Source: a virus
DNA length: 41,330 nt
Direction: 5' to 3' (one strand)
IMG/VR virus record: IMGVR_UViG_3300049846_001501
Coordinates: 1 to 41,330 of that record
Made by a program: the position numbers and the translations under genes
Notes under the pieces: generated by a model
Told to the model about the DNA's origin: nothing
The model's database searches: none
What the model saw: the letters and a program-made list of their open reading frames with translations, nothing else
Shown here: positions 1 to 41,330 of the stretch, piece by piece
How the letters are laid out: every line of letters starts with the position of its first letter
Position numbering within the stretch: position 1 is the first letter of the stretch

Positions 1-168
1 CTTATGTTCATCAAGATTCTAAAATATTATGGTATAAACAATGCTGATATTCTATCTTCCAGACAGAAAATAATATTAATTGGTAGAGAATTGGTTAAAA
101 AACCTTTTCTCAATTCAAAACAAAAAGAATGTATAAATATACTATTGAAGGATTTAAATACAATATAA
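1..168 (+). CDS. Unknown protein, C-terminal 55 residues (cut by window edge)
   Basis: Frame 1 is open from the first base to a TAA at 166-168, giving 55 lysine- and isoleucine-rich residues that end KDLNTI. The start lies outside the window. The TAA shares its last A with the ATG of the next gene (TAATG), a junction used repeatedly in this genome, which supports this as a real coding end. No family is recognised. A TATAAATA late-promoter core (132-139) and an AAGGA ribosome site (148-152) for the next gene lie inside this coding tail. Confidence 0.55.
   Translation, partial: LMFIKILKYYGINNADILSSRQKIILIGRELVKKPFLNSKQKECINILLKDLNTI
132..139 (+). promoter_or_regulatory. T4-type late promoter core TATAAATA
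   Basis: An exact TATAAATA lies 28 bases before the ATG at 168, inside the end of the upstream gene. T4 late promoters consist of this -10 octamer without a -35 box. Transcription would start near 145, just before the AAGGA at 148-152. Confidence 0.5.
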
Positions 169-1040
169 TGGAAAATTTTAAAAATTTTTATTCCCAAAAA
201 ACTGGCGAAACATTTAGTAAATATAATGTTGTCTTGTTTGTTGGTGATTATAATCCAATTACCTACGACGAATATAGTAGAATTACTCAGTTCGTTAATG
301 ATGTTATAAAGGGACCAGAATACACCAAATTATTTGAAGATAATGTTGATATCGGTTTAATAATGGATGCCGATAAAGATGAAGAAAATTTTACTATTGA
401 GAAAAAATCAAATCTTAGTTTTGATGAACGAAACTTTATAACAACTAAATTATTTGGTTTAAAGTCAATTCCTATTGACTTAGCAACCCTCGAATTGGCT
501 CAACAGATAGCCAGTTCTGATGATTTTAAGGGTCAAAATGCAAATAAATTAAATGAAATACTCTCAAAAATAAATGAAGATATGAAAAAAGTCTTTCATA
601 AATGTAATATTTTAATTGTATTGCGAAATAAAGACTCAAATCTTAAGGATTCCTTTAAAATGATTAAGGGAACTTATGAAACTGATTTAAACACCGAATC
701 AAAAGTTGATTTGGTGTTTTTTAACCATAAACCACATGTTCCTAAGTCTATTTCATTGCCTTGTGTCGGTGAAATTATAAAGGCAATAGTTTTAATGAAT
801 GCTGAAAAACCAGAACCAGCCGAATTAAAAACATTTGCAGCAAAACATGGTTTAGTTGAGTATGTGGATGACATTAGAAGAATACATTTCAAAACTGGTG
901 GTGAAAAATACAACCTAGCTTTTGAATTAGTATTCCCTCCAATGAATCTATTTGCTGGACAAGATGATGTAAGTAAACAAGCAAATATCTTATTTGTGAT
1001 GGATTTGCTAAAACAAATGTATTTAAAAATTTCGGCTTAA
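168..1040 (+). CDS. Degenerate nucleotidyltransferase-like protein
   Basis: This 290-residue protein is read from the ATG at 168, which overlaps the preceding stop (TAATG). An in-frame ATG at 129 exists but lies inside the upstream gene. Near residue 20 it has VVLFVGDYNPITYDEY, which has the shape of the cytidylyltransferase-fold motif GRFxPxHxGH, but both motif histidines are absent. LSFDER near residue 90 resembles the region after the first Rossmann half in that fold. The hydrophobic strands NVVLFVG and CNILIVL fit a Rossmann-like domain. The N-terminus MENFKNF resembles the capsid-targeting leader of T4 internal proteins, MKTYQEF. From this I infer a catalytically dead or altered nucleotidyltransferase, possibly packaged in the head. 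The fold assignment is tentative and the gene may be an unrelated structural protein. Confidence 0.5.
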   Translation: MENFKNFYSQKTGETFSKYNVVLFVGDYNPITYDEYSRITQFVNDVIKGPEYTKLFEDNVDIGLIMDADKDEENFTIEKKSNLSFDERNFITTKLFGLKSIPIDLATLELAQQIASSDDFKGQNANKLNEILSKINEDMKKVFHKCNILIVLRNKDSNLKDSFKMIKGTYETDLNTESKVDLVFFNHKPHVPKSISLPCVGEIIKAIVLMNAEKPEPAELKTFAAKHGLVEYVDDIRRIHFKTGGEKYNLAFELVFPPMNLFAGQDDVSKQANILFVMDLLKQMYLKISA

Positions 1041-1048
1041 TATAAATA
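1041..1048 (+). promoter_or_regulatory. T4-type late promoter core TATAAATA
   Basis: An exact octamer begins immediately after the stop of the preceding gene. It lies 26 bases before the ATG at 1074, with an AGGAGA ribosome site in between. Confidence 0.75.
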
Positions 1049-1073
1049 ATAACACAGAACCAGGAGAATTTCT

Positions 1074-2468
1074 ATGAACTGCCCATATTGCGGATCAAAC
1101 CTTTTAGAAGAATCATCAAATTTTAACGAATTTACTTGCAAATTATGTAAGTGTGAATTCAAGCACGATGATAATAAATTTAGAATTTTTGAAGAAGGTA
1201 ACTATAAAAAATTCTGTGAAAACACAATGTATCATCTTTGTGAAAATGCTTCTCCAAAAGTTTCTAGCATTCTTGTTTCTGTGATAAGTCAATTAAAGAA
1301 CAATGGTGTAGAAGAGTTGGATGCCGTTCTTGAGCATTTAAATTTAGTTTCCGCAAATGTTTCTAGTGAAATGGTCATTGGTCTTCAACAAGAATCCGAC
1401 TTAGAAGTAGTTAAAGAAGGTATTGAGAAATTCACAACACTCGGACAAACACTTTCAAAGAGAGAAGATTTAGAATTAGATCTACATCGCTTCCAGAGAT
1501 TCCAAGAAGCAAATGCTTTCTATGAGAAGGTATACGTCTCTGCTATAAGTTCCCCAACAATTACTAATTCTAATGGTACTTTTAAAAAGGGTGCCATGGA
1601 AGAAAATGAAGTTCCAGAAAATGATGGAGAAAAAACCTTCAATGATATTAAAAATGAAGTAATGTCTAAAAATATCACTGCTGTCTTAAAACTTGAAGAC
1701 GGTGTTGGAGCTTTTAGTTTATTAAGCAATGCTCAAGGTAGATTTGATGCCCAAGGAATTGACTCTGTAAGAGAATTAAAAGATTTCATTAGTTATATTG
1801 AAGGTCCAATCGTTTTATATGTTAAAAATGGTCCAAATTTTACTAAAAAATCCGAAGGCACACCAGATGTTATTCTTAAAGATTTAACATCCCAAAAATC
1901 TTCTATGGAAGAAAATGAAATGGATGGACTTACAGATGCCCCAGCCACCCCACCAACTGGTCCTAGTGGATTTGATGATAGTGGAATAGCTCCTGGTAAT
2001 GAAGTTCCACCAGTTGAAGCTGGAATCTCCCCAGAAGATATGGCTGCTTCATTTGCACCAGTTCAACCAAATCAAACCAATCCAGTTGTTACACCCCCAA
2101 CTACCACACCAGTTGCTCCATTAGCAACACAACAACCAACCCCATTTGAAGAAGAAATGCTTGAAAAAATAGCATGTGAAATGGCAAAGTGTTATCAAGA
2201 AGGTAATATTGCTATGGAAGCTGATTTTATGGAATCACTTTTAAATAGTGAATCGGTTAGGGGAATTTGTGAAAATATAGGCGAGATGGACGAAGATACT
2301 GTTTATAAAGTTGCTGAGATGGTTGCAAATAAACTTCAACCTCAAGAAACTGAAACTACTCCAGAAATTGAAGGCAATGAAGAAGTATCTGATGTACAAC
2401 TTCAAGAAGCATTAGAAATTCTTTCAAAATCAGCTAAATTAAGCGAAGAGGAATTGAAGGATCTATAA
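1074..2468 (+). CDS. Unknown protein with N-terminal zinc ribbon and Pro-rich linker
   Basis: The protein has 464 residues and starts at the ATG behind AGGAGA. Residues 3-27 hold CPYC and CKLCKC, a CxxC...CxxC zinc ribbon. A helical acidic region follows, then a central domain at about 170-260. A Pro/Thr/Gly-rich linker at about 285-365 leads to an acidic helical C-terminus ending EEELKDL. The word MEENE occurs twice, at about residues 175 and 280. It has its own late promoter and its stop overlaps the next start (TAATG), so the two are probably co-expressed late. No family is recognised. A virion or head-assembly role is plausible from context only. Confidence 0.75.
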   Translation: MNCPYCGSNLLEESSNFNEFTCKLCKCEFKHDDNKFRIFEEGNYKKFCENTMYHLCENASPKVSSILVSVISQLKNNGVEELDAVLEHLNLVSANVSSEMVIGLQQESDLEVVKEGIEKFTTLGQTLSKREDLELDLHRFQRFQEANAFYEKVYVSAISSPTITNSNGTFKKGAMEENEVPENDGEKTFNDIKNEVMSKNITAVLKLEDGVGAFSLLSNAQGRFDAQGIDSVRELKDFISYIEGPIVLYVKNGPNFTKKSEGTPDVILKDLTSQKSSMEENEMDGLTDAPATPPTGPSGFDDSGIAPGNEVPPVEAGISPEDMAASFAPVQPNQTNPVVTPPTTTPVAPLATQQPTPFEEEMLEKIACEMAKCYQEGNIAMEADFMESLLNSESVRGICENIGEMDEDTVYKVAEMVANKLQPQETETTPEIEGNEEVSDVQLQEALEILSKSAKLSEEELKDL

Positions 2469-4063
2469 TGAGAACAAATGAGGGCATAGCCGATTTTGCG
2501 AAACAGCATTTAATTAATCCAGTTGTTACTGATATAACTAAAAACACTGGCATAGTCGGTGATGTTATCAGAGATATTTCAGATAAAACATGGAGTACTG
2601 TTTTTGGTGGGAAAATAGACCCAAAAAAAGTAGTATCCCCAGACAAAACATGCGAACGACTTCAAAAAAATATACCAGACTATGCAATTAAGAAAAAAAC
2701 ATATGACATTTACATAAATGAAAAGAAGTCTAAGAATATTGATGATACTTTAAAGATATTAAATGATCCAAAAAACGAAGAAATTGCAAAATTCTATGCA
2801 TGGAAATATTATATTGATATTAGGATAAATAAAAAACATAAAGATATTGTTAGGGAAGAAGTTATTTACGACATCATAAAGAATGTAGATACTAATAGTG
2901 TACAAATAACAGATAAACATAAAGCCAAACTTTATGATTTTGTCGACAATAAAGTTATTAAATTCGCAAAGAGCAAACAACAAGAGATGGAGAATGCTCT
3001 TAAAAAAACACAAATTAAGGAAAGCCATATGTCATTTAAGAATTTTTTCGAATCTAAAGAACCAGTAAAAGAAGGTTCTGCTGAAGCTGCTCAGAAGGTT
3101 GCAGTTAAATCTAAGGTTGATGCTGCCAAAGCACAAGCAAAAGCTGCTCAAGATGAAGCAAAAGCTGGTATACTTTCTGCTAAGGAAAAAGAAAAACAAG
3201 CAAAAGTTCAAGCAAAAAACATCTCAACAAATGTTTCTATGCTTGAGGGTACATATGCTGGTGCGGACGGTGTTGCAAAGAAAATTCCTTTCACCCAGAA
3301 TCCAATGTTACAAAATCAAGCTGTTGGACCAAAAGATCCAAAAGCTAAAGACAAGAAGGAAGAAGATAAAGTTGAAGATGAATATGAGGAAAGAAAGAAG
3401 AAATTAGAGAAAATCTCTAAGGAACTTCAAGATCTTGCTGATGAATCATGTGCAATTGCTAAAGATAACATTGATGCAACTGAAGATACTCTTATTGATA
3501 AAATGGCAGCCAGAGAGTATAAATCTCTCAAAGAAGGTGCTTCTTCTTGGGAAGAAATGGAAAAACATTTACAGAAATTAGAAGAAGGATGTGTTGGTGG
3601 TGTATGTGGAATTGGTGGTTCAACATCAACTGGTGGAGTATCAAACTTAGGTATATCCCCAATTAGTGTCGTTGGATTCCAAACACAACCTCGTGCTGAG
3701 AATATCCCACAAGTAGCTGATAGATCTACGATTTACAGCTTTATCAAAAATAACGACTTACACAGAACCAATAGAGATTATGCATTAAATGCTCTCTTAC
3801 AACAATTTGCAAATGCCCAAACAGAACTTTCTTCTATATTAAGCGATGCTATACTTTCTGATGGTAATCCTCAAGATATTGATGATTCATATGGCTTCAA
3901 AACAGACACTTTCTCTGCTCGTTTTGAACCAACAAACGACTATCCACAAGAAGATGAGTCAGATATTCCACAAATCGACTATACTCAACAAGGTGAATAT
4001 GCTCAAACATCTCAACTTGGTAAAGCATGGGGTGAAATGGAAAATAAACTCAAAGATCTTTAA
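2468..4063 (+). CDS. Unknown helical, charged protein (possible internal head protein)
   Basis: The protein has 531 residues and starts in a TAATG overlap with the previous gene, behind AAGGA. Residues 1-187 form a basic helical part. Residues 188-330 are Lys/Ala/Glu-rich and probably coiled coil. Residues 330-400 are acidic, followed by a Gly/Cys patch (GCVGGVCGIGG) and a C-terminal domain ending WGEMENKLKDL. Several sites fit the T4 prohead protease preference (I/L)xE before A or G, for example MLE-G, LKE-G and LEE-G. This suggests, but does not prove, that it is a gp21 substrate in the head. Met188 could be a second start and is listed separately. No family is recognised. Confidence 0.75.
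   Translation: MRTNEGIADFAKQHLINPVVTDITKNTGIVGDVIRDISDKTWSTVFGGKIDPKKVVSPDKTCERLQKNIPDYAIKKKTYDIYINEKKSKNIDDTLKILNDPKNEEIAKFYAWKYYIDIRINKKHKDIVREEVIYDIIKNVDTNSVQITDKHKAKLYDFVDNKVIKFAKSKQQEMENALKKTQIKESHMSFKNFFESKEPVKEGSAEAAQKVAVKSKVDAAKAQAKAAQDEAKAGILSAKEKEKQAKVQAKNISTNVSMLEGTYAGADGVAKKIPFTQNPMLQNQAVGPKDPKAKDKKEEDKVEDEYEERKKKLEKISKELQDLADESCAIAKDNIDATEDTLIDKMAAREYKSLKEGASSWEEMEKHLQKLEEGCVGGVCGIGGSTSTGGVSNLGISPISVVGFQTQPRAENIPQVADRSTIYSFIKNNDLHRTNRDYALNALLQQFANAQTELSSILSDAILSDGNPQDIDDSYGFKTDTFSARFEPTNDYPQEDESDIPQIDYTQQGEYAQTSQLGKAWGEMENKLKDL
3029..4063 (+). CDS. Possible nested product from an internal start
   Basis: An in-frame ATG at 3029 is preceded by TAAGGA at 3016-3021 with a 7-base spacer, as good a ribosome site as most gene starts here. 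The resulting 344-residue protein would begin MSFKNFFESKEPVKEG, close in pattern to the T4 capsid-targeting leader MKTYQEFIAEA. It would carry the coiled-coil and C-terminal parts of the parent without its basic N-terminal domain. The alternative is that this is simply an internal methionine with a chance purine run upstream. Confidence 0.35.
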   Translation: MSFKNFFESKEPVKEGSAEAAQKVAVKSKVDAAKAQAKAAQDEAKAGILSAKEKEKQAKVQAKNISTNVSMLEGTYAGADGVAKKIPFTQNPMLQNQAVGPKDPKAKDKKEEDKVEDEYEERKKKLEKISKELQDLADESCAIAKDNIDATEDTLIDKMAAREYKSLKEGASSWEEMEKHLQKLEEGCVGGVCGIGGSTSTGGVSNLGISPISVVGFQTQPRAENIPQVADRSTIYSFIKNNDLHRTNRDYALNALLQQFANAQTELSSILSDAILSDGNPQDIDDSYGFKTDTFSARFEPTNDYPQEDESDIPQIDYTQQGEYAQTSQLGKAWGEMENKLKDL

Positions 4064-4070
4064 TAATTCT

Positions 4071-4079
4071 TGATATAAT
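4071..4079 (+). promoter_or_regulatory. Extended -10 element TGATATAAT
   Basis: TGATATAAT matches the extended -10 form TGnTATAAT. It lies in the 36-base gap before the nuclease gene, about 20 bases ahead of its ATG. No convincing -35 box is visible. The same nonamer occurs at gene junctions at 13928 and 33440. Confidence 0.45.
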
Positions 4080-4099
4080 CTAAATTATTGGGGATAATT

Positions 4100-4771
4100 A
4101 TGAATAATGATGTTGATCTTTTTGACATTCCAGATTCACCTTTGGAAAACGATAAAAACAAAAAGAGAATTAATAGTAAGAAAAAAGGAAATCGTTGGGA
4201 ACTCCAGATTTGTAAATTATTGGGTTCCGCTTTTGATGATGAATTCCGTAGAGTACCTATGAGTGGTGGATTCATTGGTAAATCTAATAAAATGAAAAAT
4301 TACTTTGTAAATGAGGGTGCTGTTAATAATTTAACAGGGGATATCATTACTCCATTATGGTTTCCCTTCCTAATTGAAGCAAAAAATTATAATGATTCTC
4401 CTAAACTTCATAATCTCCTTTCTATTGGTGACAAGGATTTAGATGATTGGATTAAGCAAGCTAAAGATGAAACTAAGACTGCCAAAAAAGAATGGCTTAT
4501 TATTTTTAATATGACATCTAAAAGAAAAAGCTTTGCTGTGATTGACTTTGATAAATTCTATAGCACATTAAAAGATAAAAATATTTTATACCCTAACAAC
4601 TATATAGTTTATAAAGGTTCTTTAATTCTTGATTTGGATCAATTTATTAAGAAATACATATCTTTGTATTTTCCTGCTGATTGGGAAAATATAAGAGACG
4701 AGACAAGAAGAAAAAGAGAATTAGAACTTTTAACGAATACAGATGTAAAAATTGAACCCGATTCGTTATAA
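4100..4771 (+). CDS. PD-(D/E)XK-type endonuclease (Holliday-resolvase/RecB-like)
   Basis: The protein has 223 residues. I chose the ATG at 4100, behind GGGGAT, over an upstream in-frame TTG that would have no ribosome site. The pattern is that of the PD-(D/E)XK fold: KGNRWELQICKLL with Glu34, an Arg/Gly segment, GDI with Asp81, then FLIEAKNY with Glu93 and Lys95. These are the expected helix Glu, the metal-binding Asp and the ExK pair. Members of this fold cut or resolve DNA. Here it could process branched DNA before packaging, but the substrate cannot be told from sequence. It stands alone behind a possible extended -10 promoter, between unknown structural-type genes. Fold confidence is fairly good; exact family is not known. 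Confidence 0.65.
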   Translation: MNNDVDLFDIPDSPLENDKNKKRINSKKKGNRWELQICKLLGSAFDDEFRRVPMSGGFIGKSNKMKNYFVNEGAVNNLTGDIITPLWFPFLIEAKNYNDSPKLHNLLSIGDKDLDDWIKQAKDETKTAKKEWLIIFNMTSKRKSFAVIDFDKFYSTLKDKNILYPNNYIVYKGSLILDLDQFIKKYISLYFPADWENIRDETRRKRELELLTNTDVKIEPDSL

Positions 4772-4774
4772 ATA
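4767..4774 (+). promoter_or_regulatory. T4-type late promoter core TATAAATA
   Basis: The exact octamer overlaps the stop codon of the nuclease gene. It lies 27 bases before the ATG at 4801, with GGAGA between. Confidence 0.7.
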
Positions 4775-4800
4775 TAATTTATAAAGTGGAGACTTAACTT

Positions 4801-5166
4801 ATGCTTAACGATAGACAACTCTTAGAGGCTTATACTAAAATTGCTGAATCAGAATATGGCTCAAAACAACCAGAGCCAAAAACTGATGAAGGAGCAACCG
4901 CTGCTCCAAAAGAATTTAAAGCCGAAGATAAGAAAATTGATACCCCAGCCGAAAATAAAAGAGAAGAGGGTGCATCAAAAGCCCCAAAGGAATTTGAAGG
5001 CAACACCAAAACTGTTGGTACAGCTTCAAATGACAAGGGTAAAGAAGGAGCTAAAGAAGCTCCAAAGAAATTTGAATCCGTATCCGAATTCAAAAACAGA
5101 CTTCGTGGAGCCTTGGGACTTCCCCTTGACTCTAAATTAAACCAAGGAAATAAAGGAATTAACTAA
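4801..5166 (+). CDS. Small repeat protein A (paralogue of the next gene)
   Basis: The protein has 121 residues behind GGAGA and a late promoter. It contains three copies of an EGAxxAPKxF motif, at residues 30-39, 57-65 and 82-91, separated by charged, probably disordered linkers. The C-terminus SEFKNRLRGALGLPLDSKLNQGN is nearly the same as that of the next gene, so the two arose by duplication. The N-terminus has gp21-like sites (LLE-A, IAE-S). Composition suggests a head core or decoration protein present in many copies, but no homologue is recognised. Confidence 0.7.
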   Translation: MLNDRQLLEAYTKIAESEYGSKQPEPKTDEGATAAPKEFKAEDKKIDTPAENKREEGASKAPKEFEGNTKTVGTASNDKGKEGAKEAPKKFESVSEFKNRLRGALGLPLDSKLNQGNKGIN

Positions 5167-5177
5167 GGAGAAATTTT

Positions 5178-5630
5178 ATGGCAAAAACACTTGCAGATTT
5201 AGTCGCAGAGAAAAAGAAGTTACAAGAATCCGAATTAAAGGGTGCTGGTAACAGCGACAAGAAAATTGGACCAGATGAAGATGGTGGTACTAGCAAACCA
5301 TCTTTGGGTGGCGATGTTAAGCCCGTTGATCGTGGCGAAGGTGCAAAAGATGCCCCTAAAGCTTTTGAACCAAAGAACGGCGACATGGGCAACACCAAGT
5401 CAGTAGACCGTGAAGCTGGTGCTGCCGCTGGTGTCAAAGAAGTTGGTTCTGGAGACGAAAAGATTGGTAATAAGGCTGCTGTTGAAGGAGCCAAACCAGT
5501 TGATCGTAAAGAAGGTGCTACTGGTGCTCCAAAAGACTTTATGAGCGAGTTCCGTGGTAAAGTCCGTTCCGCCCTCGGTTTACCTCTTGATTCTGAATTG
5601 AATCAAGGTAACAAAGGCTTGAACAAGTAA
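5178..5630 (+). CDS. Small repeat protein B (paralogue of the previous gene)
   Basis: The protein has 150 residues and starts behind AAGGAGA, 11 bases after the previous stop. It has two clear EGAxxAPKxF motifs (about 54-63 and 112-121) and a degenerate one near 80-90, with Gly/Asp/Lys linkers. The C-terminal helix ends ALGLPLDSELNQGNKGLNK and matches the upstream paralogue. It uses more GC-rich codons (CGT, GCC, GGC) than its neighbour, as the capsid and tube genes do, which hints at higher expression. A strong terminator follows. Function unknown; an abundant virion or core protein is the best guess. Confidence 0.7.
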   Translation: MAKTLADLVAEKKKLQESELKGAGNSDKKIGPDEDGGTSKPSLGGDVKPVDRGEGAKDAPKAFEPKNGDMGNTKSVDREAGAAAGVKEVGSGDEKIGNKAAVEGAKPVDRKEGATGAPKDFMSEFRGKVRSALGLPLDSELNQGNKGLNK

Positions 5631-5650
5631 TTGATATAAATTATAAAAGA

Positions 5651-5690
5651 ATAAAGTCAGCCATTTAATTATGGTTGACTTTATTTTTTT
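5651..5690 (+). terminator. Intrinsic terminator after the repeat-protein pair
   Basis: A 14-bp stem (5651-5664 with 5671-5684, one G-T pair) closes the loop TTAATT. It runs into a T tract at 5684-5690. Confidence 0.85.
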
Positions 5691-5701
5691 GGCATTATAA
5701 T
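5675..5701 (+). promoter_or_regulatory. Possible sigma70-like promoter for RNase H
   Basis: TTGACT (5675-5680) and TATAAT (5696-5701) are separated by 15 bases, two short of the ideal. The -35 box is formed by the 3' arm of the terminator stem. No TATAAATA is present here, so rnh may be read early by host polymerase. Confidence 0.45.
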
Positions 5702-5722
5702 ACACTTGATAGGATGTATTTA

Positions 5723-6601
5723 ATGAAAAATTTAATTATTGATATCAGCCCTTTGGCATATAGATGTTTATTTGGTGCTAAGGATGACATTAAAATGTTA
5801 GGTATTAATGTTCTAAGAAGTTCGCTTCTTCGTCAAATACTCATGTCTGTTGATAGATTTAAACCAGATAAGGTATTTATTTGCTTTGATTGTCAAGGTA
5901 AGAATTGGCGAAAACAAAAGTATGATTTCTATAAAGGTCATAGAAAAGAACTAAGAGATAAACAAGATATTAATTGGGAAGAGTTTTATGAGTTCTTAAA
6001 GGGATTCTATAACGAATTGACTGATAATTTTCCATTCTACTCATTACGACATGATAATTTAGAAGCAGATGATATTGCAGCACATCTTGTTAGAAGATAC
6101 TCAAATGATAATAATATTGTTGTCACCAATGATAGTGACTATCTACAATTGCTCAAGTATAAGAATGTTGAGATATATGATTCAAAAACTGGTAAAAAGA
6201 AAACTTGCGAGAGTCCTAAAAGGTTCTTAGAGGCTAAGATTTTAACTGGGGATACATCTGATAATATTCCACCAATTAGAGCAAGAATTGGGCCAGTTAC
6301 CGCAGAAGAATTAATTGATAGTGGTAAAATTTATGAACTTCTTAATGAAGTTGATGCTGATGGGAAACCAAAAGAAATAAAGAGAAACTATGATAGAAAT
6401 AAAGAACTCATAGATCTTGAAAATACCCCAGAAGAACTTATAATGAGTCTTGAAAATTTAATTGATGATTACCAATTAACAGATACAAGAAAACTTACGA
6501 CATATGTTCGTGATATGAACTTAAGAGAGTTATTTGATAATATTTCCGCAATTAGAAGGAATTTATCAAAACTCACACCAACCGCAACCCAACAGTCGTA
6601 G
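5723..6601 (+). CDS. rnh: RNase H / 5'-3' exonuclease, T4 rnh type
   Basis: The protein has 292 residues (T4 RNase H is 305). The start at 5723 has AGGA eight bases upstream; upstream TTG and ATG alternatives are less well placed. It shows the flap-nuclease acidic set in order: Asp7 in LIIDIS, Asp56 in ICFDCQG, Glu114-Asp116-Asp117 in LEADDIA, Asp137 and Asp139 in TNDSDY, and Asp177-Asp180 in GDTSDN. The conserved Arg/Lys stretch WRKQKYDFYKGHR lies between. In T4 this enzyme removes RNA primers and adjacent DNA from lagging-strand fragments. It is the only replication enzyme in the window. The stop lies inside the 3' end of the convergent gp4 gene. Confidence 0.9.
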   Translation: MKNLIIDISPLAYRCLFGAKDDIKMLGINVLRSSLLRQILMSVDRFKPDKVFICFDCQGKNWRKQKYDFYKGHRKELRDKQDINWEEFYEFLKGFYNELTDNFPFYSLRHDNLEADDIAAHLVRRYSNDNNIVVTNDSDYLQLLKYKNVEIYDSKTGKKKTCESPKRFLEAKILTGDTSDNIPPIRARIGPVTAEELIDSGKIYELLNEVDADGKPKEIKRNYDRNKELIDLENTPEELIMSLENLIDDYQLTDTRKLTTYVRDMNLRELFDNISAIRRNLSKLTPTATQQS

Positions 6602-7016
6602 CCTCTTTAAATACTTTATTTTCCATATAAAGTACCTTAAAGTTCCAGTTATGTGCTTTACAGTAGGCTCTAGCAGCCTTCCATTTAGCATCGTTTAAAA
6701 CCCATCTCTCTTGCTGTTCCATCAAAGTCTTTTTCCTCTTCTTGGGGGAAGGGACTGGTGGTTCCGTTTCGTGTTTTGGTTTTATCTCAATCATTTCAAT
6801 TCTAGTAGTAGAACCTTCTTTAATCTTAACAACGAAATCTGGGTGATAGTGCCACTTCGTACCTGTTAATGGATTGATATAAGGAACTTCTGGTTTCTCA
6901 CTGATCCATTCAATGACATTAGGGTTTCTATCAAGAAACTCCATCATAGAACGTTCCCATCCACTGCGGAAAAAAGGTAATTTTACACCTTTATATTTTT
7001 CCCTATTTTGAGGCAT
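6573..7016 (-). CDS. gp4: Head completion nuclease-like protein gp4
   Basis: This is the only minus-strand gene. I prefer the ATG at 7016, read MPQNREKYKG, because it has AAGG seven bases upstream and gives 147 residues, close to T4 gp4 (150). An upstream ATG at 7076 adds 20 residues but lies too close to the promoter to have a leader. The sequence has SGWERSMMEFLDRNPNV, then YHPDF and MIEIKPK, the Glu...Asp...ExK pattern of a TnsA/PD-(D/E)XK-like nuclease. In T4, gp4 acts on filled heads before tail joining, probably trimming DNA. The last 29 bases overlap the end of rnh in the opposite direction. Confidence 0.85.
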   Translation of the reverse strand: MPQNREKYKGVKLPFFRSGWERSMMEFLDRNPNVIEWISEKPEVPYINPLTGTKWHYHPDFVVKIKEGSTTRIEMIEIKPKHETEPPVPSPKKRKKTLMEQQERWVLNDAKWKAARAYCKAHNWNFKVLYMENKVFKEATTVGLRLV

Positions 7017-7083
7017 AAAAAAGCCTTGATGGTGGTCGCTACTTTTGTTGACTTTGAAGTTTAAATGATTGCTCATAAACTGA

Positions 7084-7095
7084 TATTTATAAATA
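7084..7095. promoter_or_regulatory. Palindromic, divergent late promoter TATTTATAAATA
   Basis: The 12-mer is its own reverse complement. It contains TATAAATA on the plus strand (7088-7095) and on the minus strand (7091-7084). It sits between gp4, which runs leftward, and the gene at 7101, which runs rightward. Confidence 0.7.
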
Positions 7096-7100
7096 GTGGT

Positions 7101-7766
7101 ATGAGTATAAGTTTGAACCCATCTAATATTCTCATGTCACATACAGATTCCCGTTTTAAAAATAAAAACGGGGATATTAAAATTTTAAAAATAAAGTTCC
7201 CTTCAAGAGTAACTGAGTCAAAAGAATTAGAAGAGGTCAGTTTAGGGGAAATAATTACTTTTAAATATTCAACCCCAAGTAATGAAAAGAAATTATTGGC
7301 CCCTAAAGAGGGAAGATTACTTGATCGATTAAGTATTTTTTTATATGCAGATCCAAGTAAAAAACAAATAAAAGCAGTTGAATTAAAAAACTATATGCTT
7401 CGTCTAACTGATGAAATAGGTAAGCCTATCTCAATAAGCGAAGGTATTAATTTCATGAAAACATACATAAAAGAAATGTTTTCTGAACATGAAGATCTTG
7501 CATATAGTTTGGAACATGCTCCAGAAACTATTGGTGAAAATATCCTAACACCAAAAGATAAATTCAAAAACCCAGTAATCTCAACATATACAAGATTTGA
7601 GAAAACTTTTTTTAATGGCATAAATAAGAAGCAGAAAAACTTCGCATCTTTCATTAGAACATATGAAATTTCAAGAATAAGAGATCTAGAAAAGGTTGTT
7701 GTAAAAGAAGATGTTATTGAACAAATGAAAAGTGCCATTAAGTTATCTAAGAGAAATGGGATATAA
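7101..7766 (+). CDS. Unknown protein upstream of the portal gene
   Basis: This reading gives 221 residues from the ATG at 7101. An in-frame ATG at 7134 is also possible, and one at 7065 lies upstream of the promoter. None has a clear ribosome site, and transcription from the TATAAATA at 7088 would begin at or near 7101, so the message may be leaderless. The protein mixes beta-rich (about 10-60) and helical (about 90-215) parts and is rich in Lys and Glu. No family is recognised. Its place just before gp20, and its late promoter, suggest a head or packaging role. Confidence 0.65.
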   Translation: MSISLNPSNILMSHTDSRFKNKNGDIKILKIKFPSRVTESKELEEVSLGEIITFKYSTPSNEKKLLAPKEGRLLDRLSIFLYADPSKKQIKAVELKNYMLRLTDEIGKPISISEGINFMKTYIKEMFSEHEDLAYSLEHAPETIGENILTPKDKFKNPVISTYTRFEKTFFNGINKKQKNFASFIRTYEISRIRDLEKVVVKEDVIEQMKSAIKLSKRNGI

Positions 7767-7768
7767 TA

Positions 7769-7776
7769 TATAAATG
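7769..7776 (+). promoter_or_regulatory. Near-consensus late promoter TATAAATG
   Basis: One mismatch to TATAAATA. It lies 10 bases before the portal ATG and overlaps the GAGGA ribosome site, so a transcript from it would be almost leaderless. It could be chance. Confidence 0.3.
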
Positions 7777-7786
7777 AGGAAATTTT

Positions 7787-9397
7787 ATGGCTTTAAGAGA
7801 CTATTTTAACTTTGGAAGAAATTTTGGTAAAAGAACAAGAGAGGATGCACTTACTTCCTCTGAGAAGGAACGATTCTTCAAGGTTCGTCAAGACATTTAC
7901 AATGCACTTGAAAGTAAAGATAACCACAATAAAGGTAAAACAGAAAATATAGGTATTTCTGATTTGCAAGATGTTGCTGGTATCGCAGAATTCAGCGGTA
8001 TGATGAATGTATATTCAAAGTACATCTATCAAAGCGAAGCAAGTAAACAACAGAGACTTGAGATATACAGAGAAATGGCAAAGTTCCCAGAAATAGCCTT
8101 TGCTATTGATGAATATGTTGATGAAGCAATAAATTATGATAAAAATGGAACTAAATTCTGCAATTTAGAAATTAATAATCAGACTCTTAAAGACAATGAG
8201 CATGCTAGAAAGACTATTAATTCTGAATTTGATCATCTCATGTATGAAGTTATAAAAGCAGATGAAACTGTAGATATCTGGTTTAGAGAATTCTTAACAG
8301 ATGGTGAAATTGCTCTTGAAAATTGCTTTGATAATGACTCCCCAGAAAAGGGTATCACTAAGGTTAAGAAATTAATGACAACTAGAGTTCATCCTATTTG
8401 GGATGATCTTGAAGCTGAAGACATCTCTTTCTTTGCATATAAGAACGATAAAGAAATAATAAACCTACCAAAAGCAGCCGTTTCGTATGCTAATTCTGGT
8501 ATAGCTAATTATGATGCAACTGAACAAGATAAATTAATTTTAAGTTTCCTTGAGCAAGCCAAAACAACATATCGTCGTTTGAAGTTATTAGAAGATGCAC
8601 TTGTTATCTATCGTCTCGTTCGTGCTCCAGAGAGAAGAATCTTTAAGATAGATGTTGGTAACTTACCAAAGGGCAAGGCAGAACATTTCGTTCAAGAGAT
8701 GATGAACAAATATCGCCAACGTAAGTTCTTTGATCCTAAGACTGGTGATGTATCTGAAGGTCTTGATGCTATGGCTATGACCGAAGACTTTTGGTTCCCA
8801 GTTTTCCAAGGTGGAAAAAGCTCAGATGTTACCTCTCTTCCAGGTGGTCAAGGTCTTGGTGAAATAGGTGACGTTGATTATTTCCTCAATAAACTCTACC
8901 GTGGCTTAAAGATTCCTAAGAGCCGCTTTGGTGAAGACAATAAGTTCTCAATCGGTGATACTCAAGATATTACCCGTGAAGAAGTTAAATTCGTTAAAGA
9001 AGTTAAGAGATTTAGTAAAAGATTCGTAAATATTTACAAACAAACATTCATTACCCATTTGAAACTTAAGGGAATTTGGGAAGAATTTGGTCTTGAGGAA
9101 AAAGATATTTCTTTAGCCATGTTTAGCAATAATTTGTTTGATAAGTTCTTTGAAGCTAAGATTCTTGAACTTAAGTTTGAGAACTTCAGTAAGTTCGCAG
9201 ATTTTATTGATACTGATGAACCTATATTCTCCACAGAGATGATTGTAAAAGATTATCTTGAAATGGATGATGATACTTGGGCTAAACATATTGAAAAGAG
9301 AATTGCTGAGAAACAAGCCAAGAAGCTTTTAGCCGATGATGAAGAAAGTGATAGCGGTGAAGGTGGGGATTCTGGAGCAGATTCGGTATTGGAATAA
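7787..9397 (+). CDS. gp20: Portal vertex protein gp20
   Basis: The protein has 536 residues (T4 gp20 is 524) and starts behind GAGGA. The stretch SLPGGQGLGEIGDVDYFLNK followed by LYRGLKIPKSRF matches the well-conserved T4 gp20 region TTLPGGQNLGE...NKLYRSLNVPLSR. It forms the dodecameric ring at one capsid corner through which gp17 pumps DNA and to which the neck attaches. The C-terminus is acidic and Gly/Ser-rich (about 510-536). It is followed by an unknown gene, then gp21-gp22-gp23, as in the T4 head block. Confidence 0.93.
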   Translation: MALRDYFNFGRNFGKRTREDALTSSEKERFFKVRQDIYNALESKDNHNKGKTENIGISDLQDVAGIAEFSGMMNVYSKYIYQSEASKQQRLEIYREMAKFPEIAFAIDEYVDEAINYDKNGTKFCNLEINNQTLKDNEHARKTINSEFDHLMYEVIKADETVDIWFREFLTDGEIALENCFDNDSPEKGITKVKKLMTTRVHPIWDDLEAEDISFFAYKNDKEIINLPKAAVSYANSGIANYDATEQDKLILSFLEQAKTTYRRLKLLEDALVIYRLVRAPERRIFKIDVGNLPKGKAEHFVQEMMNKYRQRKFFDPKTGDVSEGLDAMAMTEDFWFPVFQGGKSSDVTSLPGGQGLGEIGDVDYFLNKLYRGLKIPKSRFGEDNKFSIGDTQDITREEVKFVKEVKRFSKRFVNIYKQTFITHLKLKGIWEEFGLEEKDISLAMFSNNLFDKFFEAKILELKFENFSKFADFIDTDEPIFSTEMIVKDYLEMDDDTWAKHIEKRIAEKQAKKLLADDEESDSGEGGDSGADSVLE

Positions 9398-9417
9398 GAT
9401 TTAAAAGGAATTAAAAA

Positions 9418-10605
9418 ATGACACCACAACAAAGATTAGCAATGATTAAAGCTGCCGCCGAAAAAAGAAAAGCAGCACAAAATGTAAAAACACCTACTGG
9501 ATTACCAAAAGAGGATAGATTTCTTTTGAATAAACAAGTAGATGCGGCTTTAAAAGAATTAAAAACATACATTAGGTATTATCCTAGAAATCCAATCCCA
9601 GATATTGCTAATATATTTACCAAGAAATCAAAGGAACTTCCAGATCCTAGTTATGCTCAGACAAAGCAATTAGCATTAAATAATCTTGACCAATTAAAGA
9701 GAGAAATGTCAAGAATATCTGACCCAACCCATAAAGCAGAAATTGAAAACTTACGATCTGAATTAATTAATTTTGCTAATAGATTGACTGATATGCCAAT
9801 CAAATCAACAAATGTCTTTGCTAATAAACAAGAACCAAGTAGCGAAATTGACTCTAGAATTAAAAACTTAGAGAAGGAATTAGAAACAACAGATAAGTTA
9901 TATCAAAAAGCATTACATGATTACATGACTACTAAAAAAGCCCTTTCTTCGGAGAGAGGAATATCAGTAAAACATAAAGATGAAATGGAACAAAAATCAA
10001 AATTGGTTGATATCTATAAAAATAAAAAAGATGATATCGAAGAGAAAATCGCAGAATTACAAGCAGAAAAATCTGCTGACGAGACACCTGAAGATAACAC
10101 AGTTGAGCCAGTTGCTTCTACACCAAAGTCTGATGCTGAACAAGCCGCTGAGTGGCTAAAAGCACATGGAATGGATTTTGAGCCAGAAAGATATAAAGAA
10201 TCATTAAATGAAAGTAGCTCTGTTTTGTTAAAAACTATGGCTATTAAAACTGGTTTACCACAATCACAGCTTGAACAATTCTGGGAATTGGCTGTGAAAA
10301 AGAATGCATCTTCAAAAGTAAAAGGAGATTCAATTTTCTGGGGTGGTGTAATGAAAGAATTTCAAAACTTGATAGATAAAGTTGATATAGAGGAGACAAA
10401 AAATATCATGGAAACAAGAACACAATACAATAACTTCGCACAAGAATTTTTGAATTCAATTGCGGAAGATAACTATGTACAAGCCGAAAGTGCTTTCAAA
10501 AACATGGTTTCGCTAAGACTTGACTCAAATATTGCTGAGAAAGCAGAAAAATATTGTCAAGAAGTACTTTCAAAAGAAGCAAAAAAATTAGCAAACGATT
10601 ATTAA
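9418..10605 (+). CDS. Unknown helical protein between portal and prohead protease
   Basis: The protein has 395 residues behind AAGGA. It is highly charged and helical throughout. A Lys/Ala-rich N-terminus leads to a coiled coil at about 145-225, a Glu/Pro/Thr linker at about 220-240, and a compact C-terminal helical domain from about 240 (AAEWLKAHGMDFEP onward). In T4 the matching position holds the small prohead core proteins gp67 and gp68. This one is much longer and I cannot align it to either. A prohead core or scaffold accessory role is inferred from position and composition. Confidence 0.7.
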   Translation: MTPQQRLAMIKAAAEKRKAAQNVKTPTGLPKEDRFLLNKQVDAALKELKTYIRYYPRNPIPDIANIFTKKSKELPDPSYAQTKQLALNNLDQLKREMSRISDPTHKAEIENLRSELINFANRLTDMPIKSTNVFANKQEPSSEIDSRIKNLEKELETTDKLYQKALHDYMTTKKALSSERGISVKHKDEMEQKSKLVDIYKNKKDDIEEKIAELQAEKSADETPEDNTVEPVASTPKSDAEQAAEWLKAHGMDFEPERYKESLNESSSVLLKTMAIKTGLPQSQLEQFWELAVKKNASSKVKGDSIFWGGVMKEFQNLIDKVDIEETKNIMETRTQYNNFAQEFLNSIAEDNYVQAESAFKNMVSLRLDSNIAEKAEKYCQEVLSKEAKKLANDY

Positions 10606-10608
10606 TAT

Positions 10609-10616
10609 TATAAATA
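10609..10616 (+). promoter_or_regulatory. T4-type late promoter core TATAAATA
   Basis: An exact octamer four bases after the preceding stop and 19 bases before the gp21 start, with GAAGAGG downstream. Confidence 0.7.
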
Positions 10617-10634
10617 TTTGAAGAGGTTTTTAAA

Positions 10635-11327
10635 ATGTTTAAATTTATTACTGAAGCTGCTGCCCCAAATTTTAATGCAATTCAAGATGTCACCTTGATT
10701 GAGAATAAAGAATTGGGAACCAAAGATATGTATATCTCTGGTATATTCATTCAATGTCTTGTTAAAAATAGAAACGGAAGAGTCTATGACAAGTATGTAA
10801 TGGAAAATGCTGTTGCAAAATATATGCAAGATAGAATGAATGGACCTAAGCTTCGCTCATACGGTGAATTGGGACATCCAGATGGTGTTGAAATTAATCT
10901 TCACAGAGTATCCCATATGATCACCGAATTAACTTGGAATGGGAACGATGTATTGGGTAAAGCAAAATTACTTGATACTGAATATGGAAGAATTGCTTCA
11001 TCAATAATTAAAAGTGGTGGTCAACTCGGTGTTTCTTCAAGGGGTCTTGGGGAACTTTCTAAAGGACCAGTTGGTGAAAATTTAGTGACACAATTTGAAT
11101 TAATTGCGGAAGATATCGTAGCAGATCCATCTGCACCAGAAGGATATGTTGAAGGTATTCTTGAAGGAAAAGAATATATTCTCCAAGGTGGAAATTATGT
11201 TCAAGTTAATACTAAGAGAATTTCAAGAGCATATGAACACTTAGAGAATAATTTAAGTTCATTGCCAAAAAAGGATGTTGATTCATACATCCTTAATTCA
11301 GTTAAAGACTTCTTTGGAAGAATTTGA
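10635..11327 (+). CDS. gp21: Prohead core protease gp21
   Basis: The protein has 230 residues (T4 gp21 is 212). The serine-protease pair is visible: GELGHP with His81, matching T4 GELNHP (His85), and GVSSRGLG with Ser134, matching T4 GVSSRGLG (Ser140). ISGIFIQCLVKNRNGRVYDK corresponds to the conserved N-terminal strand. In T4 it cuts scaffold, core and capsid proteins after (I/L)xE and then itself during head maturation. Its own N-terminus FITE-AAAP fits such a site. It sits directly before its main substrates gp22 and gp23. Confidence 0.92.
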   Translation: MFKFITEAAAPNFNAIQDVTLIENKELGTKDMYISGIFIQCLVKNRNGRVYDKYVMENAVAKYMQDRMNGPKLRSYGELGHPDGVEINLHRVSHMITELTWNGNDVLGKAKLLDTEYGRIASSIIKSGGQLGVSSRGLGELSKGPVGENLVTQFELIAEDIVADPSAPEGYVEGILEGKEYILQGGNYVQVNTKRISRAYEHLENNLSSLPKKDVDSYILNSVKDFFGRI

Positions 11328-11347
11328 TAATTTTTTAAGGAAAGCTT

Positions 11348-11355
11348 TATAAATA
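11348..11355 (+). promoter_or_regulatory. T4-type late promoter core TATAAATA
   Basis: An exact octamer in the 51-base gap before the scaffold gene, with AGAGGA downstream. Confidence 0.75.
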
Positions 11356-11378
11356 ACATTAAGTAAAGAGGACACACT

Positions 11379-12425
11379 ATGAAAGATAAAGTTTTAGCTA
11401 AACTTTTTGAAGGCTTTGATAAACAACTTCTCTCTGAAGAAGTTCAAACCGAAGTCTCAGCTTTGCTCGACAAAATGGTTGAAGCAAAAGTAGCAGAAGC
11501 TCTCAAGCAACTTCAAGAAAAAGAAGTTAAGTTAAAAGAGTGGGTTTCTGAACAAAACAAAATTTTACAAGAAAAGGAAAAAGCATTAGAAGAAGTTACT
11601 AGTGCTTTTGCCGCTGAACAGAGATCAATTGCCGACCAAAAGGAAGCAATCTGTTTAGAAAGCATTAAGGAATTTATGGAAGCTGCCGAAAAGGTCAATG
11701 CTGAAGAAATCGCCTTAGTCAAAGAACAACTTATTTCTGTAGCTCTCGAACAATGTGCTGAAAGTAAAAAGTACATGGAAGAAATAGCCATCGAAGAGTT
11801 AAAGGAACACAAAAATTTGCAAGAAGCAGCTCTTGCTAGAGAGGTTGATGCCTTCAAAGGAAAAATCGTTGAAAGAGTATCCGAATTTATGGATACAAAG
11901 TTCACCGAAGCTATTCCTGCGAAAATTATGGAAGCTGCCGTCCAAGCCGCCGCTTACAAGCCTATTGTTGAAAGTATGATCAAGACTTTCGGCAAAGCTT
12001 ATATCCAATTTGATTCCACTGGTCACACAGCAATCAAAGAGGCTAAAGAGGAGACTGAGAAATTGACCGAAAGCTTAAATGCCAAGATCAAGGACAATGT
12101 GAGATTAGCCGCTAGAGTTAAAGATTTAGAAAAAGCAACTAAGATTAATAATCTTCTCGAAGGTCTTACTGCTAAACAAAAAGAAAGAGCAAAGGTATTA
12201 TTAGAGAGATACGAACTTGGTGAAATTGAAGATGCCTTCAAGAAGATCAAGGAAGTAGTTATTGAAGAGTCTGTGAGAAAGCCTGCTCAACAAACTGTTA
12301 TAACCGAAACCGCAAAGAAGCAAATGCAAAAATTGCAGGAATCAGTAACAGGTGGACAACCACAAAATTTAGATCCAGAAATGAATTCTTGGGTCAATGG
12401 ATTAAATAGAAGCTTAAAAGGATAA
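11379..12425 (+). CDS. gp22: Prohead core scaffold gp22
   Basis: The protein has 348 residues (T4 gp22 is 269) and is almost wholly helical and Glu/Lys/Ala-rich. Long coiled-coil stretches occur at about 30-75, 105-165 and 205-290. LLEGL, ITETA and LTESL are candidate gp21 sites. Scaffold forms the core around which gp23 assembles and is degraded afterwards. Identification rests on composition, size and position between gp21 and gp23. It has its own late promoter, fitting the large amounts needed. Confidence 0.88.
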   Translation: MKDKVLAKLFEGFDKQLLSEEVQTEVSALLDKMVEAKVAEALKQLQEKEVKLKEWVSEQNKILQEKEKALEEVTSAFAAEQRSIADQKEAICLESIKEFMEAAEKVNAEEIALVKEQLISVALEQCAESKKYMEEIAIEELKEHKNLQEAALAREVDAFKGKIVERVSEFMDTKFTEAIPAKIMEAAVQAAAYKPIVESMIKTFGKAYIQFDSTGHTAIKEAKEETEKLTESLNAKIKDNVRLAARVKDLEKATKINNLLEGLTAKQKERAKVLLERYELGEIEDAFKKIKEVVIEESVRKPAQQTVITETAKKQMQKLQESVTGGQPQNLDPEMNSWVNGLNRSLKG

Positions 12426-12432
12426 GCTTTTC

Positions 12433-12440
12433 TATAAATA
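12433..12440 (+). promoter_or_regulatory. T4-type late promoter core TATAAATA before gp23
   Basis: An exact octamer 41 bases before the gp23 ATG, giving one of the longest leaders in the window. AAAGGAG precedes the start. Confidence 0.8.
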
Positions 12441-12480
12441 TAATCTAGCGTACTAATTAACACAAATAAAGGAGTTATAT

Positions 12481-13872
12481 ATGAATCACGCTTTAGCCGA
12501 AAAACTTTTGAACAAGTGGAAGCCAATGGTTTCCCATATCCGCAGCGACAAGAAAGCTGCTCACACTGCCGCAATGCTTGAACAGGAGCACCGTTATTTC
12601 AGCGGTAAGCTCTATGAGAGCTACGGTGGCGCAACCGTTTCTGGTGCTGGTACTGCTGGCACTCTTGATGCACCTGCAAATTGCGACGGTACTGCTGGTA
12701 TCGCTCGTTTCAAGGCCATTGCTATGCCATTGGTCGCTCGTGTGTTCCCAGAACTCGTAAGCAATGACCTCGTTGGTGTTCAGCCAATGTTTACCCCAGT
12801 TGGTCTTGCCTATGCTCTTCGTAACCGTTACCAGACCACCGCTGGTGGTGCAACTGCTGGTGATGAAGCTGGTTACAATACTGTACACAGCCTCTTCTCT
12901 GGTTCTTCCCCAACTTCAGCTACCTCCCTCCCAACTTCCGCCGACATGGCTGCTGTTACTGAGTGGGCAACTGCTGTTGACAATGGTAACATCAAGGGTG
13001 GCGATTATCAACTCGATAAGCGTGCTGGTTATGATGTCCACACTGGCGAAAAACTCGGTGAATCCTACATCTGTGGCGAATCACCAGATGGTATTCGTTA
13101 CATGGGCCTCTCCGTTGAAGCTCAGGAAATCGTAGCTAAGACCCGTAAGTTAGCTGCTCGTTGGACCCATGAAGCTCAACAGGACTTGCAGAATATGCAT
13201 CAGGTTGACGTTGCTCAGGAACTTTCAGACCTTCTCGCCTATGAGATTGCTGCTGAAATTGATGCCGAAGTTAAGAACAACATCATTGAGCTTTCAAAGC
13301 TCGGTGGCGTACTTGTTTGGAACTACGGTTCAGTTGGTGCTGCTAATGGTACTGCTGATGGTCGTTGGGAACAAGAGAAGTTCCGCACTCTTTACACTGT
13401 TCTTCTCAAGGCTTCCAATGAAATCGCCGTTGCAACTCGTAGAGGTGCTGGTAACTTCGTTCTCGCTTCCCCAGCAGTTGTTGCTGCTCTTGAAGCCCTC
13501 GAAGCTTTCGCTCCTTCAAGTGTTGCTACCAACCTCACCACCGAAGTTTCTGGTGTTGCTAAAGTTGGTCAGATCGGTCGTTTCACCGTCTACCGTGACA
13601 TGTTCGCTCGTGTTGACTACGCTGTAGTCGGTTACAAGGGACCACGTGACAATGACAGTGGCTTGATCTACTGCCCATACGTTCCATTGATGTTCGTCAA
13701 TGCCGTTGGACAAGATTCCTTCAACCCAAGAATTGGTGTAATGACCAGATATGGTATTTGCAACAACCTCTTCGGTTCTGAGAACTATTACCGTTATATC
13801 CACGTTAAGAATCTCAGCAATAGTAGCCTCGCACCAAGCGTTTCCGCTGGTGGTGTTAACTTCCAGAGATAA
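12481..13872 (+). CDS. gp23: Major capsid protein gp23
   Basis: The protein has 463 residues (T4 gp23 is 521), behind AAAGGAG and a late promoter. The N-terminus ALAEKLLNKWKPMV resembles T4 AELLNKWKPLL. VGVQPMFTPVGLAYALRNRY matches the conserved CGVQPMNSPTG...ALR segment. Processing by gp21 may occur after KLYE (about residue 45), which would leave a Gly/Ala-rich N-terminus; this is inferred. Codon use differs sharply from neighbours: CGT/CGC arginine and CTC leucine replace AGA and TTA, as expected for the most abundant virion protein. A strong terminator follows. Confidence 0.95.
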   Translation: MNHALAEKLLNKWKPMVSHIRSDKKAAHTAAMLEQEHRYFSGKLYESYGGATVSGAGTAGTLDAPANCDGTAGIARFKAIAMPLVARVFPELVSNDLVGVQPMFTPVGLAYALRNRYQTTAGGATAGDEAGYNTVHSLFSGSSPTSATSLPTSADMAAVTEWATAVDNGNIKGGDYQLDKRAGYDVHTGEKLGESYICGESPDGIRYMGLSVEAQEIVAKTRKLAARWTHEAQQDLQNMHQVDVAQELSDLLAYEIAAEIDAEVKNNIIELSKLGGVLVWNYGSVGAANGTADGRWEQEKFRTLYTVLLKASNEIAVATRRGAGNFVLASPAVVAALEALEAFAPSSVATNLTTEVSGVAKVGQIGRFTVYRDMFARVDYAVVGYKGPRDNDSGLIYCPYVPLMFVNAVGQDSFNPRIGVMTRYGICNNLFGSENYYRYIHVKNLSNSSLAPSVSAGGVNFQR

Positions 13873-13887
13873 TCTGGTTTTAACCTC

Positions 13888-13920
13888 AAAAACCCCGCTG
13901 ATTATTCGGCGGGGTTTTTT
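13888..13920 (+). terminator. Strong intrinsic terminator after gp23
   Basis: CCCCGC (13893-13898) pairs with GCGGGG (13909-13914). The stem extends by five A-T pairs, with a T6 tail at 13915-13920. It isolates capsid transcription from the genes that follow. Confidence 0.93.
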
Positions 13921-13927
13921 GTTTTTG

Positions 13928-13936
13928 TGATATAAT
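13928..13936 (+). promoter_or_regulatory. Extended -10 element TGATATAAT
   Basis: This lies just after the gp23 terminator and 18 bases before the next ATG. A promoter is expected after such a terminator, and TGnTATAAT is the only candidate. No -35 is clear. Confidence 0.5.
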
Positions 13937-13954
13937 ACTTCAAGGAGAATTATT

Positions 13955-14323
13955 ATGACCAGAAAAATTAATAATATACTTGAAAGACTTTCATTAGATA
14001 CACCTAAAAAATCTTCTAGTAATATATATTTTGTACCAGAACCAGCAATTATTGTTCATAGAGAACAACTTAAAGCAGTAACTAAAGAAGAAATGCAAGT
14101 AAAAGTTCAAGAAAGAAAATCTATAGCTAGTGCAACAACTGATGAAGAATTTCAAGAATTATTCACAGTAGTCTCTGAGTTAATTTCTCGTAAAGATTTT
14201 TGGGAATTATTACCAGACCATACCCTCAATGTCGTTCAAAAATACATAGAATATGAACTTAAAAAAAGAAATGCGGACGATTTAAAAGTAAGTAAGAAAA
14301 ACAAAACAAAGAAAGAAGGATAA
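13955..14323 (+). CDS. Unknown small protein
   Basis: The protein has 122 residues behind AAGGAG. The N-terminal half is extended and basic. The C-terminal half is helical (about 60-110), ending in a Lys-rich tail. It is the first gene of a three-gene cluster of small proteins between gp23 and gp13 with no T4 counterpart that I recognise. The extended -10 element and lack of a TATAAATA suggest different timing from its neighbours. Confidence 0.65.
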   Translation: MTRKINNILERLSLDTPKKSSSNIYFVPEPAIIVHREQLKAVTKEEMQVKVQERKSIASATTDEEFQELFTVVSELISRKDFWELLPDHTLNVVQKYIEYELKKRNADDLKVSKKNKTKKEG

Positions 14324-14327
14324 TTAT

Positions 14328-14591
14328 ATGGTAGATATGGATTCAGTCAATCCTAATAACAAGATTGAACTTTTAAATGCTTCAATAAAGAATATGGAAG
14401 AAATGTTAGATGAAGTTAAATATGGTCTTGATTTAGCAAGAGCAAGACAAATAACTTTCGTTAAAACTGGAGATATCAATACCTCCGAATATGAAGCAAC
14501 AAAAGAATTAATTGATGAATTAGAAAAAGAATTTGATGATTATAAAAGGAAACTATCTGCCTTAAGAAAAGAACGAGCAGAATTAAGTTAA
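14328..14591 (+). CDS. Unknown small coiled-coil protein
   Basis: The protein has 87 residues, four bases after the previous stop, with GAAGGA upstream. An ATG three codons in (14337) is an alternative start. Residues 10-40 and 55-87 are Leu/Glu/Lys heptad-like helices, so a small helical hairpin or dimer is likely. No family is recognised. Confidence 0.6.
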   Translation: MVDMDSVNPNNKIELLNASIKNMEEMLDEVKYGLDLARARQITFVKTGDINTSEYEATKELIDELEKEFDDYKRKLSALRKERAELS

Positions 14592-14599
14592 TATAAATA
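14592..14599 (+). promoter_or_regulatory. T4-type late promoter core TATAAATA
   Basis: An exact octamer starts one base after the preceding stop, 18 bases before the ATG at 14618. AAAGGA lies between. Confidence 0.75.
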
Positions 14600-14617
14600 T
14601 ATAAAGGAAATTATTAT

Positions 14618-15151
14618 ATGGCATTGTGTGTTTATAAAAGAATAAGAAGTGATCCTATAAGAATTAATATTAATGGACAGTACCTTAATGTTCAAAGAGG
14701 ACAAACTGTTGTTGTTGATAATAAGTATATGATGGGTGTCCCAGGATTTGCTTTTTTGGGTCTTTACGAACAAAGAGATCAACCAAGAATGAATAATCAG
14801 AATCTAACTATAAGACATTCTCAGCCTATCATGGAAACTGTGTCACCAGAAGATTCTTTATCACTTCCCAATGTTCAAAGAATAAATATTACAATGCCAG
14901 AATCAAAACCTATCTTAGAAGAAGTTCAAGTGGTTGATATTAGCCAAGAAGTAGGTAAAAAAATCAATACAGATGGATTCAGTAAGGAAACACTTGAAAC
15001 TTTAAAGAAATATAATAATAAACAATGGTTTAGCTTGAAAAAAGAAGAAATTATTAAGTTCCTTGATGATGCTGGAGTTGAATATAACCATATCTCAAGT
15101 GATAAGTGGGAACTTCTAAAGTTTTTAAAGAAAATAATTAAGGAACTATAA
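14618..15151 (+). CDS. Unknown protein ahead of gp13
   Basis: The protein has 177 residues behind AAAGGA. The N-terminal 50 residues are beta-rich (IRININGQYLNVQRGQTVVV). A Pro/Ser-rich linker (about 60-100) leads to a C-terminal helical domain of about 60 residues with alternating Lys and Leu. Its stop overlaps the gp13 start (TAATG), so it is probably translated together with the neck genes. A head-tail connector or capsid accessory role is possible; no family is recognised. Confidence 0.65.
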   Translation: MALCVYKRIRSDPIRININGQYLNVQRGQTVVVDNKYMMGVPGFAFLGLYEQRDQPRMNNQNLTIRHSQPIMETVSPEDSLSLPNVQRINITMPESKPILEEVQVVDISQEVGKKINTDGFSKETLETLKKYNNKQWFSLKKEEIIKFLDDAGVEYNHISSDKWELLKFLKKIIKEL

Positions 15152-16107
15152 TGAAAGTAAGAACAAAAGCAGACCTAAGCAATTGGATCAGAAGACAACT
15201 AGGCGAACCAGTTGTAGATGTTATTCTTGATGTTTCACAGATGGATGATTGTATTGATGAGGCTATTGAATATTTTACAGAACATGCTGGTGCTCATGGT
15301 AATGAAGAACAATATTTAGCCATAATTCAAGCACAAAGATTTAATGAGATTGGAACTTTGCCAACCACTACTGAAATGGTAACTGCTAGTGCTCATGGTG
15401 TTGCTGAGATTCTTTATAAGGCGGAATATCAACTTCCAAGAAATGTTTTAGCCGTTGGAACACCACTTGGTAGCAGTAATATGGCACCAACTATTCAAGG
15501 AAATTGGGTTACTGCGGGTGGTGGTTATGCTCCAAACGACCCTATGTTAAACTTTGCTTTTGCTTCGGCTGAAACTTTTAATTCACCAACCCTTGCTGGT
15601 ATTGGTGGTAATGCAATGGCTGCTGGATTATTCTTCCCTGGTACGGTGTGGTCAGATTTCTCTGGCTATAATTCCTATGGATCTCGTGGTGGCTACAGAC
15701 CACAAGGTGGTGGTGTGGATTTGGTTACGTATGAATTAGGTCTTCAGTATATGGAAATGATGAAGCAACGTTATACTGTTAAAACTATGGTCCAATTCCT
15801 TGAAGCTGAAAGAAAAGTTAGATTATCTCCTCGCCCATCATGTTCTGGTATGTTTATAATTCCAGTTTGGTGTAGAGTTGCAGATGAACATCTTTATGAT
15901 CAGATATGGATCAGAAGATATGCTTTAGCTTTGTGTAAAAAAGTAATTGGTATGAATACCAAGAAATATGAAGGAATGACATTCCCAGGTGGAGCCACTA
16001 TTAATGGGGATTTCTATTACACAGAAGGAAAAGAAGAAATTGAAAAATTAGAGCAAGAAATTGCTGATAATAAATACGGTGAGCCTCCTGGCTTTTTTGT
16101 TGGATAA
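15151..16107 (+). CDS. gp13: Neck protein gp13
   Basis: The protein has 318 residues (T4 gp13 is 309) and starts in a TAATG overlap. The N-terminal helix LSNWIRRQLGEPVVDV and the DDCIDEAIEYFTEHA segment are typical of this neck family. The C-terminal half carries KMVQFLEAERKV-type and WIRRYALALCKKVIGM helices. In T4, gp13 and gp14 form the neck rings that close the filled head and accept the tail. A Gly-rich insertion at about 150-200 gives the protein local flexibility. It is followed directly by gp14. Confidence 0.88.
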   Translation: MKVRTKADLSNWIRRQLGEPVVDVILDVSQMDDCIDEAIEYFTEHAGAHGNEEQYLAIIQAQRFNEIGTLPTTTEMVTASAHGVAEILYKAEYQLPRNVLAVGTPLGSSNMAPTIQGNWVTAGGGYAPNDPMLNFAFASAETFNSPTLAGIGGNAMAAGLFFPGTVWSDFSGYNSYGSRGGYRPQGGGVDLVTYELGLQYMEMMKQRYTVKTMVQFLEAERKVRLSPRPSCSGMFIIPVWCRVADEHLYDQIWIRRYALALCKKVIGMNTKKYEGMTFPGGATINGDFYYTEGKEEIEKLEQEIADNKYGEPPGFFVG

Positions 16108-16113
16108 TAAATT

Positions 16114-16887
16114 ATGGCAGGCTTAAACAACCCACTTTCAAAGAAAAAGTTCTTCAAGCAATATACTGGTCCTTGGAATCAGTATAATGAAGTTCAGATG
16201 TACGATAATGCGATGGCGGAAGTGTTTGCCATCAGCGGGATTCCTATTGATTATTTTCCAGTAGATGTAAACTATAATAGAGACAGAATATTTGGCGAAG
16301 ATGTAAACAAGAGATATATCTATAAAAGACAATTAACATGTATAGTTAAAGATGGGGCATTTGAAGAGAATCTTGTTTATAATGGATTTGGTGAAATAAC
16401 TCAAGTCGAGTTTCAGATATATATTCATTTACCAACTTTCAGAAAATTAGTTTCTCGTGATCCTCTCCCTGGTGACAATTTCTATCTTCCACAAGTTAGT
16501 AATATTGGTTATGAAATTCTTCATGTAGATTGGATGACATTGGGGTTAGAAGGTAATATTTTTGGTCAAAAAAATGTATATATTTTAACTTGTAAGAATA
16601 GAGAATTTTCAAACGAGCAATATGGTGTTACTGATCAAAATGGAAATCTTATTGCTGGTGCTCCAGCAGATGCTTATGTTGAAGATGGTTCTGGTAGAAT
16701 TAAAGACAAATATAATGTCCCTCGCCCAAAAACTTTGGCTAATGCAGACGGTCCAAATGACTTTGAGCAATTCGCAGATAATAAAGCAATACGAGATATC
16801 ACTGAAGGAAAGAAAGATCCATTAACTGGATTGAGAAGCGGTGGGATAGTTTTAAAGAGGGACAGGGCTTACTGGGGTGATTGGTAA
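16114..16887 (+). CDS. gp14: Neck protein gp14
   Basis: The protein has 257 residues (T4 gp14 is 256), six bases after gp13. The N-terminal stretch with YDNAMAEVFAISGIPIDYFP and the sequence RDPLPGDNFYLP followed by YEILHVDW are characteristic. The ribosome site is weak, so translation is probably coupled to gp13. It joins gp13 in the neck that seals the head and receives the completed tail. Its stop overlaps the next start (TAATG). Confidence 0.88.
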   Translation: MAGLNNPLSKKKFFKQYTGPWNQYNEVQMYDNAMAEVFAISGIPIDYFPVDVNYNRDRIFGEDVNKRYIYKRQLTCIVKDGAFEENLVYNGFGEITQVEFQIYIHLPTFRKLVSRDPLPGDNFYLPQVSNIGYEILHVDWMTLGLEGNIFGQKNVYILTCKNREFSNEQYGVTDQNGNLIAGAPADAYVEDGSGRIKDKYNVPRPKTLANADGPNDFEQFADNKAIRDITEGKKDPLTGLRSGGIVLKRDRAYWGDW

Positions 16888-17717
16888 TGAAAAAATATTT
16901 AAGAAATAAAATTAAAAGTCTCTTTATAGAGGCAAATGTACTTAAAGGTGGATTGGCAGATAATAAATCTCTTGAAGATATTGCTGTTAAACACGGTGTT
17001 TCTATCGAACACTTGAAACAACAATGGGATATTGGTTTGGAAGTTGAAAAAGAACATACCGATAGTAACTTAACGGCAGATGAGATTGTTAAAGATCACT
17101 TATGGGAAAATCCAAGTTACTATAGTGACTTAAAGAAGGCTGGGATAGACGAAGAGAAACTTAACGAGATGCCAGCATGGAAGGATTCTAGTAAGAATAT
17201 TTCAACAAGTATTGATTCTAACTATGATGCTTATAAGAAATTTTTAGCTGATGGTGGTTTTAATAAATTAGATAAATTTAAAGTAAATAAAGAATACTCT
17301 GGTGAAATTTACGAAAGAAATAAAGACACTATATATGTAATAATTTTAACGAATTATTTTCCAGAAGTTGTTGGTGAATTTATTTGGAGAAAAAATAATA
17401 AAAATCAATGGCAGACCGAATCCGCTGCTGTTGCTGATGAACATCATGGAAAAGGTATCGCTACTACTGTTTATATGCATATGATTGAGAATTATTTCCA
17501 TACTTTATATTCTGATGTCACCTTAACTGGTGAAGATGGATATGGAAGTTTTAATATATGGAATAGATTAAGTCAACAATACAATGCATATATTTATGAT
17601 GGTAAAAACTATACACCAGTAAAAGAGTTTACTAGAGACATGATGGGAAAATATGATGAATTGTTTGTAGTTTCTGTTGATGAATTAACAAACAATATAG
17701 AAGAATTAAATGTATAA
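16887..17717 (+). CDS. DUF5661-like domain fused to a GNAT-like acetyltransferase domain
   Basis: The protein has 276 residues, starting at the ATG in the TAATG overlap with gp14; an in-frame TTG at 16881 was not used. Residues 23-85 match the phage DUF5661 pattern: SLEDIAVKHGVS, then GLEVEKEHT, then a DHLWENPSYYSDL segment. Residues about 135-245 look like a GNAT fold: a VVGEFIWR strand, the acetyl-CoA loop HHGKGIA at 186-192, the following helix, and later strands. The N-terminal SLFIE-ANVLKGG fits the gp21 cleavage rule, so it could be packaged in the head and processed. T4 has no gene here between gp14 and gp15. Enzyme activity and substrate are unknown. Confidence 0.6.
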   Translation: MKKYLRNKIKSLFIEANVLKGGLADNKSLEDIAVKHGVSIEHLKQQWDIGLEVEKEHTDSNLTADEIVKDHLWENPSYYSDLKKAGIDEEKLNEMPAWKDSSKNISTSIDSNYDAYKKFLADGGFNKLDKFKVNKEYSGEIYERNKDTIYVIILTNYFPEVVGEFIWRKNNKNQWQTESAAVADEHHGKGIATTVYMHMIENYFHTLYSDVTLTGEDGYGSFNIWNRLSQQYNAYIYDGKNYTPVKEFTRDMMGKYDELFVVSVDELTNNIEELNV

Positions 17718-17731
17718 ACTAAAAGAAAAAA

Positions 17732-19141
17732 TTGGAGGTAAGCAATCGCTATGAAAAATTTTACTATAATAAGGTGATATGGCACCATATTGCCGCATTC
17801 AGTGATATCTTCAACGATATGCAAGTGCATATTTACGATGCCGAAGGTAAAGCAGTCGGCACCAAACAAGTACCAGTTTATCTTGCTCCTAAAGAAAAAG
17901 TTGTGGCGGCATTGATGAAAGGTAATTGGGATCAAAACCCAAATCAACAAGGTATCCAGTACGAAAACTATCTCCCATCCATTTCTATTGTATGGAACGG
18001 TGTATCCCTTGATGCAGAAAGAATGAAAGGTCAAAGAGATAAAAGAAGACTTTATGTTGAATATGCTGATAAAGATGAAGATGGTTGTGATGAGAAATAT
18101 GTCCACACCGATATTCAGACTGTTCCTTATAAGTTAAACTTTGAAGTTACTTTGTGGGCTAAGTATATGGATGATTTGGCTCAGTTACTTGAAAATATTT
18201 TACCTTTCTTCCACCCAGAAGCTTACATCTCCCTTTATGAAAAAGGTGTTGGTTCCGAAAGAAAATGTAAAGTTGTTAAAGAATCTGAAAATCTTAATTT
18301 CGTTTATGAGTTAAATCAACCAGATCGAAGAGTCTTACAAGCAACTATTTCCTTTAATATGGAATGCAATTTCTATAAACCAGAAAATCCAATTGATAGA
18401 CCAATACAGAAAATGTATTTAAATATAGGACAACCACAGGCTAATAATAAAGCTTTTGGTGAACAAGTGGTGGTTTTCTCAGCTACCTCTGGTGGTGCTT
18501 GTTTTGCCGACATTGAGGAAAATTTAAGAAGCTTTATAAAAGAATTTAAAGCCGAAGATGAATTCTATATAAGTCAATATTATGATGAAGTTAGTGGCCT
18601 TCCAATTCAACCAAATGAAATGAAGCCACTTCATATACCACAGGGTCTTATAGACTCAATGAATAGAAGAGATCCAAAACTCGGTAAGCAAGATGCTTTT
18701 GGTGTTGTTAATACCACGATAGGTTCTCAGACAGTAACAGTAACAGATTCCAGAATAAGGGCTAGTTCAATTGTTTCAGCATATGTTGTAACTCCAAATG
18801 GTAATGCTCCGTTAAATGTCACTGTAACTGATGTTAATGATGGTAACATTGTATTAACACTATCTAATATACCAACAAGCACTAGTTATAAAGTAGTCTG
18901 GAGAGCGGAAATTATAGGTGATCTAGTAGTAGATATACCAATTGGGTCAAATACAATTACTATAGTTGATCCAAGAGTTAACACATCATCAATACCAATT
19001 GTTGACATTTATAATACAACCGATGAAGATAATATTTCAATTAGTGGTATATTAAGTATCAATAATGGAAATTTTGTGGTACAATTATCAGATATACCAC
19101 AAGTAAATGGTTATAAACTCGTATGGAGTGTGGAGAGTTAA
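17732..19141 (+). CDS. gp15: Tail terminator/sheath stabiliser gp15, with probable frameshifted start
   Basis: The interval is the open frame; its first codon, TTG at 17732, has no ribosome site. The ATG at 17751, which follows GGAGG, is one frame off. Reading from that ATG and slipping -1 at A AAT TTT (17756-17762) gives MKNFYYNKVIWHH, which lines up with T4 gp15 MFGYFYN from the first residue. Residues to about 230 resemble gp15 (T4, 272 residues), which forms the hexamer capping the tail and binding the neck. The C-terminal 140 residues are two tandem beta-rich repeats of about 70 residues (about 18701-18915 and 18922-19138), each ending YK(V/L)VW. Its place before gp16-gp17 agrees with T4. 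It is either a recoded gene or one with a single-base deletion. Confidence 0.82.
   Translation: MEVSNRYEKFYYNKVIWHHIAAFSDIFNDMQVHIYDAEGKAVGTKQVPVYLAPKEKVVAALMKGNWDQNPNQQGIQYENYLPSISIVWNGVSLDAERMKGQRDKRRLYVEYADKDEDGCDEKYVHTDIQTVPYKLNFEVTLWAKYMDDLAQLLENILPFFHPEAYISLYEKGVGSERKCKVVKESENLNFVYELNQPDRRVLQATISFNMECNFYKPENPIDRPIQKMYLNIGQPQANNKAFGEQVVVFSATSGGACFADIEENLRSFIKEFKAEDEFYISQYYDEVSGLPIQPNEMKPLHIPQGLIDSMNRRDPKLGKQDAFGVVNTTIGSQTVTVTDSRIRASSIVSAYVVTPNGNAPLNVTVTDVNDGNIVLTLSNIPTSTSYKVVWRAEIIGDLVVDIPIGSNTITIVDPRVNTSSIPIVDIYNTTDEDNISISGILSINNGNFVVQLSDIPQVNGYKLVWSVES
17773..17794 (+). other. Hairpin just downstream of the gp15 slippery heptamer
   Basis: A 9-bp stem (17773-17781 with 17786-17794, two G-T pairs) closes the loop GCAC. 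It begins 10 bases after the A AAT TTT heptamer at 17756-17762. It contains the TGA (17775-17777) that ends the unshifted frame. It is in the right place for a frameshift stimulator, but hairpins this size also occur by chance. Confidence 0.4.
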
Positions 19142-19142
19142 T

Positions 19143-19673
19143 ATGAGTGCAGAAGAAGTTGATAATAGTTTAAAAGATTTACTAAACATTAACGATGAAT
19201 TAAGTAACCTTAATTCCCCTAATGAAAAACCATCAGTAGATGAAGAGAAGTTTAAAGAAAAACTTGAGAAAATTCAAGTTATGAAAGATCAAATAGAAGC
19301 TCGTCGTAAAACTGGTGATGAAGATTATGTTAAAGCAGCCTTAAGAGAAGTTATGGAAATTGGTTTACAAACAAGTAGAACCCTCCAAACTGAAATTGAA
19401 GCACATTCAGAAGGTAGAGCAGTTGAATGTCTAGCAGCCGCTTTAAATGCAGTAACATCTGCTGCCAAGGAACTTCAAGAGGTTGAAGTTAAGAAAGAAA
19501 AGAATTCTATTGCTAGAGAAAGCAACGAAATTAAGAAAATTGCATTTAGTAATAGTGGCAACCAAGCAAAGATTACTAATAATAATTTCTTTGGAAGTCC
19601 CTCTGATATCCTTGATATGATGAAAAAGGTCCAAGTAGATAAAACAAAGACCATTAATGTTAGCAAGGATTAA
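19143..19673 (+). CDS. gp16: Small terminase subunit gp16
   Basis: The protein has 176 residues (T4 gp16 is 164). The ATG at 19143 follows GGAG in the last codons of gp15; an upstream in-frame ATG at 19107 lies inside gp15. It is helical, with an acidic N-terminus, a central coiled coil at about 40-75, and two long helices up to about 150, as in the T4 ring-forming subunit. The Asn-rich segment near 140 and the C-terminal tail may contact gp17. The assignment rests on size, helical content and position directly before gp17. Confidence 0.82.
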   Translation: MSAEEVDNSLKDLLNINDELSNLNSPNEKPSVDEEKFKEKLEKIQVMKDQIEARRKTGDEDYVKAALREVMEIGLQTSRTLQTEIEAHSEGRAVECLAAALNAVTSAAKELQEVEVKKEKNSIARESNEIKKIAFSNSGNQAKITNNNFFGSPSDILDMMKKVQVDKTKTINVSKD

Positions 19674-19675
19674 TC

Positions 19676-21304
19676 ATGCCAATAAATTTTAGTCAAAAGG
19701 GAACTAAAAGACCCGATCAAAAGATGGAGTATACTCCTGAGATGCTTCAAGAGTATATAAAATGCTCTCAAGATCCTATTTACTTCGCTGAAAATTATTA
19801 TTATATTGTATCTACCCACAACGATAAGGGTAAACAGTTAATGAAGTTATATGATTTCCAGAAATCAATTTTAACTTCTTTCGTAGCCAAACAACATAAT
19901 ATATTATGTGCTGCTCGTCAGGTTGGTAAATCAACCATTTCGTGTATGTATATTCTTTGGGTTACATTCTTTACTAAAGATTTTTCTGTGGCTATTCTTG
20001 CTAATAAACAAAGAGCCGCTACTGAATTGATGGATGATATTAAGAATGCATATTATGAAATGCCAGATTGGTTAAAGCCAGGACAAAGAGAATGGAATGA
20101 ACTTAATATTGAATTTGATAATGGTAGTAAGATTATTGCTGCTGCAACTTCTAAGGATGCAATTCGTGGTCAGTCTATTAACTTACTTTTCGTAGACGAG
20201 TTTGCTCACTTACCCGCAAACGTTGCTCAAGAGTTCTGGACTGCCGTTCTTCCTACAATTGGCGGTAAAGATGGTCGTTGTATTATAGTTTCGACTCCAA
20301 ATGGTGCTGCTGGTCTTTATTACGATTTATGGAAAAAAGCTATACAGAATGCAGATGGAAATAGCTTCGTCGCTCATAAGGCTAGTTGGGACTCTGTTCC
20401 TGGTAGAGATGAGGAATGGAAGAAAAATATGATATCTGCATTGGGTGATAATGGAAAATTACAGTTCGCCCAAGAATACGAGCTAAGTTTTACTGGATCA
20501 ACCAAAACACTCATAGAAGGTAAGGCTTTAATGAACTTAAAGGGGCAAGATCCAATACTTACCCCAGAACCAGGGTATTCCATCTGGAAAAAACCCCGCC
20601 CTGGCAGACTTTATATGATTGGTGTTGATGTTGCTAAAGGTTCTAATAGTGACTTCTCAGTTGCTAATATATTTGATGTGACCGATTGGCATATAAATGG
20701 GGTTTATGAACAAGTAGCAATGTTTAGAAAAAATGATATTGTTATATTTGATTTTATGATTAAATTAGTACAATTATCAAAACAATGGTTTAATCCAGTT
20801 ATAATAGTTGAAAATAATCAATTAGGTGCTGTAGTTGCAGATGGCTTACATCATGAACATGAGTATGAATATAATTACTTTGACTACGATAGACAAGAAT
20901 TTGGTATAAATGCAAATGTTAAAACTAAACCTTTAGCTTGCAATTATATGAAAGATGATTTAGAAAACGATCTTTTAAAAATAAATTCTGGTACTGAAGT
21001 AAATGAATTGGGATATTTTGAGGAAGTAAGAGCGGGTGTTTTCAAAGCTAGAGTTGGTAATAATTTCTACGATGATACTGTTTCTTCTACATATTGGGTT
21101 TCTTATTGTCTTCGATCAAAATATTGGGATGATCATTTATTTTATTTGAAGAAAAATCATTTAATTTCAAATCCCGCAAATGTAACTAAACAGAATCCTA
21201 CACAAGAAGCATCACCAGATGAAGAGATAGCATCTACCTTTTTAAACTCTTTTTTCCGTAGTACACCAACAAATGACTTTAAAAATGAATTATCCAAATT
21301 TTAA
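19676..21304 (+). CDS. gp17: Large terminase subunit gp17 (packaging ATPase-nuclease)
   Basis: The protein has 542 residues (T4 gp17 is 610). The ATPase domain shows Walker A AARQVGKST (79-87), Walker B LLFVDEFA (170-177) and motif III IIVSTPNG (203-210). The nuclease domain has Asp318 in GVDVAKG, Glu379 in IIVENNQLG and Asp466-Asp467 in NFYDDTVS, the usual acidic triad. It docks on gp20, cuts concatemeric DNA and pumps it into the prohead. The start two bases after gp16 suggests coupled translation. No intein or split was seen, unlike some T4-like terminases. Confidence 0.95.
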   Translation: MPINFSQKGTKRPDQKMEYTPEMLQEYIKCSQDPIYFAENYYYIVSTHNDKGKQLMKLYDFQKSILTSFVAKQHNILCAARQVGKSTISCMYILWVTFFTKDFSVAILANKQRAATELMDDIKNAYYEMPDWLKPGQREWNELNIEFDNGSKIIAAATSKDAIRGQSINLLFVDEFAHLPANVAQEFWTAVLPTIGGKDGRCIIVSTPNGAAGLYYDLWKKAIQNADGNSFVAHKASWDSVPGRDEEWKKNMISALGDNGKLQFAQEYELSFTGSTKTLIEGKALMNLKGQDPILTPEPGYSIWKKPRPGRLYMIGVDVAKGSNSDFSVANIFDVTDWHINGVYEQVAMFRKNDIVIFDFMIKLVQLSKQWFNPVIIVENNQLGAVVADGLHHEHEYEYNYFDYDRQEFGINANVKTKPLACNYMKDDLENDLLKINSGTEVNELGYFEEVRAGVFKARVGNNFYDDTVSSTYWVSYCLRSKYWDDHLFYLKKNHLISNPANVTKQNPTQEASPDEEIASTFLNSFFRSTPTNDFKNELSKF

Positions 21305-21307
21305 AAT

Positions 21308-21315
21308 TATAAATA
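21308..21315 (+). promoter_or_regulatory. T4-type late promoter core TATAAATA (distal, before gp18)
   Basis: An exact octamer four bases after the gp17 stop. It is the first of two in the 100-base gap before the sheath gene. A TATAAATC follows at 21320. Confidence 0.65.
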
Positions 21316-21367
21316 AGGGTATAAATCAAGGGAAAACATAAAAAATTCTAAATAATAGAAATGCCAA

Positions 21368-21375
21368 TATAAATA
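21368..21375 (+). promoter_or_regulatory. T4-type late promoter core TATAAATA (proximal, before gp18)
   Basis: An exact octamer 29 bases before the sheath ATG, with AAGGAG between. This is probably the main promoter of the abundant sheath protein. Confidence 0.8.
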
Positions 21376-21404
21376 CTTCTAGAGATTACAAGGAGTAAAA
21401 ATTT

Positions 21405-23411
21405 ATGGCACAATCCTCTCCAGGCGTAGAAATAATTGAACGCGACTTTACATTAAGAATTCCAACCGTCACTTCTAGTGTTGGTGCTTTAGTAATAGCA
21501 GCGGAAAAAGGACCAATCAATAAACCAATTTTAATAAATAGCGAAAAGCAGCTTATTGAAACTTTCGGTGAACCAGATGATGTTAACTTTAAACATTGGT
21601 TTACTGCTAGTTCTTTCTTAAAGGCTTCCGATCAGCTTTGGCTCGTAAGAACCGAAGATAAAACCAAGCTCTGTGCTGGTGTTACTGTAGGTACTTCTGG
21701 TGCATTCACTGCATGTGGTACACCAATAATTAGCACCTATCCAACCCCTAAAGCATCAGAGTTCTTCCCACTCAGCTACGACAATGTAGGTGATACCGAA
21801 GCTTTAAATGGTAATACCCCAGTATTCAATATTGGCGGTGGTTCAGAAATGTTCCATATTTATGCTGTTGGTGCTGGTCCTTACTACGAAGGTGTTAAAG
21901 TCGCCACTGTTAACTCAGTTGACTATAAGGCCCTCCTTGAACTTAAAGAAGAGTATGCTCAAGCTGTAACCTCCCAGCAAAAGCAAGCTATCATCAAGAA
22001 ATACTATACTGGTACTCCAGCAACCTCCGCTGATTCAGTATGGACTGGTGCAACCCCACCAGCATCAAGCGATCCATATTACACTGATGGTGGTGATTAT
22101 CTCTCTTGTTCATTATTGAAAGATGATCTTATCACCAGTGAAGTTATTGATTCTGTCCAAGTTTGGTATCTCGATACTGCATTACTTGATCAATACACCT
22201 CATTTGAATTTGGACCACAGCCAATACTTGATACCAATACCAACATTTATACAAACAGCGATGAATTCGCAGTGTTTGTATATGATCCAAAGGGAAATTT
22301 GGCTGAACAGTATCTCGTATCAAATACCCCAGACAAGGTTGATGATTTTGGTAATAAGATGTTTGCTCCAGATCTTATCAATGGAAAGAGTAACTTCATA
22401 TACTTCTTCATCTCTGATGATCCTACTACTGCCTCTGGTGTTGAGCCAGTTTCAACTGGTAAGATTAACTTAGCTGGTGCTGATGCACTCACAACTTCTC
22501 TCGGTGATCTTAATGGGGAAATTGAAAGTCAATGGAGAGAATGGTTTACCAACAAGGAAACTCTTGATTTAGACGTTTTCCTTGATCCAGACTATCCAAC
22601 CGTTGTTAAGCAAGCAATTGATGATATCGCTAAGAATATCCGTAAAGATTGCTTCGTGATTCTCAATGTTCCAGAAAATGTTATGGTTAACTTGACTACT
22701 CATCGTCCAGTAGCTCAGTATGTAACTAGCATGAAGAATTATGTTGCAAATGATCTTAAGATCAATTCTTCATACTCCGCTATATACGGCCAATACTTCA
22801 AGATCTTTGATAGATTCAATGAAGTTGAACGTTGGGTTCCAGTAACAGGTTATGTTGGTGCTACTATCGCTCGTGTAGACTTCAATGCTGCTCAGTGGTA
22901 TGCTCCTGCTGGCTTAAACCGTGGTATCATTGATGGTATCGTTGATGTTGCCGTAACTCCAGATAAGCCACAAAGAGATGTTATGTATGTTAACAGAATT
23001 AACCCAATCGTTAACTTCACTGGTCAAGGCATCGTCATTTGGGGTCAAAAGACACTTCAGGCTCGTCCAAGTGCCTTTGATAGAATCAATGTTCGTAGAC
23101 TCTTCCTCCACATGGAGAGAAGTATTGAGAAACTTGCTAGATATTTCCTCTTTGAAATCAATGATGAAATCACTCGTAGCAGATTCCGTGGTCTTGTTAA
23201 TGGTTTCCTCTCAGATATCAAGGTTCGTCGTGGTGTAACTGACTTCCTCGTTGTTTGTGACTCTACCAACAACCCACCAGATGTAGTTGATCGTAATGAG
23301 TTCGTTGCCGAAATCCTCGTCAAACCAACTCGTGCCATTGAATTCATCAAGCTCGTATTTACTGCCGTAAATACTGGTGTAAGCTTCTCCGAAGTTGTCG
23401 GTGGGGCATAA
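21405..23411 (+). CDS. gp18: Tail sheath protein gp18
   Basis: The protein has 668 residues (T4 gp18 is 659), behind AAGGAG. The N-terminus SSPGVEIIERDFTLR and the C-terminal segments VNFTGQGIVIWGQKTLQ, RINVRRLFLHMERSIEK and VEPN-like NPPDVVDRNEF are hallmarks of contractile sheaths. The variable middle (about 90-380) corresponds to the outer, protease-resistant domains of T4 gp18. Sheath subunits stack around the tube and contract at infection. Codon use shifts to CGT, CTC and GTT in the conserved half, consistent with high expression. It is followed by the tube gene. Confidence 0.95.
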   Translation: MAQSSPGVEIIERDFTLRIPTVTSSVGALVIAAEKGPINKPILINSEKQLIETFGEPDDVNFKHWFTASSFLKASDQLWLVRTEDKTKLCAGVTVGTSGAFTACGTPIISTYPTPKASEFFPLSYDNVGDTEALNGNTPVFNIGGGSEMFHIYAVGAGPYYEGVKVATVNSVDYKALLELKEEYAQAVTSQQKQAIIKKYYTGTPATSADSVWTGATPPASSDPYYTDGGDYLSCSLLKDDLITSEVIDSVQVWYLDTALLDQYTSFEFGPQPILDTNTNIYTNSDEFAVFVYDPKGNLAEQYLVSNTPDKVDDFGNKMFAPDLINGKSNFIYFFISDDPTTASGVEPVSTGKINLAGADALTTSLGDLNGEIESQWREWFTNKETLDLDVFLDPDYPTVVKQAIDDIAKNIRKDCFVILNVPENVMVNLTTHRPVAQYVTSMKNYVANDLKINSSYSAIYGQYFKIFDRFNEVERWVPVTGYVGATIARVDFNAAQWYAPAGLNRGIIDGIVDVAVTPDKPQRDVMYVNRINPIVNFTGQGIVIWGQKTLQARPSAFDRINVRRLFLHMERSIEKLARYFLFEINDEITRSRFRGLVNGFLSDIKVRRGVTDFLVVCDSTNNPPDVVDRNEFVAEILVKPTRAIEFIKLVFTAVNTGVSFSEVVGGA

Positions 23412-23442
23412 TAAAATTAATTAATAATAGGAGTAATAACTT

Positions 23443-24111
23443 ATGCCATTCCCATCAGATGTTGAATCAATGAATCTCTATAGCTTCCGTCAAACAATTC
23501 GTGACGTAAGCCGTCCATATCTCTTTATGATTGAGATGCCAAATATTGATGCAAATACAGCAAAAATGACCGCTTTCGCCCGTACTGCCAGTTTACCAAA
23601 GTATTCTGTCAGTACGATTGAAATCCCATTCCAGTCTCAGAAACTTCGTTTAGCTGGTCCAGCAAATATTGAAGGTACTTGGAGTGTTGAGTTCCTCTGC
23701 GATGAACTCCATGCTCTTCGTAACAGATTTATGAGTTGGACACAAACTGCTTACGATGTTCAGAGATTACAAGCTGGTGCTCCAGTAAGCTACAAGTACG
23801 ATCTTGCTAAAGTCGTTCAGTTAGCAAGAAATGGTGCCAGAATTGCTACTTATCAATTCGTGGGTCTTTTCCCAACCTCAGTCGGTGATATTCAATTATC
23901 ACACGAAGAAACTGGTTGGTCTAAGTTCCCAGTTGAATTTGCTTACGACTACTTCACCATTGATGCTTCCAATCCATTCGTCGCTAACGAATCTGCCTTC
24001 CAGATCGGTGCTACTGGTATTGGTGCTCAAACCGACCTCGGTGCTTTGGCTGGTTCTGTAGATATCAATACACAAACTGGAAATACAGCTACCAACGGTG
24101 GTGGGGCTTAA
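23443..24111 (+). CDS. gp19: Tail tube protein gp19
   Basis: The protein has 222 residues (T4 gp19 is 163), behind AGGAG. The conserved tube-fold order is visible: SRPYLFMIEMPNID, a SLPKYSVSTIEIPFQ strand, GTWSVEFLCD, then TYQFVGLFPTSVGDIQLSH and FAYDYFTID. The extra length is a Gly/Asn/Thr-rich C-terminal tail of about 45 residues (GAQTDLGALAG onward), probably flexible. Hexamers stack to form the inner tail tube under the sheath. Codons are of the highly expressed type, and a strong hairpin follows before the paralogue. Confidence 0.93.
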   Translation: MPFPSDVESMNLYSFRQTIRDVSRPYLFMIEMPNIDANTAKMTAFARTASLPKYSVSTIEIPFQSQKLRLAGPANIEGTWSVEFLCDELHALRNRFMSWTQTAYDVQRLQAGAPVSYKYDLAKVVQLARNGARIATYQFVGLFPTSVGDIQLSHEETGWSKFPVEFAYDYFTIDASNPFVANESAFQIGATGIGAQTDLGALAGSVDINTQTGNTATNGGGA

Positions 24112-24137
24112 TTAAAGTTTGTTTTTTTGTGACTCAC

Positions 24138-24175
24138 GAATGGGCCAAAATCAATTTAAAGATTTTGGCCCATTT
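24138..24175 (+). terminator. Strong hairpin after gp19 (probable terminator or mRNA end)
   Basis: AATGGGCCAAAATC (24139-24152) pairs with GATTTTGGCCCATT (24161-24174). The T tract after the stem is short (TTTACT), so it may act as a partial terminator or protect the 3' end of the sheath-tube message. Confidence 0.7.
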
Positions 24176-24194
24176 ACTAAGAAAGGTTATTTAA

Positions 24195-24899
24195 ATGCCA
24201 TTTCCTAAAGATTTTGGTAACGATACAAGCATAAATCTTCACGGATTTAGAAATATAATAAACGATGTATCTCGTCCATATCTCTTTATGGTTGAAATGC
24301 CAAATATTGATACCGATGCAAGAAAACTAACAGCTTTTGCTGCGTCAACATCTATTCCAGCATACGAATTAAATGTTGATGAATTTGAATTCCAAGGGGC
24401 GAAAAGAAAGGTTGCCAATGGTGCATCTTTTTCTGATTGGAGTGTAGAGTTTGTAACAGACCAAGTATATTCACTAAGAAGTAAAATATTAGCTTGGATG
24501 TCACAAGCATTTGATCCCCACTTAGGCTCAAATGCTTCGCCACATTCATACAAATACGATGGTGTAAAGATTCATCAACTATCAAGAACTGGCGAAAAGG
24601 TTCAAACTTATCAATTTATAGGTTTGTTTCCAAAATCTTGTGGACAAATAGAATTAGGGCACGATAAAACAGATTATTCAAAATTTACAGTTACCTTTGC
24701 ATATGATTATTTTTCTGTAGACACTGGTAATTTACTTGAGAAAGGTATCCAATTAGCAACTGGTACAGATACTCAAAGTGGATTTAGTACCAGTGGTGTT
24801 GTTGGTAGAGCACCAAAGGCTGGACAACCACAGAATAATATTCAAGGCATATTTGATGTATATGGTGGTCAAACTAAACCAAATATACCACTCATATAA
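24195..24899 (+). CDS. Second tail-tube-like protein, paralogue of gp19
   Basis: The protein has 234 residues behind AAAGG. It follows gp19 segment by segment: MPFP start, SRPYLFMVEMPNID, SIPAYELNVDEFEFQ, DWSVEFVTD, TYQFIGLFPKSCGQIELGH, FAYDYFSVD. It has a different Pro/Gly-rich C-terminus. The two are clear duplicates. This copy uses ordinary AT-rich codons and lies beyond the hairpin, so it is probably made in smaller amounts. It may form a special ring at the tube end, as T4 gp48, gp54 or gp3 do, or be an alternative tube subunit. Confidence 0.85.
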   Translation: MPFPKDFGNDTSINLHGFRNIINDVSRPYLFMVEMPNIDTDARKLTAFAASTSIPAYELNVDEFEFQGAKRKVANGASFSDWSVEFVTDQVYSLRSKILAWMSQAFDPHLGSNASPHSYKYDGVKIHQLSRTGEKVQTYQFIGLFPKSCGQIELGHDKTDYSKFTVTFAYDYFSVDTGNLLEKGIQLATGTDTQSGFSTSGVVGRAPKAGQPQNNIQGIFDVYGGQTKPNIPLI

Positions 24900-24941
24900 T
24901 AAAAAAAATCTGTTATAATTTATAAAATTCAAGGAGTTAAT

Positions 24942-25733
24942 ATGACTGATAGACCTACTTTTTCGTTGGTTGATTTAAAGAAAGCTTATGCTACCAAATC
25001 TTCCCCAGAAAATGCTGTTAAACTTTGTTATACACAAAAAGAAGTTTTCGTAAGACCTTTAAAAATTAAAGATAAAAAGGAAATTCTTAAAGCAATTGAA
25101 TCAAAAAACGAAACCATTATCAATAAGGCTTTAGATGAAGTTATTGAAAAATATGTCGAATATTCCGATGGTTCTAATTTTAATGTCAGTACTTTAACAT
25201 CACAAGAAAGATTCCAATTACTTGTTCATATTAGAGTATCTGCTGCTGGAACAACAGCAAAAATAGCCCACGAGTGTCCAAAATGCGGTCATGTCAATAA
25301 AGATATAACTTATGATTTGACAAGCATGTATGTTAAAAATTACACTAAACCAGAAACAGGCGACTCAATTTCTTTAGCAAATGGTAATATTAAAATAAAA
25401 TTAGGCCCAATGACTAGAGATAAAGAAATAGAAATAGAAAAATATGTTAAAAAAGCAAAAATAGCTACTACTGCTGAGAAAAATTTTGCTTTGATGGCTG
25501 GCGTTATTAAAAGCATAACTATGCTTCAAGATGATATTGAAAATGAAGTTAAGTTATCACTTGATGAAACCATTGATTTCTTTGAGAATCTTCCAGCTAT
25601 TGAATTAGATAAACTCCTTGATTACTTTAAGAGTACAGACTTCGGTGTTAAAATGCCATTTGAATTCAAATGTGAACAATGTAACCACGAAGGAGAGGAA
25701 GAGGTTAATATAGCTGTTTTTTTTATCAGCTAA
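24942..25733 (+). CDS. gp26: gp26-like hub protein / tape measure chaperone with zinc sites
   Basis: The protein has 263 residues (T4 gp26 is 208), behind AAGGAG. The layout resembles the T4 baseplate protein family: VFVRPLKIKDKKEI near the start, then LTSQERFQLLVHIRVSAAG. CPKC (112-115) and CEQC (244-247) probably bind one zinc. In T4, gp26 helps hub and tape-measure assembly. The gene ends GTT TTT TTT ATC AGC TAA, a run of eight T (25717-25724). A -1 slip there would bypass the stop and continue into the next ORF. It also ends in a TAATG overlap with it. Confidence 0.72.
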   Translation: MTDRPTFSLVDLKKAYATKSSPENAVKLCYTQKEVFVRPLKIKDKKEILKAIESKNETIINKALDEVIEKYVEYSDGSNFNVSTLTSQERFQLLVHIRVSAAGTTAKIAHECPKCGHVNKDITYDLTSMYVKNYTKPETGDSISLANGNIKIKLGPMTRDKEIEIEKYVKKAKIATTAEKNFALMAGVIKSITMLQDDIENEVKLSLDETIDFFENLPAIELDKLLDYFKSTDFGVKMPFEFKCEQCNHEGEEEVNIAVFFIS

Positions 25734-26011
25734 TGTTGATGGACACATGCTATAAAGCTGTCCTCAACGAATGTATTGAATTGGTGGTATGGGCTGCTCC
25801 TTGTATAAATATATTGGAGATAGATGAAATTGATCTCCATGAATTTGATGTTTATAGGAAAATATTTAAGGAGAAGTTTGATGCCGAATCTAAAAGTAAG
25901 CAAGAGTTTATTAAAAACACATTTGAGTTTGCAAGAAAATGTGTTGAAACTATCTGTAAGACAATTGCTGGAGCTTTTGGCACCAAAACCAATACAAGTA
26001 ACCTAAAGTAA
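25733..26011 (+). CDS. Small ORF before the tape measure; possible frameshift extension of gp26
   Basis: The protein has 92 residues if started at the TAATG overlap. It is helical and acidic with several Cys. It lies in the -1 frame of the gp26-like gene and stays open back through the T8 run, so slippage would give one protein of about 356 residues. A short protein plus its -1 extension just before the tape measure is the arrangement of tail assembly chaperones in many phages (lambda G/GT, P2 E/E'). The alternative is a separate protein translated by coupling. A TATAAATA at 25804-25811 lies inside this ORF and is probably coding. Confidence 0.65.
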   Translation: MLMDTCYKAVLNECIELVVWAAPCINILEIDEIDLHEFDVYRKIFKEKFDAESKSKQEFIKNTFEFARKCVETICKTIAGAFGTKTNTSNLK

Positions 26012-26015
26012 TATT

Positions 26016-29000
26016 ATGGCAGCTATATCCTCTAATGTAAACGATCTACTCAAAAAAACAGACATGGCAAAAGATCTTGCTGAGTTGGAGAGAATTCGTA
26101 AACTCATGGAGGATTTGAGTAAAAAACAAGATAAGCTCCCAGACGAATTTGAAAAAAATCTAGAAGAACTTAAAATTGAAATAGAAATTCTTCACAAAAG
26201 ATCTTCAGTATATGTTCGTGAACAGCTTGAAAAAATGATTATTCCGTTTGTTGCGGCAAACGAAGCGGTAAAAGATAATTTAATTGAAGCTTTTGATAAT
26301 ATTACATCATCCTTTAAGGATCTTGGTAAAGATTTTTTAGAAAACAGTAAACAAACACAAAAAGAAATTGAAGATAAATTAAATAAAGTTGGTGATTTTA
26401 TTGGTGAAAAAGTAAATGTTGCTAGTCAATTCATCAATAAAAATACTTTAGGTCAAGTTAAACATATGCTTAACTTCTTCGAAAGTAAATTATCCGTCAT
26501 TTCAACAAATTTATCTTCTCTTACTGGTGCTGTGAAAAATGGGTTCAGTAAACTAAAAAGTATACTATTTCATCCAATGGAAGTTTTAAAAAGTTTACCA
26601 CAGAAAATATTATCTATTTTCTCGTTTGTTATAAACAAAATAAAACAAGGAATTATATGGGCAATTAGAAGCACATACACATTAATTGTTGGAACTATAA
26701 AATATGCATTGCTCTACACCGTAAAAATATTAAAAGGAATAACATGGGTTGTTGGTAAGGTTTTTCAAGGGTTATATTTTGTTACTAAATTTTTAGTATC
26801 TTTAGTATTTAAAGCCGTTGTGAAAACACTATCTTTCATAATGGGAGTATTGTGGGGAGCGGTTAAGACGATTTCCAAATATGTTATGATTGTTCTTTAT
26901 GAATCATTGAAATTTGTAGCAAAAACTGTTTTTGGTGTTGGTAAATTTGTCATTAAAACAATAATAACAGCAGTAATAACCGTAATAGCATCTGCTCTTG
27001 CTCCAATTATATTAATGATGGCTGCTATATTCTTAGTTGGTTGGTTAATGAGCGAAAAATTCAAAGAATATAAACAAGATTTTGCTGATTTCTTTGGTGT
27101 CGGTAAAGAAGCAAATAAAGGTAAAACTGGGTTTGGTAAGTTTGGTGATTGGATCTTTAGTATATATGAGAAAATAAAAGATTTTATAATGGGTACAGCT
27201 AAAGAAACTTATGAAAAATACTCAAAAGCCTTCAACGAAACTAAAGAAACTTTCGGTTCGTATTCATCAGAATTAGTTGAAAAGATGAAAGGTTCAAATA
27301 AAGAATTAAATGAAGGAATTTCGAATGTTTTAAATTCATCAAAAGATACACTTGATGCATTTGCAAAGAAAGCTGGTGGTGGTCTTTTTAGAGAAAAAAC
27401 ACCAGAAGAAAAAGCAGTTGATAAAGCAAGAGTTGCTCTTTCTAATGCTAAAAATAATTTAGAAATAATAAGATTAGGGGGAAGTGATCAATCCGAAGAT
27501 GATGCTATGGGAATGATTCAAGTAGCTAACAAATCTTTAGAGCAAGCGGTAGAAAATTTAAATAATGTTAGTCTTGAAGAACCAAAAGAAGAAGAACCTA
27601 TATGGGTTCGTGTTTGGACTATTTTAAAAGAAAAATGGAATGAATATGTTTGGGAGGGTGGACTTGCTTTAGGACCAAAGCTTCAACCAATAATTGATTA
27701 TGTTGATGATGTATTTAAAGATATTAAAGCAGTTGGGTTCTGGCAATATTTAGTTAATAAAATGGACGAAGGCTTGAAAAGCTTTAGGGATGCAATATTT
27801 CCAGAATATAAAGATAAATCGTGGACAGAAATTTTTTCTATTTTTTATGAAGACTTAAAACAAAAATTCTTAACATTCATTTACGATCCCATCATAAGTT
27901 TCTTAAAAACTATGTGGGATGGCATTAGTAAGTTTTATATATCTACAATCGATACTATTAAAAATGCTATCATGCCTATTATAAAATATTTTGAAAAACA
28001 AGGCTGGGCTGATAAAGGCACGTCTTCATCTTTTAGAGAAGCTATGGTTACTGCAAAAGCACCAGCTATGGAAATAGGGAATAAATTAAATGATATTATC
28101 AGTGAAAGAAATTTATCTAAACAACAAACACAAGATGCTGATAAATTTGCATTATTACAAAAAAATGAAAAAGATCCTTCATCGTTGACGGATGACGAAA
28201 AAGTAAAAGTGGCTGAATATTCTAAAAGTTCAAAATTTTTTGAATACGAAGGCACTTCAAAAAGACTAAAGACATCAGAAGAATTTAACAAATCTCAAGA
28301 AGAGAGAGCCAATACATCTAGAGAAATGCCCGTTGAATTGGGTGGAATTGTAAATGAACTTATAAAATCTAGAATAATGCAGTCTGTTTTGTTTGATGTG
28401 AATAATAACCCTTCTTTTAAAAATATGGTTATCGCTAGTGAACCAGAAGTTGCTGCATATGTTGCATATGCATACAGTAATATATGGAATAAACATAATT
28501 TCAAATCAAATAGCGGTCAATCCCTTTTTACTGATATTCCGTATGTTGGGGATGATGTATCTGGTCGATATTTGGGTTTATATTCTTATTTAAGTGGGAA
28601 CGAAGAGAAACTTAAAGATTCTAATAGCATTCTTTTTAAATATAGAAACCTATTAGGAAAAGAAGATTACGATTCTTTAAAAACATTAAATAGCAAAACA
28701 TTTGATTATGGTCGTAATATACAAATGTTATTAGACGATAGTACAAATCAACGAGATATACCGATATTAGAAGCTGGTTTGAGACATGCATCTATAGATG
28801 GCTTTTTTAAAGAAAATTATGCAGATGCCCTTGATGATCTTAACACTTTAACAGCAGCAATGTTATTATTACCCGCTGCGGGTCCAGTTGGTGGGACCGC
28901 TGGGAGACTTGCTATGGCTGGATTCAAGAAATTTGGTGTCCAAGGAGTTTTAGCTTTTATGAAGGGTCTTGGTTGGGCTACCGAAAAGGGAGGTAAAGCA

Positions 29001-29414
29001 TTAGCCGCATGGAAAGCAGCTAATGCAGCATCCGAAATTTTTGGCGACGTGGGAAAATACTACAATGCAAATTCAAAAGCAGTATTTGGATTTGCTAAAG
29101 GTGGTATTATTAAACCAGCAGATGGTGGTCATATAATAAATGTTGCTGAAGCTGGTAATCCAGAAATAGTATTACCATTAAATAGTGAAGGTATTAAATT
29201 TATTGGTGATATGGCAAATCAAATTAATCCTATTAGCATCGAATCTTCTGGAAATAAAACTGACGATGTTTTGGAAAAAATTGCATCATTAATAGATTCC
29301 AAATTACCAAACACTGGTTCAGTTAAGACTGCCCCAGCAGATAATATAAGATTTAGCGATAGAACACAATTCGATATAATTAGACATATATCTATGGGGA
29401 CATTAAGTAAATAA
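26016..29414 (+). CDS. Tail tape measure protein
   Basis: The protein has 1132 residues. The N-terminal 190 residues are helical and coiled coil. About 195-350 is a long run of hydrophobic helices, as is usual for tape measures and often tied to DNA entry through the inner membrane. About 350-900 is mixed helical. The C-terminus has GGIIKPADGGHIINVAEAGN followed by PEIVLPL, the typical tape-measure ending (AEAGPE..LPL). It is almost twice T4 gp29 (590). At the usual 0.15 nm per residue it would span up to about 170 nm. It begins four bases after the preceding ORF without a good ribosome site, so translation is probably coupled. Confidence 0.88.
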   Translation: MAAISSNVNDLLKKTDMAKDLAELERIRKLMEDLSKKQDKLPDEFEKNLEELKIEIEILHKRSSVYVREQLEKMIIPFVAANEAVKDNLIEAFDNITSSFKDLGKDFLENSKQTQKEIEDKLNKVGDFIGEKVNVASQFINKNTLGQVKHMLNFFESKLSVISTNLSSLTGAVKNGFSKLKSILFHPMEVLKSLPQKILSIFSFVINKIKQGIIWAIRSTYTLIVGTIKYALLYTVKILKGITWVVGKVFQGLYFVTKFLVSLVFKAVVKTLSFIMGVLWGAVKTISKYVMIVLYESLKFVAKTVFGVGKFVIKTIITAVITVIASALAPIILMMAAIFLVGWLMSEKFKEYKQDFADFFGVGKEANKGKTGFGKFGDWIFSIYEKIKDFIMGTAKETYEKYSKAFNETKETFGSYSSELVEKMKGSNKELNEGISNVLNSSKDTLDAFAKKAGGGLFREKTPEEKAVDKARVALSNAKNNLEIIRLGGSDQSEDDAMGMIQVANKSLEQAVENLNNVSLEEPKEEEPIWVRVWTILKEKWNEYVWEGGLALGPKLQPIIDYVDDVFKDIKAVGFWQYLVNKMDEGLKSFRDAIFPEYKDKSWTEIFSIFYEDLKQKFLTFIYDPIISFLKTMWDGISKFYISTIDTIKNAIMPIIKYFEKQGWADKGTSSSFREAMVTAKAPAMEIGNKLNDIISERNLSKQQTQDADKFALLQKNEKDPSSLTDDEKVKVAEYSKSSKFFEYEGTSKRLKTSEEFNKSQEERANTSREMPVELGGIVNELIKSRIMQSVLFDVNNNPSFKNMVIASEPEVAAYVAYAYSNIWNKHNFKSNSGQSLFTDIPYVGDDVSGRYLGLYSYLSGNEEKLKDSNSILFKYRNLLGKEDYDSLKTLNSKTFDYGRNIQMLLDDSTNQRDIPILEAGLRHASIDGFFKENYADALDDLNTLTAAMLLLPAAGPVGGTAGRLAMAGFKKFGVQGVLAFMKGLGWATEKGGKALAAWKAANAASEIFGDVGKYYNANSKAVFGFAKGGIIKPADGGHIINVAEAGNPEIVLPLNSEGIKFIGDMANQINPISIESSGNKTDDVLEKIASLIDSKLPNTGSVKTAPADNIRFSDRTQFDIIRHISMGTLSK

Positions 29415-29423
29415 AGGAAAATT

Positions 29424-30848
29424 ATGACTGACGAAGCCCAAGCCGCAGCAGATAGAAAAGCATTAAATGCTTATTATATCCCAACAATCGAATCTTGTTG
29501 GGATTACGGTATTACCAGAAACACCCCATTATTACCATTTATTGCTTCTTTATTACCGTATTCTTTCTTAAGAGGAGTGCAATATGATACAAAGATTTTT
29601 AAGGTGGCTGAATTGGTTGCAAACGCCAGGCATCTTTTTAATTCCTTTACTGGAAAATCACCTAGTTCAAGAAATGAAATTATTTTCACGGTTCTAGGAG
29701 GAAAAGATGAAAAAAAATTAGAAGAACTAAATATTAGCATACCAGAACCAAGATCAGGTCCTAACGGAGAGATAACAGTTGAACAAAAACAAGTTCAAGC
29801 TGTAAACGAGGAGCTAAAAAAACTTAGTACATTTTTAACTGGTAAAGAAATACATATAGCTGCTGAAGGTGATTCTGATTTAACCATGAGTATAACAAAT
29901 AATTATGGAGATGGTGAAGACATAATAACTCAAGTAATACAAGGAGCGGGTGAATTAATTAAAAATGTTAATGAAGCCGTGAGAACAGTTCAAGGGGAGT
30001 TGGGGAGTAAGGGACTCAACATGACCCCATATCAAGAAGCAAGATATAAAGGTTCAAATTTCGGTGAAGTTACAATAAACTTTACATTATTTACAAAAAA
30101 TAACTATGTTAGAGATATACATATTCCCTTAACATTTCTAAAAAAATTATGTTTGGCTCGAAAATCAAATTGGCCTGCCGATGCTGAAAAAGAGATAGCG
30201 ATAGATCTTTTAAAAGCACAAAATTTATGGCAAGAAAAAACTGATCAATTAGTTGATGAAAGGATTCCCGCCGCCGCATTAGAAGCAGCTAAAGGGGCAA
30301 TAGCTTTTGCTGATAAAAGATTCAAGGTTGTTGAGCCACCACCATTGCTTAGTGTTGAACATTCTGCTAGATTATTTTTTATGAACAAAGCAGCTATTGT
30401 TGATTTTACATATAAACCAGAAGGCCCTTGGGTTAGAGTAGAATATGATGGACTTTTTGGGAAGCTTTTTAGTGGTGGGCTTGATATAAACTCATCGGTA
30501 GGAAGTGCTTTAGATAGATTACTACAAGATGTATATGTTAAATTCCCCAATTACCCAACCATGTGTTATCCAACTAGAATAAAATGCACATTAAAACTCA
30601 GAGAAACAGCATTTATAACTCTAGAAGACCATGCAAAGGAAGACTTAAAAAGAATAGGCACTATCACAACTAGCATAGCTAAATCATTAGCAGATCCAGG
30701 TAGTATAGCTGGGGCTGCTATAGCTGGTGGTATAGCCCAAAATTTAGATATTTTAGCACCCGATATCAAGGGAGTTGGTGATTTATTATCTGGTGGTAAA
30801 TGGGTGCCGCCAGGTGAATCTATGTCTGGAATCCCTGGATTTTTATAA
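29424..30848 (+). CDS. Probable baseplate/tube-junction protein (gp48/54-like candidate)
   Basis: The protein has 474 residues behind AAAGGA. It starts with a helical part and a hydrophobic segment (LLPFIASLLPYSFLRG). The central region has YKGSNFGEVTINFTLFTKNN, beta-like, and the C-terminal third has the strands PTRIKCTLKLRETAFITLED, which resemble the tube-like cap proteins at the tail base. A Gly/Ala-rich tail follows. Its position between tape measure and gp53 fits a tube initiator or hub-associated protein such as T4 gp48, but I cannot align it with confidence. Confidence 0.5.
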   Translation: MTDEAQAAADRKALNAYYIPTIESCWDYGITRNTPLLPFIASLLPYSFLRGVQYDTKIFKVAELVANARHLFNSFTGKSPSSRNEIIFTVLGGKDEKKLEELNISIPEPRSGPNGEITVEQKQVQAVNEELKKLSTFLTGKEIHIAAEGDSDLTMSITNNYGDGEDIITQVIQGAGELIKNVNEAVRTVQGELGSKGLNMTPYQEARYKGSNFGEVTINFTLFTKNNYVRDIHIPLTFLKKLCLARKSNWPADAEKEIAIDLLKAQNLWQEKTDQLVDERIPAAALEAAKGAIAFADKRFKVVEPPPLLSVEHSARLFFMNKAAIVDFTYKPEGPWVRVEYDGLFGKLFSGGLDINSSVGSALDRLLQDVYVKFPNYPTMCYPTRIKCTLKLRETAFITLEDHAKEDLKRIGTITTSIAKSLADPGSIAGAAIAGGIAQNLDILAPDIKGVGDLLSGGKWVPPGESMSGIPGFL

Positions 30849-30857
30849 GGATAAATC

Positions 30858-31262
30858 ATGCCATCAAAAATATTAGGAGCAATGCTCCAAAGTAAAAATA
30901 ACTTTCCTTCCGTTTTTTCTACAATAATGTATGATTTGACCAACAAACATCCAATAAAAGACATATGGAAAGATTTATCAATTAATATAAAGCAAGAGGA
31001 AAAGAAATCCGATTACCTTTTCTTATACCATGAATTTAAACAAAGTGATACTATTGAGTCCTTATCAGAAACATATTATGGTAATATTAATTTGTGGTGG
31101 CTAATTCTTCTAACGAATGAGGTTAATGATCCTTTTGATTATAAAGATACTTTTTTAGAACTAGGGGCTGTTAAAATATTAAAAGGAGAACATATTCCAA
31201 AATTATTAAATACTATTCAAGAAAAAAATCAACTTTTCAATTATTTGAGCAACCATGAGTGA
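30858..31262 (+). CDS. gp53: Baseplate wedge protein gp53-like
   Basis: The protein has 134 residues (T4 gp53 is 196), behind AAGGAT. The central SDTIESLSETYYGNINLWWL followed by ILLTNEVNDPFDY is the LysM-like core found in gp53 and in small baseplate proteins of other contractile phages. It has a short basic N-terminus with FPSVF. In T4, gp53 joins neighbouring wedges around the hub. Its stop overlaps the next start by eight bases, indicating coupled translation with the hub gene. Confidence 0.78.
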   Translation: MPSKILGAMLQSKNNFPSVFSTIMYDLTNKHPIKDIWKDLSINIKQEEKKSDYLFLYHEFKQSDTIESLSETYYGNINLWWLILLTNEVNDPFDYKDTFLELGAVKILKGEHIPKLLNTIQEKNQLFNYLSNHE

Positions 31263-32655
31263 TATTCTACAAGAAAGATATGATCATATAACACAAATGC
31301 AACTTTATGTTGCATTGCTTAGGCCGTCTGATGTTAGAACATTTAATTATCAAGCCGCCGCAAATTTTCCAACATTAATGGGAATAACATCGTTTGTTGA
31401 TTACATTGAAATTGAGAATTCAATTGATTTATCTTTTAGAGTGGGTAGAGTTGTTTTAAACGATAATGTTGATAATAGATCAACATTTCCAATTGTAGGA
31501 AATGAAGTTTTATACATTGAATATTCACATATTGATTCAGCAAATGCATTAATTCCATCCAAGAAAACTGGTTTCTTTAGAGTTATGTCTGTTGAAGACA
31601 TGGCATCTGTGAATGAAATTGGATCAAGTAAAAGATACACAAATAGAAAAACAGTTTTAACATTGGCAGAGTATCCATATGTTGATATCTTAACATTTAA
31701 TACAAATTCAACAAGTTACGGGTGGGATGGTGGTAGTCTACTTTTACCACCCGCTGGCCCAAAACCAATAAGTTCTATAGTAAGTGATTTCTTTACGGGT
31801 ATAACAAATAGAGAAAATACAACCACAATGGGTATATCTTTGTTTAGTCTCCCATCATCAGATGTACTTCCGTTTGATCAAATAAATTATTACTCACCAA
31901 ACTGGACAATATTAAAAAATATTAATTTTCTTAAAAAAATGACTTCCTCTTTTATTGGAGATCATTCTTATTATTATTTAAATTGCGAAGCTGATAGAAT
32001 AACCTTCTCTTCTCTTTATTATGGGTTTTTGAGTCCTATTAGTATAGCAAACAAAACAGCATTTATGAGTCCAGAAATTTATAATAATTCACCGATAGTT
32101 AAACCAACTATGAATGATTATGCTAACACTATTATGGATGTGAAATTCATAATGGGAAATAATTTAGGAAGTTATTGTAATGGTTTCTCTGGAATAACCG
32201 AATTTTCGTTTGACTTTGTAAAAGGACATACTTTCTTTGCAAATGATTATAGAAGTTTCAAACTAAAAACAAGTTCAAATGATTTATTTTATATTAATCA
32301 CCAAAAATTTGGAAATCAAAATGGAAAAATGGCATATACTGCATTTACAAACGAAAAAATAGTGAATAACCTTAAAAAATATGAATATGCTAAAAAAAGT
32401 TTCAATTCTATGATTTGTGAATTAACTACTTTTATAAACTGTGGTATTTATTTAGGTCAACCAGCAGATGTAATAGTTCCAAGTTCATTTGCAGAGAGAG
32501 ATTTCGTAGATCCAGTGTATGGTGAAAATTGGTGTATTTTTGGTTATAAGGACATAATTTCTGCTGGCAGAGGTATTCGTAAGCTTACCTTGAAGAAAGA
32601 TAGTACTTGGGTTCCTTATGGTGGTCTTTTCGGTACAATGATGCCTTTTAATTAA
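31255..32655 (+). CDS. Baseplate hub protein, gp27-like
   Basis: The protein has 466 residues (T4 gp27 is 391) and overlaps gp53 by eight bases. The N-terminal half is beta-rich, with GNEVLYIEYSHID, a FFRVMSVEDM strand, and RKTVLTLAEYPYVD, as in the tube-like domains of gp27/gpD hubs. NWTILKNINFLKKMTSSFIG is the usual helix-strand after which the second tube domain starts. The end AGRGIRKLTLKKDSTW is also typical. The hub trimer joins tube and spike. A gp5-like spike lysozyme is not in the window. The assignment is from fold-like pattern and position. Confidence 0.6.
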   Translation: MSDILQERYDHITQMQLYVALLRPSDVRTFNYQAAANFPTLMGITSFVDYIEIENSIDLSFRVGRVVLNDNVDNRSTFPIVGNEVLYIEYSHIDSANALIPSKKTGFFRVMSVEDMASVNEIGSSKRYTNRKTVLTLAEYPYVDILTFNTNSTSYGWDGGSLLLPPAGPKPISSIVSDFFTGITNRENTTTMGISLFSLPSSDVLPFDQINYYSPNWTILKNINFLKKMTSSFIGDHSYYYLNCEADRITFSSLYYGFLSPISIANKTAFMSPEIYNNSPIVKPTMNDYANTIMDVKFIMGNNLGSYCNGFSGITEFSFDFVKGHTFFANDYRSFKLKTSSNDLFYINHQKFGNQNGKMAYTAFTNEKIVNNLKKYEYAKKSFNSMICELTTFINCGIYLGQPADVIVPSSFAERDFVDPVYGENWCIFGYKDIISAGRGIRKLTLKKDSTWVPYGGLFGTMMPFN

Positions 32656-32657
32656 TA

Positions 32658-32665
32658 TATAAATA
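32658..32665 (+). promoter_or_regulatory. T4-type late promoter core TATAAATA
   Basis: An exact octamer two bases after the hub stop, only six bases before the next ATG. A transcript would begin at or near that ATG, so the first gene may be leaderless and the promoter may chiefly serve the genes beyond. Confidence 0.6.
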
Positions 32666-32670
32666 AGGTT

Positions 32671-32955
32671 ATGGCTAATAAATATAATTGGGATTCTTGG
32701 GACAATTTAGATGATTATCGAACAGATGATACATGTCCAGATATAAATGATGTAGAAACTCCAGCAACAACTGGTGGTGTCTCTTTACTTGAACAAGATT
32801 TGGCTGAACGTAACAGATATCGTTATGGGTATTATCTCCCAGGTAGCCCAGAGGATTTGGCAAAACCTAGAGCTACCCCAAGAATTGAGTCCATAAATAT
32901 ACTACATACAATTGAAATGCAAGTTTTTATAAGAGGAAGAAGTTCACATGGCTAA
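32671..32955 (+). CDS. Unknown small protein
   Basis: The protein has 94 residues and follows a late promoter directly. AAGG is only two bases from the ATG, so initiation is weak or leaderless. The N-terminus is acidic and aromatic (YNWDSWDNLDDY); the rest is Arg/Pro-rich. Its stop is overlapped by eight bases by the next gene, which supports it as real. No family is recognised; a baseplate-linked role is possible from context. Confidence 0.6.
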   Translation: MANKYNWDSWDNLDDYRTDDTCPDINDVETPATTGGVSLLEQDLAERNRYRYGYYLPGSPEDLAKPRATPRIESINILHTIEMQVFIRGRSSHG

Positions 32956-33442
32956 TTTAATAGACTCTGATTTTAGACAAGGTGACTCAGTTACTATTGA
33001 GGCTAATAATAAGCCATTCGTAGATTTTGAGATTCCAGCAGAAAGCAACGATTATCGTTGGTGTGACTTTTCAAATATTAAAATATTTTGTCCACCAGAT
33101 AATGTAGATTACAACAATACAAATTTAGTTGATCTTCCACCAACTGAAATAGTTGTAGATGGACCAATGAAGATAAATCCAGCTAGAGTTGGATGGTACT
33201 TCTATAGATTTCAACTTCCATGTGATGCTCCAGTTGGTGTTTGGAAAGTTGAAATAACTCTTTCTTCTTTTGTTCCTAATGGAACTTCAACTGATTCAAC
33301 TACCGTATGTACAACTGGAAGTCCTATTACTGGTATGCCAACTACTGGGAGTCCATCAATTACTGGTGCCCCAGAAGGATATGAATTAGCTTCTGCTGTA
33401 TCTGTTCACTTTTTTAGAGTTATGAGAAAAGAAATTTACTGA
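32948..33442 (+). CDS. Unknown beta-rich protein with a Thr/Gly/Pro linker
   Basis: The protein has 164 residues and overlaps the previous gene by eight bases. Residues 1-118 are beta-rich in an Ig-like way (DSVTIEANNKPFVDFEIP, then VGWYFYRFQLP and VGVWKVEITL). Residues about 120-142 repeat TTGSP/TGMP/TGAP units, a flexible linker within what looks like a strand pair, and the chain ends with VSVHFFRVMRKEIY. The stop TGA is part of the next extended -10 element. A minor baseplate or fibre-attachment protein is possible; no family is recognised. Confidence 0.6.
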   Translation: MANLIDSDFRQGDSVTIEANNKPFVDFEIPAESNDYRWCDFSNIKIFCPPDNVDYNNTNLVDLPPTEIVVDGPMKINPARVGWYFYRFQLPCDAPVGVWKVEITLSSFVPNGTSTDSTTVCTTGSPITGMPTTGSPSITGAPEGYELASAVSVHFFRVMRKEIY

Positions 33443-33448
33443 TATAAT
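33440..33448 (+). promoter_or_regulatory. Extended -10 element TGATATAAT
   Basis: The third exact copy of this nonamer at a gene junction. Its TGA is the stop of the preceding gene, and it lies 19 bases before the next ATG. No -35 box is clear. Confidence 0.4.
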
Positions 33449-33467
33449 AATATATTGGAATTAATAT

Positions 33468-34103
33468 ATGACATGTAGAGTTTTACATAATAATGAGTTA
33501 ATGATTAACGAAAGCCATACGAATAATTTCGTTTTCATTCTTGATCGTTTACCTACAAGTTTCCTTCTTTCTAAATTTTCTAAAGATGTATTAATGAAGG
33601 TTGATGCAACTTTAGGTGCTTTAGCTAATGCAGAGGCTATTAGAGAAGCTAACCAAGATGTAGCCAATCTTGCTTTATTTACCCAATCAGTTAATTTACC
33701 AGAGTTGGATTTAGACTTTGCAACAGTCCCTAATCAATTTGCTTCAATAAATGTTGCAGTGGGTAGATTGAACTTTAGTGATTTAAACATGACTTTAGTT
33801 AATGATGAGAATTGGTTTATATATCGTTTTATGTACTATTGGCTTATCGCTGGTCATAATCCTGAGCAATATAATAAAAGAAACTCTTCTCAGCATTTTA
33901 GAGACTTTCATGTTAATGGTTATCTTTTAGTGCTTGATAATCACCGTAACAAGATGCTTGAAATACGATTCACTGATTTGCACCCTAAGACACTAGGTGC
34001 GGTTGATATGAAACATACTGAGCCAGAAAAAGTCATATTACCCGTTACATGGAAATATACTGATTTTTATTTTACAGACGATATTGCTATAACGAGGGTA
34101 TAA
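33468..34103 (+). CDS. Third tail-tube-fold protein (baseplate or tube end)
   Basis: The protein has 211 residues with only a weak GGA upstream. After a short N-terminal region with FVFILDRLPTSF and a helical insertion (about 40-75), the order of strands matches the tube fold: FASINVAVGRLNFSDLNMTL, WFIYRFMYYWL, then YLLVLDNHRNKMLEIRFTDL, PKTLGAVDM, and VTWKYTDFYF at the end. Similarity to gp19 is in pattern, not close identity. In T4, tube-fold proteins at the tail base include gp48 and gp54. The stop overlaps the next start (TAATG). Confidence 0.65.
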   Translation: MTCRVLHNNELMINESHTNNFVFILDRLPTSFLLSKFSKDVLMKVDATLGALANAEAIREANQDVANLALFTQSVNLPELDLDFATVPNQFASINVAVGRLNFSDLNMTLVNDENWFIYRFMYYWLIAGHNPEQYNKRNSSQHFRDFHVNGYLLVLDNHRNKMLEIRFTDLHPKTLGAVDMKHTEPEKVILPVTWKYTDFYFTDDIAITRV

Positions 34104-34309
34104 TGGAGTCTATTGATCAATTAAATGATGATTTCCCTTGTGATAAAAGGGCTGGTTATGGGACTAAAGGATGCGATTGTAATGGGACTAAAACAGTTGA
34201 TACAACTAGAGTTAAGTGTTTATTTTACAATAAATCTGTTCAATTCTCTCAGTGTAGAAACTGTCCTCATCAAAAAGCATACATGAGGTTACTACAAAGT
34301 AAAAAATAG
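34103..34309 (+). CDS. Small cysteine-rich, probably zinc-binding protein
   Basis: The protein has 68 residues and starts in a TAATG overlap. There are six cysteines at 13, 24, 26, 39, 51 and 54, the last two as CRNCPH, in a very small basic protein. One or two zinc sites are likely. No family is recognised. It ends 29 bases before dut and may belong with either the baseplate group or the metabolic gene. Confidence 0.6.
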   Translation: MESIDQLNDDFPCDKRAGYGTKGCDCNGTKTVDTTRVKCLFYNKSVQFSQCRNCPHQKAYMRLLQSKK

Positions 34310-34338
34310 GACATATAATATTCTCAAAAGGAGTTTAT

Positions 34339-34806
34339 ATGGAAGAAATAGTCGAATACAATGCTGGAGTGGAGTTTGGGGTTTATCTAGCCCATCCAGA
34401 TGCGGTAATGCCTAAGAAGGCTAATCCTAATGATGCTGGTTTTGATCTTTCGTGCATTGAGGATGTGCATTTGTTAACTGGTGAAAGAAAGGTAGTATCA
34501 ACTGGAGTTCATTTTAAATTATCTCCAGGTTGGGAGATCCAGGTTAGACCAAGAAGTGGTAATGCTGCTAAATTAGGTTTAACGATTGTAAATACACCAG
34601 GAACAATTGATGCTGATTACACTGGTGAAGTAAAAGTAATTCTTTTAAATACATCCAATACTTATGTTAATTTACCCAAAGGGTCCAAAATAGCCCAATT
34701 AGTTTTCCAGAAAGTCCCTTCAGTTAATTTGAAGCAAATTTTGGAAATGCCTACGAATGAGGTAAGAGGTACTGCTGGTTTTGGTAGTACAGATAAAAAA
34801 TCCTAA
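34339..34806 (+). CDS. dut: dUTPase (dUTP diphosphatase, trimeric type)
   Basis: The protein has 155 residues behind AAGGAG. All five family motifs are present: DAGFDL (32-37), RPRSGNA (70-76), TPGTIDADYTGEV (86-98) with the catalytic-type Asp, GSKIAQLVF (115-123) and RGTAGFGST (143-151). It hydrolyses dUTP to dUMP and pyrophosphate, keeping uracil out of DNA and feeding dTMP synthesis. T4 itself uses the unrelated gp56 dCTPase/dUTPase, so this is a difference. It lies among tail genes, bounded by a terminator on the right. CATATAAT at 34313 is a possible -10. Confidence 0.95.
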   Translation: MEEIVEYNAGVEFGVYLAHPDAVMPKKANPNDAGFDLSCIEDVHLLTGERKVVSTGVHFKLSPGWEIQVRPRSGNAAKLGLTIVNTPGTIDADYTGEVKVILLNTSNTYVNLPKGSKIAQLVFQKVPSVNLKQILEMPTNEVRGTAGFGSTDKKS

Positions 34807-34833
34807 AAAGGTCAGGGTTGTGCCAAAAGACCT

Positions 34834-34868
34834 CAATCCCCAGATGTGTTGTCTGGGGATTGTTTTTT
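34834..34868 (+). terminator. Intrinsic terminator after dut
   Basis: An 11-bp perfect stem (CAATCCCCAGA 34834-34844 with TCTGGGGATTG 34852-34862) is followed by T6. It is followed within two bases by a late promoter. Confidence 0.93.
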
Positions 34869-34869
34869 A

Positions 34870-34877
34870 TATAAATA
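34870..34877 (+). promoter_or_regulatory. T4-type late promoter core TATAAATA
   Basis: An exact octamer immediately after the dut terminator and 17 bases before the ATG at 34894, with AGAGGA between. It starts a new late unit. Confidence 0.8.
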
Positions 34878-34893
34878 ATCAAGAGGATTGCTT

Positions 34894-36147
34894 ATGAGCG
34901 AAATAGAAGAATTTAAGAAAAGACTCCAAGAAATCTTAAAGCCTAAAACTGAATTAGCCCCACAGACTGGTGCTCATGGTGTTGTCATGATGCAAGAAGA
35001 GGGTGATGATATTGATGCTCAACTTGATCAATTAGATAAAGAAACTAAAGCCGATGGAGATACTGAAAATACAGACTCAACCGAAGGTGATCAAGATACC
35101 CAAGACACTCAAGATACTGAAAATCAAGAAGATACAAACACTGGTGATCAAGAAGAGCCTCAACAAGAACCAGAAAACAATCAACCAGAGCAACCACAAA
35201 ATAAAAATGATCAACAAAAAGTCCAAGAGATGTTCAAGGATACTGGAGCACCAGACGTTGATTATAGTTTAGGTAATGAAAACAATGTAAGATTATATAA
35301 GTTTAAATTTACCTATGCTGGTGTTGATGTAAATGATTTAATGAAAAACGATGAAGAAAAAAGAATCGGATTAACCAGAAAAGAACTTGAATCCAGATTA
35401 TCCCCAGAACAACTTCATTATTATAAAGACAAGTGGAAGACACTTAGAGAGAAGTTCCCACAAATTCCCCAAAGAGAAAAGAATGTTGCTATCCATAATG
35501 CCAATATAATGCTCTCTATTAATAATAAAGAAGGCGAAGAGATTCCTCTTCCAGAAGATAAGAGATTACAAGCATATAAGAAAATTAATGCTATGCTTGA
35601 GAAGAAATTTGGTACAGAATGGCAAGACTTACCAGAAGCTTTAAATTTCTTAAAGAATATTAAAATAAACTTTTCTGATGAAAGACCAGTTAAAAACAAT
35701 CTTCTTTCAGTTAAGGTTCTTGCTGAAAAAGATGGAGTAACTGATAAACCATTGATTCCATTTAATAAAATCTATGTAGAAACACCAGCAAGTGTACAAG
35801 GTTTCTTAAGAATGTCTCAAGAGAGTGATTTATATAATGGTAGTTCAATCTATCAATCTCTTTCAAGTGACTTTAAGGAATCTGATAGAACTAAAGGCAC
35901 TATGGATGCTATTATTAAGGGAGATGCTGAAGAACAAGAAGAAACATCAAATACCGATGGTGAATCTAGTGATGATGGTTCTGGTGGCGGTGGTGGCGGT
36001 GGTATGGGTGGAGATACTGGTGGTGATGAAGGAACTCCAGACTTATTAGACTTGGGTGGTGAAGATACTGGTGATGCTGGTGGAGATACTGGTGGGGACA
36101 CTGGTGAGGATACTGGTGGTGATACAACTGATGATACTTCATTATAA
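34894..36147 (+). CDS. Unknown very acidic protein with Asp/Gln and Gly/Asp repeats
   Basis: The protein has 417 residues. The ATG at 34894 follows AGAGGA; an in-frame TTG at 34888 was not used. Residues about 30-115 are acidic and Gln/Asp/Asn-rich, with DTQDTQDT-like repeats. Residues about 120-330 form a folded Lys/Glu-rich domain. The C-terminal 80 residues are Gly/Asp/Thr repeats around GGDTGGD, after a run of seven glycines. The architecture is one folded core between two long disordered acidic arms. It starts a late transcription unit. No family is recognised; a virion or assembly protein is likely. Confidence 0.7.
   Translation: MSEIEEFKKRLQEILKPKTELAPQTGAHGVVMMQEEGDDIDAQLDQLDKETKADGDTENTDSTEGDQDTQDTQDTENQEDTNTGDQEEPQQEPENNQPEQPQNKNDQQKVQEMFKDTGAPDVDYSLGNENNVRLYKFKFTYAGVDVNDLMKNDEEKRIGLTRKELESRLSPEQLHYYKDKWKTLREKFPQIPQREKNVAIHNANIMLSINNKEGEEIPLPEDKRLQAYKKINAMLEKKFGTEWQDLPEALNFLKNIKINFSDERPVKNNLLSVKVLAEKDGVTDKPLIPFNKIYVETPASVQGFLRMSQESDLYNGSSIYQSLSSDFKESDRTKGTMDAIIKGDAEEQEETSNTDGESSDDGSGGGGGGGMGGDTGGDEGTPDLLDLGGEDTGDAGGDTGGDTGEDTGGDTTDDTSL
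35985..36135 (+). repeat. Gly/Asp-coding short repeats (GATACTGGTGGT type)
   Basis: Imperfect copies of a unit such as GGAGATACTGGTGGT encode GDTGG repeats at the end of the acidic protein. Units differ at third positions and in spacing. Confidence 0.7.
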
Positions 36148-36171
36148 TAGTATGTGAAATAAGGAAATTAT

Positions 36172-36456
36172 ATGACCGAAAATATTAAATTAAATCCAGT
36201 TACTCAAAAGGTAGTTGAAAAGTGCATTAACGAAGTTCTTCAAGAATATGTTAACGAAACCAAATTATTTACTGCTGATACTCTTCATTTTATTAGAAGC
36301 AAAATTTCATCTTTAGTTAAGGAAAGATTAGGAAATAATGAGATTCAGAATGTGGATGTTGGTCTTGATTTATCTAAAGTTGAAGATATAAAATTTTTCT
36401 TCCAAATAAATGTTCCACAAGAGAAAGCAGAAGAGCACATTCTTAAACAGGACTAA
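36172..36456 (+). CDS. Unknown small protein
   Basis: The protein has 94 residues behind AAGGA. It has an N-terminal helical part (VTQKVVEKCINEVLQEYVNE, then LHFIRSKISSLVKERLG) and a short C-terminal strand-rich part (DIKFFFQINVP). It ends two bases before the next start, suggesting coupling. No family is recognised; it could assist assembly of the large protein that follows. Confidence 0.6.
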   Translation: MTENIKLNPVTQKVVEKCINEVLQEYVNETKLFTADTLHFIRSKISSLVKERLGNNEIQNVDVGLDLSKVEDIKFFFQINVPQEKAEEHILKQD

Positions 36457-36458
36457 TA

Positions 36459-39400
36459 ATGCCATTATATAGGAAGCCAAAACCAAAGATATTTAAAAAT
36501 GATACAGAGCTTGTTGGAAATACAAATGCTCCTAATGCTTATGTACAACCTGTACCAGAGAGAAATATTGACTTTGTAAATGCTAAACCTCTTGATAATT
36601 CATTTATTTTATCGGCGCTTCAGTCAGTTAAATCTCAAGAAACTATTTTAGGTACAAATCTTCCTATTATCAATAACGAATCAACTACTGAAAAATATAT
36701 TAAACCAATTTTCTTAGGTAAGATTGGCGAACCAACCGAAGAGTTTCTTTATGCTAATCCAAATAGTTATCTAAATTACGAAACAAAGAGTGATTGTGAG
36801 AAAGTTTTCTTATTTGCCAACTTACAAGCAAAAAAATCTAATAGAGGGTTTAATAAATTAGTTGATAAAAAAGACACCACCATTCCTAATGTTTTAACAA
36901 ATAAAGAACCATCTAATTCCAACGAGAAGTATCAATTATTATTCTTTGAACAAACCGACAATAATTCAAAAATAAAATTGAATGCTTATGACTTTGTTGT
37001 TGAAAATGTGGGTAAGGGTATAAGTACTATAGTATCTAGTCCAATAGAACTTGACACATGGTTCAATAAGAAAATCAATAATTCAGAAGAAGTTTCTGGT
37101 AGATCTAGCAGATGGATTGATTATAATATAGGTGATAATGTCACTATTGGTGCAACAAACGACACCATTACAAAAAGAAACCCTGGTGAAAGATATAATT
37201 GGTCATTTGGTAGTATTTTTATTGTTAAATCATTTGGTTCAAATAATCAACAAACAGAAAATGATGTATATAGAGAAATAAAATACGAGTTTGATACTAT
37301 TAATGGAAACTTAACTCTTCAGGATTGGGATATTGAATTTAAAGATTCCCCAACTACTTATAGTGACAGATATGCATCTAAAGTAACACTTTTTGATTCT
37401 GAAATCCCAACAGTAAGTGAAGAAAGATTAACCAAAGAAGAAATAGCTAATGGTGTTGTTGGTAGAAAAATATACACATATTTGATAAAAGCTTTTGAAG
37501 AAGGCGAATGTATAAGAATTGAAGAAGTTTATGGTGGCATTCGTATTAATGTAGATTTCAATTATAACGGAAGATGCTGTGAGAAATTCATAACATCATC
37601 ATCGTCTCAAGAGTTATGTTTTTCACTTGTTGCTGATAATATTAATGAATATGAATTAAATGATGGAAAAATTTGTGTTAAATTTGAAGGCGATGACGAT
37701 CAAATTGGATATGTTAGAATCTGCGGGGATGATATACCAGTTTCTACAAAAAATGGTTTCTTAACATGGAATTATGGACTTGTTGACGAATATATATTTG
37801 AAATATTTAATGAATGTCAAGGATTCTATACAACAAGCGGTTGCTACTACGAAGTATGCTTCAATGGATATCCAGATATCAAATTCTCGCTACAAGTTAT
37901 TTCAAGAAGCTCAAGCTCAACTTCATCTGTTTCTTACTCATCGTCTTCTTCATCATCTAGTAAGTCAAGTATGGGGAATTCTTCATCTTCTAGCTCATTC
38001 ATGGAGAAAGATTCTTCTTCATCGAGTTTATCGTCCAGCTTCTCAAGTAAATCAAACTCATCTAGTTCAAGCTCTTTCTCGTCCAAATCAAGATCTAGTA
38101 GTTCGTCGGATGTATCTTCGTCTTCTAGATCAACTTCATCATCTAGTTCATCAAAATCAAAATCCAGTAACTCATCCTCGTCTTCAAGTAGATCAACTTC
38201 TTCAAGTTCGTCTTCTTCAAATTTGTTATCAGAATCTTCTCTTTCAGATTCGTCATTCTCATCAAGTTCAATGAAAGAAACCTCTCTATCTTCGAGTTCT
38301 ATTTCATCTAAATATTCTAATTCATCACCAAGTAGCGAAGTTTCTTCAAATTCATCATTATCAGCCTTTGAGGAAGATTCTTTTGATTCCGATAGTTCAG
38401 ATTCATCAATTCTTGATGCTAGTTTAGATGATTTAGCAATAATATATACAAACGGAATAGAACTTTATTCATTAAGCTCTAACACAATAGGCGAAACTGA
38501 ATATGGTATAGTTGCTGGTGCTTCACATGGGACTGTTGGTGGTTTAAATTTTGAAAAAGCATTCATGTTTGATATTAAGGGAAATGTTATTAATACCTTG
38601 ATTGAATCCATAGATCCAAGTACTGGCACATTATTACATGTATATTCACAATATTTCCCATCTATAGATTTAAATTTGAACTTCTTTAGTGGAAAATATT
38701 TTTATAGTAACGGTGATGGTTTAAATTCTTCTTCGTTAAAAATAACTGACCAAACTTTAGAAAATGAATATGAACTTTATATAAACGACGATCCATCACC
38801 ATTTTCGGACAATAATACATCAGAATTTGGATCATTAACTAAAATATATAATGGTTACTTATTCATAGCTGGAAATATTTTCTGGAAAGGTCAGACTGGA
38901 TTCTTTGGTTTCCCTATTGAAGCTATTGATACACAAAATAGAAAAATAAATTGTGTAACTGCAAGTGAAGGCTCTAATGACGATGCCAATGTTTTCTATG
39001 ATAGTGATTATGGTTTTGGTGGTGGTATGGTTAGAGATATTATCCCACACAAAGATTTCTATACCAATGGTAAATTATGGGCAGTTGGTGACTTTACAAC
39101 TCCTAAAATTGGTATTACTCATATCAGTGGTGATAGCCCAACTCCTTCATTCGCTTATCAATTATACAAAAATCCTTATCCAACTGCTGGTAAAGCTTAT
39201 TCATTATGCGAAATTGAAACTTTTAATCAAGACGTTAGTTCGTTGTCGGAAAGCAGTAAATCATCTCGTAGTTCCAGAAGCTTATCTGATTCTTCTCAAT
39301 CATCACCATCATCATTAGTTTCAACAAGTAGTTCAATCCAAGAATCATCTTTGAGTGACTTTAGTTCTAAGAGTTCTGCTTCAAGTAATAGTGCTTTAGA

Positions 39401-39911
39401 TATATCGTCACAATCATCACCATCGTCTAATTCAAGCCCGTCCGAATCTCCTTCACAATCCTTTGGTTATACTCAAAAAACGATAATAGTTGCTGGTGAT
39501 TTTGATCTCCTTCATGATGGTGTAACTCCATCGCCACGAAAAAATATTGCATTCTTCACAGAAGATGGGGTTCTTTTAGGCTATAAACTTATACAGACTT
39601 GTAATGGCACCATTAGAAAAGTTATATATGATAATCATACCAACACAATTTACATTGCTGGTGAGTTTACTACTGTTACTGATCTTACTGGTACACTCTA
39701 TAATGATAGTTATCTTGCGGCTTTTAAATTGAATGCTAACGATAAGGCAACCCGAATTAATTTGCCTTTCAGAGTAATTGGTGGTCCTATATACGATATG
39801 AAGATAATTAGTAACAGAATATTCATATGTGGAAAGTTTGAAGGTTTCTCTGGTGCTATCTATAGACCTGGATTGGGTGCTTTTAATAGATATAATTTTA
39901 CCCTTTATTAA
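36459..39911 (+). CDS. Large surface/fibre-like protein with two serine-rich tracts and propeller-like repeats
   Basis: The protein has 1150 residues. Residues 1-480 are mixed beta. About 482-652 is almost all serine with scattered Lys, Arg, Asn and Thr. About 660-920 is beta-rich. A second serine-rich tract spans about 927-1002. The C-terminus to 1150 continues the beta repeats. Units such as IIVAGDF, IYIAGEFTTV, IFICGKFEGF and LWAVGDFT resemble the delta-60/propeller repeat. The serine tracts look like flexible stalks between globular domains. Position at the end of the tail genes suggests a fibre, adhesin or capsid-surface protein. The exact role is unknown. Confidence 0.75.
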   Translation: MPLYRKPKPKIFKNDTELVGNTNAPNAYVQPVPERNIDFVNAKPLDNSFILSALQSVKSQETILGTNLPIINNESTTEKYIKPIFLGKIGEPTEEFLYANPNSYLNYETKSDCEKVFLFANLQAKKSNRGFNKLVDKKDTTIPNVLTNKEPSNSNEKYQLLFFEQTDNNSKIKLNAYDFVVENVGKGISTIVSSPIELDTWFNKKINNSEEVSGRSSRWIDYNIGDNVTIGATNDTITKRNPGERYNWSFGSIFIVKSFGSNNQQTENDVYREIKYEFDTINGNLTLQDWDIEFKDSPTTYSDRYASKVTLFDSEIPTVSEERLTKEEIANGVVGRKIYTYLIKAFEEGECIRIEEVYGGIRINVDFNYNGRCCEKFITSSSSQELCFSLVADNINEYELNDGKICVKFEGDDDQIGYVRICGDDIPVSTKNGFLTWNYGLVDEYIFEIFNECQGFYTTSGCYYEVCFNGYPDIKFSLQVISRSSSSTSSVSYSSSSSSSSKSSMGNSSSSSSFMEKDSSSSSLSSSFSSKSNSSSSSSFSSKSRSSSSSDVSSSSRSTSSSSSSKSKSSNSSSSSSRSTSSSSSSSNLLSESSLSDSSFSSSSMKETSLSSSSISSKYSNSSPSSEVSSNSSLSAFEEDSFDSDSSDSSILDASLDDLAIIYTNGIELYSLSSNTIGETEYGIVAGASHGTVGGLNFEKAFMFDIKGNVINTLIESIDPSTGTLLHVYSQYFPSIDLNLNFFSGKYFYSNGDGLNSSSLKITDQTLENEYELYINDDPSPFSDNNTSEFGSLTKIYNGYLFIAGNIFWKGQTGFFGFPIEAIDTQNRKINCVTASEGSNDDANVFYDSDYGFGGGMVRDIIPHKDFYTNGKLWAVGDFTTPKIGITHISGDSPTPSFAYQLYKNPYPTAGKAYSLCEIETFNQDVSSLSESSKSSRSSRSLSDSSQSSPSSLVSTSSSIQESSLSDFSSKSSASSNSALDISSQSSPSSNSSPSESPSQSFGYTQKTIIVAGDFDLLHDGVTPSPRKNIAFFTEDGVLLGYKLIQTCNGTIRKVIYDNHTNTIYIAGEFTTVTDLTGTLYNDSYLAAFKLNANDKATRINLPFRVIGGPIYDMKIISNRIFICGKFEGFSGAIYRPGLGAFNRYNFTLY
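37905..38415 (+). repeat. Serine-rich coding tract 1
   Basis: About 170 residues, mostly serine, encoded by a mix of TCA, TCT, TCG, AGT and AGC. Mixed use of both serine codon families argues for selection on the protein rather than recent expansion of one DNA unit. Confidence 0.8.
39237..39465 (+). repeat. Serine-rich coding tract 2
   Basis: About 75 residues of Ser with Pro, Gln, Lys and Arg, within the same protein. Codons are mixed as in tract 1. Confidence 0.75.
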
Positions 39912-39916
39912 AAAAG

Positions 39917-39924
39917 TATAAATA
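39917..39924 (+). promoter_or_regulatory. T4-type late promoter core TATAAATA
   Basis: An exact octamer five bases after the preceding stop and six bases before the ATG at 39931, so the transcript would be nearly leaderless. Confidence 0.6.
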
Positions 39925-39930
39925 AAGTAT

Positions 39931-41330
39931 ATGTCAGATTTTTTGAAGATTTATAATGTATCTAACATCGGTAACACCAAGAATAATGTATTTCTTGGGG
40001 GTACTTATATATCTAATTTGAACAACAAATCAGAATCAAAAACCAAAAACACCACTTTTATGTTCGCATCCATTGTTGGTGGTAGAAACATAAGAATTGA
40101 TCAAGCAACTGAAAAAGATCCTTATATTTTTATAGATGCTAGATTTTATACTTTTAAACCATATTCATTTTATGTTGATTTTTCAGCAAACCAATCACTA
40201 ACTGATTTGGAAGATAATTACGAGGATTCTAATTTTTCTTTTAAAAGGTCAATAATAAAAGATATACAATCAACTAATGGTGACTTAACAATTAATTTTA
40301 AGAAATTAACTACTGATAATAAATTAATAGCATATGTAAATACAAAAACCGATGAAATAGTTATTAAAGCACCAGATTATACAATAAAAAACTTAAGTAA
40401 TAATAGAGCATCTGTTATTAATCTTTTAACTAAAACATCTAAAGATAAAAATGGAAATACAAATTTTTATTTTAATAAATTAATAGAAGGAAAGTGCTTA
40501 AAATTAGATCAGATTCTTGAAATGTTCTCTTCTTTATCTTCGGTCAATTCTAGTTCATCAATTTCCAGTAACTCACCATCTTCTTTATCTAGTAACTCTT
40601 CGTCCTCCCCAAGTCAATCAAATTCAAGTTCTTCTTCAAGTTGGTCCGAAGATTCTGGTGCTTGTTGTTTAATGAGAGTAAATAGTGCTACATATAATAA
40701 TATGTATAATAATTATTTCTTTAATTGGGAAGATCGTCCAGATGGTGATATGCTTTATGAAGATGCGGTATCTCTTTTAAGAGGACCAATTCGCTCAGAA
40801 CCAGGCCCAAATCCAGGCACATATAGATTATACATGTCAAGAGATGGTATGGTTACATTCTATACTGCTAGAGGTGAAGTTGGTATGTGTTCTGGTATGG
40901 AAGTATATGTCAACAATACCCGTGTTATTCAATATACTATGGCTAATTGGACTGCAATTGATTGTAATAATGCATTTATTTCATACCCAACACCAGCAAT
41001 TCAAACTTTTTTCGCAAAAGAAGGCGATGAGATAAAATTAAAATTCATTAATGAAACTCAACCAAGTTTCAATGCGTTTCATTATGACTTAAGATATGAT
41101 ATATACCAATTACCAACATTAGTTTCACGTGGGCCAGCTTCATTAATAACATCATATCCAATATTAGGTGTTAATTATGATTATATAACAAGCAATAATC
41201 AATTTGCGGCGGATTCGCTATATTGTTCAACACCAATAAAGTATATCAGAGAATTGGCTGAACAAAATGTTCAAGGTCGTGTAGATGTCCAAGTATTAGG
41301 AACAAATACTTCTTATGAGAGGGTTGAATT
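39931..41330 (+). CDS. Second serine-linker surface protein, N-terminal 466 residues (cut by window edge)
   Basis: An open frame runs from the ATG at 39931 to the last base without a stop, starting MSDFLKIYNVSNIGNTKNNV. Residues 1-198 are beta-rich. About 199-241 is a serine-rich linker (40525-40655). After that a Cys-containing beta-rich domain begins at ACCLMRVNSATY. The layout is the same as in the previous gene, though the globular parts are not visibly similar. It is probably another fibre or surface protein. The ribosome site is weak (AAAG), as with other genes directly behind a late promoter. Its end lies beyond the window. Confidence 0.75.
   Translation, partial: MSDFLKIYNVSNIGNTKNNVFLGGTYISNLNNKSESKTKNTTFMFASIVGGRNIRIDQATEKDPYIFIDARFYTFKPYSFYVDFSANQSLTDLEDNYEDSNFSFKRSIIKDIQSTNGDLTINFKKLTTDNKLIAYVNTKTDEIVIKAPDYTIKNLSNNRASVINLLTKTSKDKNGNTNFYFNKLIEGKCLKLDQILEMFSSLSSVNSSSSISSNSPSSLSSNSSSSPSQSNSSSSSSWSEDSGACCLMRVNSATYNNMYNNYFFNWEDRPDGDMLYEDAVSLLRGPIRSEPGPNPGTYRLYMSRDGMVTFYTARGEVGMCSGMEVYVNNTRVIQYTMANWTAIDCNNAFISYPTPAIQTFFAKEGDEIKLKFINETQPSFNAFHYDLRYDIYQLPTLVSRGPASLITSYPILGVNYDYITSNNQFAADSLYCSTPIKYIRELAEQNVQGRVDVQVLGTNTSYERVE
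40525..40655 (+). repeat. Serine-rich coding tract 3
   Basis: About 43 residues, mainly serine with Asn and Pro, in the partial last gene. It uses the same mixed serine codons as tracts 1 and 2. Confidence 0.75.

What the first reader, a model, noticed from the sequence alone, without database searches (positions are those of the whole stretch)
17732..17800. gp15 start lies one frame off: candidate -1 programmed frameshift or single-base deletion
GGAGG (17734-17738) precedes the ATG at 17751, but that frame stops at TGA 17775. The gp15 frame itself has only a TTG with no ribosome site. A -1 slip at 17756-17762, which reads A AAT TTT (X XXY YYZ form), gives MKNFYYNKV, which matches T4 gp15 MFGYFYN in position from residue 1. 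A 9-bp hairpin begins 10 bases downstream. All parts of a canonical -1 site are present within the first four codons of an essential tail gene. One missing A or T in A5T4 would explain the frame equally well.
Basis: partly seen in the sequence, partly recalled or inferred. Interest (0 to 1): 0.75.

Follow-up and report, generated by a model that had tools for sequence, protein, structure and literature searches.

The report
Frame-broken start of phage tail gene
The start of a tail gene in this T4-like phage is out of step with the rest of the gene, and related phages show similar breaks, mostly where a selfish DNA-cutting gene sits just in front, so the break may travel with that gene while the ribosome slips to read past it.

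Summary
Observation confirmed. Intact relatives L001 and L003 carry five T where the window has four, so taken alone the window could be an indel or an error. But relatives change the picture. In 10 of 10 records where a homing-endonuclease-like gene (HEG) lies directly before gp15 (one HEG inferred, off the contig), gp15 has no canonical start at its conserved N-terminus: a +1 break at TTT-C or at TAA-C, or ATT. Of 31 other records 29 start normally; the exceptions are the window and L002 (ATA). Counting any in-frame start, even inside the HEG, it is 7 of 10 against 1 of 31 without one. L017 (no HEG, intact) and L019 (HEG, broken) are 94% identical over 1.58 kb with one gap, the frame-breaking T. 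L019 is a recombinant: HEG, break and about 120 nt of gp15 are L018-like. I read this as a mobile HEG-plus-recoding cassette, the kind known from T4 mobA/gene 60. The window has no HEG; its break is best read as an escape or scar allele rescued by -1 slippage, but TTG initiation and assembly error are not excluded. No protein evidence exists.

The parts
17732..19141 (+). gp15 (tail sheath stabilizer / tail terminator) open frame; TTG 17732 is the only canonical in-frame start before the conserved FYYNKVIW
17734..17738 (+). GGAGG, Shine-Dalgarno-like, 12 nt before ATG 17751
17751..17777 (+). Short ATG frame MKNFTIIR* whose first four codons match the N-terminus of intact relatives L001 and L004 (MKNF)
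17756..17762 (+). A AAT TTT, candidate -1 slip site; four T where intact L001 and L003 have five
17773..17794 (+). 9-bp hairpin, 10 nt downstream of the heptamer; 29 of 5000 synonymous recodings fold as well; not formed in intact L001, L003, L004
17774..17777 (+). GTGA: GTG in the gp15 frame overlapping the TGA of the short frame; a possible restart that would drop the conserved N-terminus
16881..17717 (+). Gene between gp14 and gp15: DUF5661 plus a GNAT match just under its cut-off; L004 has about 120 more codons and about 240 nt before gp15 that the window lacks
16114..16887 (+). gp14-like head closure gene (phrog_679), upstream landmark

Best explanation
The 5' end of gp15 in this clade of T4-like phages is a recurrent site where a free-standing homing endonuclease gene (HEG) sits directly in front of gp15 and a disturbing change in gp15 codons 1-9 goes with it. 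Shown by sequence: the HEG-break link, one case of co-transfer of HEG, break and the next ~120 nt of gp15, and the conserved gp15 frame on both sides of the break. Inferred: the ribosome recovers the frame (+1 at TTT-C or TAA-C; ATT initiation in one lineage), and the change protects the site from the phage's own endonuclease, as proposed for T4 mobA and the gene 60 bypass. The window has no HEG; its one-T break in nearly the same place, beside a rearranged stretch, is most likely a real allele (escape from a HEG, or the scar of a lost one), with gp15 made at low level by -1 slippage at A AAT TTT helped by the hairpin.
For: HEG directly upstream in 10 of 41 records (nine visible; G007's contig ends before it): 10 of 10 lack a canonical start at the conserved N-terminus, 29 of 31 others have one (judged by eye; Fisher 5.9e-8, or 5.9e-5 when I collapse near-copies to 6 of 6 versus 2 of 23). 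Counting any in-frame ATG, GTG or TTG: 7 of 10 versus 1 of 31 without one (3.9e-5; collapsed 4 of 6 versus 1 of 23, 0.003). The five inserted ORFs scanned match phrog_559 HNH endonuclease (E 7e-45 to 1e-54) and phrog_9084 homing endonuclease. L017 (empty, intact) versus L019 (HEG, broken): 93.7% over 1581 nt with one gap, the T in codon 5. L019 mosaic: first 120 nt 15 L018-like to 3 L017-like informative sites, next 1440 nt 26 to 322. A 37-nt identical run across HEG end, ATG and shift site between L018 and L032, against 69% over 600 nt. Breaks repeat in separate contigs: L005/6/7, L019/L020, L032/L072. Tree: 7 broken rows, 7 changes, 0 of 200 bootstraps with one origin. Window: hairpin test, no other frame break seen. 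T4 precedent: passages.
Against: The window has no HEG match (phrog_559: 0) and its break has the opposite sense (-1, not +1). L032/L072 and L074 have in-frame starts inside the HEG (ATG and TTG; TTG), and L021 an in-frame GTG just past the break, so recoding is not strictly forced there. The TAA-C site has no evident tRNA re-pairing. L019 has a second L018-like patch 600-840 nt before the gp14 stop, so recombination there is not confined to the cassette. On the tree all 500 shuffles need as few or fewer changes (mean 5.7) and starred branches force only 4, so scatter proves little. L019/L020 and L032/L072 are identical over the stretch compared and may be one population each. Known free-standing HEGs cut hundreds to thousands of base pairs away (PMC2988022 passages). 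No peptide, ribosome profile or cleavage assay.
Confidence: 0.5

Rival explanations
1. The window's missing T is an assembly or sequencing error or a minority defective genome; gp15 is intact in the real population.
For: Intact L001 and L003 have five T in a homopolymer; one contig only; no second copy found.
Against: No other frame break in the 32.7 kb of the window covered by relatives' proteins (blind to the first codons); a hairpin at -1 spacing that 29 of 5000 recodings match; other lineages break gp15 at nearly the same place.
Confidence: 0.25
2. The deletion is real and gp15 starts at TTG 17732, with an N-terminus some six residues longer than in intact relatives; no frameshift is needed.
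For: The gp15 frame is open from TTG 17732; L002 and L074 appear to use poor starts (ATA, ATT), and L074 and L032 also have in-frame starts upstream.
Against: No SD before the TTG, while 26 of 37 other listed gene starts have one; GGAGG overlaps and follows it.
Confidence: 0.25
3. Expression throttle: gp15 is needed in few copies, and poor starts or frame breaks lower its translation where late promoters or inserted genes raise its mRNA. The HEG link follows from the promoter it brings, not from homing immunity.
For: TATAAATA motifs (T4 late -10, recalled) lie before the HEG in L018 and L032 and before gp15 in L002-L005, L021 and L074; ATA and ATT starts are weak (recalled); covers L002 and the window without a HEG.
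Against: L003 and L004 have the motif and a plain ATG; the break co-transfers with the HEG in L019; the window's gp15 has no such motif nearby.
Confidence: 0.2
4. gp15 restarts downstream of the break (window: GTG 17774 at the GTGA overlap) and loses its first residues.
For: GTGA overlap in the window; in-frame GTG soon after the break in L021 and L018.
Against: In L005 and L019 the first in-frame start lies 18-19 codons past the break, yet the NKV[IL]W residues before it stay conserved; T4 gp15 shares the N-terminal register.
Confidence: 0.1

Closest known systems
T4 mobA / gene 60 translational bypass (HEG insertion plus a 50-nt untranslated gap in the neighbouring gene)
   Same: A free-standing HEG next to a phage gene whose 5' part carries a frame-disturbing insert that relatives without the HEG lack; the insert is suggested to give protection (PMC5009743 and PMC3014915, passages).
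   Different: Here the insert is 1 or 7 nt and the recoding would be a +1 shift in the first nine codons; the gene is gp15 and is not split; it is seen in five HEG-bearing lineages, plus ATT in a sixth. No recoding has been measured here.
Standard -1 programmed frameshift (X XXY YYZ plus stem)
   Same: The window has A AAT TTT in frame and a 9-bp stem 10 nt downstream.
   Different: It lies at codons 3-4, the heptamer comes free with the KNF codons, the break and stem are not shared by relatives, and the unshifted product is only eight residues.
+1 frameshift of prfB type, and savior-indel compensation (PMC5009743 passage)
   Same: Type B would shift at a stop codon followed by C; type A at TTT-C, where the same tRNA reads both frames (codon logic and prfB recalled).
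   Different: No internal SD at prfB spacing seen; no evident re-pairing at ACA/AGA-TAA; the possible benefit would be protection from homing.

Membership tests
HEG plus recoding cassette (T4 mobA/gene 60 type) | HEG directly beside the recoded gene | tested here: not met
   Window: 0 phrog_559 matches. Met in relatives L005, L018, L019, L021, L032 and L074.
HEG plus recoding cassette (T4 mobA/gene 60 type) | Disturbed gene start found only with the HEG | tested here: inconclusive
   10 of 10 with, 2 of 31 without, the window being one of the two; 7 of 10 and 1 of 31 by the loose rule. Strong link, not exclusive.
HEG plus recoding cassette (T4 mobA/gene 60 type) | HEG and insert move together | tested here: met
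   L019 mosaic and single-gap comparison with L017; one case only, not in the window.
HEG plus recoding cassette (T4 mobA/gene 60 type) | Insert blocks cleavage by the HEG | not testable with these tools
   Needs purified enzyme.
HEG plus recoding cassette (T4 mobA/gene 60 type) | Ribosome recovers the frame | not testable with these tools
   Only conservation of the gp15 frame past the break supports it.
-1 programmed frameshift (window) | In-frame X XXY YYZ heptamer | tested here: met
   A AAT TTT 17756-17762; weak, see observation check.
-1 programmed frameshift (window) | Downstream structure at suitable spacing | tested here: met
   -9.7 kcal/mol, 29 of 5000 recodings as low.
-1 programmed frameshift (window) | Site conserved in relatives | tested here: not met
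   Relatives are intact or broken differently.
-1 programmed frameshift (window) | Trans-frame product made | not testable with these tools
   No proteomics.
T4 gp15 tail terminator | Profile match | tested here: met
   PF16724 E 7e-36; PDB 4huh E 1e-11 with the alignment of the window and relatives.

The most novel reading that the evidence does not exclude
Free-standing homing endonucleases have repeatedly built mobile cassettes in which a small frame-breaking change in the first codons of an essential tail gene marks the site as self, while programmed +1 or -1 slippage (or AUA/AUU initiation) keeps the gene alive; HEG-free phages such as the window carry escape or scar alleles of the same site.
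Probability: 0.4. Interest if true: 0.85.

Novelty: new variant of a known kind. Interest (0 to 1): 0.7.

Why it matters
The T4 gene 60 bypass was described as apparently unique among T4 relatives (PMC3014915 passages). A recurrent, smaller version in an essential tail gene would show that homing endonucleases can drive the birth of recoding sites, would give a natural empty/occupied pair (L017/L019) on which to test it, and would warn annotators that frame-broken gene starts beside HEGs may be functional. If the window's allele is real, such breaks can also persist without the HEG.

Tried and rejected
Assembly error as a general answer: unlikely for the HEG-bearing relatives (same break in separate contigs, though some are identical and may be one population); not rejected for the window. 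Transcriptional slippage: the runs are short and type B has none at its shift; judged unlikely, not tested. Group I intron in the HEG insertions: no Rfam match at gathering in six loci, and in L018, L032 and L005 only about 15-30 nt separate the gene before from the HEG. A 16-nt hop from AAT to AAC in L005/L021 is possible on paper but would drop conserved residues. Phage tRNA as helper: none in the window or in six loci (loci, not whole genomes). Second gp15 copy: none in 22 records (two matches in G012 and G016 are pieces of one gene). Genome-wide start control: 293 ORFs tested, 17 flagged; four are gp15 of G002, G005, G009, G010. I read the other 13 by eye as alignments that begin before a start codon (gp15 of G001 among them), the FFYQLM overlap, or short frames; they were not followed one by one. 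The test does not flag the window, G012 or G017 gp15. Frame-break control: five breaks reported in relatives, all against minus-strand window frames, taken as spurious. HEGs of this family before other genes: of 26 loci printed (80 kept of 100 found), L075, L076, L077, L092, L095, L099 and L121 show an ordinary start behind the HEG, by eye. Genome-contig scan: no confirmed relative. Cultured phages: 1960 records with gp15 relatives, all under 60% identity; their starts were not surveyed. Papers: the listings (20 of 22; 7; 11; 20 of 460; 4; 4; 10 of 25) show no title on a gp15 frameshift; only passages of PMC5009743, PMC3014915 and PMC2988022 were seen, and most subscription papers are not held. 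Rows dropped before the 41-record count: L042, L048, L063 (gp15 start not on the contig). L074 fell out of the tree because I gave a wrong frame. Window HEG scar: the stretch before gp15 is rearranged against L004, but no HEG remnant was recognised. On checking, I corrected a claim that L074 has no canonical in-frame start: it has a TTG inside the HEG.

Full report
What is there. The finding is accurate. ATG 17751, with GGAGG 12 nt before it, opens a frame MKNFTIIR that ends at TGA 17775-17777; the long gp15 frame, -1 relative to it, runs 17732-19141 with only TTG 17732 as a canonical start before the conserved FYYNKVIW. The gene is gp15, the tail sheath stabilizer or tail terminator (PF16724, phrog_227), in a T4-like virus record with portal, prohead protease, capsid, terminase and baseplate-hub genes. 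A -1 slip at A AAT TTT gives MKNFYYNKVIW, in register with T4 gp15. The hairpin at 17773-17794 is not formed in intact L001, L003 and L004 (L002 folds to -7.2 with another shape) and 29 of 5000 synonymous recodings fold as well. A longer stretch including the start is not unusual, and the heptamer follows from the codons AAA AAT TTT.

Nearest relatives. L001 (83% over gp15; 91% over the 265 columns compared), L003 and L004 begin with an ordinary ATG and read MKNFYYNK or MQNFYYNK. Where L001 and L003 have five T the window has four. Against an error: relatives' proteins cover 32,724 of the window's 41,330 bases and show no break in it, although that comparison cannot see breaks in the first codons. 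No second copy of this population was found, so the point stays open.

The break recurs. Other relatives are also out of frame within codons 1-9 and return to the conserved NKVIW-like stretch. Type A: L018, L019/L020, L032/L072 read ATG TAY AAT TAC TTT C..., one base too many at codon 5; a +1 step at TTT-C gives MYNYFYNK in L018 and L019, as in intact L017. Type B: L005/L006/L007 and L021 read GTG CGN AAT ... A TAA C, seven bases more than the intact form with a stop as ninth codon; a +1 step returns to NKVIW. The gp15 proteins of L005 and L021 are only 45% identical. L074 starts, if at its conserved N-terminus, at ATT behind AAGGAG. L002 has ATA behind GAGG and no HEG. L005, L006 and L007 share their break and differ at 5 to 7 other sites, two of them in gp15 and both synonymous; L019/L020 and L032/L072 are identical over the stretches compared and may each be one population.

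What goes with it. Types A and B and L074 have a nuclease gene directly before gp15. The five ORFs scanned match phrog_559 HNH endonuclease (E 7e-45 to 1e-54) and phrog_9084 homing endonuclease, with clear treble-clef zinc fingers in L005 and L021; L074's is 40% identical to that of L018. Of the 41 records, 10 have the HEG directly upstream of gp15 (nine visible; G007's contig ends before it and is inferred from its near-identity to G005). Taking a canonical start at the conserved N-terminus, judged by eye, all 10 lack it and 29 of the other 31 have it; the exceptions are the window and L002 (Fisher 5.9e-8; 6 of 6 versus 2 of 23 after my collapsing of near-copies, 5.9e-5). Taking any in-frame ATG, GTG or TTG before the conserved stretch, 7 of 10 and 1 of 31 have none (3.9e-5; collapsed 4 of 6 versus 1 of 23, 0.003): by this rule L032/L072 and L074 have starts inside the HEG and the window has TTG 17732. 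On the gp15 tree the seven broken rows need seven changes and 0 of 200 bootstrap trees give one origin; but starred branches force only four, and all 500 label shuffles need as few or fewer, so the label is simply not clustered by descent.

Movement as a unit. L017 has no HEG and an intact gp15; L019 has both HEG and break. Over gp15 and beyond they are 93.7% identical in 1581 nt with a single one-base gap, the extra T. L019 is a mosaic: in the first 120 nt of gp15 it agrees with L018 against L017 at 15 sites and with L017 at 3, in the next 1440 nt at 26 and 322 (p 2.6e-13). On the left, the 15 nt after the gp14 stop are shared with L018, while the last 600 nt of gp14 are L017-like at 98 sites against 11 (summed). 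A second L018-like patch lies 600-840 nt before the gp14 stop, so recombination between these phages is not confined to the cassette. The simplest reading is that HEG, break and the first ~120 nt of gp15 entered an L017-like phage from an L018-like one, the footprint expected of homing with co-conversion. L018 and L032 share a 37-nt identical run from the last HEG codons through ATG and the shift site, against 69% over 600 nt.

Mechanism. Shown: structure, association, one co-transfer, conservation of the gp15 frame. Inferred: that ribosomes recover the frame, and that the break guards the site against the HEG. The model is T4 gene 60, where an HEG insertion and a 50-nt bypassed stretch lie side by side and protection from cleavage has been suggested (PMC5009743 and PMC3014915, passages; the primary paper by Bonocora and colleagues is recalled, not read). 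[quoted passage not shown]

The window within this. The window has no HEG match and a break of the other sense, but in nearly the same place. The gene in front, DUF5661 with a weak GNAT match, ends earlier than in L004; about 120 codons plus about 240 nt present in L004 are missing up to the gp15 start, so this border was rearranged in one of the two. I read the window as an escape or scar allele, with -1 slippage as the likeliest rescue, TTG 17732 as the main alternative, GTG 17774 restart as a minor one and error as a live possibility. A conserved T8 slip site in the hub gene of these phages makes -1 slippage on U-runs in their hosts plausible, no more.

Verdict. The larger result lies outside the given coordinates: a recurrent HEG-linked disruption of the gp15 start, mobile in at least one case. 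If slippage is shown, it is a new variant of the T4 gene 60 kind.

Noticed in passing
window 25716-25728 and contigs G002, G005, G009, G010, G016, G017: GTTTTTTTTATCA at the 3' end of the baseplate-hub-like gene (phrog_150), before a gene with a weak tape-measure match, is the same in the window and six relatives (not found in the stretches held of G001 and G004); a -1 slip gives FFYQLM and joins a conserved ~95-aa frame, like the G/GT tail chaperone frameshift (recalled).
   Followed up: partly
window 1-41330: The T4-late-like motif TATAAATA (recalled) occurs 14 times on the + strand and once on the - strand; none lies just before the window's gp15, unlike L002-L005.
   Followed up: partly
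window 6573-7076, - strand: TnsA-like endonuclease gene (PF08722, E 3e-18) on the opposite strand, next to a 5'-3' exonuclease gene and upstream of the portal gene.
   Followed up: no
window 16881-17717; L001-L004: The gene between gp14 and gp15 varies in modules: DUF5661 in those scanned, a weak GNAT match in the window and L004, and a further C-terminal part in L001-L004 but not the window, by eye.
   Followed up: partly
L032 2420-5542: gp15 of this phage carries a C-terminal extension of about 700 residues that looks repetitive; gp15 lengths differ widely across the clade.
   Followed up: no
L019 642-1068: About 430 nt between gp14 and the HEG with a 25-nt direct repeat and a strong inverted repeat, seen by eye; no Rfam family reaches its gathering score.
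   Followed up: partly
L074 895-921: gp15 frame has ATT behind AAGGAG overlapping the HEG stop codon, with a TATAAATA motif and an in-frame TTG a little upstream inside the HEG.
   Followed up: partly

Follow-up and report, generated by a model that had tools for sequence, protein, structure and literature searches.

A Probable Programmed −1 Frameshift in a gp26-Family Gene Relates T4 gp26 and gp51 to the Lambda G/GT Tail Assembly Chaperones

Introduction

How are the two overlapping open reading frames (ORFs) that precede the putative tape measure gene in the virus record IMGVR_UViG_3300049846_001501 expressed: as two separate proteins, or as one short protein and a longer product fused by a change of frame? 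The window, meaning the whole stretch of 41,330 nucleotides that was analyzed (positions 1 to 41,330 of this IMG/VR record), carries a gp26-family gene that ends in a run of eight T residues (T8). A preliminary description of this DNA had proposed that the next ORF lies in the −1 frame and is open back through the T run, and the sequence and its frames agree. The comparisons presented below indicate that a programmed −1 ribosomal frameshift very probably gives rise to two forms of the tail assembly chaperone.

The lambda-type frameshift of the tail chaperone is said to have been described by Levin in 1993 and by Xu, Hendrix and Duda in 2004, and the E/E′ frameshift of P2 was reportedly described by Christie in 2002. 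The G/GT frameshift class itself is long established. The tail-chaperone frameshift has been called widely conserved in long-tailed phages "except T4" (PMC5009743). Vladimirov, Gautam and Davidson are reported to have identified the chaperone genes of T4-like phages and to have proposed a route that does not use frameshifting (Virology 2022, 566:9-15), and, according to PMC10885494, frameshifting is avoided in some T4-like phages, which have one gene for the short form and another for the fused form. The suggestion in the preliminary description that such a frameshift has not been described in T4-type phages needs qualifying, as a paper that cites Vladimirov 2022 reports from it that T4-like TAC-N genes have poly-T −1 signals (PMC12846349). 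Going by such citing accounts, the principle may therefore be partly described already, and Vladimirov 2022 probably covers part of the T4-type frameshift finding. Neither the match between gp51 and the frameshift product class from end to end nor the mirror pattern (a slippery site with one PF12322 gene, or none with two) was found stated elsewhere.

Layout of the Junction

The gp26-family gene (Table 1) matches PF12322 with an E-value of 4.9e-25 and 88.9 bits, above the Pfam cut-off of 24.5, and PHROG 150 ("baseplate hub") with an E-value of 2e-25. It is preceded by a good Shine-Dalgarno sequence, AAGGAG, and its product carries zinc-ribbon-like Cys pairs. An AlphaFold model of the short form has a pLDDT of 86.5; among the best 50 Foldseek matches listed, the highest probability, 0.20, belongs to HK97 gp13 (2ob9), which aligns with a TM-score of 0.39 by target length and is not significant (E = 1.2). 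A structure search with a model of the −1 tail returned nothing meaningful, and a PDB sequence search with the gp26 profile gave chance hits only.

The 3′ end of the gene reads GTT TTT TTT ATC AGC TAA, with the TAA at 25731-25733. The open stretch of the −1 frame runs from 25709 to 26011, and one base within TAATG belongs to both ORFs. Translation through a −1 slip yields 356 residues and the junction peptide VFFYQLMLM, in which the shift falls between VFF and YQLMLM; this confirms both the fused length of about 356 residues and the junction given in the preliminary description. The T8 is the sole run of at least eight T residues in the whole window, and across all ORFs of the window TTT TTT encodes just 9 of 35 Phe-Phe pairs. 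The long ORF that begins at 26016 and fits a tape measure protein matches PHROG 167 and 4197 weakly, with E-values of 1.1e-4 and 6.4e-4.

Table 1. Features of the chaperone junction, in coordinates of the window.
Feature	Position	Strand	Remarks
gp26-family gene (PF12322, T4_baseplate), 263 aa, short chaperone form	24942..25733	+	Pfam and PHROG matches
AGAGG, Shine-Dalgarno-like, possible frameshift stimulator	25700..25704	+	13 nt upstream of heptamer
Overlap in which 0 frame and −1 frame are both open	25709..25733	+	stops at 25706 (−1) and 25731 (0)
T8 run	25717..25724	+	slippery heptamer T_TTT_TTT at 25718-25724, in phase for a −1 shift
TAATG, where stop and start overlap; possible site of re-initiation	25731..25735	+	not kept in all relatives
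−1 frame ORF, putative C-terminal portion of the long form (92 aa, preceded by Y-Q-L)	25733..26011	+	alone a 92-aa ORF
Predicted RNA hairpin, candidate stimulator	25735..25768	+	begins 10 nt past heptamer
Putative tape measure protein, 1132 aa	26016..29414	+	position, length, weak PHROG matches

Two other loci of the window were recorded. The adjacent ORFs at 23443-24111 and 24195-24899 closely resemble each other at the N-terminus (MPFP...DVSRPYLFM.EMPNI); the second has matches to tail tube families, and the pair are probably tandem tail-tube genes. An in-frame A_AAA_AAA at 10581-10587 lies about 20 nt upstream of the stop of the ORF at 9418-10605, and is probably due to chance; the −1 frame beyond it is not open for 50 codons.

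Conservation in Close Relatives

The close set comprises the window and fifteen further distinct sequences obtained from IMG/VR scans (16 in total), in which gp26 identity to the window falls from 83% to 35%. All 16 have T_TTT_TTT at the same place together with an open −1 frame, and this frame runs 76-98 codons past the stop in the close relatives, one of them being cut by the contig end. The 0-frame stop is TAA in some sequences and TGA in others, and most changes in the −1 codons lying over it are synonymous (CTA/TTA/TTG for Leu; CAG/CAA for Gln). When synonymous constraint was followed along the whole gp26 gene, the peak fell on codons 259-263, with an observed/expected value of 2.18 versus 1.10 overall. 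Selection acts on both frames at the junction, and the slippery site and the open alternative frame are kept while the proteins diverge. A remoter set of three sequences (L048, L049 and L051), only 21-22% identical, carries T_TTT_TTC and a 74-codon −1 extension. No relative was found in the bacterial genome contigs scanned, and for this reason no host is assigned.

Cultured Phages From T4-Related Groups

The same layout is found in nine cultured phages. Four belong to the Kyanoviridae (S-MbCM25, S-PM2, C48C1 and BUCT-ZZ01), and the others are Sinorhizobium phage phiM19, Cronobacter phage LPCS28, Stenotrophomonas phage Bhz51, Agrobacterium phage Atu_ph04 and Vibrio phage R11Z (Schizotequatrovirus, KVP40 type). 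T_TTT_TTY lies within a few codons of the gp26 stop in every one of them, and the −1 extension measures 54-61 codons. In phiM19, Bhz51 and Atu_ph04 the run persists at 50-54% GC, where TTT accounts for 12-30% of Phe codons. A naive chance of the T run, calculated from the codon usage of each locus with shared ancestry ignored, is about 1e-8 for 10 representatives and, by the same calculation and with the same omission, about 1e-8 for the nine cultured phages. None of the nine records joins the two parts; the tail has no annotation in some and its own gene in others, named "gp51" in S-PM2 and "baseplate hub subunit assembly catalyst" in phiM19.

Together, the 16 close and nine cultured sequences form a −1 class of 25 distinct sequences. 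Aligned across this class, the T run and the open −1 frame are both kept, as the preliminary description had expected of relatives. The opposite pattern that it had raised, a broken T run with both ORFs retained in the −1 arrangement or an intervening stop, occurs in none of the 25 and was likewise not seen in the remoter set of L048, L049 and L051. In T4 and its relatives, which have a separate gp51 gene, the T run is interrupted, in keeping with the idea of a frameshift.

Relationship to T4 gp26 and gp51

T4 gp26 and gp51 are paralogues, as seen in a pairwise blastp comparison (E = 1.7e-6) and in a profile alignment of 190 columns (E = 7.3e-20), and gp51 consists of a gp26-like domain with an extra C-terminal part. 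An alignment of the T4 gp51 family with the fused profile of the nine cultured phages covers 244 columns and spans the junction (E = 1.1e-22); the −1 tails of these phages alone match the gp51 tail with an E-value of 6.5e-12, compared with 0.44 and 0.56 for reversed controls. The fused profile of the window clade aligns in turn with that of the cultured phages over 292 columns across the junction (E = 9e-25). Taken alone, the tail of the window clade is, by these alignments, too divergent to match gp51: its match to the gp51 tail is poor (E = 0.46), and that to the −1 tails of the cultured phages is weak (E = 0.0053, probability 6.8). Judged by profile alignment, the frameshift product class is homologous to gp51.

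T4 gp26 corresponds to the short form, and T4 gp51 corresponds to the fused product class over its whole length. T4 differs in that its long form comes from a separate, divergently oriented gene 51, and its gene 26 ends in GAG TTC TTT GAG, without a slippery site, unlike the window. T_TTT_TTY is absent from the gp26 end in the separate-gp51 phages T4, Kpn6N, AB1I1T, 44RR, G5211, CGG4-1 and EC-F2. PF12322 has two matches in T4 and one in each of 11 frameshift-type records searched; R11Z, phiM19 and S-PM2 are among these as whole records, and the other eight are contigs that may be incomplete. The alignment of the fused products with gp51, together with the lack of a slippery site in T4, argues strongly for a tail assembly chaperone frameshift of the G/GT type that would produce a gp51-like long form.

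The arrangement of the two genes varies among T4 relatives. In Enterobacter phage EC-F2 (L081, 901-2194), gp51 and the gp26-like gene stand in tandem with an overlap of a few bases, whereas the T4 pair is divergent, and the tandem arrangement is possibly nearer to the duplication event. In Acinetobacter phage ZZ1 (HQ698922.4, 119126-119874), the match to T4 gp51 is split in two, which suggests either a disrupted frame or a sequencing error in gene 51.

Alternatives to Ribosomal Frameshifting

Translational coupling would have ribosomes stop at the TAA and restart at the overlapping ATG 25733, producing a separate 92-aa protein and no fusion. Re-initiation of this kind is allowed by a TRATG overlap (TAATG or TGATG) in 14 of the 16 close sequences, the window included, and the annotators of S-PM2, phiM19, Bhz51 and R11Z list the downstream ORF as a gene of its own. 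However, conservation in the −1 frame extends over the Y-Q-L that precedes the ATG: the peptide FFY, upstream of or at the possible restart, is present in 16/16 and FFYQLM in 13/16, unlike the residues directly after the ATG, which are variable in the close sequences. ATG 25733 also lacks a Shine-Dalgarno sequence, in contrast to most genes of the window. No ATG lies near the junction in the close relatives L045 and L046 or in the remoter L048, L032, L033 and L067, yet the slippery site stays, and frameshifting is therefore the obvious route in these several relatives. T4 gp51, moreover, has the same kind of extension fused to a gp26-like domain. Coupling is thus considered improbable.

Transcriptional slippage, in which RNA polymerase would add or drop a U within the T8 and thereby place part of the mRNA in the fused frame, is judged very improbable. 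T runs of about this length can cause polymerase slippage, and the T8 is the longest T run of the window. The conserved feature, however, is a codon-phased heptamer, T_TTT_TTY. L045, L046 and L009 have T7, and the cyanophages, L067, L068 and L070 mostly have T7 with a final C in the heptamer; these runs are below the usual length for polymerase slippage. Conservation of a codon-phased heptamer in which the uninterrupted T run goes down to six fits ribosomal rather than transcriptional slippage.

That an AT-rich gene end merely happens to carry a T run ahead of an overlapping gene is scarcely credible: although the window has a GC content of 34%, a slippery-type heptamer of some kind lies no more than 45 nt from the end in six of its other ORFs and several other genes are open in −1 past the stop because the next gene overlaps or uses that frame, the heptamer is kept in every member of the −1 class, including the phages of 50-54% GC, and the peak of synonymous constraint falls exactly on it.

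Candidate Stimulators and Proposed Mechanism

Two elements flanking the heptamer may stimulate a ribosomal frameshift. The GGACA/TGTCC hairpin placed at 25741-25763 in the preliminary description is present, but it forms only the inner part of a predicted stem at 25735-25768 (GUUGA.GGACA.../UGUCCUCAAC); the full stem begins 10 nt, not about 16 nt, past the heptamer, which revises the view that it lies a little far downstream. The 60 nt that start 3 nt past the heptamer are stabler than 90% of stretches from the same locus in 11 of the 16 close sequences, and in remoter groups the hairpin in the post-heptamer stretch is absent or ordinary. RNAalifold over 14 sequences of the close clade found no consensus structure. 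Pairs with both sides changed relative to the commonest numbered zero when the window clade was aligned alone and two when the L026/L040 sister clade was aligned alone. As the covariation counts are small and a consensus structure was not found, the hairpin is only a candidate. The other candidate is the upstream AGAGG, which arises from GAG at codon 254; GAG is used in 13 of the 15 relatives with Glu at this position, the highest share among well-conserved Glu columns.

We infer the slipping itself, its rate, its stimulators and the chaperone role along the following lines. The majority of ribosomes would terminate at the TAA and release the 263-aa gp26-like short form. A minority would slip on T_TTT_TTT into the −1 frame, possibly stimulated by AGAGG and the downstream hairpin, and produce a 356-aa long form comprising 261 residues of the short form and 95 encoded in the −1 frame. 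The long form would correspond to T4 gp51, and the short form to T4 gp26. If they act like lambda gpG/gpGT, the two would together coat the product of the neighboring tape measure gene and recruit tail-tube subunits.

Comparison With Known Systems

The window shares with lambda gpG/gpGT a short chaperone and a −1 extended form, specified by overlapping ORFs directly before the tape measure gene. Unlike lambda G, the short form of the window belongs to the PF12322 gp26 family and is not recognizably G-like in sequence, and its slip site is T_TTT_TTT. Another example is found in the Vandenendeviridae/Andersonviridae, represented by phage Adele, in which the short chaperone gene ends with a conserved poly-T −1 signal and, as in the cultured T4-related phages, the extension is unannotated or annotated as a separate gene (PMC12846349). 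This group differs in its GTTTTT motif, and the likeness to the window considered here is one of signal layout. Bacillus phage 0305phi8-36 has, close to its tape measure gene, a short and a long form related to G/GT, but these come from two separate genes with no frameshift, in parallel to T4 (PMC2147016).

Evolution of the gp26 Superfamily

The balance tips slightly toward an ancestor of the whole PF12322 (gp26) superfamily that already made the long chaperone by frameshifting, with T4 gene 51 as a derived, frozen copy of the frameshift product. The gene would then have been duplicated, one copy keeping the fused frame, after which the slippery site of gene 26 decayed, a course of events that is narrowly favored. 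Confidence in this ancestral state is moderate because the direction of change is read from the breadth of the frameshift layout.

If true, the ancestral state would explain why T4 is the exception to the frameshift rule, and the small ORFs, unannotated or separately annotated, that stand before many T4-type tape measure genes would be frameshift tails. The frameshift layout is retained by a deep branch of T4-related phages and by the nine cultured phages, and with it they would produce a long form resembling gp51. In this way gp26 and gp51, long described only as hub chaperones, would become linked to lambda G/GT, providing a testable account of the passage from a single frameshifted gene to two genes. 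The same reading would correct the annotation of many phages whose gene lists omit the frameshift tail or show it as a gene of its own.

A second branch of PF12322 has a C-terminal extension that is open in the +1 (or −2) frame, and several of its members carry a TTT TTT motif. This branch includes SP-15 (L031, 2875-3814), Listeria phage LIS04, Streptococcus phage GXN1, Microcystis phage Mel-JY01, Flavobacterium phage immuto, a 484-kb phage and L018 (1038-1881); its remaining loci are L072 (1318-2398), L073 (1408-2371), L074 (1438-2455), L075 (1438-2383) and L076 (1501-2446). The direction of the shift thus seems to have switched within the PF12322 family, between this branch and the −1 class.
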